Part shown: positions 1 through 64,000 of the stretch, piece by piece
Layout of the letters: each line of letters begins with the position of its first letter
How positions within the stretch are numbered: the stretch's first letter is position 1
NCBI RefSeq assembly: GCF_033472595.1
Contig: NZ_CP137642.1
Span: 1 to 64,000 of the forward strand
Direction: 5' to 3'
DNA from: Methanoculleus receptaculi
GTDB lineage: Archaea; Halobacteriota; Methanomicrobia; Methanomicrobiales; Methanoculleaceae
DNA: 64,000 nucleotides
Position numbers and translations under genes: made by a program
Notes under the pieces: generated by a model
The model's input: only the letters and a program-made list of their open reading frames with translations
The model's database searches: none
Told to the model about the DNA's origin: nothing

Positions 1-2310
1 ATGAAGAGTATAACAAAATTGATGGTTGTCGCCATGCTTCTCGCGGCGGCGCTGGTGGTAGCACCGGCGGCGGCGGGGACGCGGAATGTTATTAGTGGTG
101 CAACTGTCTATGTAGGCGAAGAAAACGTTACATTAGGATTTGCCCCTGGCGCCAACCAGATAGTACACTACAGTGACCCCACTGCGGGAGCGATTGACAA
201 GACCATTTCTCTGTCACCTGCTGGCGTCATCCCTGAACTGACCAGCACTGCCGTGGGCACGGTGACCGGGCCCTACTACGTGTTCGACAACACTGGAGAC
301 CCGACAAACCGATCCACCTCACTCGGCTACATCAACGTCCAGTACCCGGAGGTTAAGCTTGATGTTGTGCTGAACACTTCTCAGAAGGACTCCGTGGCCG
401 GAAAATCCGTCACCAGGGACAACCTGCTGGACTTCAAGTTGACTGACAACATCCTCAATCTGACCGATACAATCAACATCGAGGTCACCATGCCTGGCGG
501 CGGTACGACGACCCAGTTTGGCGGAAAGTACCTGAATGGAACCCCCCTCACCGGCGGGACCAGTTACATCGGTCCAGTCAACCTCTCGACTGCCGAAGCC
601 GGGACATACACAGCGATTGCAAAGTGGCCCAGCACTTCTGACTTCTACGGCAAGGGCTTTGACTCCAACACCGTGACCTTTGAGGTCTCTACGAAGAAGC
701 TCGTCATCACGTCCGACAAGGACAGCGTTGTCCGCGGCAAGACTTTCTCCGTGACGGTCACCGGCGAGTCGAAGAAGACATACAACCTGTTCATCAAAGA
801 TGTCAGCAGTATTAATGAGAACGAGTATCCGTTTATCTTGCCCGGCCAGAACGGTGTGACACCTGGTCTTGGTGGGCCCGCTAAGGACCACCGGAACGTA
901 AACGTTACGACCACCGCCGGCGGCACGCGCACCGTCCAGTTCAACACCAACTCGACCACCGACGACCGGCAGTTCACCATCAGAGTCGAAGATCCCACTG
1001 ACACCACCAACTACGACGAGGTCAAGGTAAAAGTTGAGAAGGGCGCCGTCACCATCACGGCAGCCGGCACCGGAACCTACTACATCGGTGAGGAGATCAC
1101 CCTCGAGGGTACCTGCACCGAGAGCGACTATGTCTACCTCTTCCTGACCGGCCCGAACCTCAACAGCAACGGTGTCGAGCTCACCGGAAACATGCTCGAC
1201 GTGGTGAACGACAATCCAGTCAACTTCACCTCTGAGGTTGTCGAGGCTGATGACACCTGGTCGTACAAGTGGAACACCGCTGACCTGGATAGGTCGCTTG
1301 ACTCTGGCGGCTACACGATCTACGCCGTCTCGGCACCTAAAGACAAGGACCACCTCTCCGAAGCCGAGTATGACACGATCTCAATCCAGCTCCGGTCCGG
1401 GTTCATCTCCGCGACATCGAGCGGTGCAGTCGTAGCGAAGGGTGACGACCTGAAACTCACCGGCATCGCACAGGGCGACCCCGACGAGGTCCAGGTCTGG
1501 ATCTTCGGCAAGAACAAGCAGGATATCGGGTCTGCAACCGTTGAGGATGACGGCTCTTTCGAGTTCGAACTCAAGGGAGCAGATACCAAGGATTACTCCG
1601 CAGGTCAGTACTTCGTTGTCATCCAGCACCCGATGATGAACGGTCAATTCGACATTTCTGCCGGTACTGGCTTCTGGGATGGCTGGATCGTCGGAACACT
1701 TGAGTCTGGCTTTAATCCTGTAAAGATATCCGGGCTCCAGGCGTCTGACGCAGCAAACGCGCTGATCAAGGCGCTTGACTCCCCGAACATCGACGACACC
1801 TACGTGAAGCTCACGTTCGTCGTCGAGGAGCCACGGATCCTGATCGACCCGATCGGTGACGTGCCTGCAGGCAGCACGTTCACAATCAGCGGCACCACCA
1901 ACCTCGCTGTCGGTGACACCCTGAACGTCGAGGTCACATCCGCTGCGTTCACCCCGACCGAGAAGGGCGAAGCCGCGGGCTTCGCAAGCGTTGCCAGGAC
2001 GACCGAGGTCAAGGCTGGCGATGGTGCGAACGTCTGGTCTGTCGAGATCGACGGATCGAACTTCAAGCCCGACCAGTACATAGTCAAGGTTGAGTGCATC
2101 GAGACCGACACAACCGCAACCGCGAACTTCAACGTGATTGAGGCTGTTCCGACCACGCCCACGGTAACCCCGACCGAGACTGTGACAACGACCACACCCC
2201 CGGCCACAACCACAGTACCCCCGACCGAAACCGAAACCCCAGGGTTTGGAGCACTCCTTGCCCTTGCCGGACTTGGTGCGGTTGCCTACCTGGTTCTCCG
2301 TCGGGACTAA
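1..2310 (+). CDS. S-layer-type surface glycoprotein with PGF-CTERM anchor
   Basis: A 769-residue secreted protein, probably a main component of the cell-surface layer. Residues 1-25 form a signal peptide (basic start, hydrophobic core AMLLAAALVV, cleavage near APAAA). The mature part is a series of beta-rich segments with many N-x-S/T glycosylation sequons. A Thr/Pro-rich linker at about 715-742 leads into the motif PGFGALLALAG, a hydrophobic helix and a terminal RRD. That is the PGF-CTERM tripartite signal that archaeosortase A processes to attach a protein to the membrane lipid. The coding region begins at base 1, so its promoter and ribosome binding site lie outside the window. Methanomicrobiales S-layer proteins have this layout; the exact S-layer role is inferred. 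Confidence 0.85.
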   Translation: MKSITKLMVVAMLLAAALVVAPAAAGTRNVISGATVYVGEENVTLGFAPGANQIVHYSDPTAGAIDKTISLSPAGVIPELTSTAVGTVTGPYYVFDNTGDPTNRSTSLGYINVQYPEVKLDVVLNTSQKDSVAGKSVTRDNLLDFKLTDNILNLTDTINIEVTMPGGGTTTQFGGKYLNGTPLTGGTSYIGPVNLSTAEAGTYTAIAKWPSTSDFYGKGFDSNTVTFEVSTKKLVITSDKDSVVRGKTFSVTVTGESKKTYNLFIKDVSSINENEYPFILPGQNGVTPGLGGPAKDHRNVNVTTTAGGTRTVQFNTNSTTDDRQFTIRVEDPTDTTNYDEVKVKVEKGAVTITAAGTGTYYIGEEITLEGTCTESDYVYLFLTGPNLNSNGVELTGNMLDVVNDNPVNFTSEVVEADDTWSYKWNTADLDRSLDSGGYTIYAVSAPKDKDHLSEAEYDTISIQLRSGFISATSSGAVVAKGDDLKLTGIAQGDPDEVQVWIFGKNKQDIGSATVEDDGSFEFELKGADTKDYSAGQYFVVIQHPMMNGQFDISAGTGFWDGWIVGTLESGFNPVKISGLQASDAANALIKALDSPNIDDTYVKLTFVVEEPRILIDPIGDVPAGSTFTISGTTNLAVGDTLNVEVTSAAFTPTEKGEAAGFASVARTTEVKAGDGANVWSVEIDGSNFKPDQYIVKVECIETDTTATANFNVIEAVPTTPTVTPTETVTTTTPPATTTVPPTETETPGFGALLALAGLGAVAYLVLRRD

Positions 2311-2324
2311 ACCCTGACAAACCC

Positions 2325-2350
2325 TAATTTTTTTGTTTCCTGCTTTTGTT
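2325..2350 (+). terminator. T-rich transcription terminator after the S-layer gene
   Basis: A run of eight T (2327-2334) begins 16 bp after the stop codon and is followed by more T-rich sequence. Archaeal RNA polymerase terminates at such tracts on the non-template strand without needing a hairpin. Confidence 0.5.
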
Positions 2351-2455
2351 GAGCGGTTTTTCATGTATTGCGACTGCTCCTGAGAGATCTCTTTCGCAAC
2401 AGAACAAACCGCTATAGTGATGCCAGTGAGGGCAGAGGCAGAGCCCATCAAACCC

Positions 2456-2482
2456 ATCAAACCAGTTTGCTCGTGGTTTGAT
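2456..2482. repeat. Perfect 9-bp inverted repeat
   Basis: ATCAAACCA at 2456-2464 is matched by its exact reverse complement TGGTTTGAT at 2474-2482, with a 9-bp spacer. A direct repeat of CCCATCAAA lies just upstream. It could be a hairpin or a binding site for a dimeric regulator. No gene starts close by, so the role is unknown. Confidence 0.5.
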
Positions 2483-2529
2483 ATCCGCGAATCACCCGCG
2501 GTGAACGTCTTTTGCAGCTGACCAACTGC

Positions 2530-2965
2530 GCCCCGGAGGGCGGGCGGGCGGTGAATGATGATAGATCCTGGGAAGCCGTGGAAGGACGGAAACGGGATCT
2601 CAGGGAAGTTTCTCAACGAGAACGTGGTGAGGGATATCTCCTCCCCGGACACTGTATCGATGGGAATCACCCCGCGGGGGTGGGGCTGACGGGGAGGGGG
2701 GAGGCGGAGACGGCTCCCCCCTCTCCTGTCTCCTGCGTTTCAACCAGACACTCTTTTCCGTGTGAGGTAAAAACACCCCCACCGCCCGGCCGCTCCGCGG
2801 CCTCCTCCCGCCCCCTTCACAGGGGGCGGGCAGTGCGTGGCGATTGACCCGGATACCGTGCCAGGGGTGGAAACCGGGTTCCAATGACGGTTTCACCTGG
2901 CAGTAGGTATGCACTTTGGGGCACTGTATCGATGGGGAAACCCTTCCGCCCCTGTCCCTATATGC
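2530..2965 (+). repeat. Dispersed GC-rich intergenic repeat, copy A (compound)
   Basis: Most of the 970-bp gap 2311-3281 has no gene; it holds two tandem pieces of a repeat family also seen near 9.6, 29.5 and 49.3 kb. Shared words include CAGGGAAGTTTCTCA, ACTGTATCGATGGGAATCAC and GGGGTGGGGCTGACGGGGAG. The second piece (about 2780-2960) carries GCGATTGACCCGGATACCGT, again followed by CACTGTATCGATGGGGAA. Frames through the repeat are proline/arginine-rich and do not look like protein. Confidence 0.75.
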
Positions 2966-3281
2966 TCCAGGAGACCATACGATGGCCTGTATCCACAGGC
3001 ATACCACATGAAGAAGGCCGGGAAGCGTTTTCACACAAATGAGGAGAGGCAGAGCGGGTTTGCTGCCGATAGAGATCATAACGCTGCGCTGAAGAGTCAT
3101 CGCGCGGAGATTTGGAAAAACAGCCCTCTGAACCCCTTTGAACCTCTGGAGAGAATACCTCTGCCATCAGATCGCCCTCGTGCAGGTGCTCTCCGGGAAA
3201 CAGGAGACCCTGCCTCAAGAGGCGCGGGGTAGTTAGATGTAGTAGAAAACCCCAATCAGAATCAGAAGGGAGAAGAGCCAG

Positions 3282-4805
3282 ATGAAACTTAACGTAAAAC
3301 TGCTGGACATCGCAAGCCGCGGGGTTCTCCTCAACAGCACCGACGCACGGACGCTGCGCGTCCGTGACGGCGACCGCGTCCTGCTCATCGATGAGGTGAC
3401 AGGGAGGACCGCCCAGGCCTATGTCGACACCACCGACTCGATCATCGAACCCGGGGTCGTTGGTGTATACAAACCGGTGAATGCCACCCTCGCCGCCGGA
3501 GATGGCGCAACCGTCGAGGTGAGGAGCGCCGACCGCCCCCGCTCCCTCGTCCACATCAAGAAGAAGATGGATGGCGGCCGATTCACCAAGGACGAGACGG
3601 TGGAGGTCATCAAGGACGTCGTCGATGACACCCTCTCGGCCGGCGAGATCAGCGCCTACGTCACCGCGTCCTACATCCACGGCCTGGACCTGGACGAGAT
3701 AGAATACCTGACCAGGGCAATGGTCGATACCGGGGAGCGCCTCCGCTTCACAAGGCACCCCATCGTTGACAAACACTCCATCGGCGGTGTGCCGGGGAAC
3801 AAGATCTCCCTTTTGATCGTGCCGATCATCGCTGCAAGCGGTCTTTTAATACCGAAGACCAGCTCCCGCGCCATCACCGGCGCCGGCGGGACGGCAGACC
3901 TCATGGAGGTTCTTGCACCTGTCGATTTCCCGGCATCCGAGGTGCAGCGGATGACCGAGAAGGCCGGCGGCGTCATAGTCTGGGGCGGTGCCACGAACAT
4001 AGCCCCCGCCGATGACAAGATCATCGCCCACGAGTACCCCCTCCGGATCGATGCCCGGGGACAGATGATCGCAAGCGTCATGGCCAAGAAGACCGCCGTT
4101 GACGCCGACCTTGTGATCATAGACATCCCTGTCGGCCGGAATACAAAGGTCGAGGACGTCCAGGATGGCCGGAAACTCGCCCGCGAGTTCATCGACATCG
4201 GCGAACGGCTCGGAATGCGGGTCGAGTGCGCTTTAAGTTACGGCGAATCGCCCGTCGGCCACACCATAGGCCCGAACCTGGAGGTGCGCGAGGCGCTCAC
4301 CGTCCTGGAGGGTGCAACCGAACCGAACTCCCTGATCCAGAAGAGCATCTCCCTGGCCGGAATGGCGCTCGAGATGGCCGGGAAAGCCGCACCCGGCCAG
4401 GGTGCTGAGGTCGCCGCGGATGTCCTCCGCAGCGGCAAGGCGCTTGATAAGATGCGGCAGATCATAGAGATCCAGGGCGGAGACCCGAACGTGAAGGCCG
4501 AAGACCTCCAGCCCGGGGAGTACAAATTCGATGTGAGGGCGCCGCAGGACGGCTATGTGATCGAGCTGAACAACAGATCGCTTGTCACGCTCGCCCGGTT
4601 CGCGGGTTCGCCTTACGATCACGGCGCGGGGCTATACATACACGCAAAGAAGGGGAAACGGGTCAAAAAGGGTGACCCCATATTCACCATCTATGCCGAA
4701 CGGGAATGGCGGCTTTCACGCGCGATCGAGGTCGGCCGGGCGCTTATGCCGGTGGTTGTGGAGGGCATGGTGATCGAGCGCATTCCACAGGATCGCTGGG
4801 TGTGA
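3282..4805 (+). CDS. AMP phosphorylase
   Basis: A 507-residue member of the thymidine/pyrimidine phosphorylase family in its archaeal form, which splits AMP (also CMP and UMP) with phosphate to ribose 1,5-bisphosphate and free base. This is the first step of the archaeal AMP salvage pathway ending at form III Rubisco. An archaeal N-terminal domain occupies about 1-85. The family signature follows: [15 protein letters not shown] then [18 protein letters not shown] near residues 160-210, covering the phosphate- and substrate-binding loops. The C-terminal alpha/beta domain includes a glycine-rich region near 450. Length matches the archaeal family (about 500). The ATG follows the purine-rich GAAGGGAGAAGAG. 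Neither ribose-1,5-bisphosphate isomerase nor Rubisco is in the window. Confidence 0.92.
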
Positions 4806-4844
4806 ACCGATGCCCTCAAGTTTTACCCCTCCTTACATCTCATC

Positions 4845-6242
4845 ATGAAGAAAAATCATCTCATCTTGATCCTTCTCGTCTCCTGCGCCCTCCTCTGCGG
4901 CACGGCGCAGGCGGTCACCCTGCGGATCAACGTGGCCGATGATAACACGGGCGAGGCAATCGCCGACGCCTCCATCTACATCGACGGCAACTATATCGGG
5001 AAGACCGCCTCGGACGGAACATACTCCTACGTCCATTCGAGTAAAACTGACCTTTACCTTAAGGTTGTAAAGAAAGGCTACCGGAACTGGGTGGACTACG
5101 TCGACTACGACGCGACACGCGTGTATGTCGATATGATCCGCGAGGATGTGACGCTCACCATCGAACTCTACGATGCAACCACTCTTGAACCGATCGTCGG
5201 TGCTGTGGTGCGGGTCGAGTCCGAGGATTACTCCGATTCTGAGGTCAGCGGCCGCAGCGGGAGCGTTAACTTCGCGGTGAAGGCCGGGGAGGTCTACAAC
5301 GTCGAGGTCCGCGCGTCGGGTTACGCCGACCTCTCAAAGACCGTGGATATGGAGAGCAGCGACCGGACCGTCCAGTACCTGCTCTTCCCAAGCGACATCC
5401 TGGGTATCCGGGTAGTGGATGCCGGGACCTCCGCCCCCATTGAGGGTGCGGAGGTGTATATAGACAACACGCTTGCCGGAAAGACCGACGCTGACGGCGG
5501 GCTGCAACTCCACCTGGAGCGCGCGAAGCGGTATACTTTCAGGATTACGGCTACGGACTACCAGCCTTACCAGGAGACCATCTACCTGGACGAGGATGAT
5601 GTCTTCCTGGGTGCCAAACTCTCGAAGTCAGCCTACTCCGTCTCGATAGCGGTCTTTGATGAGGCAACAAAACCGGTCGAGGGGGCTGAGGTCTACCTCA
5701 ACGGGACGCTGAAAGGAAGGACCAGCCAGTACGGCAGGTTCACGCTCCCCAAACTCCCCGCAGGCACATACGAGATCATGGTGCGGGCGTCAGGCTACGC
5801 CGACTGGAGCGAGACGCGCCGGATCGCCGGGGAAGGAGAGGAGATCGTGGTCGAACTCGGCTACGACAGAGCGGACGTGACCTTCAGCGTGAAGGATGCT
5901 GACGGGAACGCGCTGGCCGGGGTGACGATCGTCATCGACGGCCAGGCCGCCGGGGTGACCGACAGCCAGGGTCTCCTCACGAGATCGCTTGTCACAAACA
6001 GGGTGTATAACGTCACCGCTGCTCATGACGGCTACCGGAACATCTCGGTCGAGGCAGATATCCCGCCTGGAACAACCGAGTTCTCCGTTCCGCTTGTCAT
6101 GGAGCGGGAGTTCAATATCTGGGTGCCCCTGGTCGGGATCGGGATTGTTATCGTCCTCCTGATCGCGGTGGTGGTGGTTCTGCGGAGGAGGACCTCCAAC
6201 CAGCGCAAGGGAAGATCACGCGGCGGCCGCGACAGTCTCTAG
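4845..6242 (+). CDS. Membrane-anchored surface protein with PEGA/carboxypeptidase-regulatory-like repeats
   Basis: A 465-residue protein with a signal peptide (1-23, ending GTAQA), a string of beta-sandwich repeats and a single C-terminal membrane helix (about 424-447). The tail is very basic (RRRTSNQRKGRSRGG), so the repeats should face outside. The repeats of about 85 residues share a core such as SIYIDGNYIGKTASDG, EVYIDNTLAGKTDADG, EVYLNGTLKGRTSQYG and TIVIDGQAAGVTDSQG, each followed by an aromatic stretch ending in an A-x-GY turn. This resembles PEGA and carboxypeptidase regulatory-like domains, which act as stalks or adhesion modules. No enzyme motif is visible. It starts 39 bp after AMP phosphorylase. 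Function is unknown beyond a surface role. Confidence 0.8.
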   Translation: MKKNHLILILLVSCALLCGTAQAVTLRINVADDNTGEAIADASIYIDGNYIGKTASDGTYSYVHSSKTDLYLKVVKKGYRNWVDYVDYDATRVYVDMIREDVTLTIELYDATTLEPIVGAVVRVESEDYSDSEVSGRSGSVNFAVKAGEVYNVEVRASGYADLSKTVDMESSDRTVQYLLFPSDILGIRVVDAGTSAPIEGAEVYIDNTLAGKTDADGGLQLHLERAKRYTFRITATDYQPYQETIYLDEDDVFLGAKLSKSAYSVSIAVFDEATKPVEGAEVYLNGTLKGRTSQYGRFTLPKLPAGTYEIMVRASGYADWSETRRIAGEGEEIVVELGYDRADVTFSVKDADGNALAGVTIVIDGQAAGVTDSQGLLTRSLVTNRVYNVTAAHDGYRNISVEADIPPGTTEFSVPLVMEREFNIWVPLVGIGIVIVLLIAVVVVLRRRTSNQRKGRSRGGRDSL

Positions 6243-6252
6243 ACCTTCCAGT

Positions 6253-6262
6253 CTTTTTTTTA
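6253..6262 (+). terminator. T-tract after the PEGA-like gene
   Basis: Nine T in a row (6253-6261), 11 bp after the stop codon, the usual archaeal termination signal. Confidence 0.45.
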
Positions 6263-6395
6263 CCGGCCAGGGTTTTGCGGGCTCATCGCCCGGGGTTTGA
6301 TCACCGCAGGACTCTGATGACCGGTGTCTGTTTTTCACCCAAATTGGCAACCTTTATCCCTGGATAATGAAACAGGAAAAGATACAGTGTGTTGT

Positions 6396-9300
6396 ATGAT
6401 GAGATGGGTGTATGCATGCCTGGTGATCGGGCTGGTCTTGCTGGCGGCGCCGGTCGCGGGGCAGGTTCCGGATGCAGTTACCGTCAGCACGGATACCGCG
6501 TGGCTGACGGCGGGGAGCGGTGAGACCGCTGCCATCACGGTGAGTGTGACAAACAGCACCCCGGCGGCCGGGGTGGGGGGCGTCAGGGTTGAGTTGTCGG
6601 TGGACGGCACTGATGGAAGCATAACTCCCGCAGAGGTGGTGACGGCCGCGGATGGTAAGGCAACGGCCAGGTTCAGGCCCGGAACGAAGAGCGGGACAGC
6701 AAGGATCACGGCAACGGTTTTGTACGAGGGGCTGGATGAACCGCTGACTGACAGTGTCGAGCAGCATATCGACCACGCGGCGCCCTACAGGCTTGCCGGC
6801 CTCTGGTACGACCCGGAGGTGATTGTTGGCGAGACGACGGATATCGTTCTCCGGATGGAGGACCGCTACGGGAACCCTGTGGACAGCAGGCGGGTTGCCG
6901 AGACGGTGACCTTCATGGTGGGCTCGCCTACCGGGGGGGCGAGGTTTGAAGAAAGCGGCAGCGATAAGGCCACGGTGGAGGTGGATGAGACCGGGAATGC
7001 CACCGCGAGGCTTTGTGTCGATACGGTGGCCGGGGAGAATATAGTCTACATCGGGCCACCGGCATCGGCTGGACCGGGCAGGTACATCACCATCACCACT
7101 GCCGGGAGTGAGCCGGCCGGGATCGATCTGGTCGTAGATCCCGCGAGCGCCTCGGTTCCGGCGGATGGGGATAAGATGATCAGGCTCACCTACACCCTGC
7201 GTGACGCCTTCGGCAACAGCGCTCCCGCGCAGGGGCTCTGGGTGAACGCCACGATACAGCGGGTGGACGGACCTGACGAGCAGAGCGTTCTCCTCTACTC
7301 CAACCGTTACGGTCAGGTGATGGTCACCTACGGCCCTGAAGACTCCATGGGCACTGCGACCATCACTGCAACCGCTGCCGCGAACTCAAGCGTGAGCGTA
7401 ACGCAGGTGGTGGAGTTCACCAGCACCGAGCCTGTGGAGATGGTCCTCTCCGCAAGCCCGCAGTCGATGCCGAGCCGAGATGTCGATCCCGATTCGGTAG
7501 CGCAACTCCGGGCGAAGGTGATGGATATCAAGGGGAACCCGGTCGAGGGGGAGACGGTGACGTTTGAGATCGATACCGGTTCGATCAATCACGAAGGGGT
7601 CGAGCTGGTCGGCAATCCCTATCTGGGTGAGACACCGGGGCAGAACGAGTTGACAGCCGTGACCGATGAGAACGGCTATGCCACTGTCAGTTTCCACCCG
7701 GGAGAGTTTGCCGAACCTGTCGATGGGAAGAGGATCGCGGCGCGAGGGAATGCAACCGTCATAGCCACGTGGGGGACTGCTGTCAGAAACCTCATCCTGA
7801 CCTGGATGAACTACCCCTACCTCTCGGTGGAGACGGAGGTATCCCCGGCGACTATCGGGATGAACGATACCGTCGATGTAACGATCAGGCTGAAGGGCGA
7901 TGGGTATGAGTTGCAGCCGGATCCGATAGATGTTGTGCTGGTGATCGATCGGTCGGGGAGTATGAGTGAGACGGACATGGAAGGAGACGAAACGAGGATG
8001 GCAGCGGCGAAGGCTGCGGCAAACAACTTTGTTGACCAGATGGACTTTACCCCCGACCAGGACCGGGTGGCGCTGGTCTCGTTTGCCTTCGACGCCACGC
8101 TGAACCAGGGGTTGACCAGTGACTCTGACAAGATTAAGGGCGCGATCAACAACAGCCTGTCAGCGGAAGGTGCAACGAACATGAGGCTGGCGTATTACAC
8201 CGCGATCAAGTACCTCAAGGAGAACGGAAGGTCCAATGCAGTCAAGGCAGTCATCCTCATGAGCGACGGCGACTGGAACTACCATGGTTCCCCACTCGCG
8301 AAAGGAACTGGTTACCCGGATAGCGATCTCCACCTTTCAACACGGTATCCGCAGTATAATACTGCTATCCTCTCTGGTTACCCTTGGAGTGGGTCCGACT
8401 ATGACTTCGGGAGTGAAAAGTACGAGTGGTATCAGGCTCTCCCTGATCCAAACGGTACGCTGGATAGACAGTCGAGTTGGTATCGATACTCTCCATATTA
8501 CCGGGAATATAACGGTAGAGTCTGCGACAACGGTCAGTTTACCAACCAGAACATGTCGGTGTACGCCAATAGCGGCAATGAAACCGATAAAGTGAGAATC
8601 TACAGCATTGGGTTTGCTTCGGTGCTGAATTCCAATGTTGAGGAAGATCTTGGTGTTCTGTCCGAGGCGACCGGGGGCGAATACGTCTGGGCAGGGAACG
8701 AGGACGAACTCCGGGAAGTCTATACCACGATCGCCGGCGAACTCAAGACCGAGGCCGGCGTCAACACCACGATGACCGTCTTCGAGAATGTTGAGGTGAA
8801 CGAAACGCCCATAGACGCGTTCAAAGTGTTTGACTACAGGCACGAGAATGGAGTCTCCACCTACATACTTAACAAGAGCGGAAACGACACCATCCTCTAT
8901 GAAGGCACCATCGACCAGACCACCGGGTGGAAAAACAATCACAACCTCCACTTTGACATCGGCACCATCCATCTCAACCAGGTCTGGGAGGCCAAAATCC
9001 GCCTCGCGGTGAATTCATCATACGAGGCGGGCGACTACAATAACATCAACATCTTCGGCCCTGGCGCAAGCCTCTCGTTTAACAACGGTGAAGACACGCT
9101 CGATCTCCCGGATACCTTCCTCACAGTCCTCCCCGACCTGAACAACACAGGTATAACGTCCGCCTGGCTCGAGGTGGATCTTGAGGACCCGAAACTCCCG
9201 GCCGACCAGGAGTCGTTCACCGACACCGTCCCGCTGAAGTGGACGATCACCTACAACGGCACCAGTGAGATCCATGAGACGCTTGCATACTCAAACGATA

Positions 9301-9506
9301 AACTATCCTGGACGGTCTTCTGGAAAAAGACGGTTGCCAACTCGACCACAGGGGACAACGCCTGGCTGGACGCAAGAAGCCTGCCCGCCGGTGACTACTG
9401 GATCCGGCTCACCGCCTCGGCGGCTGACGCACCCGACGCCAGGGATACAACAAATACCACGATTCCTATCGGGAGCACGTCCCGCGCCTACATAAAGATC
9501 GAGTAA
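6396..9506 (+). CDS. Secreted VWA-domain protein with bacterial Ig-like repeats
   Basis: About 1036 residues. I start it at the ATG pair at 6396 because MMRWVYACLVIGLVLLAAPVAG is a clean signal peptide; an in-frame start at 6324 would bury it. The N-terminal half contains Ig-like/invasin-type repeats (phrases such as VRVELSVDGTDG, MEDRYGNPVDS, RDAFGNSAP, MDIKGNPVEG), each a filamentous beta-sandwich. A von Willebrand factor A domain follows, with the metal-site motif DRSGS (about residue 517) and the later MSDGDW. A beta-rich region with many N-x-T/S sequons completes it. No membrane anchor is visible at the C-terminus, so it may be secreted or bound non-covalently. A role in adhesion or surface assembly is inferred. 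Confidence 0.82.
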   Translation: MMRWVYACLVIGLVLLAAPVAGQVPDAVTVSTDTAWLTAGSGETAAITVSVTNSTPAAGVGGVRVELSVDGTDGSITPAEVVTAADGKATARFRPGTKSGTARITATVLYEGLDEPLTDSVEQHIDHAAPYRLAGLWYDPEVIVGETTDIVLRMEDRYGNPVDSRRVAETVTFMVGSPTGGARFEESGSDKATVEVDETGNATARLCVDTVAGENIVYIGPPASAGPGRYITITTAGSEPAGIDLVVDPASASVPADGDKMIRLTYTLRDAFGNSAPAQGLWVNATIQRVDGPDEQSVLLYSNRYGQVMVTYGPEDSMGTATITATAAANSSVSVTQVVEFTSTEPVEMVLSASPQSMPSRDVDPDSVAQLRAKVMDIKGNPVEGETVTFEIDTGSINHEGVELVGNPYLGETPGQNELTAVTDENGYATVSFHPGEFAEPVDGKRIAARGNATVIATWGTAVRNLILTWMNYPYLSVETEVSPATIGMNDTVDVTIRLKGDGYELQPDPIDVVLVIDRSGSMSETDMEGDETRMAAAKAAANNFVDQMDFTPDQDRVALVSFAFDATLNQGLTSDSDKIKGAINNSLSAEGATNMRLAYYTAIKYLKENGRSNAVKAVILMSDGDWNYHGSPLAKGTGYPDSDLHLSTRYPQYNTAILSGYPWSGSDYDFGSEKYEWYQALPDPNGTLDRQSSWYRYSPYYREYNGRVCDNGQFTNQNMSVYANSGNETDKVRIYSIGFASVLNSNVEEDLGVLSEATGGEYVWAGNEDELREVYTTIAGELKTEAGVNTTMTVFENVEVNETPIDAFKVFDYRHENGVSTYILNKSGNDTILYEGTIDQTTGWKNNHNLHFDIGTIHLNQVWEAKIRLAVNSSYEAGDYNNINIFGPGASLSFNNGEDTLDLPDTFLTVLPDLNNTGITSAWLEVDLEDPKLPADQESFTDTVPLKWTITYNGTSEIHETLAYSNDKLSWTVFWKKTVANSTTGDNAWLDARSLPAGDYWIRLTASAADAPDARDTTNTTIPIGSTSRAYIKIE

Positions 9507-9608
9507 CCCCCAAACCCTTTTTCGCGCATATGATTGAATGGCGCCCTTCAGGAAACCTGATAGTTCTCACGAGGAAACCAGAAGACCTGCATCTTACGCG
9601 TGTGTCTC

Positions 9609-9876
9609 CCGCTCGCGGGATGGGGCGGGCAAGTGTCTGGCGATTGGCCCGGATACCGTGCCCCTGGGTGGAGAGAGGATCTTCGAGGAGTTTCTCGCCT
9701 GAAACCGGCTGAAGAAATCTCCACCGTGGCAGTGTATCGATAGGGAATCACCCCCTCACCTGTCTCTTGCGTAACCCCCATCTCTCACCGGGATAACGAA
9801 TCCCTCGCGCCCCCCACGCATCCCTTCATCAAATGCCTTCACCAGACCAGCGCATCGGTCTGGTAACCTCGTGGAA
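9609..9876 (+). repeat. Dispersed GC-rich intergenic repeat, copy B
   Basis: Most of the gap 9507-9985 is a repeat that matches 49204-49575 in inverted orientation and copy A in part. Landmarks: GGGCGGGCAAGTGTCTGGCG, GATCTTCGAGGAGTTTCTCG, GCAGTGTATCGATAGGGAAT, then GGATAACGAATCCCTCGCG and CCAGACCAGCGCATCGGTCT, the last containing a small inverted repeat. No gene is supported between 9507 and 9985. Confidence 0.8.
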
Positions 9877-9985
9877 GACCGGCTTTGCAAGCCCGCCTGA
9901 ACGATGGCGTCATGGCATCTTGCAGGGAGGGAGCGCCTTCCACGCCGGAGTGAGCATGAACCAGCGCGAGAACGGCAAAAAACAG

Positions 9986-10057
9986 CGGACCCAGCGGGAG
10001 TTGAACCCGCGTCCTTGGGTTCGAAGCCCAAAAGGATGTCCCCTACCCCATGGGTCC
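9986..10057 (-). tRNA. tRNA-Arg (anticodon TCG)
   Basis: A 72-nt cloverleaf on the minus strand. The acceptor stem is GGACCCA/TGGGTCC with discriminator G. The anticodon stem TTGGG/CCCAA closes the loop CTTCGAA, giving anticodon TCG for arginine codon CGA. The T arm is GCGGG-TTCAACT-CCCGC. CCA is not encoded. I see no intron. It is divergent from the dCTP deaminase-like gene, with the two promoters squeezed into about 55 bp. Confidence 0.93.
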
Positions 10058-10076
10058 CCACATCGGTTTCTATCAT

Positions 10077-10100
10077 AAGATATTAAGCGTTTTTATAGCA
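10077..10100. promoter_or_regulatory. Divergent promoter between tRNA-Arg and the dCTP deaminase-like gene
   Basis: The + strand has a TATA-like TTTTTATAG (10090-10098) about 20 bp before the ATG at 10113, implying a leaderless or nearly leaderless mRNA. The minus strand reads CTATAAAAACG over the same bases and a second AT-rich run nearer the tRNA, about 25-40 bp upstream of its 5' end. Confidence 0.45.
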
Positions 10101-10112
10101 CTACTCTATACG

Positions 10113-10538
10113 ATGATCCTCTCGTCCAGCGAAATCGTTCGACGGCTCCATGACGGCGATCTCGTCATCGAACCATACCACGCTGCGTCCCAGCAACCGG
10201 CATCCTACGACCTGCGTGCCTGCGAAACAACCGTCCTCCCGCGCGGCGAATGCAGACTTGTAGCCTCGATCGAGCGTGTGGAACTCCCGGAAGACCTGGC
10301 AGGGACACTCCGGTGCCGCTCCTCGTTCGCCCGCCGCGGCGTCCTCCTCGGCGGCGGGTTTGTCGACCCCGGGTTCCGCGGCCACCTGACGCTCTGCCTT
10401 ACAAACGCCGGCAGAGAAGAGATCCATGTCCAGGAGGGTGACCGCGTCGTCCAGATCGTCCTCCATGAGGTCCTGAACGCCGACCGGGCCTATGCCGGCC
10501 GCTACCAGGACAGCGTTGGCGTGGTGCACACCCGATGA
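10113..10538 (+). CDS. dcd: Short dCTP deaminase/dUTPase-family protein
   Basis: A 141-residue protein of the trimeric dUTPase/dCTP deaminase fold, which lowers dUTP or makes dUMP precursors. Family motifs seen: PASYDLRAC near 30, LRCRSSFARRGV near 70 and FVDPGFRGHLTL near 85, then a beta region ending QDSVGVVH. It is shorter than typical Dcd (about 190). Where Dcd has a conserved glutamate after the DPGF-x-G block (as in TLE), this protein has cysteine (TLCLTN), so deamination is not assured. ATG 10113 is chosen because an upstream in-frame extension would run into the tRNA gene. The stop overlaps the nrpR start by 4 bp. Confidence 0.75.
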   Translation: MILSSSEIVRRLHDGDLVIEPYHAASQQPASYDLRACETTVLPRGECRLVASIERVELPEDLAGTLRCRSSFARRGVLLGGGFVDPGFRGHLTLCLTNAGREEIHVQEGDRVVQIVLHEVLNADRAYAGRYQDSVGVVHTR

Positions 10539-11503
10539 CCCCCTCCATCCGCTCTGAACGGAAGTACCTCGAGATCCTGCGGATCCTGGCCGAGTCGCAC
10601 GAACCGCTGGGCGCAAAGAGACTGAGCGAGAAGATGGCCGAACGCGGGTTCGTCCTGAGCGACCGCGCCGTCCAGTACTACCTCCAGTACCTCGACGAGA
10701 TGGGGTTTACAGCGAAGGTCGGGAACCGCGGCCGCCTCCTCACCGAGGCCGGGATCGCCGAGAGCAAGCGGGCGCTTGTCGAGGAGCAGATCGGGTTCAT
10801 CATATCAAAACTCGAACGGCTCGCCTTCAGGAGCACCTTTGACCCTCTGACCGGCAAAGGAACCGTCGCCTACAACCTCTCCCTCGTCCGTGAGGAGGAC
10901 CTCCCCGGCGTCACAGCGGCCTTCGACGAGGTGGCAAAAACGGGCTACGGGTTCCTGAACACCTACCGGGTCGTCGAGACCGACCCCAGGATACCTGACG
11001 GCCATATCGGGATCATGACGGCATGCAGCATCACCCTGGACGGCGTCCTCCAGAGGAAGGGCATCCCCACAAGGCTCGAGTACGCCGGCAGGATCGCCGT
11101 CGACGAGAACGGTTCGGCAAGTTTCCTCGACCTCATCGGCTACCGCGGAACGTCAGTCGACCCGCTCCACCTCTTCGTCTCCGCCGGGCTCACATCGATC
11201 AACCGGCTCGTGACGACCGGAGCGGGCGTGGCGCTTGCAAACGTCCGTGCAGTCCCCTCGGCCGCAGGCTCAAGGGTTGAAGAGGTTGTCGGCCTGATGG
11301 AAGAGCGGGGGTTCAACTTCCCGGCCAGGAGAGGCATCGGTGAGTTCAACCTCCCCGAACACCCCTACCGGCTATTCATCGTCGCGTTCACAGGGATGAA
11401 CATGGTGGGAAGCGCCATTGAGAAGGGCTACACCGTCAAAACAGAGATCGGCGCCGGAACGACGCCTTTTGAAGACCTGGTTGGCGCTACAGGATCCAGG
11501 TGA
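10535..11503 (+). CDS. nrpR: NrpR-family transcriptional regulator
   Basis: A 322-residue regulator with an N-terminal winged-helix domain (about 1-75, with KRLSEKMAERGFVLSDRAVQ) and one NrpR effector (DUF128) domain (about 80-320). In methanogens NrpR represses nitrogen-fixation and glutamine synthetase genes, and 2-oxoglutarate releases it. Methanococcal NrpR has two effector domains; this has one, like the NrpRI type. It begins within the stop of the preceding gene (ATGA overlap), so the two are co-transcribed. A nitrogenase-like set lies about 5 kb downstream, but I found no convincing GGAA-N6-TTCC operator there. Confidence 0.85.
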   Translation: MTPSIRSERKYLEILRILAESHEPLGAKRLSEKMAERGFVLSDRAVQYYLQYLDEMGFTAKVGNRGRLLTEAGIAESKRALVEEQIGFIISKLERLAFRSTFDPLTGKGTVAYNLSLVREEDLPGVTAAFDEVAKTGYGFLNTYRVVETDPRIPDGHIGIMTACSITLDGVLQRKGIPTRLEYAGRIAVDENGSASFLDLIGYRGTSVDPLHLFVSAGLTSINRLVTTGAGVALANVRAVPSAAGSRVEEVVGLMEERGFNFPARRGIGEFNLPEHPYRLFIVAFTGMNMVGSAIEKGYTVKTEIGAGTTPFEDLVGATGSR

Positions 11504-13262
11504 TCCCGTCGTCTGGCTCTTCCTCTTCGCGGGCGGCTGCATCAAGCACCCGGAGTTTCCCCCGTCCCGGTTCGACCTCTTTTGGCCTGGGCCCCGGCCT
11601 GGCGGCGCCATCCGGCAGCCTGTCCTTCGGTGCAGGCACCCCTCCATGCATCCGCACCCCCGCCTCATCAAAGAGGTCGTCCCTCGGCCGCTGGCCGTGG
11701 CCGAACGTGACGCGCTCACCGCTTAAAGCCCCCTCCTTCGGCCGCTGCACCGGCTTAAAGGACGCCGAACCGCTCATACCATCATCCCTTGGCGCCGTCT
11801 TCTCAACACGAATACCCTTCAGGTCAAATGTGCTGTTCTTCGGCGCGGGCACCGAGGACGTCACAGAGGCCGACCCCGCAAGGTCGATCTCCCGTCCACT
11901 CTCCCTGGGCGGGAGGATGAGGTCTCCATCCTCCTCTCTCTTCCCCGGTTTTGGGGAGATATCGATCGTCTCATCTTTTTGCCTGGTGCCGGCACCAGCC
12001 GGCATATCGATCATCTCATCCTTCTCCATCATCGTCTCATCACCGTATTCAGCCCACTCCGGAGAGAGAACCTCAAAAGAAGAGGCATGATCATCCCCCT
12101 CGAGATCCCCTGGTGCCCGGGATGCCTCCTCCTCGCACTCAAGCATGTAATCCGCCCGGATGTTCTGGATTTCTCCAACCCTCGGTATGTTTGAGAGCCC
12201 CGAGAGCACGACTATGATCCCCACATACGCCGTGTTCCGCACCGGGTAGTCGCCGGAACGCATCTCGAGCCCCGCGATGCTCCTGTCAATCCATTTGCGG
12301 ACTGCATGGAACCCCTTCATCGAGAGTTCGGCCGAAGGGCCGGCGATCAGAACCAGCGCCTTGTCAGCGCTCGTGAGGTCGCAGGGGATCGATATATCCT
12401 CATAGACCGCCCGCTTTGCAAGCGAGATTATCCGTGCGGTTCTCTCGTGCGAGCCCTGGATCAGATCCTTCAACGACCGCCTCCGGCGGAGGAGGTTCGT
12501 CAACCCCGTTGGCAGACGCTCCGTGGCGTAACCGACCGCGACAAGCCCCCCATCCTTCAGGGTGTTGAGTACCTCCCCCGCGTCCAGGACCACCTCGGCG
12601 ACCTCAACCCCGCCCTCGTTGAACTCCCCGGCACGCAGGAGAAGCCCTACCTGACGGGCAATCCGTTCATTGAGCATGTTGTAGTGCGTTCTCGGGTCTG
12701 GTGCTTCAAGCGGCTGGCGCCGCCGGCCGGAACCGCCAGCGCTCTCCGGTCTCTCGCAGGCCAGAAGCTTCCTCGACCAGGTCTCGTTATCAAAGAGGAT
12801 GACCCCGTCGACCAGTTCCTGGAGCATCTCAAGGTCATCAGCGGCTTTGGCCGAGACCCGTTTACCCTCGCCGAGGCAGGGTAGGATGGCAAGGGCAAAA
12901 ATAGGCTCAACATAGGATACCCGGATCTTCTCGATTATGAACGGCGCGATATCGATGACGCTGCCCCCCAGCCCGCAGCAGATCAGGATCGAGTCGATCT
13001 CGATCGTATCCATGCGCTGAAGGCGGGTCATCACCTCATCGATATCTATCAAATCTGCTGCAGCCGCATGATCGGTTATATTGACGCCCGGAAAGAAGAT
13101 CCGGGCATCGTTCGGGAGGTGGGGAAGCTGGAGCAGGGAGTTTGGATCAACATCGATAACCACCGCGTTCGTGCAATGAACTCCACTTCGCTGGTCGTGG
13201 TCATAGAGTTTGTCCACCACCCTCGACCCGGCGCCGCCAAGCCCGATTGTCAGAACGCGCAT
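11487..13262 (-). CDS. Atypical tubulin/FtsZ-family protein with long disordered tail
   Basis: A 591-residue protein. The N-terminal part (about 1-390) has the FtsZ/CetZ nucleotide fold: GLGGAGSRVVDKL at 7-19 for the first glycine loop, ICCGLGGSVIDIAP near 93 at the position of the tubulin signature, and a later helix-strand region around DGVILFDNETW. The usual GGGTG(S/T)G signature is reduced to CGLGGSV, so GTP binding or hydrolysis may be altered. Residues about 390-591 are charged, Pro/Gly/Lys-rich and probably unstructured. Canonical FtsZ is near 370-400 residues. It overlaps the 3' end of nrpR by 17 bp (convergent) and is divergent from mer. A cytoskeletal or cell-shape role is inferred. 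Confidence 0.75.
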   Translation of the reverse strand: MRVLTIGLGGAGSRVVDKLYDHDQRSGVHCTNAVVIDVDPNSLLQLPHLPNDARIFFPGVNITDHAAAADLIDIDEVMTRLQRMDTIEIDSILICCGLGGSVIDIAPFIIEKIRVSYVEPIFALAILPCLGEGKRVSAKAADDLEMLQELVDGVILFDNETWSRKLLACERPESAGGSGRRRQPLEAPDPRTHYNMLNERIARQVGLLLRAGEFNEGGVEVAEVVLDAGEVLNTLKDGGLVAVGYATERLPTGLTNLLRRRRSLKDLIQGSHERTARIISLAKRAVYEDISIPCDLTSADKALVLIAGPSAELSMKGFHAVRKWIDRSIAGLEMRSGDYPVRNTAYVGIIVVLSGLSNIPRVGEIQNIRADYMLECEEEASRAPGDLEGDDHASSFEVLSPEWAEYGDETMMEKDEMIDMPAGAGTRQKDETIDISPKPGKREEDGDLILPPRESGREIDLAGSASVTSSVPAPKNSTFDLKGIRVEKTAPRDDGMSGSASFKPVQRPKEGALSGERVTFGHGQRPRDDLFDEAGVRMHGGVPAPKDRLPDGAARPGPRPKEVEPGRGKLRVLDAAAREEEEPDDGITWIL

Positions 13263-13540
13263 ACCGATTATACCCCTTACCTGGCACCTTCCATGTACAG
13301 CCGAAGAGATTCTGCCGCGAAAGAAGCATGGAACCTATCGAGAACTATTGATGATTATATGGTCGGACGAAGATATATATTTCCCTGCGACATTTAACGC
13401 CGATGGGTAGCCTTAACCATTCCGGATTGCTCGCAAGATGGGGTTGTTAGACCAGCCGATACCCTGTAAAACCCTCCACCCACCCACTTTTCGAGCTGCG
13501 TACACGATTGGGTGCAGTCCGGCCGAGCACAAAATGATAA

Positions 13541-13549
13541 TTTATATAA
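13541..13549 (+). promoter_or_regulatory. TATA box of mer
   Basis: TTTATATAA preceded by purine-rich AAAATGATAA. Transcription would start near 13570, about 15 bp before the TTG start codon. The rest of the 323-bp gap 13263-13585 shows no gene; an AT-rich stretch near 13368-13382 may serve the divergent FtsZ-like gene. Confidence 0.65.
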
Positions 13550-13585
13550 CTTCCTGCACGTAACTACTCAATGAGGTGAATAGCC

Positions 13586-14578
13586 TTGACTACATATGGA
13601 ATTGAATTTGTGCCCGGAGCAATCAACGTAAAGCAGGTGGTGAAGTACACCAAGCTTGCAGAGTCAAAGGACATCGACTACGCCTGGATCACCAACCACT
13701 ACAACAACCGCCACGCATACCCGACCCTTGCCATGATCGCGGCAAACACCGATACGATCAAGCTAGGACCGGGTATCATGAACACCTTCACCGACACCCC
13801 GGCAGCGATAGCGTCCTTTGCGGCCACCTTAAACGAGATCTCAGACGGACGCGCAATCCTTGGTATCGGGCCCGGCGACCTCTCGACGCTTCCCAAGATC
13901 GCGATCCAGCCCGTCAAGCCCCTCGCCCGCCTGCGCGAAGGTGTTGAGCAGATCCGGAAACTCCTGACCGGCGAAGAGGTCAAGAAGACCGGCAAGATGG
14001 AGTTCTTCGACTACGACGGCGCCAAGCTGACAGGTGTAACCCTGCCCGGCAAGAAGGGGATCCCGATCTACATCGGAGCCCAGGGACCCAAGATGCTCGA
14101 ACTCGCCGGTGAGATCGGTGACGGTGCCCTGATCAACGCCTCCAACCCGAAGGACTTCGAGGTTGCCATTCCGATCATCAAACAGGCAATGGATAAGGTC
14201 GGCAAGAAGAGTTTCGACGTCGGCGCCTACACGGCCATGTCCATCGACATGGACGAGAAGAAGGCCCGGAACGCCGCGAAGATCGTTGCCGCGTTCATCG
14301 CCGCCGGATCACCGCCCGATCTCCTCAAGCGCCACAACCTTGACCTGAACAACGTCGCCAAGATCAAGGAGGCGCTCGGTCGCTTCGACTTCAAGACCGT
14401 CGGTGGACTCGTCGGCGACGCCGAGATCGACGCCTTCACCATCGCCGGAACCCCCGACATGGTCAAGCAGAAGTGCGAGGATCTCGCGAAGGCTGGAGTT
14501 ACCCAGATCATCTTCGGCTCGCCGCTCGGCCCCGACATGACCACCTCCATCCGCCTACTGGGCAAGTACATTGTCTGA
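13586..14578 (+). CDS. mer: F420-dependent 5,10-methylenetetrahydromethanopterin reductase
   Basis: A 330-residue soluble enzyme of the bacterial-luciferase-like TIM-barrel family. It reduces methylene-H4MPT to methyl-H4MPT with reduced F420, a central step of methanogenesis from CO2. Typical Mer segments include YGIEFVPG at the start, WITNHYNNRHAYP, GPGIMNTFTDTPAAIASF and DGRAILGIGPGDLSTLPK. Length matches the family. The start is TTG at 13586, placed 6 bp after a strong GAGGTGA; no in-frame ATG fits as well. It is a single-gene unit with its own TATA box and a downstream T-tract, as expected for a highly expressed gene. Confidence 0.97.
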   Translation: MTTYGIEFVPGAINVKQVVKYTKLAESKDIDYAWITNHYNNRHAYPTLAMIAANTDTIKLGPGIMNTFTDTPAAIASFAATLNEISDGRAILGIGPGDLSTLPKIAIQPVKPLARLREGVEQIRKLLTGEEVKKTGKMEFFDYDGAKLTGVTLPGKKGIPIYIGAQGPKMLELAGEIGDGALINASNPKDFEVAIPIIKQAMDKVGKKSFDVGAYTAMSIDMDEKKARNAAKIVAAFIAAGSPPDLLKRHNLDLNNVAKIKEALGRFDFKTVGGLVGDAEIDAFTIAGTPDMVKQKCEDLAKAGVTQIIFGSPLGPDMTTSIRLLGKYIV

Positions 14579-14599
14579 GGCGGGAGAAAAACACCATTG

Positions 14600-14610
14600 C
14601 TTTTTTTATA
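14600..14610 (+). terminator. T-tract after mer
   Basis: A run of eight T (14600-14607) about 20 bp downstream of the mer stop codon. Confidence 0.5.
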
Positions 14611-14670
14611 GATACCACCGCTGAAGTTTACTCCGCTATCTCCATCCTCCTCATCCGCTGTTCTGACAGG

Positions 14671-14678
14671 TTTATACA
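14671..14678 (+). promoter_or_regulatory. TATA box of the GalT-like gene
   Basis: TTTATACA, 38 bp upstream of the ATG at 14709, with GGAGG at 14701-14705 as ribosome binding site. Confidence 0.5.
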
Positions 14679-14708
14679 CCCGGCAAACCAACTGGGATAC
14701 GGAGGGCC

Positions 14709-15662
14709 ATGTTCACCATAGAAGAGACCCGGACGAGACGAGGGATCCTGCAGTACCGCAGGGAGAGCCTCACCGGGCTCCAGTGCAGGATCAGCCCCGG
14801 CCGGATGGAAAGAGAGATCGACACCGCTCCTATAATGCCACCCTCACGTGATGACTGCCCCTTCTGCCCCGGCGTCCTGGAGACCTCGACCCCGACGTTT
14901 GAAGACGGCAGCCGAATCCGGCGCGGGGAGAGCGTCACGTTCCCGAACCTCTACCCTTTTGCCGGCCGCCACGTCGTCACGGTGATCACACCTGAGCATG
15001 CACCCGATCGGTTTGAGAGGAAAAACCTCACCGATGCCATATCCAGCACATTTGAGGCGCTGATCAGATTTCCTGGATATGCAAGCATCAACTGGAACTA
15101 CCTCCCTTCAGCCGGTGCAAGCATCTTTCATCCCCACCTCCAGGGGATCGCCGATGAGAAACCCACCCATCTGGCTGAGATCTACCTCACCGCCGGCCGC
15201 CGCTACCTTGCCAAACACGGTCACCCATACTGGGACGACTTCGTGGAGCACGAACGCACCTCGGAACGGTTTCTCTTCGAGGACGAGATCTTCTGGTCGG
15301 CAAACCCCGTCCCCCTTGGCGAGAGAGAGGTCAGGGGTATCCTCCCCATATCGACGCTTGAGGAGTTCGAGCCACATATCGAACCGCTGGCAGACGGCAT
15401 CCTCCGGGTCATCGACTTCTACCGGGGTCTTGGCACATACGCGTTCAATGCCGCAATCTACTTTGACAGAGACGGAAACTCCGGGAGTGGGCATCGAGCG
15501 TTCTGCTCCATAATCGCCCGTTTAAACCCGAACACACTCTCCATGTGCGACTCGGCGTTCATGGAGAGGCTGCACCTCGAACCCGTCATCCTGACGCTCC
15601 CTGAGGACCTTGGCGCACTCTTCAGGAGAAAGAGATCCGGCAAGACATCCACCACCCATTGA
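14709..15662 (+). CDS. GalT-like HIT-superfamily nucleotidyltransferase
   Basis: A 317-residue protein resembling galactose-1-phosphate uridylyltransferase and its relatives. It has a zinc-type CPFCPG motif at about residue 56, a nucleoside-binding region NWNYLPSAGASIFHPHLQ, and the HIT-type active site HPHLQ, where the first histidine would carry the nucleotidyl group. GalT proper usually has HPHGQ, so the substrate may be another sugar phosphate or a nucleotide. It follows mer but has its own TATA box. The region 15663-15903 after it has no supported gene. Confidence 0.75.
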   Translation: MFTIEETRTRRGILQYRRESLTGLQCRISPGRMEREIDTAPIMPPSRDDCPFCPGVLETSTPTFEDGSRIRRGESVTFPNLYPFAGRHVVTVITPEHAPDRFERKNLTDAISSTFEALIRFPGYASINWNYLPSAGASIFHPHLQGIADEKPTHLAEIYLTAGRRYLAKHGHPYWDDFVEHERTSERFLFEDEIFWSANPVPLGEREVRGILPISTLEEFEPHIEPLADGILRVIDFYRGLGTYAFNAAIYFDRDGNSGSGHRAFCSIIARLNPNTLSMCDSAFMERLHLEPVILTLPEDLGALFRRKRSGKTSTTH

Positions 15663-15903
15663 ACCCGCTCTCGCGGGATCGGTCTCACCGGACGCCGTTC
15701 TCCTGGAGGCGGCAAACGACCCGGAAATATGGGCTGCAAGGCGTTTCAAGAGCCTTCGGGGCCGGCCTTCCGGCTTGAGGACATCCCGTGCGGCGGGGTG
15801 AAGGGTTCGCGGTATGCAACTCGAGGAGAGTATGGCGATCCGGTTCATCTGCCATGAACCGCACCCGAGACCTAATTATCCATGCGGACTCAATACTGAT
15901 CCA

Positions 15904-16722
15904 ATGAAACAGATTGCCCTCTACGGGAAAGGGGGAATCGGGAAATCCACCACTGCAGCAAATCTCTCGGCAGCACTTGCAGAAGAGGGGCTCGATATCC
16001 TGCAGATCGGCTGCGACCCCAAACACGACAGCACCCGTATGCTGGTCCACGGCACATGGATCCCGACAGTCCTCGACCTCATCCGGGAGCGCGGAGACGC
16101 AGACATCACCGTCGACGACGTAGTCTACAGGGGCTTCGCGGGCGTGCGCTGCGTGGAGGCCGGCGGCCCGGAGCCCGGCATAGGCTGCGCCGGCCGCGGG
16201 ATCATAGCAACGTTCCAGCTCCTTGAGCGCCTCGACGCCCTGAAGGGCGACGTTATAGTCTACGATGTCCTGGGGGATGTCGTATGCGGGGGGTTTGCGA
16301 TGCCTATGCGCGAGGGTTATGCCCGGGAGATCTACCTGGTCACCTCCGGTGAACTCATGTCCATCTACGCCGCAAACAACATAGCCAGAGCCATCGCCCG
16401 TCTATCCCGCCGGGCGCGGAGCAGGTGCTCCCTCGGCGGCGTCATCTGCAACGCAAAGAACATCGAGGGCGAGGCGGAACTGGTGGAGGAGTTCGCCCGC
16501 CGGATCAACTCCCGCATGATCGCCTATATCCCGCGGTCGAGGATCGTGCAGGTTGCAGAACTGCAGAAACGGACCGTCATCGAGTATGCCCCCGAATCCG
16601 AGCAGGCCGGGGTTTACCGGGATCTCGCACGGCTGGTATACGGTAACGATACAACGAGCATCCCCACGCCCATGGAGATGGATGAGATCGAATCCTTCGC
16701 CCTCGAGTTCGTCCAGGTTTGA
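15904..16722 (+). CDS. NifH-like iron-sulfur ATPase (nitrogenase-like reductase)
   Basis: A 272-residue homologue of the nitrogenase Fe protein. It shows the P-loop GKGGIGKS at 8-15, the switch CDPKHDST and the two cysteines that bind the bridging [4Fe-4S] cluster in a dimer: C95 in GCAGRG and C128 in DVVCGGF. The family passes electrons to a component-1 partner with ATP hydrolysis. The start at 15904 gives the usual [11 protein letters not shown] beginning. Its stop lies inside the NifD-like gene (41-bp overlap), so the pair is co-translated. Candidates are CfbC (F430 synthesis) or an uncharacterised nitrogenase-like reductase. No cfbB, cfbE or genuine nifDK are in the window. Confidence 0.85.
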
Positions 16723-17749
16723 GGGTTGCACCCTGACCGGGGCTCTATCTGTGGCAACTGAGGTGAGGGACGCCGTCTGCGTCATCCACGGCCCGGCGGG
16801 CTGCACCCACCACAACTTCTCTCTCCTGCACGCCACCAGCCTCTCGAACGACCGCCCTGCTCTCCCCCGGCTGCTCTCCACCAGCCTGGTGGAGAGCGAT
16901 ATCATCTTCGGGGGTGAGGACGCCCTCGAGACCGCCCTGGAACGTGCGCTCGCCCTCTCGCCGGCGTCCATCTTCGTCCTCTCGACCTGCATCGTCGAGA
17001 CTATAGGGGACGACATCGCTGCGGTCTGCGCAAAGGATCGGGGCGTCCCGGTGATCCCGATCCCTACCGCCGGGTTCCTTGGCGGCGTATTTGAGACCGG
17101 GGTAAAAAACGCCCTGGCCGCCGTCGCATCGCTTGCCCCGCCATCGAGCGAGAGGACTCTCTCGGCAAACCTGATCGGGGAGAAGAACCTGGAGTACGGC
17201 GTCGACGAGAACGCCGCCGAGGTCTCCCGGCTCTTAAAGAGGCTCGGGCTCCCGGTCAACCTGCGGTTCGTGCGGGGGATCAGGACGCATGATCTCGACC
17301 GGCTCGGTGCCGCCGCCGTGAACATCCTCCGGGAACCCGCGCTCGGGCCTATCGGCGAGGATCTCAAACAACGGTATGGCACACCATACATCGAGTCGTT
17401 CCCGACCGGACTTGGGGGGACCTGCCGGTTCCTTGAGGAGGTCGGCCGGGCGTGTGGCATCGATACCCTGGCCGCCGTCGAGGAGGAGCGGGCATACCAG
17501 GCGGCAATGCTTGAAAGATTCGATGATATAGCCGGAAGCCGGATCCGGTTCCAGTCCCCCCATCCCATTCTCAGAGGCGACCCGGAGGTGGAGACCATCT
17601 GCACGGAGTGTGCCGACGCCCTCAGCCTCACCATAGACCCGGAGGGGGTCGCCGTCCCCTCACCCTATCCTCCGCCCGTCGGGACAGGAGGGGTCGGCCG
17701 GATGCTGCACCGGTGGAGGGTGCTCATCCGGGATAAGGGGCGCGGCTGA
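16682..17749 (+). CDS. NifD-like nitrogenase component-1 subunit
   Basis: About 355 residues; start ATG 16682 is the first plausible one and overlaps the nifH-like gene. Three cysteines sit where NifD/CfbD/BchN place cluster ligands: C16 (EGCTLTG), C41 (HGPAGCTHH) and C103 ([11 protein letters not shown]). A second segment around [16 protein letters not shown] matches the region of NifD that holds the FeMo-cofactor cysteine (NifD Cys275), but no cysteine is there. The third domain is short and weak compared with NifD (about 490), closer in size to CfbD (about 360). It probably pairs with the NifK-like protein at 19887-21050. Substrate unknown; CfbD is the main alternative. Confidence 0.78.
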
Positions 17750-17836
17750 AGGGTGTATTGGCGCTGCCCGCGGAGCGCACAGAATCCATTTTATACCCCT
17801 GATAGAAAAGACTACATCTGGAGAGAGTGCCAGAGT

Positions 17837-18310
17837 ATGTTTGAACGCATCCTGTTTCCAACGGACTTCTCAGAGCCCTCGATGAAGGTTCTGGACTACA
17901 TCCCCGCATTGCACGGGGTGGGAACCCGTGAGATCATCCTCGTCCACGTAATCGACTCAAAGGATATCGGGCTTGGCGCCTCCGGTGGACAGGGGTTCCT
18001 TGGAACGGTATCAAACCAGGAGACCGAGGCCCGGCAGGGGTTGCAGACCGAGGTCCAGCACCGGATAATCGACACCCGCCGGGCGCTTGAGAAGCAGGGG
18101 TTTGAGGTGACCGTCCTGACGCCCGCCGGCAACCCCGGAAAAGAGATTGTGGCCGCCGCCGATGCCGAGGGAGCATCGCTTATAGTCCTTGGCTCTCACG
18201 GCCGGTCAAACATCCGGGACCGCCTGCTCGGGACGGTCTCGGAGTATGTTATCAAGAATGCCAATCAGCCCGTCCTGGTCATCAAGCGGGGGAAGGAGAG
18301 CGGGAGATAG
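17837..18310 (+). CDS. Universal stress protein (UspA family)
   Basis: A 157-residue cytosolic alpha/beta protein beginning MFERILFPTDFSEPS, the standard UspA opening. The ATP-binding signature G-x2-G-x9-G-S/T is seen as GSHGRSNIRDRLLGTVS near 125-141, so this is the ATP-binding type. It follows the NifD-like gene by 87 bp; TTTTATAC near 17790 could be its own TATA box. Link to the nitrogenase-like genes is only by position. Confidence 0.88.
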   Translation: MFERILFPTDFSEPSMKVLDYIPALHGVGTREIILVHVIDSKDIGLGASGGQGFLGTVSNQETEARQGLQTEVQHRIIDTRRALEKQGFEVTVLTPAGNPGKEIVAAADAEGASLIVLGSHGRSNIRDRLLGTVSEYVIKNANQPVLVIKRGKESGR

Positions 18311-18337
18311 GCGGGGCCGCCACCCCCTTTTCCTCTC

Positions 18338-18922
18338 TTATCTCCTCTGTCCGGCCTCAAGCAGGTTCCGGATAGCCCGCAGTTCCTCCACCACCGCACC
18401 GAACTCTGCCGCCCTTTCGGGTTCGCCTTCGGTTGCAACGGGGCCGCTTTTCCGGACAAACCCCATGATCGTCTCCTGGAGGTCTTTTGGGTCGGCGATC
18501 CCGGTCAGGACGATCTCTGAGCGCGCCTGCCCCGAGTAGCCGGCGGTCTGCACCCGGAGGGATGAGAAAGAGAAGAACCGCATCAGCGGCCCCTGGGAGA
18601 TATCGACGTTTGTGATCCGGTTGTACGGGACTATCCCGGTCTGCCGGAACCAGACACCGCGCTCCCAGGTGATCTCGGTCTGGGTGAGGCGGTAGGTTAT
18701 ACTCTCGCAGTAGAGAGGTATCCACCAGGCGACAAAGATTATGACGGCAACCGTTGGTATGGCAAGGCCGAGGCCGACCACACGCGGGGTGAAGACCACG
18801 GTCGGGATAAGCCAGGGCAGGATCAGGACGACGAGACAGATCAGGAAGGTAGTGTAGAGGTAGGTGCGGTACGCCGGCACCGGTTTGAACTCTTTGCCGA
18901 TAGGGTAGGTGAGAGGGGACAT
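18338..18922 (-). CDS. PH-domain (bPH2) membrane protein
   Basis: About 194 residues starting MSPLTYPIGKEFKP. Two adjacent hydrophobic segments (about 20-70, with YLYTTFLICLVVLILPW and AIPTVAVIIFVAWW) are followed by a bacterial PH-like domain: YRLTQTEITWERG, PYNRITNVDISQGP, FSSLRVQTAGYSG and EIVLTGIADPKDL. The last about 35 residues are a charged helix. This layout is typical of YdbS/YdbT-type proteins of unknown function. The in-frame ATG 18 bp earlier (18940) is less likely. The gap 18923-19418 holds only a doubtful 51-codon frame. Confidence 0.78.
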   Translation of the reverse strand: MSPLTYPIGKEFKPVPAYRTYLYTTFLICLVVLILPWLIPTVVFTPRVVGLGLAIPTVAVIIFVAWWIPLYCESITYRLTQTEITWERGVWFRQTGIVPYNRITNVDISQGPLMRFFSFSSLRVQTAGYSGQARSEIVLTGIADPKDLQETIMGFVRKSGPVATEGEPERAAEFGAVVEELRAIRNLLEAGQRR

Positions 18923-18950
18923 GTTACAAAAGGCTTTCAATCCAGCAGGG

Positions 18951-19106
18951 TTAAGCCTTTACGATCCCCAGGGCATCTCCGGAGGATGCAGCGGTCTGCC
19001 GTGAATCGCTGCTCGTGGCGCCGCGGTTCTCCGGTGCGGCCGCGAGGCAGACCTCCCCGGCGCCTATCCCCCTGAAACCCTCGATGACGCCAGCAGGAAG
19101 CCTCAT
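18951..19106 (-). CDS. Possible small protein, 51 residues, unrecognised
   Basis: An open frame from ATG 19106 to TAA 18951, rich in Ala, Gly and Ser, with no motif I know and a weak ribosome binding site. It could be chance in GC-rich DNA. The rest of 19107-19418 shows no feature. Confidence 0.15.
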   Translation of the reverse strand: MRLPAGVIEGFRGIGAGEVCLAAAPENRGATSSDSRQTAASSGDALGIVKA

Positions 19107-19418
19107 GACCCATCCCGTTTTAGGCCGGCTCTCCAGATGAGCCGCGATGGTTTAACCGGCGATCTGGCCGCCGGATTCCGCAACAGGGAACATCTGGGGG
19201 GAGAGGAAGCCGGCCGTTCTCCGCGCTCGATGTTGCAGACCGCCCGGGAATTGCCGTCCAGATGGCCCCTGATCCTCATCTTCATACAGAACTGGCTTGC
19301 TGGAGGGCATAAATCCAGTTTGGTATCCTCGAATCACCAAAGCGATGAACGCCTTTCGTGACTGCACCCCCGGAATCCGTCCATGGAGAGGTTTTTTGCA
19401 CCGCCGGTGAGGTGAGAC

Positions 19419-19790
19419 TCATCCCGGAGGCGCGGCAAACCGCTCCCCGCGTTCGGCCCAGTTCTCGACTGGCGGTTCGTAGAGGACGATACAGAGATCT
19501 TCAGGGCGGATCCCGGGGCTACGGCCAAGGTTCCCGACGATCGCCCGGAAGAGGGCCTCCTTCTTCTCGGCGGTGCGCCCGGGCATAAGGCTGACCTCGA
19601 TCAGGATAGCATCGTCCGACCGACCTGGAGGCAGCGGGAAGTTCTCCTCTTTTCGCTCGCAGACCCTGATCCAGAGGGCGGCCTCCGGGGTTTGCAGCGC
19701 TTCGATGAATGCCCTGCGGACGCTCTCGATCATCGACCTCCGGTATTCGACCGGTTTTCCCATACGGATCTCAATCTTTACAAGCGGCAT
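19419..19790 (-). CDS. Tautomerase-superfamily protein
   Basis: A 123-residue protein starting MPLVKIEIRMGKP; after methionine removal Pro-1 is the general base typical of 4-oxalocrotonate tautomerase and related enzymes. It continues with the helix RRSMIESVRRAFIEAL and the strand DDAILIEVSLMPGRT, then a second half (KKEALFRAIVGNLG and DLCIVLYEPPVENW), so it is a longer two-part member rather than the 62-residue type. Substrate unknown. It lies 96 bp downstream of the NifK-like gene on the same strand and may share its transcript. Confidence 0.8.
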   Translation of the reverse strand: MPLVKIEIRMGKPVEYRRSMIESVRRAFIEALQTPEAALWIRVCERKEENFPLPPGRSDDAILIEVSLMPGRTAEKKEALFRAIVGNLGRSPGIRPEDLCIVLYEPPVENWAERGERFAAPPG

Positions 19791-19886
19791 TCAGACCACA
19801 TCCGGCAGGCCTCGGGGAGACGGAGACGGCTCCCCCGCTTACCTGTATGAGCGTTCCGATAGCCGGGTCTTAACGCTTCCCAGGCA

Positions 19887-21050
19887 TCAGTCCACCGCAG
19901 AGGAACCCCTGCGCCGGTGCCGGTCGATACAGGCGTTGAGCACCACCTCCATCAACCGGAGCGCACCCTCAACCCCCGCAACCGCGGGTGAAGAGAGGGT
20001 GACCCTGTTCCTGAGCGGGGGCGTCAACCCGACGAACGCGGCGTCCGGGGCGAGCGCCTGCTCGTAGGACGAGCCAAGGATCAGGTCGGGCTCTGCGTCC
20101 ATGATCATCTCCCGGATCAGGGCAAGGTCGGTCGTATGGGTGATCCCGGTCTTCCCGGGACCCGGGTCGTTCCTGGCGGCGATAAAGGCTATATCCGCAC
20201 CGAGATACCGGTCGAGAAGGTCGGCGGCGTACTCAGCGTAGGCGGCGCCGCCCGCTATCGCCACCACAGGAGGATCAAACCGGCGCAGGTATTTGTCACA
20301 GCCTTTCCTGATCCTGGCATCCGCCCACGCCGCCTCCTCTGCGACCGGGCGGGCATCGACTCCATCGATCGCGGCTCCAAGCCGCTCGAAGGTCTCGCCG
20401 AGGAGATCAAGACCGAGGAGCGAACCACAGGTTGTGCCAACACCGGGCGCAAGATCCGGGTTTGTCTCGACGGTGAACGGCGCCGCCCGCCGGGTTGCGG
20501 CGTAGCGGTCAAGGCAGAACGTGGTCTGCACAGGCACACCGGCGAGATTGAGAAGCCGCCGCGCCTCTATGGCGTTTCCCCGGCAGAAAGGGTCGAGAAG
20601 AGAGATCCCGCCTATGTTGACGCCCGGCGCGGCGGGATCGACCTCCGGTGAGATCGCCTCAAGCGCCGCCCTGTAACCGGTCTCGAGATAGCCGAGGAAC
20701 CCGGGACTGTCGATGAACAGAACCCGGTCACCATGGCCGAGATCGCTCATATCCTCGCCGATGATCGCCGGCACACATGTGTTGACCACGGCTATCCGGC
20801 TGTAGCGGTCGTCGATCTCCGCTATAACCTCCCGCAGCCTTGACTCCGTGCCGAATATAACCTCGTTCTCAAGAAGAAACGTCCCGTATATGGGAGCACC
20901 GATGAGCGAGGCGGGGTAGAAGTAGCAGCCGCTTGAACCGTGGACGACAACGGCAACGTCCTCAAACCCGGCCAGGCAGGCCGCCGCACCGGTCATCGCG
21001 CAGGGCCAGAGCGGGTTCTCGCAAGGATTATGCTGCTCTTCTGGCATCAT
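19887..21050 (-). CDS. NifK-like nitrogenase component-1 subunit
   Basis: A 387-residue protein of the nitrogenase component-1 fold. Cysteines C17 (LWPCAMTG), C42 (HGSSGCYFY) and C92 (NTCVPAIIGED) correspond to the three cluster ligands of component-1 subunits. The middle domain has GPxx-like loops (GISLLDPFCRGN), and the last domain keeps a Rossmann-like pattern (VVAIAGGAAYAEYAADLL) and a typical end (ALAPDAAFVGLTPPL, then GVEGALRLMEVVLNA). It differs clearly from the NifD-like protein at 16682-17749, which argues for a heteromeric enzyme. It is 33 bp downstream of leuB on the same strand, so it may be read from the leu operon. Confidence 0.78.
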   Translation of the reverse strand: MMPEEQHNPCENPLWPCAMTGAAACLAGFEDVAVVVHGSSGCYFYPASLIGAPIYGTFLLENEVIFGTESRLREVIAEIDDRYSRIAVVNTCVPAIIGEDMSDLGHGDRVLFIDSPGFLGYLETGYRAALEAISPEVDPAAPGVNIGGISLLDPFCRGNAIEARRLLNLAGVPVQTTFCLDRYAATRRAAPFTVETNPDLAPGVGTTCGSLLGLDLLGETFERLGAAIDGVDARPVAEEAAWADARIRKGCDKYLRRFDPPVVAIAGGAAYAEYAADLLDRYLGADIAFIAARNDPGPGKTGITHTTDLALIREMIMDAEPDLILGSSYEQALAPDAAFVGLTPPLRNRVTLSSPAVAGVEGALRLMEVVLNACIDRHRRRGSSAVD

Positions 21051-21083
21051 GGCAAACAGCAGGAGGCGGAGAATAAAACCCCT

Positions 21084-22205
21084 TCAAACCGTCCGGACGA
21101 GCGCGGCAAGATGGCGCCCCACCTCGCTCGTCTTCTTCTCCCCGCCCATATCCCTGGTGACGAACCCCTCGAGGATACTCCGCTCGATTGCCCGGAGAAC
21201 CGCCGCCGCGGCCTCGTGCTCACCGATGTGATCCAGGAGCATCGAGCCCGCCCAGACGGTGGCAAACGGATTTGCAACGTCCTGGCCGCGGTACTTCGGT
21301 GCCGAACCGTGGATCGGTTCAAACATAGAGGTGCCGGAGGGGTTGATGTTCCCGCCCGGCGCAAGACCGAGTCCGCCCTGTATCATGGCGCCGAGATCGG
21401 TGATTATATCGCCAAACATGTTCGGGGTGACGACAACATCGAACCACTCAGGGTTCTTCAGGAACCACATCGTGACAGCGTCGACAAAGTTGAACTCCGT
21501 CGAGACGCCCGGATAACCTGCGGCAACCTCCGAGAAGACGTCCCGCCAGAGACCGTAGACGTCGGAGAGGACGTTTGCCTTGTCGACCGAGGTGACCTTC
21601 TTCCTCCGCTGCATGGCAAGGTCGAAGGCGTAGCGGATGACCCGCCCCGCCCCCTCGCGGGTGATGACACCGATCTGGTATGCAACTTCTTCAGCATCGG
21701 TCTCGACGTCCAGACCGAACCTGATGCTGTACATCTCCCGCAGAACCTCCAGCGTCTTCTGCTCGCGTCCCCCGGCAAACCTGGATCCGATCCCGACATA
21801 GAAGTCCTCCGTGTTCTCCCTGACCACCACGAAATCGATATCCTCAGGACGCTTATTCGCAAGCGGCGTCTGGACACCCTCAAGCAGCCGTATAGGCCGG
21901 AGGTTTATGTACTGGTCGAAATGGAACCGGATAGCAAGCAGTATGCCTTTCTCCAGTATACCGGGTCTCACCCGCTCATCACCGATCGCCCCAAAATAGA
22001 TCGCGGGGAACTTCGAGAGGTCCTGGATATCCTCCTCCGTCAGGAGTTCGCCTGCTGCAAGGTATCGTTCGGCACCTATATCGAACTCTGTCCAGTCGAT
22101 ATCAAACCCGTAACGCTCTCCCGCGGCGTCCAGGACGTCTCTGCCCGCTGCTACGATCTCGGGTCCTATCCCATCCCCGCCTATTGCGGCTACGCGGTAT
22201 TGCAT
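21084..22205 (-). CDS. leuB: 3-isopropylmalate dehydrogenase family (LeuB/AksF)
   Basis: A 373-residue beta-decarboxylating dehydrogenase. It shows the N-terminal GGDGIGPEI, the substrate loop LRPIRLLEG, the [12 protein letters not shown] block, the lysine-aspartate region [10 protein letters not shown], the metal site [11 protein letters not shown] and the coenzyme loop [13 protein letters not shown]. Reaction: NAD-dependent oxidation and decarboxylation of 3-isopropylmalate in leucine synthesis. The methanogen paralogue AksF acts on homoisocitrate-type acids for coenzyme B, and sequence reading alone does not separate them. Its start overlaps the leuD stop by 16 bp, placing it third in leuC-leuD-leuB. 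Confidence 0.88.
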
Positions 22206-22681
22206 GTCTCCACCCGGTCCAGGCTCCTCGCATAGGCCACGAGACCGCCGGCCTCGACGATCCTCTTCATGAAATCAGGCACAGGCTCGACCGGAAGCCT
22301 TCTTCCCTCCAGATCGATGCAGCCCGCTTTGATATCCACCGAGATGACCTCGCCGTCCTGGATGGCATCGGTCTCCGGACAGACCAGAGGCAGGAGCCCG
22401 GTGTTGATCGCGTTCCGGTAAAAGATCCTGGCAAACGACTTTGCTACCACGATCTTAACGCCGGCGCCGAGCAGAGCAAGCGGCGCGTGCTCACGCGACG
22501 ACCCGCACCCGAAGTTGCGGCCGGCGACCACGATATCCCCGTCCCGCACCTCTACTGCAAACTCATCCCGCGTCCCCTCGAACGCATGTTTTGCAAGTTC
22601 CGCCGGATCGTAGATCGTCAGGAACCTGCCGGGGATGATAGCATCCGTATCGATATCATCTCCAAACTTCCATACCCGCAT
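22190..22681 (-). CDS. leuD: 3-isopropylmalate dehydratase small subunit
   Basis: A 163-residue swivel-domain subunit starting [20 protein letters not shown], typical of archaeal LeuD/Hac[15 protein letters not shown] at about 52-65 is the conserved substrate-binding serine loop. It works with LeuC to isomerise 2-isopropylmalate to 3-isopropylmalate; the coenzyme B pathway (HacAB/AksDE) is an alternative assignment. Upstream in-frame starts fall inside leuC and are rejected. It follows leuC by 5 bp. Confidence 0.9.
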
Positions 22682-22686
22682 GATTC

Positions 22687-23940
22687 TCACACCTCCCTCG
22701 GGTCGGTGATCTCGCCGTAGAGTGCGCTTGCCGCTGCCGTCGCCGGCGAGGAGAGGTAGACCGATGCCGCGGTGCTCCCCTGCCGGCCCCGGAAGTTCCG
22801 GTTGGATGTCGAGAGCGAGACCTCGCCCGGTGCAAGCAGCCCGAACGCTCCGCCCATACAGGGGCCGCAGCATGGCGCCTCAACGAGCGCCCCGGCTTCA
22901 ACAAACCGTTCGATGAGTCCGGCCCGGAGAGCCTTCAGATACTCCGTTCGGGAGGCGGGGATGACTATCACCCGGACGCTCTCCGCGAAGCGGTCGGCCG
23001 ACCCGAGCACCTCCGCCGCCTCCTCCAGGTCCTCGTAACGGCCGTTGGTGCAGGAACCTATGAAGACCTGATCGATCCTCGTTCCGGCAACCTCCGTTAC
23101 GTCCACGACATTATCGACGTTGTGCGGGACGGCAACCTGCGGGGCGAGATCGGTGACATCGTAGTGCCTCCGTTCCCTGTATGAGGCATCGGGGTCGCTT
23201 GCAAGATCAAACGGCTCGATTGCGCGCCGTTCGGTGACGTAGCCCCATGTGGTTGCATCGGGCGGGACTATACCGGCCTTCGCCCCCATCTCTATCGCCA
23301 TGTTCGCACACGTCATCCGGCCCGCCATATCCATCTCGCGTATCGCCCGGCCCGTGAACTCGAGTGCCATGTAGGTTGCGCCATCGGCACCGATATCGCC
23401 TGCGAGGGAGAGGATCAGGTCTTTTGCCCCCACCCTCCGGCCAAACGTTCCATCTATCTCAAGCAGGATGCTCTCCGGCACCCGGAAGTAGAGCGCCCCG
23501 AACTTCAGGACGAACCCCATATCAGTCGAACCGATCCCGGTCGCAAACGCTCCAGCGGCGCCGTAGGTGCAGGTGTGGGAGTCGGTCCCAACGACAATCT
23601 CGCCTGGCGCCGCCTTTCCTTTCTCCATCACGACCTGATGGCAGACGCCTTCGCGCAGGTCGTAGTTGCGGATCCCCTGCTCATCTGCAAACCGCCGCAT
23701 GAAGACGTGGTTCTCGGCGGCGGGTATCGAGTCGGCGGGCACCTGGTGGTCAAAGAGCATGATGATCCGTTCCGGATCGAATACACGCTCCCCACCCATC
23801 TCGCCAAAGACCCTGATTGCAAGCGGGCCGGTGATGTCGTGGATCATCGCCGCATCCACCGGCACCATAACAACCCTGCCCGCCCGGATGGGTCTTTTGC
23901 AGTGCTGCGAAAATATCTTCTCTACGATAGTCGCCGACAT
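22687..23940 (-). CDS. leuC: 3-isopropylmalate dehydratase large subunit
   Basis: A 417-residue aconitase-family enzyme. The [4Fe-4S] cysteines are in FIGSCTNGR and in APCCGPCMGG near 350. Other family blocks are MLFDHQVPADS, GTDSHTCTYGA and STSNRNFRGRQGS. The start MSATIVEKIF at 23940 is preceded by GAAGGAT; a longer in-frame start is unlikely. It is the first gene of leuC-leuD-leuB and is divergent from mutS, with 148 bp between them. Leucine synthesis is the simplest role; the homoaconitase-type role in coenzyme B synthesis cannot be excluded. Confidence 0.9.
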   Translation of the reverse strand: MSATIVEKIFSQHCKRPIRAGRVVMVPVDAAMIHDITGPLAIRVFGEMGGERVFDPERIIMLFDHQVPADSIPAAENHVFMRRFADEQGIRNYDLREGVCHQVVMEKGKAAPGEIVVGTDSHTCTYGAAGAFATGIGSTDMGFVLKFGALYFRVPESILLEIDGTFGRRVGAKDLILSLAGDIGADGATYMALEFTGRAIREMDMAGRMTCANMAIEMGAKAGIVPPDATTWGYVTERRAIEPFDLASDPDASYRERRHYDVTDLAPQVAVPHNVDNVVDVTEVAGTRIDQVFIGSCTNGRYEDLEEAAEVLGSADRFAESVRVIVIPASRTEYLKALRAGLIERFVEAGALVEAPCCGPCMGGAFGLLAPGEVSLSTSNRNFRGRQGSTAASVYLSSPATAAASALYGEITDPREV

Positions 23941-24088
23941 ACAGTATCCTTCTCTTCTGTAGGTGCTCGGGACGTATGTAGTTTGCCGGAACAAGGGAGG
24001 GTGGTGCAGTTGAATCCGGGCTCGTTTCGGCCGATTTTGCACGGCAGTAGTCTTATGTTTCTCCGCGCGGTACTTCTTAACAGAAGCA

Positions 24089-26710
24089 ATGACCGACGGA
24101 CCTACCCCGGCAATGCGGCAGTACTATGCTGTGAAGGCACGCTACCCGGACGCTATCATCTTCTTTCGGATGGGAGATTTCTATGAGACCTTCGGGGATG
24201 ATGCCGGTGTGGTGGCCCGCGAACTCGAGATCACCCTCACGGCGAGGGGCAGGGACCGGAACGGTGAGCGGATGCCTCTTGCAGGCGTCCCCCACCACGC
24301 CGCCGACGGCTACATCGCACGCCTGGTGAACAAGGGCTACAAGGTGGTCATATGCGATCAGGTGGAGGACCCGAAGACCGCTAAGGGGATCGTGAAACGG
24401 GAGGTCACCCGTGTGATCACCCCGGGGACGCTGATCGACTCCTCGATGCTCGGTTCGGCCGGCGCCCACTACCTGATGGCGGTCGCCCCCGATCGGGCGG
24501 ACTCATTCGGCCTCGCCTTCCTGGACGTCTCCACAGGCGAGTTCTTTGTATCATCTGGGAGCGGGGAACGCGGTTACGCCGATATCATCTCGGAGGTTGT
24601 GCGTTACCGCCCGACGGAGGCGATCGTCCCCGAGAGCCCTGGAGGTGACCTCCCCGCCAGGCTTGAGGCACTGGGGGTGACGGTGAGCCGTTACCGCGAC
24701 GATGCCTTCGACCCAGGGGTTGCATACAAACGTCTCTGCAGCCAGTTCGGGACGACAACCCTCGACGGCTACGGCTGTGCGCAGATGACTGGAGCCATCG
24801 CCGCGGCAGGTGCAGCGCTCCTTTACGCCCAGGAGACACAGCAGTCACCCCTCCCTCACATCTCCGGGTTGTCGACCCGGGTGCCCTCTGAGAATATGCT
24901 GCTCGATGCGATCACCCTCCGGAACCTGGAGATCACAGCCCCCATCCGTGGAGGTAACGATGCAAACACCCTCCTCTCAACCCTCGATATCACGGAGACA
25001 CCGATGGGGAGCCGGATGATGAGGTCGTTTCTGATCGCGCCGCTGCTCCGGAAGGATGCTATCGAGGCGCGGCTCGATGCGGTGGAATGGTTCTTTGACC
25101 GCACCATTGAGCGGCAGGCGCTTCGCGCGGCTCTCGGCGATGTTGCTGATATAGAGCGGATTGCCGGGAGGATCGCCTATGGAAACGCCGGCCCTCGTGA
25201 CCTTGTAACGCTCAGGGACTCGCTCGAAGCGATCCCTGGCATAAAAGCGCTCTTTGACGCCGATGCTCCGCCGCTCATCCGTGAGGCCCTGGATATGATG
25301 GCCGACCACGCCTCGGCTGCAGACCTAATTGCCCGGGCTATAGTCGACGACCCCCCGGCGCTCGCCAGATCGGGTGGCATGATCCGCGATGGGTTCAACG
25401 CGAAACTCGACGACCTCCGGCACCTGGCGACGTCCGGGAAGGACTGGATCGCCGAGTTCCAGCAGCAGGAACGGGAGAGGACGGGTATCAGGTCGCTCAG
25501 GGTCGGCTACAACCGTGTCTTTGGTTACTACATCGAGGTGACAAGACCCAACCTGCACCTTGTTCCTCCGGAGTATGAACGCCGGCAGACGATCGCAAAC
25601 GGCGAGCGCTACACGACCCCCGACCTCCGGGAGAAGGAGGCGATGATCGCGACCGCTGAGGACCGACTCTCGGCACTTGAAGCAGAAGTCTACGCCGACC
25701 TCATAAGGACACTCGCAGCGGAGGTTCCCGGGCTGCAGGCGACCGCCAGGGCTGTAGGGCTGCTCGACGTTTATTCGGCGCTCGCCGAGGTTGCCGCACG
25801 CTACGGCTACACCAGGCCGAGGATCGAGGAGAGCGGCCGGATCCTCATCCGCGACGGCCGCCACCCCGTGGTGGAGCGGAACCTCCAGACCCCGTTTGTT
25901 CCCAACGACACCGAACTTGACAGCGGCGGCACCCAGATCATGATCATCACCGGGGCGAACATGTCGGGCAAGTCCACCTACATGCGGGCGGTGGCGCTCT
26001 GCTGCATCATGGCCCAGATGGGGAGTTTCGTCCCGGCGCGGCATGCAACCATCGGGATCGTCGACCGGGTCTTCACAAGGGTGGGGGCGTTTGACGACCT
26101 GGCATCCGGGCAGTCCACGTTCATGGTCGAGATGCTGGAACTCGCAAACATCCTCAACAACGTAACACCGCAGAGTCTCGTCATCCTGGACGAGATCGGC
26201 CGGGGGACGAGCACGCTGGACGGTTCTGCCATCGCCAGGGCGGTTGTGGAGTTCCTGCACGGAAAAGCGGTTGTGGGCCCGCGGACGCTCTTTGCAACCC
26301 ATTTCCACGATCTGGTCGACCTTGAGGGCTCGCTTGCGCGGGTGAAGAACTTCCATTTTGCGGTGAAGGATACCGGAACCGACGTTGTCTTCCTACGTAA
26401 GATCATCCCTGGCGCAACGGACAGGAGTTACGGTGTCCACGTCGCCCACCTTGCAGGTGTCCCGAAGAAGGTGACCGACCGGGCAAGACAACTCATGAAA
26501 GAGGCATCGGCACGGCAACTCCCCGACGGTCCCCGGGCACCCCTCTACACCCAGATGCTCCTGATCGATCCGGGCGAGGGCGTTGTGGAGGAGAATCCCG
26601 CGATCAAAGAGCTCAGAGCGTTGAACCCCAACGAGATGACGCCGATAGAGGCTTTGAACACCCTATGCCGTCTCCATAGGCTTGCAAACGGCGAGGATGA
26701 AGAGCGATGA
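24089..26710 (+). CDS. mutS: DNA mismatch repair protein MutS
   Basis: An 873-residue MutS of the bacterial MutS1 type. The mismatch-reading Phe-x-Glu is F31-Y-E33 in GDFYETFGDD. The ATPase domain holds Walker A GANMSGKSTYMR at about 620-631, the helical STFMVEM segment, Walker B VILDEIGRGTSTLDG and the ATHFHDL motif. The C-terminal end is short. It binds mismatches and signals to MutL. mutL starts within the mutS stop (4-bp overlap). MutSL pairs are absent from many archaea but found in Methanosarcinales, Methanomicrobiales and haloarchaea, and are thought to have come from bacteria. Confidence 0.97.
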   Translation: MTDGPTPAMRQYYAVKARYPDAIIFFRMGDFYETFGDDAGVVARELEITLTARGRDRNGERMPLAGVPHHAADGYIARLVNKGYKVVICDQVEDPKTAKGIVKREVTRVITPGTLIDSSMLGSAGAHYLMAVAPDRADSFGLAFLDVSTGEFFVSSGSGERGYADIISEVVRYRPTEAIVPESPGGDLPARLEALGVTVSRYRDDAFDPGVAYKRLCSQFGTTTLDGYGCAQMTGAIAAAGAALLYAQETQQSPLPHISGLSTRVPSENMLLDAITLRNLEITAPIRGGNDANTLLSTLDITETPMGSRMMRSFLIAPLLRKDAIEARLDAVEWFFDRTIERQALRAALGDVADIERIAGRIAYGNAGPRDLVTLRDSLEAIPGIKALFDADAPPLIREALDMMADHASAADLIARAIVDDPPALARSGGMIRDGFNAKLDDLRHLATSGKDWIAEFQQQERERTGIRSLRVGYNRVFGYYIEVTRPNLHLVPPEYERRQTIANGERYTTPDLREKEAMIATAEDRLSALEAEVYADLIRTLAAEVPGLQATARAVGLLDVYSALAEVAARYGYTRPRIEESGRILIRDGRHPVVERNLQTPFVPNDTELDSGGTQIMIITGANMSGKSTYMRAVALCCIMAQMGSFVPARHATIGIVDRVFTRVGAFDDLASGQSTFMVEMLELANILNNVTPQSLVILDEIGRGTSTLDGSAIARAVVEFLHGKAVVGPRTLFATHFHDLVDLEGSLARVKNFHFAVKDTGTDVVFLRKIIPGATDRSYGVHVAHLAGVPKKVTDRARQLMKEASARQLPDGPRAPLYTQMLLIDPGEGVVEENPAIKELRALNPNEMTPIEALNTLCRLHRLANGEDEER

Positions 26711-28455
26711 CAGAGATCCACGTCCTCGACCCCGAGACCGTGAACCAGATCGCTGCCGGAGAGGTCGTGGAACGGCCGGCATCGGTGGCAAAGGAACTCC
26801 TGGAGAACGCTATCGACGCCGGGGCAACGGTTATCCTGCTTGAGATCGCATCGGATGCTGCCGGGATAACTAAGATCCAGGTGACCGACAACGGAGAGGG
26901 GATGACGCCGGGAGAGGCCGTCCTTGCGTTCCAGCCTCACGCGACGAGCAAGATCCGGGATATCACCGACCTCTCCACGATCAGGACACTCGGGTTTCGA
27001 GGTGAGGCGCTCGCGAGCATCGCCGCGGTCTCGGAGGTGACCATGGTCACCCGGCCGCGTGGAGGCGAAGCGCTCAGCGGCACCCGCCTCGTGGTAAGGG
27101 GCGGCGAGATCGTGGAGACGGCCGAGGTAGGGGCGCCGGAGGGGACAACGGTCACCGTCGAACGGCTCTTCTACAACACACCCGTCCGCAGGAAGTTTCT
27201 AAAGAGCAGGAACACCGAGCTTGCCCACGTCTACGCGGTCGTTGAGAGCCTGGCGCTGGCGCATGGCGAGATCGCCTTCAGGGTGGTGCACAACGGGAAA
27301 GAGCGGATGGCAACCCAGCGATCCGCAGGACTGCTTGCAACCGTCGCGGGACTGTATGGTGCCGACCTGGCCCGATCGCTCCTCCCCGTCGAGGGGAGGC
27401 TTCCGTTCCTTACCATCCGCGGCTACGTATCCCGGCCCCAGGAGAACAGGGGGAGCCCCTCACAGATCTCTCTCAGCATCAACGGACGAAGCATACTCTC
27501 CCGCAAGATCGCCGCCGCCGTCAGGGAGGGTTACGGAAACCTCCTCCCTAAAGACAGATACCCGGTAGCGTTCATGGACCTTGCGATCGATACCGGGCTT
27601 GTTGACGTCAACGTCCACCCGACCAAGCGAGAGGTCCGGCTATCCAGGGAGCGCGAGATCCTGGAGGCGGTCACCGCAGCGGTGAGGAAAGCGCTCGCAG
27701 ACCACGACCTCTCACGGGATGCGCCAGGAGAGCCAGTGCAGCAGCAGATCGTGGCGGATGATACGCCACCGGTGGCGCGGGAGACTGAAGCGGTCTACGC
27801 GGCCGCTCACCGCGGCGGACCCGCCCTGGCCGATAAACGCCTCCGCCGGACAGAGAGGGAGGGGGAGAAGAACCTTCTGCCGGCGATGGAGCCGATAGGG
27901 CAGGTGGCCGCAACCTACATCGCGGCGGAGGGGGTCGACGGCACCCTCTACCTCGTCGACCAGCATGCCGCCCATGAACGGATCCTCTACGACCAGGTCG
28001 TGGAGCAGCGTGATGCCGAATCCGCCGCACAGGAACTGCTCGTCCCGGTCATCCTCCCCCTCTCTCCGAAAGAGGCCGCCGCGCTCCGGGAGGCGATCCC
28101 GCTCCTGGCGGGGGAGGGGTTTGTGGTGGAGGAGTTCGGCCGGGACACATTCGCCGTCCGGGCAGTCCCCGCCGCCCTCGGTGCGGTGGAGGACGCCGCC
28201 GGCACGGTCAGAGAGACCATCGCCGATCTCCTCAGCGGCGAGTCCCGCGCTCACACCGACCGGCGGGAGGCGGTCACCTGCATAATCGCCTGCAGGGGCG
28301 CAATCAAGGCCGGCACCCGTCTCACGCCAGAGCAGCAGCGACTGTTGATCTCGCAGCTCGCCCGGACGAAGACCCCATGGACGTGTCCGCACGGGAGACC
28401 AACGGTTGTGGCGTTCGATAGAAAGAAACTCGAAAAGATCTTCGGGCGGAGATGA
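26707..28455 (+). CDS. mutL: DNA mismatch repair protein MutL
   Basis: A 582-residue MutL. The GHKL ATPase domain starts with NQIAAGEVVERPASVAKEL, then DNGEGM, LGFRGEALASI and FYNTPVRRKF. An acidic linker follows, then the C-terminal dimerisation domain. It carries DQHAAHERILYDQ (D418), ACRGAIKAG and CPHGRPT, close to the metal-binding motifs of endonuclease-type MutL. The last acidic residue of DQHA-x2-E-x4-E is Asp rather than Glu. This suggests a nicking MutL that needs no MutH. It converges on the Lon-like gene with 11 bp between stops. Confidence 0.96.
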   Translation: MTEIHVLDPETVNQIAAGEVVERPASVAKELLENAIDAGATVILLEIASDAAGITKIQVTDNGEGMTPGEAVLAFQPHATSKIRDITDLSTIRTLGFRGEALASIAAVSEVTMVTRPRGGEALSGTRLVVRGGEIVETAEVGAPEGTTVTVERLFYNTPVRRKFLKSRNTELAHVYAVVESLALAHGEIAFRVVHNGKERMATQRSAGLLATVAGLYGADLARSLLPVEGRLPFLTIRGYVSRPQENRGSPSQISLSINGRSILSRKIAAAVREGYGNLLPKDRYPVAFMDLAIDTGLVDVNVHPTKREVRLSREREILEAVTAAVRKALADHDLSRDAPGEPVQQQIVADDTPPVARETEAVYAAAHRGGPALADKRLRRTEREGEKNLLPAMEPIGQVAATYIAAEGVDGTLYLVDQHAAHERILYDQVVEQRDAESAAQELLVPVILPLSPKEAAALREAIPLLAGEGFVVEEFGRDTFAVRAVPAALGAVEDAAGTVRETIADLLSGESRAHTDRREAVTCIIACRGAIKAGTRLTPEQQRLLISQLARTKTPWTCPHGRPTVVAFDRKKLEKIFGRR

Positions 28456-28466
28456 GTCCGCACCCT

Positions 28467-29339
28467 TCAGACTGCGCCAGAGACCGTTCTTGAACCTTCG
28501 TCTGCACGGAGGTATGTGAGCAGGTCATCGAGGGTCTCCACATACCCCACCTGGATCCCCAGGATCTCCTGGATACAGGTCTGTGCGTCCATGGCAACCG
28601 GCAGTTGGCGCACGACCTTGAGGTTGCCTAGTAGCCTGACCTCCTCACGGTAACCAACCACCTGGTTGTTCTCCCGGGGGAGGAGGAGAATCGTCTTTCC
28701 GCTGCGGTAAGCGGCCTCAGCCTTCTCCAGAACACCGCCGATCGCGCCTATATTCCCGTTCTCATCGATTGTCCCCGTCACCGTCACGCTCTCGTTGATC
28801 TGGAAGTCTTCAAGCACCGAGACCAGCAGCGCGGCCATGGCCGCTCCTGCGCTGGGCCCATCGATCTCGGAGACCTCTTCCGCGCTCCTGATGCTGAAGA
28901 TGACATCGGTCCCTGATATGTCCACGCCGGAGTGCCTGGCGGCAGCAGCGACCGCGTGGTTTGCAGCGTCCTGGAAGACCGTCCCCATCAGCGGCGTTGT
29001 CTGAACGAGAACACGCCCTTTCCCTGGCGCAACCTCAACCGTGATGTTTACCATCCCGCCCCCGGTTGTAACCTCCTGGTAGGGGAAGGGGCCGCCCTGC
29101 CTGACCTCAATGCGCTGGATGACCACCGGCACCTCCATCGTGGCGGTCCCACCCGTCGCTGAGGCTGGCGCGAGCGCGGCCGAGGGGGTGCCGACCCCAT
29201 CCTCCGCCTCCGGGACGGCCGGGGATAGGCCGGCTCCTGCGGGGGAGAGGATGAGACCCAGAAGAAAGATATTTGCAGCAACCGATAACACGAGCAGAAC
29301 CGCCAGGGTCTTTTCCAGCAGGTGTGTATTGCGCCCCAT
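28467..29339 (-). CDS. Membrane-anchored Lon-like (S16) serine protease
   Basis: A 290-residue protein with one N-terminal membrane helix (about 11-32, LAVLLVLSVAANIFLLGLIL), an Ala/Pro-rich linker and a Lon-type protease domain. The Ser-Lys pair is visible: Ser in DGPSAGAAMAALL and Lys in IGGVLEKAEAAYRSG, as in Lon. There is no AAA+ ATPase domain, so it is not a full Lon protease. Proteolytic activity outside or at the membrane is inferred. It is a single gene convergent with mutL. Confidence 0.82.
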   Translation of the reverse strand: MGRNTHLLEKTLAVLLVLSVAANIFLLGLILSPAGAGLSPAVPEAEDGVGTPSAALAPASATGGTATMEVPVVIQRIEVRQGGPFPYQEVTTGGGMVNITVEVAPGKGRVLVQTTPLMGTVFQDAANHAVAAAARHSGVDISGTDVIFSIRSAEEVSEIDGPSAGAAMAALLVSVLEDFQINESVTVTGTIDENGNIGAIGGVLEKAEAAYRSGKTILLLPRENNQVVGYREEVRLLGNLKVVRQLPVAMDAQTCIQEILGIQVGYVETLDDLLTYLRADEGSRTVSGAV

Positions 29340-29444
29340 GAATGTACTCTATTCTTTCGGAGAAGATGTAACTTGCGCGGGGGCAAGCAGTAGTTGTGTT
29401 GAACCTCTTTCGCCAACCACCACCCACATGCAGGCCCCGGAAAC

Positions 29445-29600
29445 TCGGGCGGGCGGTGAGGGGCGGTTAGCAGGAGACGCGGTGCCATGACGGAGACGGG
29501 ATTTCAGGGAAGTTTCTCAGCAGCAACGCGGTGAGGATGCACTCAGACGCACAGCATCGATGAAGAATCGCCCCTGTCTCCAAGTCTCACCCAGGAAAAC
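29445..29600 (+). repeat. Dispersed GC-rich intergenic repeat, copy C (partial)
   Basis: Within the gap 29340-29771. GGGCGGGCGGTGA, GGGATTTCAGGGAAGTTTCTCA, CGCGGTGAGGAT and GCATCGATGAAGAATCGCCCC match copy A at 2535-2680 in order. The rest of the gap has no supported gene. Confidence 0.6.
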
Positions 29601-29771
29601 ATCCTTCCTCCGGGGATGGGCGCTGGGCACCTCCTCACCAGTCTCTACATGCCCCGGCAAAGATCCCCGGTTCATCGACGAACCTGATTCAAGCCGGGGA
29701 CAGCCTGAAAGAACCGGTTTGATGGCCCCCCTCGCCTGGAGACTGCAGGCGGAAGAACTTTCCCCGACCGC

Positions 29772-30341
29772 TCAAAGCCTCATCCGGCAGATGTCGCGCA
29801 TCGCCCGGAGGACGTAGAGGGTCTCGCCCTCAAGCGGCTCCTCGTCGACGATAAACGAGACGAAACCATGGCGGGTAAAGACCTCCCTCACCTCATCGGG
29901 CCCCGTCAGGGAGGAGATAAGCAGCAGTATCCTGCCTGAAGGCGCAAGCACCCGACCGGCATCAGCGATGAATCGCTCAATAACCGCTCTCCCGGTCGGC
30001 CCGCCGTCCAGGGCGTACTCCAGCCAGTCGTCGATCCGCTCCTCCGGGGCGGTCGGGAGGTATGGAGGGTTGAAGAGGATGAGGTCAAACGGCCCGGAAA
30101 TCCCGGCTGCCATGTCCGTCCGTACAACCTCCACCCCCCTGGCGCGGGCGGATGCGGCGGCGTGCGGGTTGATATCGGTTGCAACCACCCTCGCCGCCCT
30201 GCCCACGAGACCGGCCGCGATATAACCGCTCCCCGTCCCCACCTCCAGCACCCGGTCGCCCGGCCTGACCTCACGGAGCGCCGCTCGAAGAAGTAGAAAC
30301 GAGTCCTCGGCCGGTGTGTAGACCTGATCGCCCTTGCTCAT
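29772..30341 (-). CDS. HemK2/Mtq2-type protein N5-glutamine methyltransferase
   Basis: A 189-residue class I methyltransferase. It starts MSKGDQVYTPAEDSFLL, with the YxPAEDSFLL opening of the HemK2 group. It has the SAM loop LEVGTGSGYIA, the acidic ATDINPHA and the catalytic NPPY at about 105. In archaea the likely substrate is the GGQ glutamine of release factor aRF1, with Trm112 as partner. ATG 30341 is preferred to a GTG 9 bp upstream. It starts 2 bp after the rsmA stop and is the last gene of the large minus-strand operon. Confidence 0.88.
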   Translation of the reverse strand: MSKGDQVYTPAEDSFLLLRAALREVRPGDRVLEVGTGSGYIAAGLVGRAARVVATDINPHAAASARARGVEVVRTDMAAGISGPFDLILFNPPYLPTAPEERIDDWLEYALDGGPTGRAVIERFIADAGRVLAPSGRILLLISSLTGPDEVREVFTRHGFVSFIVDEEPLEGETLYVLRAMRDICRMRL

Positions 30342-30343
30342 GC

Positions 30344-31117
30344 TCAGCACCCGGTGAGCCTGTTTGCAATCATTGCAAACTCCTCAAGCGAGAGATCCTG
30401 CGGCCGGCGCTGCAGGAGTTCGGCGGGAAGATCCAGGATCGCTCCCTCGATCGTGCCGGGAGGAAACGCCGCCCTCCCGCTCTGCAGCCCTTTCCGCACA
30501 GTCTTTCGCCGGTTGGAGAAGAGCACCCGCACAACGTCAGCGTAGACCTCACGATCCACGATCGGGTACGGCGGTTCGTGCGGCATGACCCGGACAACCC
30601 AGGAGCGGACCTGCGGTTTCGGGCGGAAGGCAGAGGGTGAGAGTTCGAGCAGGGGTTTTACGGAAGCGTAGGTCTGCACCATCACCGAGAGCCGGCCGAC
30701 GTTAGAGGTTCCCGGCGGCGCGATCATCCGCTGGACAAACTCCTTCTGGTACATCAGGATCGCCGTCTCAAACCCGATCGAGAGCAGCCGGAACGTAATC
30801 TTTGCAGAAACAGAGTACGGCAGGTTTGCGACGACGATATCGAACGGCGGGAGATCAACCTTCCTCGCATCCCCCCGGATTATATCCAGACGCCCCCTCT
30901 CGATCTCGTCGGCAAACGTGACCTCGAGTTCCTCCACAAGGGCCGGATCAATCTCTACCGCGATAACCTCTGCACCCCGTTCAAGGAGCGCTCGAGTCAG
31001 GATCCCCTCCCCGGGACCTATCTCGAGAACCCTTCGACCGGAGACATCGACAAAGCCGGCAATCTTCTCGACCGCCCTGCGGTCGATGAGAAAGTGCTGA
31101 CCCCTTGGAGCCCTCAT
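30344..31117 (-). CDS. rsmA: 16S rRNA (adenine-N6)-dimethyltransferase RsmA/KsgA/Dim1
   Basis: A 257-residue enzyme that dimethylates the two adjacent adenines of the 3'-end hairpin of small-subunit rRNA. Motifs: GQHFLIDRRAVEKI, the SAM loop LEIGPGEGILTRAL, VEIDPALV, GDARKVDLP and catalytic NLPY. The C-terminal SNRRKTVRKGL belongs to the RNA-binding helices. The start overlaps the DUF655 stop by 4 bp. Confidence 0.95.
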   Translation of the reverse strand: MRAPRGQHFLIDRRAVEKIAGFVDVSGRRVLEIGPGEGILTRALLERGAEVIAVEIDPALVEELEVTFADEIERGRLDIIRGDARKVDLPPFDIVVANLPYSVSAKITFRLLSIGFETAILMYQKEFVQRMIAPPGTSNVGRLSVMVQTYASVKPLLELSPSAFRPKPQVRSWVVRVMPHEPPYPIVDREVYADVVRVLFSNRRKTVRKGLQSGRAAFPPGTIEGAILDLPAELLQRRPQDLSLEEFAMIANRLTGC

Positions 31118-31680
31118 CTCGATGTAAAGACGTGATACTTCTCGTTCGGATCCTCGATCTCGCGCAGGATCCGGGTGACGATCATCCTATCCGGGTGGGA
31201 AAGCAACCTGATCCGCCTGGAGATATCCTCAAAACTCTCAAACGGTTTCTTCCCCCGCTCTTCCAGGATCTCCCAGAGCAGTTTCTTCCCGATACCAGGG
31301 AGAAGGTGCAGCATGTGGAACTTCGGTGTGATCGGAACGGACTTATTGAAGAAATCAACGAACCGCTGCTCGTTCTCGCGGACGATCTGCTCGACCACGA
31401 AAGGCAGTTCGAGTTTTGCTGTCGCCGTCAGATCCTCGTAGCCGATACGCCGCTTGACACGCTCGATCTTATCACGCTCCTCATCCCCGATGTAGACGCG
31501 GTCGTGGATCTGGATATCCGCGCCTGGTTTCGGAACGAGTTCGAGCAGTTTGAACTGGTCGGTGCCGACCGCCTGGACGACCGGTTCGCGCCTGTAGCCC
31601 GGCCGCTGGTCAGCACTCATATAACCCATAGGAAGGACATCGAGAACTACCGCGTTCACCTCTTTCTTTTCGGCTCTCAT
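31114..31680 (-). CDS. DUF655 family protein
   Basis: A 188-residue protein conserved next to rsmA in archaea. The N-terminal half is OB-like (VNAVVLDVLPMGY, then DIQIHDRVYIG). The C-terminal half holds a helix-hairpin-helix-like LHLLPGIGKKLLWEIL segment, a nucleic-acid-binding feature. A role in rRNA or ribosome maturation is suggested by the neighbours but not shown. ATG 31680 is preferred to GTG 31689, since GGTGGAG lies just upstream. Confidence 0.85.
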   Translation of the reverse strand: MRAEKKEVNAVVLDVLPMGYMSADQRPGYRREPVVQAVGTDQFKLLELVPKPGADIQIHDRVYIGDEERDKIERVKRRIGYEDLTATAKLELPFVVEQIVRENEQRFVDFFNKSVPITPKFHMLHLLPGIGKKLLWEILEERGKKPFESFEDISRRIRLLSHPDRMIVTRILREIEDPNEKYHVFTSR

Positions 31681-31700
31681 ATGCTCCACCCCCCAAGGGG

Positions 31701-32051
31701 TTAGAAATGGGTCATTACCAGTTCGAGGATCTCGTCCAGCTCTTCCGTCGTCAGATTGAAACGTTCTTTTGCGTAGATGGCCCGCAGTTCATCCCTGGTT
31801 CGCGGCATCAGGTTCGCGATGCGGTAGGCGATATCCTCTTTCATCTTCTCGAGTTTCATCAACTCGGCAACAAGGGCGCGGGCTTTCTCGGCAGACGTCT
31901 TTGAGAGGTGATTGGCGTGCTCAATGCTCTTACGGAGCTCGTATGACATCTCATCCCCCGACTCAAGCCGGGCGGCCTCCACGGCGAGGAGAATATCCCT
32001 CACATCGGGGAGCAGTATCCGCTCTTCACTTACGACTCGTTTTACCTTCAT
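31701..32051 (-). CDS. rpoF: RNA polymerase subunit Rpo4 (RpoF, Rpb4-like)
   Basis: A 116-residue homologue of eukaryotic Rpb4, which with Rpo7 forms the stalk of archaeal RNA polymerase. The opening MKVKRVVSEERILLPDVRDI, the helical middle and the end TRDELRAIYAKERFNLTTEE, an HRDC-like helix pair, are typical. Start ATG 32051 sits 4-5 bp after GGTGATT. It lies between eL21 and DUF655, a usual archaeal order. Confidence 0.92.
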   Translation of the reverse strand: MKVKRVVSEERILLPDVRDILLAVEAARLESGDEMSYELRKSIEHANHLSKTSAEKARALVAELMKLEKMKEDIAYRIANLMPRTRDELRAIYAKERFNLTTEELDEILELVMTHF

Positions 32052-32072
32052 GCCAATCACCAGTGTTGTGGG

Positions 32073-32366
32073 TTATAATTTCTGCGCTTTCAGGTGTTGC
32101 GGTCTTGCAATAACCTGTTTTATCGTATTGCCGTCCCTGACCTCGAGCACCCATGCACGTCCACGCCGCCCGATAACAGTACCGGTCTTCCCGTGGAACC
32201 GCCGGTGGGGCATCCCCTTCTGGACGCTCGGTTCGACCACTACGTGCACCCTCTGCCCGATCTCAAAGTCCTGGATCACAGAGGTTACTGGAGGGATGCC
32301 ACGTTTTCTAAGGTCCTTCTTGAACTTATACCGCGTCTTCTTGCGTGGTCCATTGTGATGTGCCAT
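32073..32366 (-). CDS. rpl21e: Large ribosomal subunit protein eL21
   Basis: A 97-residue basic protein with the eL21 features: N-terminal GPRKKTRYKFKKDLRKRG, then GQRVHVVVEPSVQKGMPHRRF and the KTGTVIGRRG turn of an SH3-like barrel. Length is normal for archaea. It starts 2 bp after the pus10 stop. Confidence 0.96.
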   Translation of the reverse strand: MAHHNGPRKKTRYKFKKDLRKRGIPPVTSVIQDFEIGQRVHVVVEPSVQKGMPHRRFHGKTGTVIGRRGRAWVLEVRDGNTIKQVIARPQHLKAQKL

Positions 32367-32368
32367 GA

Positions 32369-33607
32369 TTACTCACCATACTCGTTTGCTGTTTCGACCT
32401 GCACCACATCGAGGCTGACTACATGTGCGGTGCGCCCCAGGATCTGGGCAAGGCTGGGCCTGGTTCTGCCGGTGTCACCCGATACCAGTTCCTTGATGTA
32501 GAGACCCGCTTCACCGGCGACTTCTACCCAGTATCTGCCGTCAACGCCACCAGTACACTCGATATCGAGGACCCGCCGTTCCCGAACTTTATCTGCCCGC
32601 CGGTGCGACACCCTTGTCGGGGTGCGCTGCCGTATCGTTGCACCTTTTAACTGGTCGAGGGCTGCCCTGAACTCGTCTGGTGTTACAGAACCGTCGATCT
32701 CAACCAGGATCCTGTATCTCTTATGCCCTTTGTCTGATTTAATGCTTTGCACCATCTTCCGGTCAGCCCAGCCATCAAGGCGGACAGCCACGCGCCCGGC
32801 AGCATCCCTGTTTATCTTCTCCTCAAGCACCGCGAGATCCACCGACCGCTTCCGGGGCGCCTCGATCTCCATCACAAATGGACGCCCGGAACCAAGCATC
32901 CTGGCGTCGATGTCCTCCCGTCCTGCCCCGTGCAGGATCGCGTTCTTCGCCTCAAAGACCTCGACCGCCGGCCGGCCTATCAGTTCCTCAACGGAGTCGA
33001 GATACTGTTTTCCGGTGTAGTTGCACCGCTCGCACCCCGCTCCGCGGCACGCCCGGCAGTCCCAGTGGGTCTGCGGAATCCCGCGCTCATACTTCAGGTA
33101 CCGTCCGGCAAAGAAGACCGGGTTGACCTGCACCTCGACAGTGCCCTCGCTGAGATCGAGGATTGCAACAACGTCAGGGTTTTTAAGGTCGGCGTTCTTC
33201 CCGGTGAGCCCCGACACAGCCTTTCCCACCTCCCTGTTCATCTCGGCTTTGAGCGGCTCGGGGTCGTGAAGGGTAAGGTCGCTCCAGACCATCTCTTCGC
33301 TCTCCGCAACAAGCGGCGGCACCCTCGTCCCTATAAGGAAGGTCTCGAACTCAATACCCGATAAAGCCCCGGCAACCTTTTCTGCCCAGTCATCGATCCT
33401 GGAGAGTTCGCCGCCACAGACCCAGCAGGAGGCCGGATCCGGCTCCCGGTGCGGTCTGTTTCCCGAGACCTCGCAGGCGATCCGGAGCGCCCGGCCCCTC
33501 TCATCGTTGGTCAGCCCAAATGACCTCTTGCCGTAGAACCGCCCGAGACAATGGTCGCAGATCTCACCGTACTCAAGGATTGCTTCTACCTCTTCAGTTA
33601 TACCCAA
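32369..33607 (-). CDS. pus10: tRNA pseudouridine synthase Pus10
   Basis: A 412-residue enzyme making pseudouridine at positions 54 and 55 of tRNA. The N-terminal THUMP-type domain has zinc cysteines CDHCLGR and CWVCGGE. The linker holds CRACRGAGCERCNYTG. The catalytic domain contains EDIDARMLGSGRPFV with the catalytic aspartate in DARMLG. The start is TTG 33607 with GGAGGG about 10 bp upstream, overlapping trmY by 10 bp. The overlapping trmY methylates the same pseudouridine 54. Confidence 0.95.
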   Translation of the reverse strand: MGITEEVEAILEYGEICDHCLGRFYGKRSFGLTNDERGRALRIACEVSGNRPHREPDPASCWVCGGELSRIDDWAEKVAGALSGIEFETFLIGTRVPPLVAESEEMVWSDLTLHDPEPLKAEMNREVGKAVSGLTGKNADLKNPDVVAILDLSEGTVEVQVNPVFFAGRYLKYERGIPQTHWDCRACRGAGCERCNYTGKQYLDSVEELIGRPAVEVFEAKNAILHGAGREDIDARMLGSGRPFVMEIEAPRKRSVDLAVLEEKINRDAAGRVAVRLDGWADRKMVQSIKSDKGHKRYRILVEIDGSVTPDEFRAALDQLKGATIRQRTPTRVSHRRADKVRERRVLDIECTGGVDGRYWVEVAGEAGLYIKELVSGDTGRTRPSLAQILGRTAHVVSLDVVQVETANEYGE

Positions 33608-34176
33608 CCTGACTCCCTCCGGTCAATCTCGTTTAAGAGGACTGTGATGGCATGATCGGCATGCAGCGACCGCGGTCCGACCGAGTAGCGGGCAGCCCCG
33701 GCGATGGCCTCTTCCTCCGCCGGCGTAAAGTTCTGGTGATCTGATAGGAGATAGTTCTCCGGGAGTTCTGGAACCCTCCTGAGATCCTCCCCGGCCTCGT
33801 CGAGCACCGCAAACGGGATCTCTGCAAGCAGCCGTGAAAGTCCGCCGCGGCGGACGTAGACCCCCGGTGTCGACTCCCGGAACTCATCCCCGCAGGGGAT
33901 CGAGAGAGCCTTCTTGATGAAGGCAGCGCTGCTCCGTTCGTCCGGCGAGAGGTGGCGCACCCCGCTCCCGCGAAATAGAATGGTCTTCTCCGGATCCGGC
34001 TCCCCGCAGAGGACGAGGTAACACTCCACATCCCGCCGCAGGTCGTGGGAGAGGAATAACGAGGAGTTGACACAGCGGCAGAGAACGTCCATCCTCCCGC
34101 CGCTACCGGGGAGATCGTTCAGGCTGAAGGTGCCGCCTGTTTCGGCGACGTGACCCACGATGGCGAACCGTTTCAT
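33598..34176 (-). CDS. trmY: tRNA (pseudouridine-54-N1)-methyltransferase TrmY
   Basis: A 192-residue SPOUT-fold enzyme turning pseudouridine 54 into N1-methylpseudouridine, the archaeal counterpart of ribothymidine. Seen: [21 protein letters not shown] at the start, [12 protein letters not shown], and the knot region [18 protein letters not shown] with [14 protein letters not shown], including the binding loop. The ATG overlaps the srp54 stop (ATGA), and the stop overlaps pus10. The two enzymes act in sequence on the same base. Confidence 0.95.
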
Positions 34177-35504
34177 TTACCCGGTCCGCCGAACTTCTTC
34201 ATCATGCGCTGCATGTTGAACCTGCCCCCGTCCATGCCACGCATTCCCTTTAAAGCGCGCTGCATTATCTTGTAGTATTTTATAAGTTCCCGGACATCCT
34301 CGGGTGTCACCCCGGCGCCGCGGGCAATCCGCTGGACGCGCGAACTCCCTATGATCGACGGGTCGTCGAGCTCCGAGGGCGTCATCGAGTCCATGATCAC
34401 CCGATAACGCTGCATCTTGGTGCTGGTGATATCGTAGGCATCGTCCGGGATCTGCATGCCCCCCAGCGGAAGCATGCTCATGATCTGTTTGAGAGGGCCC
34501 ATCCTGTTCAACGCCTCGAGCTGTTTGTACATATCCCGGAGTGTGAACTTCCCCTTGAGCATCGCGTTTACATCGATCTCATCGTTCAAAACCGCCTCTT
34601 CGGCACGCTCAACAAACGCCTTCAGGTCGCCCATCCCGAGCAGCCGCGAGATGAAACCATCGGGATCGAACCTCTCGAGATCCTCGATCGTCTCACCGCT
34701 CCCGATAAAGACGATCCCGCTCCGGGTCTCAGCGACCGCAGAGAGAGCCCCGCCGCCCTTTGCGGTGCCGTCCATCTTGGTGACTATGACGCCGTCTATC
34801 CCGATAGCCTCGTGGAACCGGCGGGCCTGCTCGCTTGCCTGCTGTCCAAGCGCTGCATCGATCACGAGCCACCTGTGATCCGGGTGCGCGATCTCGTTAA
34901 TCTGGATGATCTCCTCGATCAGATTCTCCTCCAGGGCGTGCCGACCCTGGGTATCGATGATGATCACCTCATACTGCCTGCGAAACGCAGAGAGACCTTC
35001 ACGGACTATCGCAAGAGCGTCAGGCTCCCCCGGTTTACCAAAGCATGGAACGCTGATCCGATCACAGAGAGTCTTTAACTGGTCGTAGGCGCCAGGCCGA
35101 AACGTATCGGCGCAGATCACCCCTGTCCGCAACCCTTTGCGCTGGAAATATCGGGCAAGTTTCGCCGTTGTTGTTGTCTTACCACTCCCCTGCAGCCCTG
35201 CCATAAGGATCGTCTGGGGCTCAAGCGAGACCTCGCCGGGTCGGCCCATCAATCTAACAAGTTCCTGGTAGACGATCCGGAGAACATGCGCCCGGACACC
35301 CATCCCTTTCGGGGGCTCCTCCTCGAGAGCGCGTTTCTTGACCGACTGAGAGAGTTGCATCACCAGTTTGACGTTGACATCGGCGGAGAGGAGAGCCCGC
35401 TGGAGATCGCGCACCAGTTCATCGACCGCTGCCCGATCGATCACGGTCTTTCCGGAGAGTTTCTTGACTGCGTCCTTCAATGAGTTGCCCAGGGTCTCGA
35501 GCAT
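34173..35504 (-). CDS. srp54: Signal recognition particle GTPase SRP54
   Basis: A 443-residue SRP54. It has an N-terminal helical bundle, the G domain with G1 [27 protein letters not shown], the DTQGRH G3 and [14 protein letters not shown]4-G5. The methionine-rich M domain near the end ([25 protein letters not shown]) binds signal sequences and 7S RNA. ATG 35504 sits after GGTGAGG. It lies directly downstream of its receptor ftsY (3-bp spacing). Confidence 0.97.
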
Positions 35505-35510
35505 CACACC

Positions 35511-36566
35511 TCACCTCCCCAGCAGTTCGTCGACCATCGCCCGGGGCTCAAACGGCATGATGTCGTCATACCCCTGCCCCGTCCCCAGGAAGAGGATCGG
35601 TTTTCCAACGGTGTGTGCGATCGATATCGCCGCGCCACCACGGGGATCCATATCCGCCTTGGTCAGGACGACCGCATCGGTGCCGACTGTCCTGTTGAAC
35701 TCATCGGCCCGGATGACCGCATCGTTCCCGGCCACCGCCTCATCGACGTAGACGACGAGATCCGGTTTCATCACCCGCCGGATCTTCTCCAGCTGGTTCA
35801 TAAGGTTTGCCCGGTTGTGGAAACGCCCGGCCGTATCGGCCAGGACCACATCGATGTTGTGCGCCTTTGCATACTGAACAGCGTCAAATAGAACAGCAGA
35901 AGGGTCGGCACCGGGCTGATGGCGGACAACCCTGATGCCAAGACGGTCAGCATGGGTAACGATCTGCTCGATCGCGCCGGCCCGGAAGGTGTCCCCGGCA
36001 CCGATCACAACCGAGAACCCGTTCTTCTGCAGGTAGTGACCTACCTTTGCAACGGTTGTCGTCTTTCCTGTCCCGTTCACGCCGGTGAAGAGGATCTTCA
36101 CCGGGCGTTCGTGTTCCTCGACGTAGCGCAGGAGGTCAAACCCCTCCCCCAGCACACCGCAGAGGGCCGAACGCAGCGTCGACACAACCAGGTCGTCCAC
36201 AGAGTCGCCGATCCTCCGGTGCCGGCCAACCAGCTCCGCCCGCATCCGGGAGATGATCTCATCCGTGACCGGGAGGGCAACATCGTTCTCCAGGAGAACC
36301 ATCTCAAGTTCAGAGAGCGGTTCCTCGATATCCTTCTCCTGGATAAGGATCTCCCGCTCCCTGACGAAGACCTTCACCCTGCTTATGAGGGTGGGCTTCT
36401 CCCGTTCCTCCGCCTCTGCAGGGGGTTCTGACCTGGGGAGAGGGGGCGCAGCCTCCGCCTTCCCCGGGGGTTGCGGGGGTTCAACCTCTGCGCCGGCGGC
36501 CTCCTCGATATTCGAGGCAAATTTAGTCCGGATATTCTGAAGTTTATTCTTTAAAGAGTCAAACAT
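35511..36566 (-). CDS. ftsY: Signal recognition particle receptor FtsY
   Basis: About 351 residues. A short acidic/proline-rich N-terminal A domain (PPQPPGKAEAAPPLPRSEPP) leads to the NG domain: GVNGTGKTTTVAKVG, GDTFRAGAIEQI, DTAGRFHNRANLM and TKADMDPRGGAAI. It docks ribosome-SRP complexes at the membrane. Start ATG 36566 lies 2 bp after the prefoldin stop; an in-frame TTG 6 bp earlier is less likely. Confidence 0.97.
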   Translation of the reverse strand: MFDSLKNKLQNIRTKFASNIEEAAGAEVEPPQPPGKAEAAPPLPRSEPPAEAEEREKPTLISRVKVFVREREILIQEKDIEEPLSELEMVLLENDVALPVTDEIISRMRAELVGRHRRIGDSVDDLVVSTLRSALCGVLGEGFDLLRYVEEHERPVKILFTGVNGTGKTTTVAKVGHYLQKNGFSVVIGAGDTFRAGAIEQIVTHADRLGIRVVRHQPGADPSAVLFDAVQYAKAHNIDVVLADTAGRFHNRANLMNQLEKIRRVMKPDLVVYVDEAVAGNDAVIRADEFNRTVGTDAVVLTKADMDPRGGAAISIAHTVGKPILFLGTGQGYDDIMPFEPRAMVDELLGR

Positions 36567-36568
36567 TA

Positions 36569-37024
36569 TCAACTTCCGCCCTGGCCTGCCTGAGCCTGCT
36601 GGGCCGCTCGTTGCGCCGCCTCAAGGCGCCGGGATATCTCCGTGGCCCGTGCCTGCAACTGCTCAAGCGAACCTGCGACCTTCTTTCCCAGCGCCTCAAG
36701 TTCAGTTATCCGGCCTTCAAGGTAGTTCGCCGCATCCTCTGTAGACCTCTCAACAGAGACGTCCGCCCCGATGTTCACGATTGCATGCCCGGTATCAAGA
36801 ACTTTCACCCGCAGAAGAGCCCCGCCGCCGACCGGGAGAAGGACGGTGGCGTCTTCGTTCTCCTGGATCGCACGGAGGGTCTCGATGGCAGCGGCAGCCT
36901 CAATCCGCTGCTGCTCGATCATCGAGAGTTGCTCTGTCAGGATCTCGATCTGCTGCGCGTACTCGTTTAAGTAAACCTGGAGGGTCTGTATCTCGCGAGG
37001 GTCAACCTTCTCCACGTCACTCAC
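36569..37024 (-). CDS. pfdA: Prefoldin alpha subunit
   Basis: A 151-residue coiled-coil chaperone subunit. Two long helices (about 10-55 and 105-147, the second with QARATEISRRLEAAQRAAQQ) flank a beta hairpin region (TVLLPVGGGALLRVKV, HAIVNIGADVSVE), as in prefoldin alpha. It forms a hexamer with four beta subunits and hands proteins to the thermosome. The start is GTG 37024, overlapping the LX gene by 8 bp. Confidence 0.94.
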   Translation of the reverse strand: MSDVEKVDPREIQTLQVYLNEYAQQIEILTEQLSMIEQQRIEAAAAIETLRAIQENEDATVLLPVGGGALLRVKVLDTGHAIVNIGADVSVERSTEDAANYLEGRITELEALGKKVAGSLEQLQARATEISRRLEAAQRAAQQAQAGQGGS

Positions 37025-37208
37025 CAGCTACTACGTTAACCGATTCGATTTTGATATAATTTCTCTTCAGGTGGTGTTTGCTCCCGATATCAGTGAAAAC
37101 CCTCTCTCTAGCCAGGTTCTCGTTCGCTGCAGCGACAACCTTGCGAAACGGCTTCCAGTCGTTATCGATCCTGCACGCACCTACAATCTCAAAATACTGG
37201 TTCTCCAT
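37017..37208 (-). CDS. rplX: Large ribosomal subunit protein LX (eL20-related)
   Basis: A 63-residue archaeal ribosomal protein with the N-terminal half of eL20: YFEIVGACRIDNDWKPFRK, ending IGSKHHLKRNYIKIESV. Length is typical of archaeal LX. It sits between aIF6 and prefoldin alpha, the usual archaeal order. Confidence 0.93.
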   Translation of the reverse strand: MENQYFEIVGACRIDNDWKPFRKVVAAANENLARERVFTDIGSKHHLKRNYIKIESVNVVAGE

Positions 37209-37214
37209 GACTTA

Positions 37215-37877
37215 TCACTCCAGAAACCCAAGAACTTCCTCTATTCTACCAAGCTCAATCCCTGTCGTGGCGGATCCAGCGAGATAGCCCTTGCTGTTTG
37301 CGAGCAACCCTGTACCCACAAGGCCGCTTCCCATGTTTACCGACCCGAGACCGACCGGGAGATCGACCACACGCTCGATGCTCGCGATCTCTGTATCGTT
37401 GGCCCTCGGATGGACAAGGATACCCCTGTTCGTCGCGAACCCGGCCATGCCGACGGTCTTGATGCTTCCCAGTGAGAGCCGGATCACCGGCACGGAGAGG
37501 AACAACCCGATCTCCTCGACAAGATCGACCGGCATCCCGGGATGAACAGCGGCAACGTAATCGTTCGCGAGAATCACGTTGCCCGCCGCATTCATCGAGC
37601 CCTCGAGCAGGAAGATATCCCGGTAGTCGCTCAGGACAGCGAGTTCCTCGTCGATGGCAAGGCCACTGACGACCAGTCCCCGGCTGTTTCCAGCAACAAG
37701 CGAACCGATGATGCTGCTCTCCTGGACAGAGGTCTTCACGATCTCAACATCGAGCTCACGCTCGAGCGCCGCTGTGAACGCCGCCGGCGCAGCGGGATGG
37801 ACTATCGCTATATCCTCAAAGACGCGGGCGAAGACGCCGATATTTGGATCCCCGGCAAGATCGATCGTTCCGGCCAT
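37215..37877 (-). CDS. eif6: Translation initiation factor aIF6
   Basis: A 220-residue protein of five similar beta-alpha units, the pentein fold. It binds the large ribosomal subunit and blocks joining. Repeats are visible as [24 protein letters not shown] and [15 protein letters not shown] 37877 gives [19 protein letters not shown], the usual beginning; an upstream in-frame start would overlap eL31 by over 40 bp. It is 1 bp from the eL31 stop. Confidence 0.95.
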
Positions 37878-37878
37878 C

Positions 37879-38142
37879 TCACTCCTCGGCGAGCTCGGCC
37901 TGGACCTGCCCGTCCTCAAACTTCATCGCGCGGACGCGGATCTTTCCGGGCGTCTTCTCGCCCCCCCGCTCCCAGATCTTCTCGTTGATGCTCTGATCAA
38001 GTTTGACGTCCTCACTCTTCATGTGCCGCGCCAGGAACGCCCTGATATCCTTCATAGCGATTTTACCCCGCTTCCACCGCGGTGCACGCTTCGCGTCGCG
38101 GAGGGGGATGACATAGACATGCTCCTTCAATGGTTCTACCAT
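37879..38142 (-). CDS. rpl31e: Large ribosomal subunit protein eL31
   Basis: An 87-residue eL31. Recognisable segments are [38 protein letters not shown] and [18 protein letters not shown]. It starts 5 bp after the eL39 stop and ends 1 bp before aIF6, so it is tightly packed in the operon. Confidence 0.96.
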
Positions 38143-38147
38143 AGTTC

Positions 38148-38300
38148 CTACACCTTCAGGCTGCTCCGTCTCCAGTTCCGCCGCTTCGGGTGCGACGTAA
38201 CATTACGGTTGGTTCTGATCATAACCCATGCAGGCACACGACGGTTCTGCTCGCATGCCTTTGCCAGCCGGATCTTCCGGCCCTTTGTCAACTTACTCAT
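38148..38300 (-). CDS. rpl39e: Large ribosomal subunit protein eL39
   Basis: A 50-residue, very basic protein. It starts [20 protein letters not shown], continues with [13 protein letters not shown] and ends [14 protein letters not shown], all characteristic of eL39, which lines the peptide exit tunnel. It lies directly before eL31, the conserved archaeal order. It is short enough to be missed by gene finders with a length cut-off. Confidence 0.96.
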
Positions 38301-38322
38301 GATTCTCACTCTCGATAATTAA

Positions 38323-38913
38323 TCACGTCTTTCTTCTGCCGACAACCAGAGACTGGAGGTGATGGGAGGGGAAGAACGGTGCCGGGTCGATGCCGCGGGC
38401 ACGGATTGCGCTGCGGATCTCCTGCTCGTAGTCGCCGTTCCCGATGCTGCCTGTCTCCCCGTAGACTACCAGAAAAAACCTTTCTGCGAGACGCTCCACC
38501 TCAGGCTTACCGTAGCCAAGGAGCGGTCTGACATACGAGCAGCCGGTGGTCATCTCCAGGCGCTGAATCTCAGAGCGGTCGAGCCCTGGAACGCGGTCGT
38601 CCCGGCGGGTGCCATCTGCGACCACAGCGTAGTCTCCGGCCAGCATCTCTACCGCCGCCCGATGGACGGTATCGATCGCATCATTCGGGTAGCCGCAGGC
38701 CAGCAGAAGGTCTACAGCTTCATCAAGCAGATCGCGGCCGAGCACCCTTTTACGGAAAGGCAGACCTAGGAGAGTCGCGGCGGCATGCACCTGCGGGACC
38801 TCCCGGTCAGGATCGAAGACACAGGTATTCAGTTCTGTGCCGTAGTCGCGCGCAAGCATGATTGCCGCCAGCGCGCTGTCTTTGCCTCCCGAGAAGAGCA
38901 ACCCCGCTTCCAT
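38323..38913 (-). CDS. PP-loop ATP pyrophosphatase-like protein (archaeal ribosomal-cluster type)
   Basis: A 196-residue protein of the N-type ATP pyrophosphatase (HUP) fold. It starts MEAGLLFSGGKDSALAA with the PP-loop SGGKDS. Later segments are VVADGTRRDDRVPGL and SYVRPLLGYGKPEVERL. Such enzymes activate a carbonyl or RNA base with ATP (asparagine synthase, tRNA thiolation). The substrate is not known. Its place between PDCD5 and eL39 in archaeal operons suggests a link to translation or tRNA modification. Confidence 0.78.
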   Translation of the reverse strand: MEAGLLFSGGKDSALAAIMLARDYGTELNTCVFDPDREVPQVHAAATLLGLPFRKRVLGRDLLDEAVDLLLACGYPNDAIDTVHRAAVEMLAGDYAVVADGTRRDDRVPGLDRSEIQRLEMTTGCSYVRPLLGYGKPEVERLAERFFLVVYGETGSIGNGDYEQEIRSAIRARGIDPAPFFPSHHLQSLVVGRRKT

Positions 38914-38915
38914 TC

Positions 38916-39254
38916 CTATTTCCGCGTTATCCTGAAATCTTTCTTTGACGGTGTCAGCTGGACCAGTATGGTTTTTAACTGTTCGTCGCTGATCCGTTGC
39001 CGGATCCGGCCGCTCTGGGCCAGCATAACCAGTTGCTGTTCAACACCTCTTGCAAAATCCGGCCGTGTCAACTTGATGGTATTTAGCCTCTCCCTCGCTT
39101 CAGGCTCAAGGATCTCCATCAGAACGGTTCGAATCTGCGACTCCATCTGCTGTTGTCGTGCCAGTTCCTCCTCCATGGCCTGCTGCTCCATCGCCTGCCG
39201 CTGCATCTGCTCCAGTCGCCGGCGACGGAGTTCCGCGAGTTCGTCATCAACCAT
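38916..39254 (-). CDS. PDCD5-family DNA-binding protein
   Basis: A 112-residue protein. The N-terminal half is a long charged helix rich in Gln/Met/Arg (LRRRRLEQMQRQAMEQQAME). The C-terminal three-helix bundle contains LEPEARERLNTIKLTRPDFA and the end SKKDFRITRK, as in human PDCD5 and archaeal homologues. It binds DNA in vitro; its cell role is unclear. ATG 39254 lies 8 bp after GGAGG. It is conserved next to eS19 in archaea. Confidence 0.92.
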   Translation of the reverse strand: MVDDELAELRRRRLEQMQRQAMEQQAMEEELARQQQMESQIRTVLMEILEPEARERLNTIKLTRPDFARGVEQQLVMLAQSGRIRQRISDEQLKTILVQLTPSKKDFRITRK

Positions 39255-39272
39255 CAACCACGCCTCCTTCGA

Positions 39273-39722
39273 TCAGTAGTTTGCAAGTTGCGGTGCAACC
39301 TCAGCAGCCTCTTCCTTCAGGCTATGAGCAACATTGTCAAGGAACGATCTGCCCGCCGGCGTGATCGTACGTCCTGCACTTGACCTGGCGACGTAACCGG
39401 TCGCCTCGAGCTGCTGAAAGATCTTTCGCACAATCGAGCCGCTTCCCCGCCGGAACTGGTATGGGGCCGACCCACGGTCGCGTTTACCGCCGTAGGCAGA
39501 GCGCATCCTCTGCGTCCCGACCGGTCCGTCGGTATAGATACGACGAAGAATCGCCGCCGCCCGTACATACCACCAGTCATCGTTCTCCGGCGGCATCTGC
39601 TTGTGTACCCCCGTCTTTACGAATGCGGCCCAGTCAGGGGGCTGGATCTCTGGGTTCTTCTTGAGCTCTTCTGCCACCCGCCTGATGAACATATCGGCGG
39701 GGATATCATATACAGTTGTCAT
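39273..39722 (-). CDS. rps19e: Small ribosomal subunit protein eS19
   Basis: A 149-residue eS19. Family blocks: VYDIPADMFIRRVAEELK, PPDWAAFVKTGVHKQMPPE, WWYVRAAAILRRIYTDGPVG and LEATGYV with the GRTITPAGRSFLD end. It is the first gene of the minus-strand operon that runs to 29772, with a clear TATA box upstream. Confidence 0.96.
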   Translation of the reverse strand: MTTVYDIPADMFIRRVAEELKKNPEIQPPDWAAFVKTGVHKQMPPENDDWWYVRAAAILRRIYTDGPVGTQRMRSAYGGKRDRGSAPYQFRRGSGSIVRKIFQQLEATGYVARSSAGRTITPAGRSFLDNVAHSLKEEAAEVAPQLANY

Positions 39723-39770
39723 GGATGATCCTCACTCTCGCTAACAGTCTTTACATATTCGTCCAGTAAT

Positions 39771-39785
39771 GTTTTATATATTTCG
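39771..39785 (-). promoter_or_regulatory. Promoter of the eS19 operon
   Basis: On the minus strand, CGAAATATATAAAAC combines a BRE-like purine stretch and a TATA box. Transcription would start near 39752, giving a leader of about 30 nt with GAGTGAGG before the eS19 ATG (39722). The 17 genes downstream, to 29772, overlap or are spaced by a few bases, so this is probably the main promoter of the run. Confidence 0.65.
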
Positions 39786-39790
39786 AGGAT

Positions 39791-40033
39791 TCAATCCTGA
39801 CGACCCACCCGCCGCTCCCTGAGAACAAGTGTCCGACCGCGAACCTCGACCAGGATCGCACCGGCAACATCCGCCACCTCCACAGGATCGACCTCGGTGT
39901 TGCGGAGCCACCGCACCTTGACAACCTTCCTGTCTTTGAGCTGTCTCTGGATCTCATCGATCATGACGCCCGTGACACCCCGTTTCCCGATCCAGACGGT
40001 GGGCCTGAGGTCCTGGAACGACCCCCTGCTCAT
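39791..40033 (-). CDS. YhbY/CRM-domain RNA-binding protein
   Basis: An 80-residue single CRM domain: LRPTVWIGKRGVTGVMIDEI holds the GxxG-like loop, then QLKDRKVVKVRWLRN and the end VRGRTLVLRERR. YhbY binds pre-50S particles in bacteria; archaeal versions are taken as ribosome- or RNA-associated. ATG 40033 overlaps the Rpp21 stop (ATGA), which decides against a start 42 bp upstream inside that gene. Confidence 0.88.
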   Translation of the reverse strand: MSRGSFQDLRPTVWIGKRGVTGVMIDEIQRQLKDRKVVKVRWLRNTEVDPVEVADVAGAILVEVRGRTLVLRERRVGRQD

Positions 40034-40347
40034 AGCCGTGACCTCCCGATCGGGTATCGCGACCGATGTCCGCATTTAAGGCATGTGACAACCACCCGAC
40101 CCCGGTGAATCCTGACCCGGGCGTTTGACCCGGGTACCAGGTATGAGTTGCACCGGCGGCAGAACCGGCGTTTCAGCGGCGGTTCGATCCGCACCCGGTG
40201 ACGCATACCGATCCTGCGGGCCAGTTCCACGCACCGGTTGCTCCACTCGGGGTTCTCCGGGTAGAACTCCGCGGCCCGCTCAAAGAGAATGACGATCCTT
40301 TCCCGGGCAAGCCTGCGGGAGCCTGATTTTCGTGTCGTGTCTGCCAT
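40030..40347 (-). CDS. rnp4: RNase P protein component 4 (Rpp21)
   Basis: A 105-residue protein of the archaeal RNase P complex, which trims 5' leaders of pre-tRNA. Two helices (ARERIVILFERAAEF and NRCVELARRIGMRHRVR) precede a zinc ribbon with FCRRCNSYLVPG and VTCLKCGHRSR, the four cysteine ligands. Length is typical. It is co-transcribed with the YhbY-like gene. Confidence 0.94.
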   Translation of the reverse strand: MADTTRKSGSRRLARERIVILFERAAEFYPENPEWSNRCVELARRIGMRHRVRIEPPLKRRFCRRCNSYLVPGSNARVRIHRGRVVVTCLKCGHRSRYPIGRSRL

Positions 40348-40390
40348 GGTGCGATCAGTTCCAGCGGTGGATCTTGAATTAGGGGTGTGA

Positions 40391-40406
40391 GGCTATATAA
40401 ATTGAT
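40391..40406 (-). promoter_or_regulatory. TATA box of rnp4-yhbY
   Basis: Minus strand ATCAATTTATATAGCC; transcription would start near 40372, about 25 bp before the rnp4 ATG at 40347. Confidence 0.6.
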
Positions 40407-40412
40407 GCCGGC

Positions 40413-41042
40413 CTACGGCCGGATCCGGACACGCCGCCCCTCAAGAACCAGGCGGTCTTCGCAGAAGAGTTTGACTGCAAGAGGAAGGACGCTGTGCTCT
40501 TCAGCAAGTATCCGGTCGGCAAGCGTGGTCTCATCGTCGTCCTGGAGAACAGGGACGCATCGCTGGATGATGATTGGGCCGGTATCCGTTCCATCATCCA
40601 CCAGGTGGACGGTGCAGCCCGCAACCTTCACCCCGTAGTCGACCGCCTGCCTCTGGGCGTGGAGGCCTGGAAACGCCGGGAGAAGGGCCGGGTGGATGTT
40701 CATCATCCTGCCCGAGAACTCGCGGACGATCTCCTGCCCCAGTATTCGCATGTAGCCAGCGAGGACGAAGAGGTCGGCCTGGAAATCCCGCATAGCGGCC
40801 AGGAGTTCTTCTTCATATACAGCCTTTGAGGGGAACTCTGCATAGTCTATTACCCGCACCGGTATACCAGCATTTCTCGCTCGCTCGATCGCATAGGCAC
40901 GGGGGTTGTCGGTGATGAGCCCGACGCCAATTCCCGGTATCTCGCCGGCAGCGATGGCGTCGATCACCGCCTGGAAGTTCGATCCCCTGCCGGAGGCCAG
41001 AAAGCCGATGCGCTTCTTTCGAAGAGGTATCACTTGCTCCAT
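40413..41042 (-). CDS. purN: Phosphoribosylglycinamide formyltransferase PurN
   Basis: A 209-residue enzyme adding the first formyl group in purine synthesis (GAR to FGAR), using 10-formyl-tetrahydrofolate in bacteria. Motifs: FLASGRGSNFQAVIDAI for phosphate binding, FVLAGYMRILG, the catalytic NIHPALLPAFPG and VHLVDDGTDTGPII. Many archaea use PurT with formate instead, so PurN here raises the question of the formyl donor. It lies 6 bp after the CNNM-like gene. Confidence 0.95.
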   Translation of the reverse strand: MEQVIPLRKKRIGFLASGRGSNFQAVIDAIAAGEIPGIGVGLITDNPRAYAIERARNAGIPVRVIDYAEFPSKAVYEEELLAAMRDFQADLFVLAGYMRILGQEIVREFSGRMMNIHPALLPAFPGLHAQRQAVDYGVKVAGCTVHLVDDGTDTGPIIIQRCVPVLQDDDETTLADRILAEEHSVLPLAVKLFCEDRLVLEGRRVRIRP

Positions 41043-41048
41043 TCTCCA

Positions 41049-42344
41049 TCATCCTTTGGGCTCTTCACCGCCGCCTTCCCTGACCGCTCGAGGTTCGATG
41101 ATCAACTTCACCTTGACTATCCGCCGGCCGCGCATCTGCATCACCACCAAGGTGACGCTGCTCTCCTCGATCCTGACCACCTCGCCGCGGCGTGGGATGT
41201 GCCCCAGTCTTTCGATGACCAGCCCACCTATGCTCTCGTAGGTATCCATCAGCGGAAGGTTAAGATTCAGATCCTCGTTTATGTGCTCCACCCATGCCCG
41301 CGCGTCAACCAGGTATACACCTTCCTCGATCTGCTGGATCTCGGGCTCCTCCTCATCGAACTCGTCCATGATCTCACCGACTAACTCCTCGAGCATGTCC
41401 TCAACCGTCACTATCCCGGCAAACGAGCCGTACTCGTCGAGGACAACCGCCATGTGCTGTTTCTTCATCTGGAGTTCTTTTAAGAGGTCATCGATCTTCT
41501 TGCTCTCCGGGACGAAGTACGGTTCGTACATCAGGTCTCTGATCGTCGCTCCCGCCTGCTGCCGAAAGACCGCAGAGAAGACGTCCTTTACATTTAAGAG
41601 CCCGACTACGTTGTCGATATGCCCGTGGTAGACTGGGAGCCTGGAGAAACCGGTCTCGTTGAATATGGAGAGGGCGTTCTCGATGGTCGCCGTATCCTCG
41701 ATCATGACTACATCCACACGGGGCGTCATCACCTCGCGAACCGTGGTATCACCAAACCGTAGAACGGAATAGAGCATATCCCGCTCCTCCTCCTCTATTG
41801 TGCCCTCCTCTTCACCTACATCGATCCACTCCTTGATCTCCTCCTCTGTAACGACCGGTTCGGTCGTCGAGGTGCTGGATGAAAGATGCCGCTGGATGCG
41901 CTCCGAGACCCAGAGGATAGGAGAGATCAGCCGCGAGAGAAACAGGATCGGCCTGGCGACAGCGAGCGCCAGCTTCTCGGTGTGCCTGGAAGCATACATC
42001 TTCGGCCCGATCTCACCGAAGATCAGCATCAGGATGACGGTAACACCGGTTGCTATCCCAATACCCAGATCACCATAGAGTCCTATGGCGATCGCGGTCG
42101 CAAGCGATGCAGCGGCCACGTTGACCACATTATTCCCTATCAGGATGGTGATCAGCAGGGAATCTGTCGAGCGTTTCAGTTTATCAAGCGCTTCCGCTCC
42201 CTTTCGCCCCTGGTTTAAGAGGGCGCGTACCTTTGCCCGTGTTATCGATATGAGAGCGACTTCTGAACTTGAGAAGAAGCCTGAAAGAAGCAGACAAACG
42301 ATGAATAAAACTATCTCTACAGCCAGAAGGTCTATTACTACCAT
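41049..42344 (-). CDS. CNNM/CorC-type transporter with DUF21, CBS pair and CorC domains
   Basis: About 431 residues. The N-terminal DUF21 membrane domain has several helices (IDLLAVEIVLFIVCLLLSG, FFSSSEVALISITRAKV, ATGVTVILMLIFGEI). Next come an EEEIKEWIDVGEEEGTIEEEE hinge, two CBS domains (VMTPRVDVVMIED and VVLDEYGSFAGIVTVEDML) and a C-terminal CorC/HlyC domain (INEDLNLNLP, ESIGGLVIERLGHIP). Relatives are Mg2+ or Co2+ exporters. ATG 42344 places the first helix at the N-terminus; a start 42 bp upstream is possible. It is likely co-transcribed with purN. Confidence 0.88.
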   Translation of the reverse strand: MVVIDLLAVEIVLFIVCLLLSGFFSSSEVALISITRAKVRALLNQGRKGAEALDKLKRSTDSLLITILIGNNVVNVAAASLATAIAIGLYGDLGIGIATGVTVILMLIFGEIGPKMYASRHTEKLALAVARPILFLSRLISPILWVSERIQRHLSSSTSTTEPVVTEEEIKEWIDVGEEEGTIEEEERDMLYSVLRFGDTTVREVMTPRVDVVMIEDTATIENALSIFNETGFSRLPVYHGHIDNVVGLLNVKDVFSAVFRQQAGATIRDLMYEPYFVPESKKIDDLLKELQMKKQHMAVVLDEYGSFAGIVTVEDMLEELVGEIMDEFDEEEPEIQQIEEGVYLVDARAWVEHINEDLNLNLPLMDTYESIGGLVIERLGHIPRRGEVVRIEESSVTLVVMQMRGRRIVKVKLIIEPRAVREGGGEEPKG

Positions 42345-42418
42345 TTGCTCCACGCCGCATAGAACGGCAGCATCCGGCAATGGCATCTTGCCGGGATTAA
42401 TGGATCAGGTCTCATTCA

Positions 42419-42433
42419 GATATAATAAAACCA
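42419..42433 (-). promoter_or_regulatory. TATA box of the CNNM-like gene and purN
   Basis: Minus strand GGTTTTATTATATCT, about 75 bp upstream of the chosen start at 42344. Confidence 0.4.
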
Positions 42434-42438
42434 GCGCT

Positions 42439-43263
42439 TCAGGAGAACACCTCTCTCAAAGCCGCCAATTCCCGCGAAAGGAGTACAACCTTCTCTTCGG
42501 CTGAAAGTGCTCCCGGAAAGATCATATCATCCACCTCAAGGGTGAGCCAGCCCCCATACCCGCGTTCGGCAAGGTCTGAAAGCACCCGCAGCGCCGCCGG
42601 ATCGTCATGGATTGGGTGGTGCGGCCGGCCGTTCCCTCCAAGAGCACTGACGTGAATGTTTGCCATCCGCTCAATGCAGAGATCAATAAACCGGCCAACC
42701 TCCGCCGGGGAGTTCATCATGGCATGCCCCATATCAAACGTGAGCCAGAGCCATGGCTCCCGTTCGAGCACCTCGGAGGTATCCTCTGCCGTTGCGAGCA
42801 GTGTGTTTATTCGCGGCTCCATATTCTCAATCGCCACCTTCACCCCTGTCTCCTCCGCTGCCTCCCTGAGCCCGGCAACGTACGCCTCAAACCGTGTGTA
42901 GTCGGGGGCGCTCGGCTCTCGTTTCGCCGTTCGTCTCCCGGGATGGACGGTGACCAGAGCCGCGCCGATCCTCTCTGCCATCCGGATCGCCTCGATTGCG
43001 TATTCGACCGAGATCGCGGCGACCCGCGGGTTGATGGAGCAGGGGTTTAAGTCCAACGAGGGGGCATGGACGGTGATGGGTGAGAGTTCAGGGTGCCCGG
43101 CGATACAATCTGAAAGTTCTTCTTCAGGGCAGCCGCGAACCCAGAAGTGCGGTGTCTCAACCCAGAACTCAAGAGAATCAAAACCGGACTCCGCGATGTA
43201 ATCGAAGATCTGGTCGCATGGGTACTCGTGAAAGAACATGGTTGAGACGGCGAAACGGCCCAT
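42439..43263 (-). CDS. Sugar-phosphate isomerase/AP-endonuclease-like TIM-barrel protein
   Basis: A 274-residue protein of the xylose-isomerase-like TIM barrel. It begins MGRFAVSTMFFHEYPCDQIF. Metal-site segments typical of the family are ITVHAPSLDLNP, LVTVHPGRR, VAIENMEPR, LTFDMGHAM, NIHVSALGGNGRPHHPI and WLTLEVDD. It could act on a sugar phosphate or on DNA (endonuclease IV relatives); the sequence does not decide. It is divergent from xseA, with about 40 bp between starts. Confidence 0.82.
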   Translation of the reverse strand: MGRFAVSTMFFHEYPCDQIFDYIAESGFDSLEFWVETPHFWVRGCPEEELSDCIAGHPELSPITVHAPSLDLNPCSINPRVAAISVEYAIEAIRMAERIGAALVTVHPGRRTAKREPSAPDYTRFEAYVAGLREAAEETGVKVAIENMEPRINTLLATAEDTSEVLEREPWLWLTFDMGHAMMNSPAEVGRFIDLCIERMANIHVSALGGNGRPHHPIHDDPAALRVLSDLAERGYGGWLTLEVDDMIFPGALSAEEKVVLLSRELAALREVFS

Positions 43264-43302
43264 AATACTACTTGATATAAACCATTGGCCTAATAGGTTG
43301 TG

Positions 43303-44550
43303 ATGATGCCGGGCAGTCATGCCACCAGTCCGGAACGGTTCGGCAGCCCGATCCTCCGGGTTTCAGAGGTTTCCGGGCTTATCTGCGACCTCCTTGACGA
43401 TCCACGGCTGCACCAGATCTGGGTGCGGGGGGAAGTGACCAACTACCGCAACCACACCTCCGGCCATCGCTACTTCTCACTCTCCGAACAGGGCGCCGGG
43501 AGGACTGCAGTGATCAACTGCGTCATGTGGCGCAGCGTTGCATCGACGCTCTCCTTCACCCCGAAAGATGGTATGGACGTCCTTGCCTGGGGGTCTGTGG
43601 AGGTCTATGAACCGCACGGCAGGTACCAGTTTATCGTCCGGGAGATGATCCCTGCGGGGGCTGGCGAGCGTCATCTCATGGTCGAGCGCTGGAAACGTGA
43701 ACTCGAAGCCGAAGGGCTATTTGACCCCGGACGGAAGCGCCCCCTTCCGGTCTTTCCCCGACGGGTCGGCGTGGTAACATCGAGCAGCGGCGCGGCGTTG
43801 AAGGACATACTCTCCGTCATATCAAGGCGCTACCCGGTCGAGGTGGTCGTCTCCCCGACGACCGTTCAGGGGGAGGGGGCGCACACAGAGATCGCGGAGG
43901 CGATCCGGCGGGTCGACGGTCTTGTGGACGTAATAATCGTTGGCCGCGGCGGCGGGAGTTTTGAGGATCTCTTCCCATTCAACCACCCGGATGTTGTGCG
44001 GGCGGTTGCCGCATGCAGGACACCCGTGATCAGCGCCGTCGGGCACGAGGTGGATACCGCCCTCTGTGATTTTGCTGCCGACCTCCGGGCGCCGACACCC
44101 TCGGCGGCGGCAGAACGGGCGGTGCCCGAGCGGCAGGAGGTGCTCCGTGAACTCCTTGGATACGAGGAACGTATGCTCTCTCTTGTGCAGCACCGCCTGG
44201 CCGCCGCACAGAACGATGTTGACGACCTGCGGGAGCGGATGCACCCACGACGGCTCGCGCGGCGGGTTCACGAACGTATGCAGCGTCTTGCCGAGATGGA
44301 GGAGCGCCTTGAGCGGGCGGCGTTCGGGCGGCTGCAGCGTGAACGCACCGTTCTTGCGGAACTCCACACGAGGCTTGATGCTCAGAACCCGCTTTCAGTG
44401 CTCGAGCGCGGTTACTCCATCATAGAAGCGGATGGCAGGGTCGTGCGGAGTGCACGCGATCTCCGGCCGGGCGCGCGGGTTGCGCTCCGGATGAAGGATG
44501 GCAGGGCGAACGCTGTTGTTGAGGAAATAACGTATGACAGAGACTTTTGA
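43303..44550 (+). CDS. xseA: Exodeoxyribonuclease VII large subunit
   Basis: A 415-residue XseA. The N-terminal OB domain (LRVSEVSGLICDLL, WVRGEVTNYRNHTSGHRYFS) is followed by the nuclease core FPRRVGVVTSSSGAALKDIL, IIVGRGGGSFEDLFPFN and ISAVGHEVDTALCDFAADLRAPTPSAAAE. A coiled-coil region and the end LERGYSII complete it. With XseB it degrades single-stranded DNA. Start ATG 43303 follows AGGTTGTG; a GTG 3 bp upstream and an ATG 3 bp downstream are alternatives. This is a bacterial-type enzyme, uncommon in archaea. Confidence 0.95.
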   Translation: MMPGSHATSPERFGSPILRVSEVSGLICDLLDDPRLHQIWVRGEVTNYRNHTSGHRYFSLSEQGAGRTAVINCVMWRSVASTLSFTPKDGMDVLAWGSVEVYEPHGRYQFIVREMIPAGAGERHLMVERWKRELEAEGLFDPGRKRPLPVFPRRVGVVTSSSGAALKDILSVISRRYPVEVVVSPTTVQGEGAHTEIAEAIRRVDGLVDVIIVGRGGGSFEDLFPFNHPDVVRAVAACRTPVISAVGHEVDTALCDFAADLRAPTPSAAAERAVPERQEVLRELLGYEERMLSLVQHRLAAAQNDVDDLRERMHPRRLARRVHERMQRLAEMEERLERAAFGRLQRERTVLAELHTRLDAQNPLSVLERGYSIIEADGRVVRSARDLRPGARVALRMKDGRANAVVEEITYDRDF

Positions 44551-44719
44551 AGAGATGCTTGAGGAACTCCGGGATATCATCCGTAAACTCGAGGACGGTG
44601 ATACAAGCCTCGAGGAGAGCATCGCCATATACGAGCGCGGGGCGCTCCTTGTTAAGCGGTGCGAGGATCTCCTTGCCGCAGCCGAGATGAAACTAACAGA
44701 ACTCGGGCGAGACCGCTGA
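44534..44719 (+). CDS. xseB: Exodeoxyribonuclease VII small subunit
   Basis: A 61-residue helical protein: FEEMLEELRDIIRKLEDGDT, LEESIAIYERGALLVKRCED and AAEMKL, the standard XseB pattern. Several copies bind the XseA coiled coil. It overlaps the xseA end by 17 bp, so translation is coupled. Confidence 0.94.
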   Translation: MTETFEEMLEELRDIIRKLEDGDTSLEESIAIYERGALLVKRCEDLLAAAEMKLTELGRDR

Positions 44720-44752
44720 GAGATTGGAACTACGGCGGTTGCTCGCCTTCGA

Positions 44753-45190
44753 TCAGTTGCCCTCGCCGGGTATCTCCGCCTCGAGTTCTACCACCAGTTC
44801 CTCCCCCCGCTGGAGCGCCGCCACGAACTCCCTGGGGAGGGTCGCTGCAACCCGGTCCGAGCGGATGCCAACTGTCCGGTCGGAGATGAAGTCGCTCCGC
44901 CGCCAGACGAGATCGGTGGGGTGATCGAGACTGAACGCTGAACTGCCTCTTGAGCGGACGATGACCGTCTTGCCCCCTGCCGCAAGCCGGGTCGTCAGCA
45001 CCGCCCGATCGTCCCGGAGCAGCGCCCGGAGGTCGGGGTCAAGGTCGGCGGCCCCCTTATCGGCGGCCACGCCGATGATGCAGTCGCCGGCCCCCGTCAG
45101 TCTCATATCCTTCGTCACCTCGAACGTTGTCGGGTGGGTTGCCCTTACCAGCGGATCTCCACGGGCACGCACCGTATCTCTTGCCTTCAT
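44753..45190 (-). CDS. DUF371 family protein
   Basis: A 145-residue protein with the opening VRATHPTTFEVTKDMRLTGAGDCIIGVAA, characteristic of the archaeal DUF371 family. Beta-rich, with DHPTDLVWRRSDFISDRTVGI in the second half. Function unknown. It is convergent with xseB (33 bp) and divergent from the zinc-ribbon gene (32 bp). Confidence 0.82.
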   Translation of the reverse strand: MKARDTVRARGDPLVRATHPTTFEVTKDMRLTGAGDCIIGVAADKGAADLDPDLRALLRDDRAVLTTRLAAGGKTVIVRSRGSSAFSLDHPTDLVWRRSDFISDRTVGIRSDRVAATLPREFVAALQRGEELVVELEAEIPGEGN

Positions 45191-45222
45191 GCTTATTAGG
45201 AGTGGGATACCACTGCTAATGA

Positions 45223-45846
45223 ATGATCAGCATCGTCTGCCCTGTTTGCAAGGAAGAGTACGAGCACCAGATTCTCCGGGAGACCACAGATCTGGTTGTG
45301 CAGTGCTGCGAATGCGGCCATGTACACCGGGTGGAGAAACCCGCCGAACCCGCGACCATCACCATCAAGACGATCGTTAGCCATGAGACCGAATCGAAGG
45401 TCTGCAGTCTCGAGATGTTCGAGGACGAGACCGTCTCCCTCGGTGACCCGCTCGCGGCGGAGTGCGGTGACGAGGCATTCGGGATCGAGGTCACCGGTAT
45501 AGAGGTTGGAGCAAAGCGGGTTCAGCGGGCAACGGCCAGGGATGTGACCTGCCTCTGGACGAGGAAGATCGACCAGGTCGTTGTGAGGGCGTCGATACAC
45601 ACCGGGCGAACGACCATCCCGCTCTACCAGACAATGGATGGCGAGGATGAACTTGTCGTCGGGGAGACCCGCTCTTTTGCGGGCAGACGTATCCGTATAT
45701 CCCATATCAAACTCCGTGACGGCCCCCTGATGCGAAAAGAGGGCTGGAAGACCGTGGCCAGACGGGTAAAACGGGTCTACGGCTACCTGGACGGGCATTC
45801 CAGGTTCAATGACACCGCAGCTCCCGGAGGGAGAGGCGAAAGGTAA
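45223..45846 (+). CDS. HVO_0476-family zinc-ribbon protein, 3' end altered by IS66
   Basis: A 207-residue archaeal protein. The N-terminal zinc ribbon has CPVCKEEYEHQIL and QCCECGHVHRV. A beta-rich middle and a conserved arginine region (KEGWKTVARRVKRVYGY) follow; function unknown. The last codon and the stop are now supplied partly by the IS66 element: AGG-TAA spans the junction at 45842/45843. Removing the element and one 8-bp duplicate restores a frame ending in two arginines and TAA, one residue longer. So the gene is probably still functional. Confidence 0.85.
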   Translation: MISIVCPVCKEEYEHQILRETTDLVVQCCECGHVHRVEKPAEPATITIKTIVSHETESKVCSLEMFEDETVSLGDPLAAECGDEAFGIEVTGIEVGAKRVQRATARDVTCLWTRKIDQVVVRASIHTGRTTIPLYQTMDGEDELVVGETRSFAGRRIRISHIKLRDGPLMRKEGWKTVARRVKRVYGYLDGHSRFNDTAAPGGRGER

Positions 45847-47428
45847 CAGGTCAGGACACCCCTTCACTGATCCCTTGCTCTTACCCATCATATCACAATC
45901 CCCCTTTTCTGAAAATACGCCCATACAACCGTTAGATCTTTATATAATGAGCGATAAATAGATATTCAGGACATGTCATCATGGAACGTGACGATATTCT
46001 TGCACTGATACAGAACGACCCTGAAGCGATCGTCACGATCATCCAGCGTCTGGAAGAGTTGGTGAAGCAACAGCAGGCCCGGATCGCTGAACTCGAACGA
46101 CGTCTCAACATGAACAGTCAAAACAGCAGTCGTCCCCCATCCACCGATGGCTTCAAACGGCCTCAGAAAGAGCGTAAAAAGACCGGGAAACGTCCGGGTG
46201 GTCAGAAAGGACATGAAGGTCGGACGATTGAATGGTGTGAGACTCCAGACATCATCCAGACACACCGCGCAGATGTCTGTGAAGAATGTGGTGCATCCCT
46301 TGCTCTCGTCCCGGCATCCTCTGTTCAGAAGAGACAGGTTCATGACATTCCCCCCCTCCAGGTAGTTGTTACCGAACATCACGCTGAAACGGTCGTCTGC
46401 CCACACTGTGGTCGGATACATGAAGGGTCATTCCCCGAGGAGGTTCCGGCTTACCTCCAATACGGCTACAATATCCGGGCGTTGATGGTTTATTTCTGCA
46501 TCTACCAGTTGCTTCCGTATGAACGTTCAGCGGAGATCTTCACGGACATCTTTGGGTGTTCCCCGGTCAAGGCAACCCTGATGCAGTCCGTTTCAGCCTG
46601 TGCAGCAAACCTTGACGGTTTTGAAGAAGAGGTGAAACACCTTCTGCAGGGAGCACCTGTTCTGCATGCTGATGAAACCGGATTCCGGGTGAACGGCAAA
46701 CGAGAATGGCTGCATACAGCCAGTACGGATCTCCTCACGCTTTATGGTCATCATCCGAAAAGAGGATCGGCAGCGATGGATGCGATCGGTGTACTTCCCG
46801 CGTTCAAGGGGATCATGGTCCATGATTGCTGGTCGCCATACTTCGGGTATGCATGCGAGCATGCGGTCTGTAATGCCCATATCCTCCGCGATCTCAAAGG
46901 GATATCGGAGAATACCGGCCAGCGTTGGTCTGATGAGATGCATGATCTCCTTCTTGAGATCTACGCCGCTGTTGATGGAGCCCCGGAATCAGCGGGTTCT
47001 CTCACACCTGTTGAGATCGAGGAGTTTCAAAGACGATTTGATCTGATCCTCGAGAACGGGAAGGCAGAGAACCCCTCCTCTCCTCTGCCGGTTCAAGGAG
47101 GGAGACGCAGTCGGAAGAGACGAACTCCTGCTGAGAACCTCATTGACCGGTGTCAGAGATATCGTGTAGAGATCCTCCGGTTCATGACCGATTTCAGGGT
47201 GCCCTTTACGAACAACCTTGCAGAGCGCGATATCAGGATGGTGAAGGTTCAGCAGAAGATCTCAGGGACGTTCAGAAGTGTGGAGGGGGCATCTAACTTC
47301 TGCAGAGTTCGGGGGTATATCTCAACGGTGAGGAAGAATGGAGGGTCGGTCATCACGGCCATCAGGAAGGCATTCGAGGGAGAACCCTTCATGCCAACTG
47401 CGGCTTACAGGTATACCTGACCTGTTAC
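45843..47428 (+). mobile_element. IS66-family insertion sequence, copy 1 (intact)
   Basis: A 1586-bp element with 13-bp terminal inverted repeats: GTAACAGGTCAGG at 45843-45855 and its exact complement at 47416-47428. It is flanked by 8-bp direct repeats GGCGAAAG (45835-45842 and 47429-47436), the duplication length of IS66. It carries a single transposase, without the small accessory genes of some IS66 members. The intact ends and duplication indicate a fairly recent insertion. Confidence 0.92.
45981..47420 (+). CDS. IS66-family transposase
   Basis: A 479-residue DDE transposase. It has an N-terminal coiled coil (LIQNDPEAIVTIIQRLEELV, then leucine-spaced ARIAELERRLNMN), the SSRPPSTDGFKRP linker, the IS66 zinc-finger region (CEECGASLALVP and CPHCGRIHEG), and the catalytic core with HADETGFRV and MVHDCWSPYF. 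The C-terminal region is NNLAERDIRMVKVQQKISG. A TATA-like ATCTTTATATAAT precedes it near 45940. The stop lies inside the right inverted repeat. Confidence 0.93.
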   Translation: MERDDILALIQNDPEAIVTIIQRLEELVKQQQARIAELERRLNMNSQNSSRPPSTDGFKRPQKERKKTGKRPGGQKGHEGRTIEWCETPDIIQTHRADVCEECGASLALVPASSVQKRQVHDIPPLQVVVTEHHAETVVCPHCGRIHEGSFPEEVPAYLQYGYNIRALMVYFCIYQLLPYERSAEIFTDIFGCSPVKATLMQSVSACAANLDGFEEEVKHLLQGAPVLHADETGFRVNGKREWLHTASTDLLTLYGHHPKRGSAAMDAIGVLPAFKGIMVHDCWSPYFGYACEHAVCNAHILRDLKGISENTGQRWSDEMHDLLLEIYAAVDGAPESAGSLTPVEIEEFQRRFDLILENGKAENPSSPLPVQGGRRSRKRRTPAENLIDRCQRYRVEILRFMTDFRVPFTNNLAERDIRMVKVQQKISGTFRSVEGASNFCRVRGYISTVRKNGGSVITAIRKAFEGEPFMPTAAYRYT

Positions 47429-47530
47429 GGCGAAAGAAGGTAAGCCCGTGGTGAGCGGGGCGGCAGTCGAAACCTAACCGCGAGGTTTCCGCCGCGAACC
47501 ATGACCCCCTGACTATTATGACCTCTCAGA

Positions 47531-47809
47531 TCACTCTGGTGCAAGCTCCGGCATGTGACGCCGGATCGCGGCCTCGAGTTCCTCACGGTGGACTAGCCCC
47601 TCCATCCGTTCCCGGACCACATCGTCCTCGATGACCAGGATTGTCGGGGTTACCCGGAGTTTATATGTCCTGATGTACTCCGGGTTCCTCACAGCATCGA
47701 TCTCCTCTATCTCGATCCCGAGCTCCTTCTCCACCTCGCGAAGTATAGGAGTCTGCTCCTCGCAGCCCATGCACCCTTCCTGGTAGAAGCATATCACCCT
47801 TACCGCCAT
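47531..47809 (-). CDS. Thioredoxin-like protein
   Basis: A 92-residue thioredoxin fold: MAVRVICFYQEGCMGCEEQTP has the redox pair CMGC, and VTPTILVIEDD carries the cis-proline. Small thioredoxin-like proteins serve as disulfide reductants in methanogens. ATG 47809 puts the CxxC at the usual distance; a start 18 bp upstream adds nothing conserved. Confidence 0.88.
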   Translation of the reverse strand: MAVRVICFYQEGCMGCEEQTPILREVEKELGIEIEEIDAVRNPEYIRTYKLRVTPTILVIEDDVVRERMEGLVHREELEAAIRRHMPELAPE

Positions 47810-47854
47810 ATATGGAAGTGAGAGCACAGGGATTATAAAAAACTGTGGGATCCC

Positions 47855-48556
47855 CTACCCGGTTATACCGTTTAGCGTGACACTGGCGCTGCCGTAGCGG
47901 TAGATAATGACCAGCGAGTCATCGGTCTTATCGATGACCTGGCCGAAACGCAGCGCCGTGGTCGAATTGGTCTCGCCACCGAGCGGGATCTCCGGGGATG
48001 TCGTCAGACCAAGCGTAATCATATCACCCACAGCAGCCTGTGTGAAGTTGAGGCCGATCCCATCTGCGTCTTCCCGGCTGAGGTTCGTCTCAAGATCGTT
48101 GCCACCATAGGAGAAACTGATGGTCTTTGTCTCACCCTGTCGCATTCCGATAAGCCCGGCGGATATAGCGTTGGTCTCAAAACCAAGCAGACCGAAACCC
48201 GAGAAGCCGGTGATCGGCGGGTATACGACCGGGAGAACGGCAACATTCTCGCCCGATACCTGCGCACCCGCTGTCATCTCCAGGCGCTGTGTCAGGAGGA
48301 GGTCATAATTCCCTTTCCTGTATTCACTCTCAAGGAGAGTCTGATCGGTCGTGATAACCGGGCGCCCGTCCTCGGTAAATATGGTGTAGTCAATCACCGC
48401 TGTATCTCCTACCTGCGCGGCAGGCTTCTTCTCGAGGATCGGAGCCAGGTAGGTTCCCACCATGGCAACCGCAATCAGGACGGCAATCGCCACATACGCC
48501 CATTTCATCCGCCCAGCGCCCCCGTCCTTAGAATTCTTCTGTTGCGTCTTTTTCAT
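47855..48556 (-). CDS. Membrane-anchored FKBP-type peptidyl-prolyl isomerase-like protein
   Basis: About 233 residues. A basic N-terminus (MKKTQQKNSKDGGAGRMK) and one membrane helix (YVAIAVLIAVAMVGTYL) are followed by an extracellular domain. It has AQVGDTAVIDYTIFTEDGRPV, an insert, and ISAGLIGMRQGETKTISF, the strand order and GM-x-G-E turn of SlyD-like FKBPs. An extracytoplasmic folding role is inferred. It is divergent from hsp20. Confidence 0.7.
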   Translation of the reverse strand: MKKTQQKNSKDGGAGRMKWAYVAIAVLIAVAMVGTYLAPILEKKPAAQVGDTAVIDYTIFTEDGRPVITTDQTLLESEYRKGNYDLLLTQRLEMTAGAQVSGENVAVLPVVYPPITGFSGFGLLGFETNAISAGLIGMRQGETKTISFSYGGNDLETNLSREDADGIGLNFTQAAVGDMITLGLTTSPEIPLGGETNSTTALRFGQVIDKTDDSLVIIYRYGSASVTLNGITG

Positions 48557-48620
48557 CAGGAGTACAGTCACCGTCGGGTAAGATAATAATGTTCTGGAGG
48601 GCGTAGTCACACAATAGAAA

Positions 48621-48630
48621 GATTTATATT
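48621..48630. promoter_or_regulatory. Shared TATA region of hsp20 and the FKBP-like gene
   Basis: GATTTATATT on + and AATATAAATC on - each look like a TATA box, so the gap 48557-48711 may hold back-to-back promoters. Downstream on + is CTTAAGGTTAGC (48644-48655), which also occurs upstream of the large toxin-like gene. Confidence 0.45.
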
Positions 48631-48711
48631 CTCATAACACTACCTTAAGGTTAGCCTCGGGTGAACCGACTTTCCGGGGCGATCAGGGTGAATAAATAAG
48701 AGGTGATTAGG

Positions 48712-49185
48712 ATGGCAAGAATCGAGCGTGCACCTTACTACAGGTCGATCTGGCAGGAGTTTGACGATCTCATGGCCGAGATGGAGAACAGGTTCCAGTC
48801 GCTGCTGGGTGGGATCGGCCTTGGCGGTGAGGAGGCTAGAGGGCGTGCCCTGCCGGCGGCCCGCGATCTCCGCGTAGACATCAGGGACCATGAAGACGAG
48901 GTTATTATCGTCGCCGATCTGCCAGGTGTCGAGAAAGAAAACGTAAGTGTCCGTCTGATCGATCCGCGGCACCTGGAGATCACCAGCCGGCGGACGGATG
49001 AAACCGAGGAGGAGAGCCAGGACTTCTTCGTCCGGGAGCGCATTTACGGCCAGATGAGCCGGACGGTGCCGCTTCCTGCCGAGGTGACAGAGGATGGAGC
49101 CAGAGCGTCGTTCAAGAACGGCGTCCTTGAGGTCCGGTTGAAGAAAGTGGCGCGGGAGACCGGGACGTCAATCCCTGTCGATTGA
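48712..49185 (+). CDS. Hsp20/alpha-crystallin small heat-shock protein
   Basis: A 157-residue small heat-shock protein starting MARIERAPYY, placed 6-7 bp after AGGTGAT. The alpha-crystallin domain runs from about 50 (DLRVDIRDHEDEVIIVADLPG) to 145, with the conserved end FKNGVLEVRLKK; the C-terminal IPV is the I-x-V-type oligomerisation motif. It is an ATP-independent holdase. Confidence 0.94.
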   Translation: MARIERAPYYRSIWQEFDDLMAEMENRFQSLLGGIGLGGEEARGRALPAARDLRVDIRDHEDEVIIVADLPGVEKENVSVRLIDPRHLEITSRRTDETEEESQDFFVRERIYGQMSRTVPLPAEVTEDGARASFKNGVLEVRLKKVARETGTSIPVD

Positions 49186-49203
49186 ATAATCTCAATTTTT
49201 ACG

Positions 49204-49575
49204 CCGGCGTGAGCGAGGTTATCAGACGGGTGCGCCGGTCTGGTGAAGGGATGCGGGGGCCGCGCGAGGGATTCATTATCCCGGGGAGAGATGGGGGCGG
49301 TCGACGAAGGATGTTTACTTGGATATGCAGAGACAGGGGCGGGGGATTGTTCCATCCCCTCCCCGTCAGCCCCACCCCGGGGGATGATTCCCTATCGATA
49401 CACTGCGACGGCGGAGATTTCTTCAACCGGTTTCAAGCGAGAAACTCCTCGAAGATCCTTTCTCCACCCCCGGCGGGGTATCCGGGCCAATCGCCAGACA
49501 CTTGCCCGCCCCCCGGGAAGGAGGCTGGGGGAGGCCGCGTGAGTGGCCGGGCGGTGGGGGTTGTCACCGGAAGAG
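49204..49575 (-). repeat. Dispersed GC-rich intergenic repeat, copy D
   Basis: Fills most of the gap 49186-49730. In reverse complement it runs parallel to copy B (9609-9876) over its whole length, including GCAGTGTATCGATAGGGAAT, GGGCGGGCAAGTGTCTGGCG and the CCAGACCGGCGCACCCGTCT end. Base differences between B and D fall on all three codon positions of the longest common frame, so it does not look coding. Confidence 0.8.
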
Positions 49576-49642
49576 ACGCTCACCGGGAGCGGTTCGAGAG
49601 CATCGGTGAACTCGCGCATGCTACCGGGAAGAGGTGGCGAGG

Positions 49643-49650
49643 TTTATATC
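49643..49650 (+). promoter_or_regulatory. TATA box of the CBS-ParB-like gene
   Basis: TTTATATC just outside repeat D; transcription would begin near 49671. This supports a start at 49707 or later and excludes the long upstream frame through the repeat. Confidence 0.5.
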
Positions 49651-49730
49651 GCAGAACTGTTGATCTGGTGGATTCTGAGCATCATCCAGGTATAACCGAA
49701 TGGTTCATGACCGACCAGCGTGAGACTATC

Positions 49731-50522
49731 ATGATGGACAAAAAGAAGGTCAAGGATTACATGACCTACGATGTCGTCACCGTCGAGGCTCAAGGGACGG
49801 TCAAAGACGTCATTGATACAATAAAAAAGACGCATCATGATGGTTTTCCGGTCGTGGAGAACTCAAACAGGGTTGTAGGCTACGTCTCGGCGCGGGACAT
49901 CCTCTTTGCTCATCCCTCAACGCCGCTCGAGCAGGTGATGTCCCGCCACCTCATAGTCGCTGACCCGGAGATGAGCGTGAATGATGCTGCCCGGGTCATC
50001 TTTCGCTCCGGCATCCAGAAACTGCCGGTCCTCAACGAAAAGAACGAACTCATCGGGATCATATCGAACGCAGACGTTATCCGATCCCAGATCGAGCACG
50101 TATCACCGGAGAAAGTCTTCAAACTCATGGAGACTCTCAAGAAACTCTACGGGATTGAACCGATACTGAGGCGCGGTTCGGTCCCGGTCGACGAACTGCT
50201 GCCGACGCAGTCAAAGATCTACGAGGATGAACTCGAAGGGAGGATCTACGAGATCAAGAAGGGGCTTGCCGAACCGCTGATCGTCGTCCGGCGGCCGGGC
50301 CGCTGGATCCTTGTCGACGGGCACCACCGGGCAATAGCAGCGAAAAGGCTCGGCATCAAGAACCTGGATGCCTACATCATTGAGATCCGGGATAACATTG
50401 AACTCGGGATGGAGAGGACGGCCAGGGCGCTCAACCTCAACTCGCTCGACGACATCAAGGTGCTCGATTACGCCCGCCATCCGCTTGTCGCGCTGACCCA
50501 CCGGCAGGTTGGGCACGGGTGA
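49731..50522 (+). CDS. CBS-pair protein with ParB/Srx-like domain
   Basis: About 263 residues. Two CBS domains (about 5-120: DYMTYDVVTVEAQGTVKDVI, VVGYVSARDILFA, VMSRHLIVADPEMSVNDAA, LIGIISNADVIRS) bind adenine nucleotides in other proteins. The C-terminal ParB/sulfiredoxin-like domain has PVDELLPTQSKIYEDELEGR, PLIVVRRPGRWILVDGHHRAIAA and the GHHR nucleotide-binding motif. A regulatory kinase- or CTPase-like role is possible. ATG 49731 is chosen; ATG 49707 and 49734 are alternatives. Confidence 0.82.
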   Translation: MMDKKKVKDYMTYDVVTVEAQGTVKDVIDTIKKTHHDGFPVVENSNRVVGYVSARDILFAHPSTPLEQVMSRHLIVADPEMSVNDAARVIFRSGIQKLPVLNEKNELIGIISNADVIRSQIEHVSPEKVFKLMETLKKLYGIEPILRRGSVPVDELLPTQSKIYEDELEGRIYEIKKGLAEPLIVVRRPGRWILVDGHHRAIAAKRLGIKNLDAYIIEIRDNIELGMERTARALNLNSLDDIKVLDYARHPLVALTHRQVGHG

Positions 50523-50649
50523 GCGCGCCCCTCTTCTCTTTGGAGACTGTCAGGATATTTCAACCGCGAGTTTGGACGCGGTCCCCGTACCCCCCACAAT
50601 CGCCTTTGTGGGGTCACCGCAACCTTCGCCGCGCCCCGGGAGGCCGGAA

Positions 50650-50841
50650 TCAGCGTGGTGAGGGAGAAGTCCGTCCCGATCGGGTCCCCGCGAGATCGTC
50701 GCCTGTGGCACACGGCGCGTAACTGTCTTTCTGGACAGCTCCAGTGTGGCTGTCAGCGGAGGTATTCGGCAGGCCGGCCCGGGGTTCTATTGCGAGTATG
50801 CGGACATATAATTTGAGTTTTTCTTTCAAGTCCTCCCCCAT
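50650..50841 (-). pseudogene. Truncated immunity-like gene (N-terminal remnant)
   Basis: Starts MGEDLKEKLKLYVRILAIEP, close to MKGDLREKLIFSVQIKGTEP of the intact gene at 57223-57708. The similarity ends near 50773 and the frame runs on into unrelated sequence. It begins 6 bp after the stop of the orphan tip at 50848-51120, the same order and tight spacing as the intact pair. The rest of 50523-50650 shows no gene. Confidence 0.65.
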
Positions 50842-50847
50842 GCTACT

Positions 50848-51120
50848 TCACCCGAAAGGATATGCGGTCACAAGATAGCCATTACTTCCAATAATCAGTT
50901 GCAGTGTTTTCCCATAATTGGGTTCTACATAGTGATAAGTTCCAGTGTCACTAACCTTCTGCCCATATTTCGCCCCTTCCATGATGAGTTCTCTTATCTA
51001 ATTCTCATCGCGATATTCCTCACCGAAGACATCAGCGAATTGGTTTGCTGCCTCTAAATCAGGGAAATGATCTCCTCTGATATGCTCGTAAGAACCGGTG
51101 TGTGAGCACCGGAGGCGCGA
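50848..51120 (-). pseudogene. Orphan toxin tip (C-terminal domain remnant) with in-frame TAG
   Basis: Minus-strand translation gives HTGSYEHIRGDHFPD, ANQFADVFGEEYRDEN, a TAG stop at 50998-51000, then IRELIMEGAKYGQKV, TYHYVEPNYGKTLQ and LIIGSNGYLVTAYPFG before TGA. This lines up over about 90 residues with the end of the 1323-residue protein (DFKKVFGPDYEDES, LILDGARYGQKI, YHYVEPTSGKTLR, LIIGSNGYIVTAYPLLV). No start or secretion domains precede it, so it is an orphan tip, now broken by the stop codon. Confidence 0.75.
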
Positions 51121-51238
51121 ACGAGTGTTCCCCTCCCGGCAACCGCGTTTTGGGACAAACTCGTTCTCATTCCCAAGTAATATGTACCCAGAAGTAAGCG
51201 GTTCGATAATTCCTCGGAATATTGGTTTTCACATATTC

Positions 51239-51631
51239 TCATGCGACTTGTTCACAGTTCTTATGGTCTCTATCGTAACCAACCACATCCCTTAGATCCA
51301 CTCTCGATGGACAAATACGTACGAATTCCCCTATTGAAAATGGCCATTTCAAGAGAGGATCAACCATTATATTACCTATTCCGATGTCGACGACCAATTC
51401 TTTATGGTTGTCGTCGATAGCATTGATTCTACCCGAAAAACAATGGCCTCCACTTGTTGGAATACGATGTTCTTCTGGGTTCGGATTTGGAGATATATCA
51501 TAAATCTCATCTGTAATGCTTTCAACCTTTGAAAGAAACATCAACAGAGTTAAAGATACATCTTTTCCAACCCATCCGGGATGGAGTAACATATTCAAAT
51601 CAAAAATATCAATGATTTTCACAATCCGCAC
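51239..51631 (-). CDS. Immunity-protein-like paralogue
   Basis: A 130-residue protein starting at GTG 51631. The stretch FSGRINAID, ELVVDIGIGNIMVDPL and FSIGEFVRICPSRVDLRDV matches LNGRIEEII, AVVDFGLGKILIDIDS and LKAGDYIHVYGRIDLRGI of the gene at 57223-57708. The N-terminal part differs. It stands directly upstream of the orphan tip at 50848-51120, so it may be the immunity gene of a lost toxin tip. Upstream DNA is markedly AT-rich compared with the GC-rich chromosome, a sign of transfer. Confidence 0.6.
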   Translation of the reverse strand: MRIVKIIDIFDLNMLLHPGWVGKDVSLTLLMFLSKVESITDEIYDISPNPNPEEHRIPTSGGHCFSGRINAIDDNHKELVVDIGIGNIMVDPLLKWPFSIGEFVRICPSRVDLRDVVGYDRDHKNCEQVA

Positions 51632-51742
51632 CCTTCTCCCAATTCACATTTAATTATATTTTCATTTAACAATGTACCAACTAGTACAACTATTATTCAA
51701 TTTAAAGATTAATTATAAATATATATTCATTCTATATCCTTC

Positions 51743-52003
51743 ATGCCGAAACAGAGGAAGAATGGCCAGACAAAAATGGATCACCTCTATCCGAAAACCA
51801 AAATGAGTGTCACCGATCCGATCAAGGAGATCAGAAATCTAACCCAAACACCGCATGATTTAGGGATTATACTCTCCAAATCATCCTCATTTTTCCAATC
51901 CCGTCTCTCAAATCGCAAGATCTATATACCTATAATCCCTAATATTATATCATATGGAAGACTGGGTTCGTGCCTGGCTGGAAGAGCAGCGCCGGAAGGG
52001 TGA
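51743..52003 (+). CDS. Doubtful small open frame in AT-rich DNA
   Basis: 86 codons starting MPKQRKNGQTKMDHLYPKTK, basic at first. TATA-like AATTATAAATATATA (about 51710-51724) would place transcription at the ATG. It runs into the start of a transposase gene in another frame, so at best it is a gene cut by that element. Nothing recognised. The AT-rich gap 51632-51742 holds no other feature. Confidence 0.2.
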   Translation: MPKQRKNGQTKMDHLYPKTKMSVTDPIKEIRNLTQTPHDLGIILSKSSSFFQSRLSNRKIYIPIIPNIISYGRLGSCLAGRAAPEG

Positions 52004-53400
52004 GAAGTGCCTGGAGATCAAATAGATCAAATACATCCAGAACAAACCCTACGTCTACCGCTCAACGAGTGTCTACGACAAGACCACCAAATCGCCGAAG
52101 AAGGTGAGCACGTATCTTGGCCGTCTCACAAAAGAAGCTGGTCTCATCCCGAAAGGATCGCGTGGTAGCCGTCACCTCCATTCTTTCAGGACGGTCAGGG
52201 AGTATGGGAACGCCGCCCTCATGACAGAGGAGTTCACTGACCTGTTACCGGTTCTCCAGGACGCTTTCCCGGACTACTGGCAGGAACTCGTTGTACTGAC
52301 ATTCACCCGGGTCACCGGTTACACACCGCTCTCGCGGGTTGCGGATGCCTGGGAGAAACTCGACAACATCCTTGATATCAAACCTGACTGTGACCCAAGA
52401 ACGCTCTCCCGGGTACTAACAGCGGTCGGCGGTGACCGCACCGCTCAACAGATGGTCTTCCAGCATCTCTCCTCACGTGCACAGCACCTCGTCTATGACC
52501 TCTCATTTGTCTTCTCCTGCTCCGATACCGTGAACCTGGCCGAGTTCGGCTACAACGCCGATGATATCTGGCTCCCGCAGGTCAACATCGCGCTCTTCAG
52601 CGCGACCGATACAGGACTTCCTGTGATGATCCGGGGCCTGCCAGGCTCGGTCCTGGATGTCGCCACGCTTGTCCGGTCCCTCGCCGAGATCGATGCCCCT
52701 GACGCGACCCTCGTTCTCGATAGGGGTTTCGTCTCGGAGGCAAACGAGAACCTGCTGCGAGAGTCAGGACTCCAGTTCGTCCTCCCCCAGCGCCGCAACA
52801 GCACCCGGTATGAGACCCGGATCCACCTCACCGACCACTTCTTCTACCACAAACGGCTGATCCATGCGGGGAAACGTGAGGTGGACGGGGTGACGCTCTA
52901 CCTCTATGAGGATGTCGATCTGGTGGCGGAGGAGGAGAAGACGCTCTACCGGTTGCTGGAAGAGGGGGTGATCGACCGAGAGACGCTGAATAAGCGACTG
53001 AAGCGCGCCGGCCGGATCCTGATCGTCTCCTCCCTCGCGGCAGAACCCCGGGAGGTCTACGACCTCTACAAGTCCAGAAGCCTGGTGGAAGAACATAATG
53101 CTTGTGTTCAAGAGTTTAATCCAGGCGGATAAACTATACCTCCGCGATGCAACGGCGGTCTTTGGCCACGTCTTTGTGGGGTTCCTGTGTCTCTACCTCT
53201 ACTGCAAGATCCTGAATAGGATCAAGAAAGCGGGAATGACCGCTCATCTCTCACCGCATGGTCTCCTCCTGAAACTTTCAAAGGTGTATGCAGTGAGGAG
53301 CGGGGAGGAGAGAGCGATCACCGAGGTGCCAAAGCAGGTACGGAAGATCGCAGAGAGGCTTGAACTGAATATATTCCCTAATATATGAGGAGATTGGGAT
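51894..53400 (+). mobile_element. IS4-type insertion sequence, decayed
   Basis: The left end resembles the left end of the element at 62.3 kb (TTTTCCAATCCCGTCTCTC here, TTTTCCAATCTCGTCCCTC there). At the right, GAGGAGATTGGGA (53387-53399) is roughly the inverted counterpart. Exact ends are not certain and no target duplication was seen. Confidence 0.5.
51954..53388 (+). pseudogene. IS4-type transposase, broken by TAG and a frameshift
   Basis: About 475 codons. From ATG 51954 the frame reads MEDWVRAWLEEQRRKGEK, meets TAG at 52023-52025, continues IKYIQNKPYVYRSTSVYDK, and has catalytic-type segments (LVLDRGFVSEANENLL, VYDLYKSRSLVEEH). Near 53100 the frame shifts: after VEEH the logical continuation FKSLIQADKLYLRDATAVFG lies in another frame and runs to TGA 53386-53388. 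The element cannot make an intact transposase as it stands. Confidence 0.8.
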
Positions 53401-53457
53401 CTAATAGATTGTATACCGGAATCACCCTCTCAAACACAGATAACACCTCTCATTGCA

Positions 53458-55107
53458 TTGATTGTTCGGTCAATACTCGACAAAATCGGGTTTGTTGAAC
53501 TGGTAAACGAAACGGTATCCTGGGATCCAAATCAGTGTTCGATCAGCCCGGGAAACAGAGCACTCGCCCTTGTTCTGCTGCCTTTTCTCTCCACAAAGCA
53601 GCGGGTTGCACTGGTTCATGTGAGCCAGCAACTCGAAAATATCGATACAGAACTGATCTTTGGTTCAGCCATACCTGCCACATCGTTCACTGACGATTGT
53701 CTCGGAAGGTTCCTTGACAAGTTCGCAGATGCCTGTCCCGCCAACTTCTTTCAACAGCTCTCTCTCCGGGCCTATGCCACCTACGACATCCCACAATCAC
53801 TCATGCTCCATAGTGACGTAACCTCACATGAGGTCTGTGGCGAGTATGAGCTCGATGACACACCAGATGCTCATGGTCCAACTGTCTGTTTTGGTCTCAA
53901 CAAAACCGGTCGAAGAGATCGCAGGATCTTTCAGACAGGGGTTGTCTCAGATGGCAATGGACTGATCCGGTATTGCAGAACCATGGATGGGAATCATGCA
54001 GATTCCGTCTGGAATATGGAAGCGCTCACCGTTCTTCAGGAGATCTTCGGGGAAGAGTTCAGAAACCATACCTATATTGCTGACTCCAAACTTCTTAATC
54101 GCCCTAACCTGGAGGTTTTAAATCGGCAGGGTTCAAAAGTGCGATTTATATCGCATATTCCAGCGAATTTCGCCGGAAAAATTGCCGATAAATACAGATC
54201 GATCGCTCGTGAGCGGAATCAATGGGTTGACCTTGGTCAATGTTGCACCGAGGAAGAGACGCCCGACAAACGGGCAATCTACCGTTCACAGCGATTTGAG
54301 GTTGATATCTATGGATTGCCCTATACACTTGTCGTCTATGAAACATCGGCAGCAGATGAGCGGGTGAAGAGCCAGATCAAGACGGATACAACTGATTTGG
54401 AGACACTGATCAAGGATAAGAAATTCAAAAAACCATTTGCCTGTGAACCTGATGCACTGAGGGCAATTGAAGAACTGAACGAACAGTCCCGGAAACTGCT
54501 TGTCCAACCGGTGATCGAGATTGAATCCGAACTAAAACAACGATGGCCACGGGGGCGGAGGGGAGAGGAGACGAAACCTCTTGAAGAGTGGTCGGTCTAC
54601 CATGTCCGGGTGAAGGAGATCCGTGTGCACGAGGAACGGGTGAAAAGGTTCAGGGATAAGAAAGAGACATTCGCTCTCCTGACAAACCATGCCGAGTCGG
54701 ATATGGATGACAGAGCCGTGCTCCGGCATTACAAACAACAGCACATTGTCGAGAATATTTTCCGAACAATGAAATGGTCGGTTATGGCAGACCGGATCTA
54801 TCTGAATAATCCAAAGCGGATCGATGCCATGATGACGATACTGTATGTTTCGTATCTTGTGATGGGGATTCTGCAGATGATTGCACGGATGAATATCAGG
54901 AACCTGCCGGAACCACCCAGGATCTACATCGATAATAAACCCCTGAAATCTCCAACCGCGGCATTTCTGATACAGTCACTTGGCTCATTCGATATTCTCA
55001 CTGAAGATGAAAACCGCCAGATCACCGGTGTTACTGAACAAAACAGGTATCGTCTGTCGGTTCTGCTCTATCTGATCGGCATGGGTTCAGAGGAGGGAGT
55101 ATCCTGA
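53458..55107 (+). CDS. IS1634-family transposase
   Basis: A 549-codon open frame of a large DDE transposase: SILDKIGFVELVNETVSWDP, LHSDVTSHEVCGEYE with the first catalytic Asp region, TYIADSKLLNRPNL, VYETSAADERVKSQI and the C-terminal QQHIVENIFRTMKWSV with the catalytic Glu. The first possible start is TTG 53458, but in-frame sequence similar to family N-termini extends upstream to a TGA at 53386 without an ATG, so the N-terminus may be lost. Inverted repeats were not found. Confidence 0.78.
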   Translation: MIVRSILDKIGFVELVNETVSWDPNQCSISPGNRALALVLLPFLSTKQRVALVHVSQQLENIDTELIFGSAIPATSFTDDCLGRFLDKFADACPANFFQQLSLRAYATYDIPQSLMLHSDVTSHEVCGEYELDDTPDAHGPTVCFGLNKTGRRDRRIFQTGVVSDGNGLIRYCRTMDGNHADSVWNMEALTVLQEIFGEEFRNHTYIADSKLLNRPNLEVLNRQGSKVRFISHIPANFAGKIADKYRSIARERNQWVDLGQCCTEEETPDKRAIYRSQRFEVDIYGLPYTLVVYETSAADERVKSQIKTDTTDLETLIKDKKFKKPFACEPDALRAIEELNEQSRKLLVQPVIEIESELKQRWPRGRRGEETKPLEEWSVYHVRVKEIRVHEERVKRFRDKKETFALLTNHAESDMDDRAVLRHYKQQHIVENIFRTMKWSVMADRIYLNNPKRIDAMMTILYVSYLVMGILQMIARMNIRNLPEPPRIYIDNKPLKSPTAAFLIQSLGSFDILTEDENRQITGVTEQNRYRLSVLLYLIGMGSEEGVS

Positions 55108-55297
55108 TTACTTCCTGAGTACATCCTAATCGCTCCCGGTGAGGCACACTTGGATAGCTGACGGCATGGATGTTCTGAAGGGTTGAAAGGAGGGAGACGT
55201 CATCAGGACGGTGAGAGTGAGTGTTTATCTTGCCGGGAGAGAGATGGGAAGGGATCGAATGTCGGACTAATTGACTACTTTTTGTCTTTAAGGAGTC

Positions 55298-55450
55298 CTA
55301 ATTCAACTCTTTCGGTTCAGAGGGTGCGGATTGCGAAATGATTTTTCCTGGTGATAACTCAAGAAAAACATATTGAGTGTAGGTTCTGCCCTCATGCTGT
55401 GCTCCTGGCTCGATTTTAATTACCTTTCCTTTGACCGATACGTTATCCAT
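55298..55450 (-). pseudogene. Truncated immunity-like gene
   Basis: 50 codons from ATG 55450 to TAG 55298: MDNVSVKGKVIKIEPGAQ then EGRTYTQYVFLELSPGK, similar to FSVQIKGTEPSAVYMGRVYT and QLVLIEFANG of the 161-residue protein at 57223-57708. The last two thirds are missing. It starts 23 bp after the stop of the second orphan tip. The rest of 55108-55297 shows no gene. Confidence 0.6.
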
Positions 55451-55473
55451 GGTCTTCACCGACTGTCTAATGC

Positions 55474-55579
55474 TTATAGTGGAATGGGGACCTCTGCAAT
55501 TTTCATTGGATGTGCGGTCACAATGAAATTATTGCTACCGACAAATACATGAATCGCCTTCTCGGGAGTAACTTGTTGG
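55474..55579 (-). pseudogene. Orphan toxin tip cut off by IS66 copy 2
   Basis: The last 34 codons of a toxin tip: QQVTPEKAIHVFVGSNNF, IVTAHPMKIAEVPIPL, then TAA. It parallels SGKTLRLIIGSNGYIVTAYP of the full protein. The frame is interrupted exactly at the IS66 end (55579/55580). The missing upstream part is not found on the other side of the element. Confidence 0.65.
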
Positions 55580-57186
55580 GTAACAGGTCAGGACCCCCTT
55601 CATCGGTCCCTTGCTCTTACCCATCATATCACAATCCCCCTTTTCTGAAAATACGCCCATACAACCGTTAGATCTTTATATAATGAGAGATAAATAGATA
55701 TTCGGGACATGTCATCATGGAACGTGACGATATTCTTGCACTGATACAGAACGACCCTGAAGCGATCGTCACGATCATCCAGCGTCTGGAAGAAGAAGTC
55801 AAGCAACTTCAAGAACTCTGCTCACTTCAGCAGGCCCGGATCGCTGAACTCGAACGACGTCTCAACATGAACAGTCAAAACAGCAGTCGTCCCCCATCCA
55901 CCGATGGCTTCAAACGGCCTCAGAAAGAGCGTAAAAAGACCGGGAAACGTCCGGGGGGTCAGAAAGGACATGAAGGTCGGACGATTGAATGGTGTGAGGC
56001 TCCAGACATCATCCAGACACACCGCGCAGATGTCTGTGAAGAATGTGGTGCATCCCTTGCTCTCGTCCCGGCATCCTCTGTTCAGAAGAGACAGGTTCAT
56101 GACATTTCCCCCCTCCAGGTAGTTGTTACCGAACATCACGCTGAAACGGTCGTCTGCCCACACTGTGGTCGGATACATGAAGGGTCATTCCCGGAGGAGG
56201 TTCCGGCTTACCTCCAATACGGCTACAATACCCGGGCGTTGATGGTTTACTTCTGCATCTACCAGTTGCTTCCGTATGAACGTTCAGCGGAGATCTTCAC
56301 GGACATCTTTGGGTGTTCCCCGGTCAAGGCAACCCTGATGCAGTCCGTTTCAGCCTGTGCAGCAAACCTTGACGGTTTTGAAGAAGAGGTGAAACACCTT
56401 CTGCAGGGAGCACCTGTTCTGCATGCTGATGAAACCGGATTCCGGGTGAACGGCAAACGAGAATGGCTGCATACAGCCAGTACGGATCTCCTCACGCTGT
56501 ATGGTCATCATCCGAAAAGAGGATCGGCGGCGATGGATGCGATCGGTGTACTTCCCTCGTTCAAAGGGATCATGGTCCATGACTGCTGGTCGCCATACTT
56601 CGGGTATGCATGCGAGCATGCGGTCTGTAATGCCCATATCCTCCGCGATCTCAAAGGTATATCGGAGGATACCGGCCAGCGTTGGTCTGATGAGATGCAT
56701 GATCTCCTTCTTGAGATCTACGCCGCTGTTGATGGAGCCCCGGAATCAGCGGGTTCTCTCACACCGATTGAGATCGAGGAGTTTCAAAGACGATTTGATC
56801 TGATCCTCGAGAACGGGAATGCAGAGAACCCCTCCTCTCCTCTGCCGGTTCAAGGAGGGAGACGCAGTCGGAAGAGACAAACCCCTGCAGAAAACCTCAT
56901 TGACCGGTGTCAGAAATATCGTGTAGAGATTCTCCGGTTCATGACCGATTTCAGGGTGCCGTTTACGAACAACCTTGCAGAGCGCGATATCAGGATGGTG
57001 AAGGTTCAGCAGAAGATCTCAGGGACGTCTCAGTTGTGTGGAGGGGGCATCTAACTTCTGCAGGGTTTGGGGGTACATCTCAACGGTGAGGAAGAATGGA
57101 GGGTCGGTAATCACGGCCATCAGGAAGGCATTCGAGGGAGAACCCTTCATGCCAACTGCGGCTTACAGGTATACCTGACCTGTTAC
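55580..57186 (+). mobile_element. IS66-family insertion sequence, copy 2
   Basis: A 1607-bp element with the same 13-bp ends as copy 1 (GTAACAGGTCAGG at 55580-55592, complement at 57174-57186). The flanks CTTGTTGG and GAAAAATC differ, so there is no target duplication. This fits an adjacent deletion or recombination between copies. It lies in the middle of the toxin/immunity array. Confidence 0.9.
55717..57178 (+). pseudogene. IS66 transposase with C-terminal frameshift
   Basis: Nearly identical to the transposase at 45981-47420 but with 7 extra residues in the coiled coil (EEEVKQLQELCSLQQ region). Near 57030 the copy-1 sequence GGGACGTTCAGAAGTG is GGGACGTCTCAGTTGTG here, one base longer. 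The frame leaves the family sequence after KISGT and stops at 57054, losing about 45 residues that remain readable in another frame to 57178. The catalytic core is still encoded, so activity cannot be excluded. Confidence 0.85.
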
Positions 57187-57222
57187 GAAAAATCGTACAA
57201 CAAAAAAGTACCGGGGTAAAGT

Positions 57223-57708
57223 CTACTCAATTCCCCGGAGATCTATGCGGCCGTACACATGGATGTAATCTCCTGCTTTAAGCTTGAGGGGAAAATATTC
57301 ACTATCGATATCAATTAGGATTTTTCCAAGCCCAAAATCGACAACAGCGTCGCGCCATCGCTCGGCTTTCTCGGGGTCGTCCGGGATGATGATCTCTTCT
57401 ATGCGACCATTGAGATCCCATTTAGGTCCAGCAGAACTTCTTTGAGGATCTAACGGCGTATCTATGCCCATAGTTGTGGTTTCGGTTTTTTCCAGAGATA
57501 ATACTAACATAGCCAAGATGATTTCTTTTGTCTCCTCAACCATATCCGGCGTACAGAGCATAAAATCATCCGAGACATATTCCTGGATACCATTGGCGAA
57601 CTCAATGAGCACCAACTGAGTATAGACTCTCCCCATATACACAGCACTAGGTTCAGTACCCTTTATCTGAACTGAAAAAATGAGTTTTTCTCTCAAATCG
57701 CCCTTCAT
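57223..57708 (-). CDS. Putative immunity protein of the adjacent toxin
   Basis: A 161-residue soluble protein without signal peptide, starting MKGDLREKLIFSVQIKGTEP, 1 bp after the stop of the 1323-residue secreted protein. Two parts are visible: an N-terminal strand-rich region (YMGRVYTQLVLIEFANG) and a C-terminal one (LNGRIEEIIIPDD, AVVDFGLGKILIDID, AGDYIHVYGRIDLRGI), perhaps OB-like. Fragments or relatives occur at 50650-50841, 51239-51631 and 55298-55450, each next to a toxin tip. No known domain recognised. The immunity role is inferred from position, co-duplication and cytoplasmic nature. Confidence 0.65.
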   Translation of the reverse strand: MKGDLREKLIFSVQIKGTEPSAVYMGRVYTQLVLIEFANGIQEYVSDDFMLCTPDMVEETKEIILAMLVLSLEKTETTTMGIDTPLDPQRSSAGPKWDLNGRIEEIIIPDDPEKAERWRDAVVDFGLGKILIDIDSEYFPLKLKAGDYIHVYGRIDLRGIE

Positions 57709-57709
57709 A

Positions 57710-60700
57710 TTACACCAATAAGGGATACGCGGTCACAATATACCCATTACTTCCAATAATGAGGCGTAGCGTTTTACCAGAAGTTGGTTCCACGTAGTGA
57801 TAAACTCCATTGTCATTGATCTTTTGTCCATATCTCGCCCCATCTAGGATCAGGTTCTTTATTGCGCTTTCATCTTCATAATCTGGGCCAAACACTTTCT
57901 TGAAATCGTTGGTACCATGGTAATAGATGTGGTTATTCTGGATATGAATCCATCCGGATCCACCATTGTCATATACGGTCCCCAGAACTTCACCACCAGC
58001 CGAGTCAAGTGTACCTTCCTCCAGCCAGACAGCAGTTCCGTCCCCTCGTTTGGTCACCCGCAGCATCTCGGTTGGCGTGAGTTTCTTTGCCTCGTCACCA
58101 ACGAGATCGAGCACGTCATCGGCAGTAACACCATCCGCGGCCCTGACCGTCCTCGTCCCCAACCCCAGGAACGCTTCGTCGAGCAGGGCAACCTTCTCCG
58201 CCTCGCTCGCACCGCTCTTATGGATAGCCTCGACGGCCGTGCGCCGGAACTCGATCTTCGCGGACACTTTTGCAGCATTTTCCGCCGAATATTCGGCCAT
58301 CTCTTTCCCGATCTTCGAGATGTACCGGGCACCGTCGCCGCCCGTGGGAACCAGCCCGACGAGGCAGACGAGCGCCATCTGCTTGTCCCCCTGGGAGATG
58401 TACACCCCGGCGTCCCGGATATCGCCGACGAGGACGATCCCGCTCAGCGACGACCCGATCAGGTAGTAGATGTTGTCGTGGTTCTCCTCGGCGTAGGCGC
58501 CCAGGGTGAACCCGAGGACCAGCTCGGCCGCCGCATGCCCGGCGCTGTACTCGTGCGTGCTGCCATCGAGGGGTTCCCCGTCTTTGCCGTCGATACAGCC
58601 GTCACCGTCGGAATCGGGGTTGGTGGGGTTGGTACCGTTGTCCAGTTCGTAGGAGTCGGTCAGGCCGTCGTGGTCCGAGTCGCGCGCCAGCGGGTCGGTA
58701 CCGAACTCGTTCAGTTCGAGTGCGTCGCTGATCCCATCTCGATCCCCGTCGACGCTGTTCGGGTCGCTCACGAGGATGAAGTAGATCTTCCCGTCGACCA
58801 TGACCATCTGGCCGGCCTCTTCGCCGTCGGTCAGGCCGTCGCCATCGGAATCAGCGCTGTTCGGGTCGGTGAAGTGCCGGTTCCCGAACCCGTCCCACCA
58901 CCCGGCCACTTCGAGCCAGTCGGGGATGCCGTCGCCGTCGGTGTCGATATCCTGGTAGAACCGCAGGGTGTAGGTCACGTCGCCGTTGTTGTCGCTCAGT
59001 ATACCCGAATCATGGTTCCACATCCCGATCTGGCCGCCCGCGTGCGTGATCTGGAGAACCGGGGCGGAGACCACCAGGTCGCTGACCAGGGAATTGCAGG
59101 TACCGCCCGGGCCGGAGTAGCGGACGGTCATCCCGAGGTTGCCGTAGTCGTCCCATGCGGATTTCGCCCCGATGTGCCAGTCGATCCATGGCGACAGCAC
59201 CGCGTTGTTGTAGGCGCCGCTGCAATCGATCTGGTAGACACCCTCCGGGAACGATGCCCCGCCGTTGAACCACTGGACGCTGAGAGACCGGAGCTGGGAC
59301 GTGGTGAGGCGCACGGTCCAGGACTCGTCTTCCAGACCCCGCGTCGTCATTATGCCATCGAGGTCCGTGAGGTTGCCTTCCGCACCGAGCATCATGCTCT
59401 GGGCCTGCTGCTGCTCCCGTGGGTCAAGGAACATCCCCGCCCAGACATCGGCGTCAAAGACCGCGAGGGTGGCAGGGACGGAAACGTTCGCCGATACGGT
59501 GTAGGTGACGTTATCAATAGTTGTGTTCACCGCCTCATAGGTGCCGATCGTTTCGTTGAAGGTGAAGACCGAGACATTGGTCGTGGCGTTCACCAGAGCG
59601 GGGTCGTAAGGCAGGGTGACCTGCGCCGGAGCTGCCGTATCGTTCAACTGTGGATCGGTGAAACTCAGGTCCACGACATGGCCGACAAGCGCCGGAGTGC
59701 TGGTGTAGATCGGCGACGTGACGTTGCAGATCTGGAGAGACCGCGCCAGATCCCCGGTCCCGGTGGCTTCGACCGTCACGCCGAGTATCGGATCTTCCGC
59801 AACCGTCGTGTAGGTCTCGTTGCCGTCAGGGGTGCCGTCGCCGTCGGTATCGGCGAGGTTCGGGTTGGTGTCCAGGCGGAGTTCGGAATCATCTTTTAAA
59901 CCGTCGGAATCGGTGTCTGCAAGCAGCGGGCTCGTTCCTGCCGCAATCTCGGCACCGTCGTCGAGCGTGTCGGAATCGGTGTCGGAGAGGAGGGGATCTG
60001 TCCCGTACGTCTGTTCCTGCAGGTTGGTGAGGCTATCATCGTCAAGATCTTCGTTCTGGTCGGGGGTACCGTCGCCATCGGTATCAATCAGGGTGGGATC
60101 GGTCAGCAACCCGAGGTTGAGCAGTTCGAATGCATCGGTCAGGCCGTCGCCGTCGGTGTCGGCGAGGAACGGATCGGCGCCGATCCGGTACTTCGCAAAG
60201 ACCGGCAGACTGCCGTCGAAGACCTCGTACCCGTCGATGATCCCGTTCCCGGACTGATCTCCGGGCTGTTGCGAACAGTCGGAGTCGGCGTCAAGAGGAT
60301 CAAATCCGATCGCCTGCTCAAAGGCGGCCGGCAGCATATCGCCGTCGAGAAGGAGGGTTATCGATTGCGGGTTGCCTCCGGAGTCGACGGTCGTAACGAT
60401 GATGGTGTTGACCGCAGAAAGGTTCATCGTCGTCGAGAAATTCCCGTTCTCCACCGGAATCGTCGAAGGTACGCCGTTGTGGTTCAGAGTGACGTTTGAC
60501 ACCGTGGGATCGCCGACCATACCCGCCACCGTTATGTTCCCGTTCGCCACGGTGTCGTCCAGCGGCGAAGTGATCGTGAGAAGTTCCGATGAGGAGACCG
60601 AGACGTATCCCGATTTATTCTCCCAATCGGAACCGGAAGCGTCGGTCACGAGCAACCGCACGTCGTACAACCCCGGCTGGGTATAGGTGTGCGAAGTGTT

Positions 60701-61681
60701 CCTCTCAAGTTCGTCTGTCGTATTGAACCATGTACCGTCGCCGAAACTCCAATTCCAGGTAATGGGAGTCCCCGCGGAGAGGTCGGTGAACTGAACGGCA
60801 AGCGGCGAATAACCGGATGTGACGTTGCTGGTGAAGTTGGCGTCGAGAGGTTCCCGGGGCACCTCAACGGCGATATAATCGGTCTTGTTCTCCCAGCCGG
60901 AACCCGAAGCGTTCATTACCTGGAGACAGACCGAATATATTCCGTTGGACTCGAACGTGTGAACAGGATTCCGGAGATCGCTGGAATTTCCATCTCCAAA
61001 CTCCCAGTACCACGCCGTCGGGTCGGTGACCAGAGAGGTCTCGGTGAACTGGACCGCGAGAGGAGGCAGCCCGGCAGTCACGTTTGCAGTGAAATCCGCG
61101 ACTGGCAACGCGGGGGTATCAATCACCGTGATGTAGTCGGTCTTGGTCTCGGTATCGTTGCCGAACGTGTTCGTCGCCGTGAGCGCCACAGTATAGGTGC
61201 CGGCGGTCTGATACGCGTGAACCGGGTTCTGTTCAGTCGAGGTGCCGCCGTCGCCGAAATCCCACGACCAGAAGGTCGGGGAATTCGCAGACGTATCGGT
61301 GAAGGCTACGGCCTCCTCCACGGCAAGAGTGGTCGTGTTCGCGATGAAATCAGCCGTCGGAGGATCTTCGGCATCCGATAACGTGACGTCTTCAGGAACC
61401 AATCCAGAGTGATTCACGACCGTCGTCGGGTCGGCGACCGGTGTTTCCGTAGGAGCGGGGGTCTGCTCAGGACTCTCTGTCGGTTCAACCTCCAGTATGG
61501 TGACGGTGGCAGAGGTACTCTCTCCTCCTACCATATCGTCAGGAAACGTATGCGAAAGGACACTCGCATCGGTCACATTTTCTATCGTTTCGTTTGCACT
61601 CACGGCAGGGAAGAATGCTGTCGTAACCAGCAACACTACCATGAGGAGAGGGAAGAATCTTCCAGTCCAAGATGTGCTCAT
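57710..61681 (-). CDS. Large secreted polymorphic-toxin-like protein (PKD, DxDxDG repeats, pre-toxin, toxin tip)
   Basis: A 1323-residue protein. Residues 1-29 are a signal peptide. Three PKD domains lie at about 110-362 (SWDFGDGGTSTEQNPVHAY, YWEFGDGNSSDLRNPVHTF, NWSFGDGTW). An Ig-like domain follows near 370-450. Two blocks of thrombospondin-3-like calcium-binding repeats (ADTDGDGLTDAFEL, DTDGDGTPDQNE) occur at about 460-640 and 917-1037. A hydrophobic pre-toxin-like segment (GSSLSGIVLVGDIRDAGVYI, then LVGLVPTGGDGARYISK) is at about 1050-1120. The end, about 1207-1323, is a compact domain with GWIHIQNNHIYYHG, DFKKVFGPDYEDES and LIIGSNGYIVTAYP. Copies of only this tip occur elsewhere. The start ATG follows GTGGAGGT. 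A BECR-type nuclease fold is a guess. Confidence 0.72.
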   Translation of the reverse strand: MSTSWTGRFFPLLMVVLLVTTAFFPAVSANETIENVTDASVLSHTFPDDMVGGESTSATVTILEVEPTESPEQTPAPTETPVADPTTVVNHSGLVPEDVTLSDAEDPPTADFIANTTTLAVEEAVAFTDTSANSPTFWSWDFGDGGTSTEQNPVHAYQTAGTYTVALTATNTFGNDTETKTDYITVIDTPALPVADFTANVTAGLPPLAVQFTETSLVTDPTAWYWEFGDGNSSDLRNPVHTFESNGIYSVCLQVMNASGSGWENKTDYIAVEVPREPLDANFTSNVTSGYSPLAVQFTDLSAGTPITWNWSFGDGTWFNTTDELERNTSHTYTQPGLYDVRLLVTDASGSDWENKSGYVSVSSSELLTITSPLDDTVANGNITVAGMVGDPTVSNVTLNHNGVPSTIPVENGNFSTTMNLSAVNTIIVTTVDSGGNPQSITLLLDGDMLPAAFEQAIGFDPLDADSDCSQQPGDQSGNGIIDGYEVFDGSLPVFAKYRIGADPFLADTDGDGLTDAFELLNLGLLTDPTLIDTDGDGTPDQNEDLDDDSLTNLQEQTYGTDPLLSDTDSDTLDDGAEIAAGTSPLLADTDSDGLKDDSELRLDTNPNLADTDGDGTPDGNETYTTVAEDPILGVTVEATGTGDLARSLQICNVTSPIYTSTPALVGHVVDLSFTDPQLNDTAAPAQVTLPYDPALVNATTNVSVFTFNETIGTYEAVNTTIDNVTYTVSANVSVPATLAVFDADVWAGMFLDPREQQQAQSMMLGAEGNLTDLDGIMTTRGLEDESWTVRLTTSQLRSLSVQWFNGGASFPEGVYQIDCSGAYNNAVLSPWIDWHIGAKSAWDDYGNLGMTVRYSGPGGTCNSLVSDLVVSAPVLQITHAGGQIGMWNHDSGILSDNNGDVTYTLRFYQDIDTDGDGIPDWLEVAGWWDGFGNRHFTDPNSADSDGDGLTDGEEAGQMVMVDGKIYFILVSDPNSVDGDRDGISDALELNEFGTDPLARDSDHDGLTDSYELDNGTNPTNPDSDGDGCIDGKDGEPLDGSTHEYSAGHAAAELVLGFTLGAYAEENHDNIYYLIGSSLSGIVLVGDIRDAGVYISQGDKQMALVCLVGLVPTGGDGARYISKIGKEMAEYSAENAAKVSAKIEFRRTAVEAIHKSGASEAEKVALLDEAFLGLGTRTVRAADGVTADDVLDLVGDEAKKLTPTEMLRVTKRGDGTAVWLEEGTLDSAGGEVLGTVYDNGGSGWIHIQNNHIYYHGTNDFKKVFGPDYEDESAIKNLILDGARYGQKINDNGVYHYVEPTSGKTLRLIIGSNGYIVTAYPLLV

Positions 61682-61722
61682 ACGCTACCTCCACTTCAGA
61701 CCGGAGGCGAAAAGAGTCGGAA

Positions 61723-61734
61723 GCTAACCTTAAG
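61723..61734 (-). promoter_or_regulatory. Possible shared site upstream of the toxin gene
   Basis: On the minus strand CTTAAGGTTAGC, 42-53 bp before the toxin ATG, is the same 12-mer as at 48644-48655 upstream of hsp20. It could be a common control site. A partial match also occurs inside a coding region at about 5056, so chance is possible. Confidence 0.2.
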
Positions 61735-62124
61735 TAGGAGGGGCACTAACATGCTTTTGCCTTCGGGCCATTGTGGGGTTCATCTAACGGTGGATGGTTG
61801 AGGTGAACCCCGCTCATTTCTGATCGCCCTGTTCGGTTCCATGGTGAGGACGTTCAGGGCTGCTCATACTGTGTTAACCGCAATCGGGTTATCACGATGA
61901 AACTTAATATATGATATAGGTTAAATAACTTTCGGAATACTACACTTGCCCGACCACATCAGAAAGTATATCTATAATCAAAGTGCATTCCAAACCGTCG
62001 GGAGAGTTCACTCCTCATCCAAAGGAACGGTGAAACCCCGTCGTCCTGAGGCATCAGCCCGTATCTTCTCACTCTGAAGTCTGGACATGCCTCTCTCAAC
62101 TTCCCGACTGAAAGGTGAGTTGAT

Positions 62125-62301
62125 ATGGAAGCAAAATGGAGAATTGATAATCGATCTCTGGTGTTGGGGACGTTAGTATTCTGTACTCTAATGATACTAA
62201 GTCCAGTTTTTGAGCCCGCATCAGCGTATAGAGCGAGTAACTACGCTGTAAATGATGAAGGGATCTACACGTACCCTAAACAGACTTATTTTGATCACTA
62301 G
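62125..62301 (+). pseudogene. Signal-peptide protein, probably truncated by an insertion element
   Basis: A 58-codon frame with a good ribosome binding site (AGGTGA, 7 bp before ATG). Protein: MEAKWRIDNRSLV, a hydrophobic stretch LGTLVFCTLMILSP and a cleavage-like EPASA, then only about 24 residues ending TYPKQTYFDH. The stop falls about 10 bp before the probable left end of the next transposon, which suggests the first part of a larger secreted protein. TATA-like TTAATATATGATATA lies near 61904-61918. The stretch 61735-62100 otherwise shows no gene. Confidence 0.45.
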
Positions 62302-62310
62302 GTCTCGTCC

Positions 62311-64000
62311 GCCATTTTCCAATCTCGTCCCTCTTGCTTCCTATTCCTGATTGCCGCTTAGAATCAAACCGACACTTTTATTTCACCTAGTGTCCAATTG
62401 ATCACCATGAGTTGGATCCGGCGAATCAAGCGTGGAAACCAGGTCTACCTCTATGAGGTTACCAGCATATGGGAAGACGGTCGACCAAAACAGAAAATGA
62501 TCCAGTATCTCGGCGTCGAGAGCGACCAGGAGAAGGTTCCAAAACCCAAGACCAAACGGATGCACCCCGAACGCATCTACCCCCTCCAGAGCCTGGTAGC
62601 AGGAGATGTCATGCTCCTCTGGCAGATTGCAGAGTCGCTCAACATCGTCAACACAATTGACCGTTACGTCATGGGTCTGGAGGACATCGAAGGACCTTCC
62701 CCCGGCAAGTATCTGCTGAGTTGGGCGATCAACCGTATTCTTGACCCTGAGAGTGCAACCCAACTGGATGCATGGGTGCGCTCAACCGCCCTCCCGGACA
62801 TCCTTGGAATGGAACCAACTGACTTCACAAAAGACGCCTATCTTCGTTCGCTTGACGCCATCTGTTCTCAATCCCGTAAAACAGGACGGATCCAGAGCCA
62901 CATTCCGACGATCGAGGTGGAACTATACCAGCGCTGGCGTCAACTCCATCCTCTCCCTGTCCAGAACCCCGAAACGATCGCCTTTGATCTCACCCCAATT
63001 CCAACTTACGGCACAGAGTGTCCTCTGATAGAGCCTGGAAGTGAGACCCATGAGACACACCTAAACCAGCTAAATCTCTCGGTGATGACTTCGTTCTTTG
63101 ATTCCTACCCCATCTCACACTTTGTTCATCCTGGGAGTTTCCACTCGATCACCACTGTCCCGGATCTGATGATCCGGTTGAACGACCTGATGACTGCCCC
63201 GGGAACGATCGTCTGGGACCGGGGCTACACCAGTAACGCCGAGATCGGGTGTGTCGAGGATGAGGGCTGGAAACTCATCTGTGGTGTTGCTAAACGAACA
63301 AAGGAGGTTCGAGATCTTCTCTCTGTAACAGAACCTCCGGTGGACCCGTATCATCTGGTCCCGACCCAGTGTATGCATATCTACGCGCAGAAGGTCGATA
63401 CCCCGCTGTTCGGGAGGAAGGGGTCGGTTGTGGTCTACCTGAATGCTGAACGACGGTTTCGGGAGATGGAGGCCCGAAACGGTATGATCTTCAAGATCCA
63501 GCAGGAACTGGCTGAACTTCAGAAAACCTGTAGCAGACTTGGCCGGGATACTGTCATCGAGAAGGTTGACCGGATCGTGCCGAAAGCATACCGGAAATTC
63601 TTCCGGATCTCTGTGGATGACGGTGAGAAGGGTGTATCTCTTGTCTGGGAAGTGAACGATGTGGCCAGAGTCGAGGCTGAACGGATGGATGGCAAGTATC
63701 TGCTGTATGCCTCGGATCCATCTCTCTCTGCGACCGATGTTGTTCGGATCTACTTTGAGAAGGATTACGTCGAGAAGGTGTTTCGGGATCTCAAGACGTT
63801 TGAGGAGGTTGCACCGATACGACACCGGCGTGAGTCCAGGGTTCTTGGGGTTATCTTTGTCTGCACGCTTGCGCTCCGGTTGAAGACGGCGTTACGGGTG
63901 ATGCTGGAGACTGAAGGGAAGAAGGAGATAAGTGCTGAGGAATTGCTGAAGAAACTTGGTCGGGTCCATAGAGTGGACCTCCAGAAAGATACTGAACGGG
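62311..64000 (+). mobile_element. IS4/IS1634-type insertion sequence, cut by window end
   Basis: The left end near 62311 (ATTTTCCAATCTCGTCCCTC) resembles that of the decayed element at 51.9 kb. The right end is beyond the window. Confidence 0.55.
62407..64000 (+). CDS. IS1634-family transposase, partial (runs off the window)
   Basis: An open frame of 531 codons from ATG 62407 with no stop before the window end. Segments: MSWIRRIKRGNQVYLYEVTS and QKMIQYLGVESDQEK form the N-terminal region. FDLTPIPTYGTE then TIVWDRGYTSNAEIG give the catalytic aspartates, and VRIYFEKDYVEKVFRDLKTF the glutamate helix. KRTKEVRDLLS follows DRGY as usual. The frame is undamaged, so this copy may be active. It belongs to a different subgroup from the transposase at 53458-55107. 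Confidence 0.85.
   Translation, partial: MSWIRRIKRGNQVYLYEVTSIWEDGRPKQKMIQYLGVESDQEKVPKPKTKRMHPERIYPLQSLVAGDVMLLWQIAESLNIVNTIDRYVMGLEDIEGPSPGKYLLSWAINRILDPESATQLDAWVRSTALPDILGMEPTDFTKDAYLRSLDAICSQSRKTGRIQSHIPTIEVELYQRWRQLHPLPVQNPETIAFDLTPIPTYGTECPLIEPGSETHETHLNQLNLSVMTSFFDSYPISHFVHPGSFHSITTVPDLMIRLNDLMTAPGTIVWDRGYTSNAEIGCVEDEGWKLICGVAKRTKEVRDLLSVTEPPVDPYHLVPTQCMHIYAQKVDTPLFGRKGSVVVYLNAERRFREMEARNGMIFKIQQELAELQKTCSRLGRDTVIEKVDRIVPKAYRKFFRISVDDGEKGVSLVWEVNDVARVEAERMDGKYLLYASDPSLSATDVVRIYFEKDYVEKVFRDLKTFEEVAPIRHRRESRVLGVIFVCTLALRLKTALRVMLETEGKKEISAEELLKKLGRVHRVDLQKDTER

Follow-up and report, generated by a model that had tools for sequence, protein, structure and literature searches.

The locus described here raises the question of what three nitrogenase-like genes do in the non-diazotrophic methanogen Methanoculleus receptaculi. 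In the window (the whole 64,000-nucleotide stretch that was analysed), the open reading frames and their coordinates bear out the sequence-only reading, which had described a NifH-like protein (H) overlapping a NifD-like protein (D), and a NifK-like protein (K) on the other strand. H runs from an ATG at 15904 to a TGA at 16722 and D from an ATG at 16682 to 17749, both on the + strand with an overlap of 41 nt, and K lies on the opposite strand (21050 to 19887). The same reading had taken the three for a heteromeric nitrogenase-like reductase trio, of which the D-K pair has stood and the notion of H as its private reductase has not, as H is CfbC by the evidence below. The locus is likely to comprise CfbC and a D-K reductase fed by it. 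Our search of the freely accessible literature returned no description of this D-K set, which is probably an ATP-driven reductase not previously described.

The H protein and the F430 genes

H is a NifH-type ATPase of 272 aa with the P-loop GKGGIGKS, which matches PF00142 at 1.7e-107 and in which the 4Fe-4S ligands C95 and C128 are invariant (37 of 37 orthologues). Against the NCBIfam model NF033200 (F430_CfbC) it scored 419.6 bits, above the cut-off of 402, and the same model gave 416-421 bits to the H of Methanospirillum and to the CfbD-adjacent CfbC of Methanosarcinales. It is also the sole NifH-family gene of the closed 1.98-Mb genome, in which other PF00142 matches reach at most 44 bits vs. 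359. A true cfbD, which the sequence-only reading had proposed to look for elsewhere in the genome, was found in a cfbB-cfbD-cfbE cluster 925 kb distant from the H-D-K locus, with all three products recognized by their models (CfbB 640, CfbD 501, and CfbE 340 bits).

Methanospirillum and the genome G080 are without D and K and have kept H, and the genomes G124 and G080 hold one PF00148 gene and one H apiece. The relatives without D and K have thus retained H alongside a single CfbD, so that H serves F430 synthesis too. The model score and gene content thus identify H as CfbC, and the view of H as an independent trio's own reductase had to be given up: because H matches CfbC, is the only NifH type in the genome and is kept where D-K is absent, the “trio” is best read as CfbC plus a second client, D-K. 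In the H tree, the Methanomicrobiales sequences stood apart from the Methanosarcinales CfbC clade, with long branches and several deep nodes open; this position is a point against the explanation that we favour below.

Subunits D and K and their distribution

D (355 aa) matches PF00148 at 1.1e-56, covering only positions 1-265 of the 399 in the profile, and K (387 aa) matches the full profile at 4.8e-37. Their AlphaFold models, which are of single chains, show D with most of domain III lost and the C end shortened (pLDDT 91.3) and K with three complete domains (pLDDT 93.4). A frameshift as the origin of the short C-terminus of D was ruled out, as all orthologues share it along with an invariant C-terminal motif. 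In D the cysteines C16 (codon 16727..16729), C41 (16802..16804), and C103 (16988..16990) align with NifD C62, C88, and C154, respectively, and in K the corresponding residues are C17, C42, and C92; each set is invariant in 33 orthologues, and K has an additional near-invariant C10. The roles of these residues are assigned by alignment, in which the six columns match the P-cluster ligands of annotated NifD and NifK, and the six-cysteine, two-subunit pattern proposed earlier is therefore upheld, with every cysteine named for H, D, and K at its expected position. The earlier observation that D has no FeMo-cofactor cysteine also held: the Cys275 column is without Cys in 17/17 D sequences, the His442 position falls within the missing part of domain III, and no other conserved Cys/His pair was found in the D orthologues. 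The top PDB fold match of D was the tetrapyrrole reductase BchB (TMq 0.71), and K matched VnfK and BchB equally (TMq 0.81). The fold matches to BchB are barely better than the nitrogenase ones, which is a point against the favoured explanation.

K is not missing from relatives that keep H and D, an absence that would have told against the sequence-only reading: D and K are co-present in about 124 of the 135 Methanomicrobiales genomes and otherwise absent together, and the only two cases of K without D are both fragmented assemblies. D orthologues score at least 388 bits inside the order and none exceeds 194 bits outside it in 393 genomes of the phylum, while a GTDB scan beyond the order gave bacterial matches alone, all of them weak (36% or less). 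By these searches D is confined to Methanomicrobiales; K by itself was searched within that order. Between the window and G044, dN/dS was 0.045 for H, 0.25 for D, and 0.21 for K, low values that argue against chance reading frames and indicate that D and K are both under purifying selection. The divergence of D and of K far outpaces that of H, and D and K distances correlate at 0.86 (0.70 after controlling for H), a co-evolution that, with their joint loss, lends indirect support to a physical D-K heteromer.

Across most of Methanomicrobiales H-D-K is usually a contiguous operon, with K next to and on the same strand as D in 26/26 sampled loci outside the family of the window organism, and in Methanoculleus it is broken up. 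In this lineage three genes lie between D and K (17753..19790; neighbour clusters 11, 10, and 23), named by eye as USP-like (17753-18310, + strand), a membrane protein (18338-18940, − strand), and tautomerase-like (19419-19790, − strand), and they probably do not belong to the D-K system. Other neighbours of H-D-K, likewise named by eye (TrkH-like, flavodiiron-like, uridine-kinase-like, desulfoferrodoxin-like, and leucine/Aks-like), are unrelated, and a protein of ~140 aa without a Pfam match comes after K in 10 loci. Apart from cfbC, tetrapyrrole genes are missing beside D-K, which counts against the favoured explanation; overall, the neighbourhood is uninformative as to function.

Proposed function and alternatives

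The explanation that we favour, tentatively and at slightly under an even chance, is that D-K forms a heteromeric reductase driven by CfbC. It would have an electron relay of the P-cluster type and no metallocofactor at the active site, and its direct substrate would probably be a tetrapyrrole. Speaking for it are H as a CfbC and the only NifH gene, the contiguity of H-D-K, the shared presence and absence of D and K with their correlated distances, the six invariant cysteines without Cys275, the corrinoid and chelatase genes around the sister system of K, and the fold matches to BchB. In such a D-K-H complex, CfbC would hydrolyse ATP, and electrons of low potential would leave its 4Fe-4S cluster (C95, C128) for an Fe-S cluster at the D/K interface, which would have the six invariant cysteines as ligands and is probably a P-cluster or akin to one. 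From there the electrons would pass to and reduce a substrate held by the D-K protein itself, since a FeMoco- or L-type cofactor would find no ligands here and domain III of D is mostly gone, a loss that could make room for a larger ligand. The likeliest substrate class would be a tetrapyrrole (F430-, corrinoid- or sirohaem-related); given a CfbC-fed reductase, we put this, with low confidence, at an even chance or slightly better. The same CfbC would also supply CfbD, encoded 925 kb off, for F430 synthesis. As Methanospirillum and G080 dispense with D-K, the pair would not be part of core F430 synthesis itself, a further point against this explanation. Taken jointly, it is possible, and falls short of likely, that the order has an ATP-driven reductase of its own, with a full P-cluster and no active-site metallocluster, which shares its Fe protein with F430 synthesis and reduces a tetrapyrrole, or another large ligand, in the cavity opened by the loss of domain III.

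Reduction of a small molecule (e.g., by C-S, C=C or C=N cleavage), in the manner of methylthio-alkane reductase (Mar) or other nitrogenase-like (Nfl) enzymes, seems unlikely to us. The Nfl/Mar enzymes are likewise built as six-cysteine heteromers with a NifH partner (PMC12552129), and D-K is universal within one methanogen order, but Mar retains an [Fe8S9C] cluster together with the Cys that binds it (PMC12552129), a Cys that D does not have, and sulfur-metabolism genes are absent among the H-D-K neighbours. We consider it improbable that D-K is instead a NifEN-like scaffold or insertase, which would take over the [8Fe-9S-C] cluster of NifB for delivery to McrC/Mmp7 in the MCR activation complex. 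MCR activation involves three L-type clusters, and methanogens that have no nitrogenase cannot do without NifB (PMC12176620); NifE is also the best NCBIfam score of D (115 bits, cut-off 505). NifB is present in this genome and in 133/135 relatives, a co-occurrence that does not discriminate, being near-universal and persisting in Methanospirillum and G080, where D-K is lost. Against a scaffold stand the lack of Cys at the NifD275/NifE L-cluster position in all 17 D sequences, of any substitute Cys/His pair and of most of domain III, and the restriction of the D family to one order, whereas the MCR activation complex is general.

The permanent linkage of D-K to the sole cfbC gene, with the H and D genes overlapping, would also fit an auxiliary part of CfbCD that adjusts or stores CfbC and is no separate catalyst; this we hold to be quite improbable, as F430-making relatives live without D-K, the full conservation of six cluster ligands implies electron transfer, and D and K diverge much faster than H. 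That D-K is the decaying relic of a nitrogenase-like enzyme since lost, as the shortened D and the split operon of Methanoculleus might suggest, is largely refuted by purifying selection on both genes, by their joint retention across the order and by a shortening that all orthologues share.

If the order has such a reductase of its own with a full P-cluster, it would be a type of nitrogenase-family enzyme having a P-cluster without an L- or M-cluster. One Fe protein most likely serves two different component-1 enzymes across a whole methanogen order, and D-K adds a deep-branching heteromer with a complete set of P-cluster ligands and no ligands for an active-site cofactor, which bears on the order of origin of the P-cluster vs. 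the L-cluster in the nitrogenase family. It is also a conserved, testable gene pair, and methanogens that carry it, Methanoculleus and Methanocorpusculum among them, can be cultivated.

Comparison with known systems

D resembles CfbD in its small size (about 355 aa), and H is CfbC by model and as the only candidate; however, D-K has two different subunits with six cysteines, and a separate true cfbD exists. Both subunits fail the CfbD model TIGR03282 (D 44 and K 46 bits, cut-off 268) and fall outside the CfbD clade (support 100) in the component-1 tree, in agreement with the earlier claim of a heteromeric pair distinct from CfbD, and a misread CfbCD is thereby ruled out for D. Compared with NifDK, AnfDK, and VnfDK, D-K has the six P-cluster cysteines, Cys275 and His442 are found in 0/17 D sequences, and the scores are below the cut-offs for nifD (71 vs. 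654 bits) and nifK (53 vs. 427 bits); the pair is predicted to be one that cannot fix nitrogen. As for the NifEN maturase, the L-cluster Cys is absent from D, the E-type subunit, and K scores 18.5 bits against nifN (cut-off 327). The dark-operative protochlorophyllide reductase BchL-BchNB (DPOR) is likewise a heteromer with a NifH-type ATPase and no active-site metallocofactor, with BchB as the best fold match of D, whereas two of the Cys columns are occupied by Asp and Pro in BchB and D scores weakly (47.6 vs. 420 bits for bchN, 72 vs. 490 for bchB; K was among none of the matches listed). A DPOR-like working of D-K is possible.

In the component-1 tree K is sister (support 97) to the K-like partner of an H-D fusion found in Methanosarcinaceae and a few Methanomicrobiales; a nifH-nifE fusion followed by nifN has been mentioned as “data not shown” (PMC3464626). 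Most fusion loci hold genes of corrinoid transport and metal chelatase (FecCD/periplasmic-binding ABC transporters, CbiZ, CbiK, CobN, and ChlI/D). Both systems combine H, D, and K, lack FeMoco ligands and have a D in the same half of the tree, but in the sister system H and D are fused, D has a full domain III, and K has one of the three P-cluster Cys. Tetrapyrrole reductases of the nitrogenase family bind a 4Fe-4S cluster through fewer Cys, and this, along with the single Cys of the sister K, is a further point against the favoured explanation.

MarHDK likewise combines an H protein and a heteromer that bears six P-cluster-type Cys; D-K differs from it in that D is without the cluster-ligating Cys (Cys275 column) and most of domain III. 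With PF00148 heteromer genes alongside a PF00142 gene and incomplete FeMoco ligands, D-K classifies as a putative Nfl heteromer of the HDK type. By description, its ligand pattern is that of the NifEN-related Nfl pairs (the “yellow nodes” of Dos Santos 2012; PMC3464626), in which each subunit has three P-cluster Cys and both FeMoco ligands (Cys275 and His442) are missing, as here, whereas D-K is set apart by the loss of most of domain III in D, by an H that is CfbC, and by the limitation of D to Methanomicrobiales.

Gene identities and cysteine ligands

The NifH-like gene H (15904-16722, + strand; PF00142, 1.7e-107) shares 41 nt of its end with the start of the NifD-like gene D (ATG at 16682, end at 17749, + strand), whose PF00148 match (1.1e-56) spans only profile positions 1-265 of 399, and the NifK-like gene K (21050-19887, − strand) matches PF00148 across its whole length (4.8e-37). 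The cysteine positions listed for all three proteins in the sequence-only reading proved exact; the residues are invariant (D and K in 33 orthologues, H in 37), and those of D and K align with NifD C62/C88/C154 and NifK C70/C95/C153. Its claim that D lacks the FeMo-cofactor cysteine also held: none of the 17 D sequences aligned has a Cys opposite NifD Cys275. The NifD His442 position falls within the region absent from D. K (P0003) has an extra near-invariant cysteine, C10 (21021-21023, − strand; 32 of 33), in a CxNPLWPC motif, seven residues ahead of the first P-cluster-type Cys. AlphaFold models were confident (pLDDT 91.3 for D, 93.4 for K), showing three full domains in K and a last domain shrunk to beta-alpha-beta-alpha in D. 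In a Foldseek search of the PDB the top fold match of D was DPOR BchB (TMq 0.71), and K matched VnfK and BchB best (TMq 0.81); the lead over nitrogenases was slight.

In line with the earlier reading, neither D nor K is CfbD: D reached 44 bits and K 46 on the CfbD model (cut-off 268), and CfbD (100), D (99) and K (100) formed separate clades in a component-1 tree (120 proteins, quick search, SH-aLRT support only). D was placed in the half containing NifD/E, and K grouped as sister, with support of 97, to the K-like protein that accompanies a fused H-D protein in Methanosarcinaceae and a few Methanomicrobiales. The genome (G000) encodes a third non-CfbD component-1 protein (396 aa; L009:7927-9117, − strand; C1 ~937.9-939.1 kb), two genes downstream of cfbB-cfbD-cfbE; sporadic and near cfbD in several genomes, it carries the three P-cluster Cys and differs from D in having a Cys opposite NifD Cys275 (7/7 relatives).

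Distribution and the shared H

The suggested check of co-occurrence found D and K both present in about 124 of 135 Methanomicrobiales genomes by our count (a few of them partial). K occurs without D in two, both fragmented assemblies, and neither is found in nine (presumed Methanospirillum, G080 and the incomplete G099). K directly follows D on the same strand in 26/26 sampled loci outside the window's family, within which inserted genes part them; their distances correlate at 0.86 (0.70 with H removed). The D profile found no orthologue outside the order, scores falling from 388 to 194 bits. One relative, G108, has two complete H-D-K operons (contigs C28, C32), and a conserved ~140-aa protein without a Pfam match lies behind K in 10 loci (L121:7146-7574 and nine others).

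On the NCBIfam model F430_CfbC H reached 419.6 bits, above the cut-off of 402; its nifH score was 393.6, slightly below that model's cut-off (394.35). The CfbC model gave like scores for H of Methanospirillum (419, 421) and for an H encoded next to CfbD in another order (416), and only 318 for the H domain of the Methanosarcina fusion. In the closed 1.98-Mb genome H is the sole NifH (PF00142, 359 bits; next matches ≤44). Of the cfbCD pair sought elsewhere, CfbD does exist, together with CfbB and CfbE at about 940-944 kb (CfbB 640, CfbD 501, CfbE 340 bits), with no cfbC beside them and no second cfbC. By model score and sole-NifH status, H is CfbC; in the H tree, however, Methanomicrobiales H cluster by themselves, separate from the CfbC clade of Methanosarcinales, and orthology by tree is therefore unsettled. 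Judged by gene content, H must power CfbD, because two relatives, G124 and G080, have a single PF00148 gene, which scores like CfbD, and this H as their single NifH gene.

Proposed working and rival explanations

Beyond the computed gene identities, conservation, missing cofactor ligands and single shared H, we propose that CfbC would dock onto D-K, its ATP hydrolysis driving electrons via a six-Cys cluster at the D-K interface to a substrate that D-K may bind without a metallocofactor. A tetrapyrrole is our guess for the substrate class, because CfbC's other client works on one, the D fold is most like BchB, and the sister fusion loci (737-797-aa protein plus K-like partner; L252:5834-9408, L255-L259) mostly carry FecCD/periplasmic-binding ABC transporter, CbiZ, CbiK, CobN or ChlI/D genes, that system likely being nitrogenase-like tetrapyrrole or corrinoid handling. 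Against this guess, cfbC is the sole tetrapyrrole gene among D-K neighbours, and the fusion system's K keeps one of three cysteines. Loci of other Halobacteriota (L263, L266, L269; families f10, f28) line up four component-1 genes consecutively with as many as three NifH genes.

An attractive rival makes D-K a NifEN-like scaffold that would serve the MCR activation complex and its [8Fe-9S-C] clusters (PMC12176620): this nitrogenase-free genome encodes NifB (G000:C1:1844028-1844846, 368.8 bits), which MCR activation would lead one to expect, but D lacks the cluster ligand and relatives without D-K still have NifB. A Mar-like C-S reductase (PMC12552129) would require the same ligand that D is without, although D-K may carry out another small-molecule reduction. 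A decaying remnant is contradicted by conservation and selection (dN/dS 0.25 for D, 0.21 for K, 0.045 for H).

Comparison with known systems

Three features are new as far as can be told from the literature searched: an H-D-K operon spread across the order, a D that is shortened, and a CfbC that is shared; the tree of PMC3464626 may already include clade members. A 2012 paper (PMC3464626) already set out a class of nitrogenase-like pairs that, as in D-K, combine three plus three cysteines with a lack of FeMoco ligands, and this kind of pair is therefore already known. The fusion system differs in its K, which has one of the three cysteines that the K of the window has in full.
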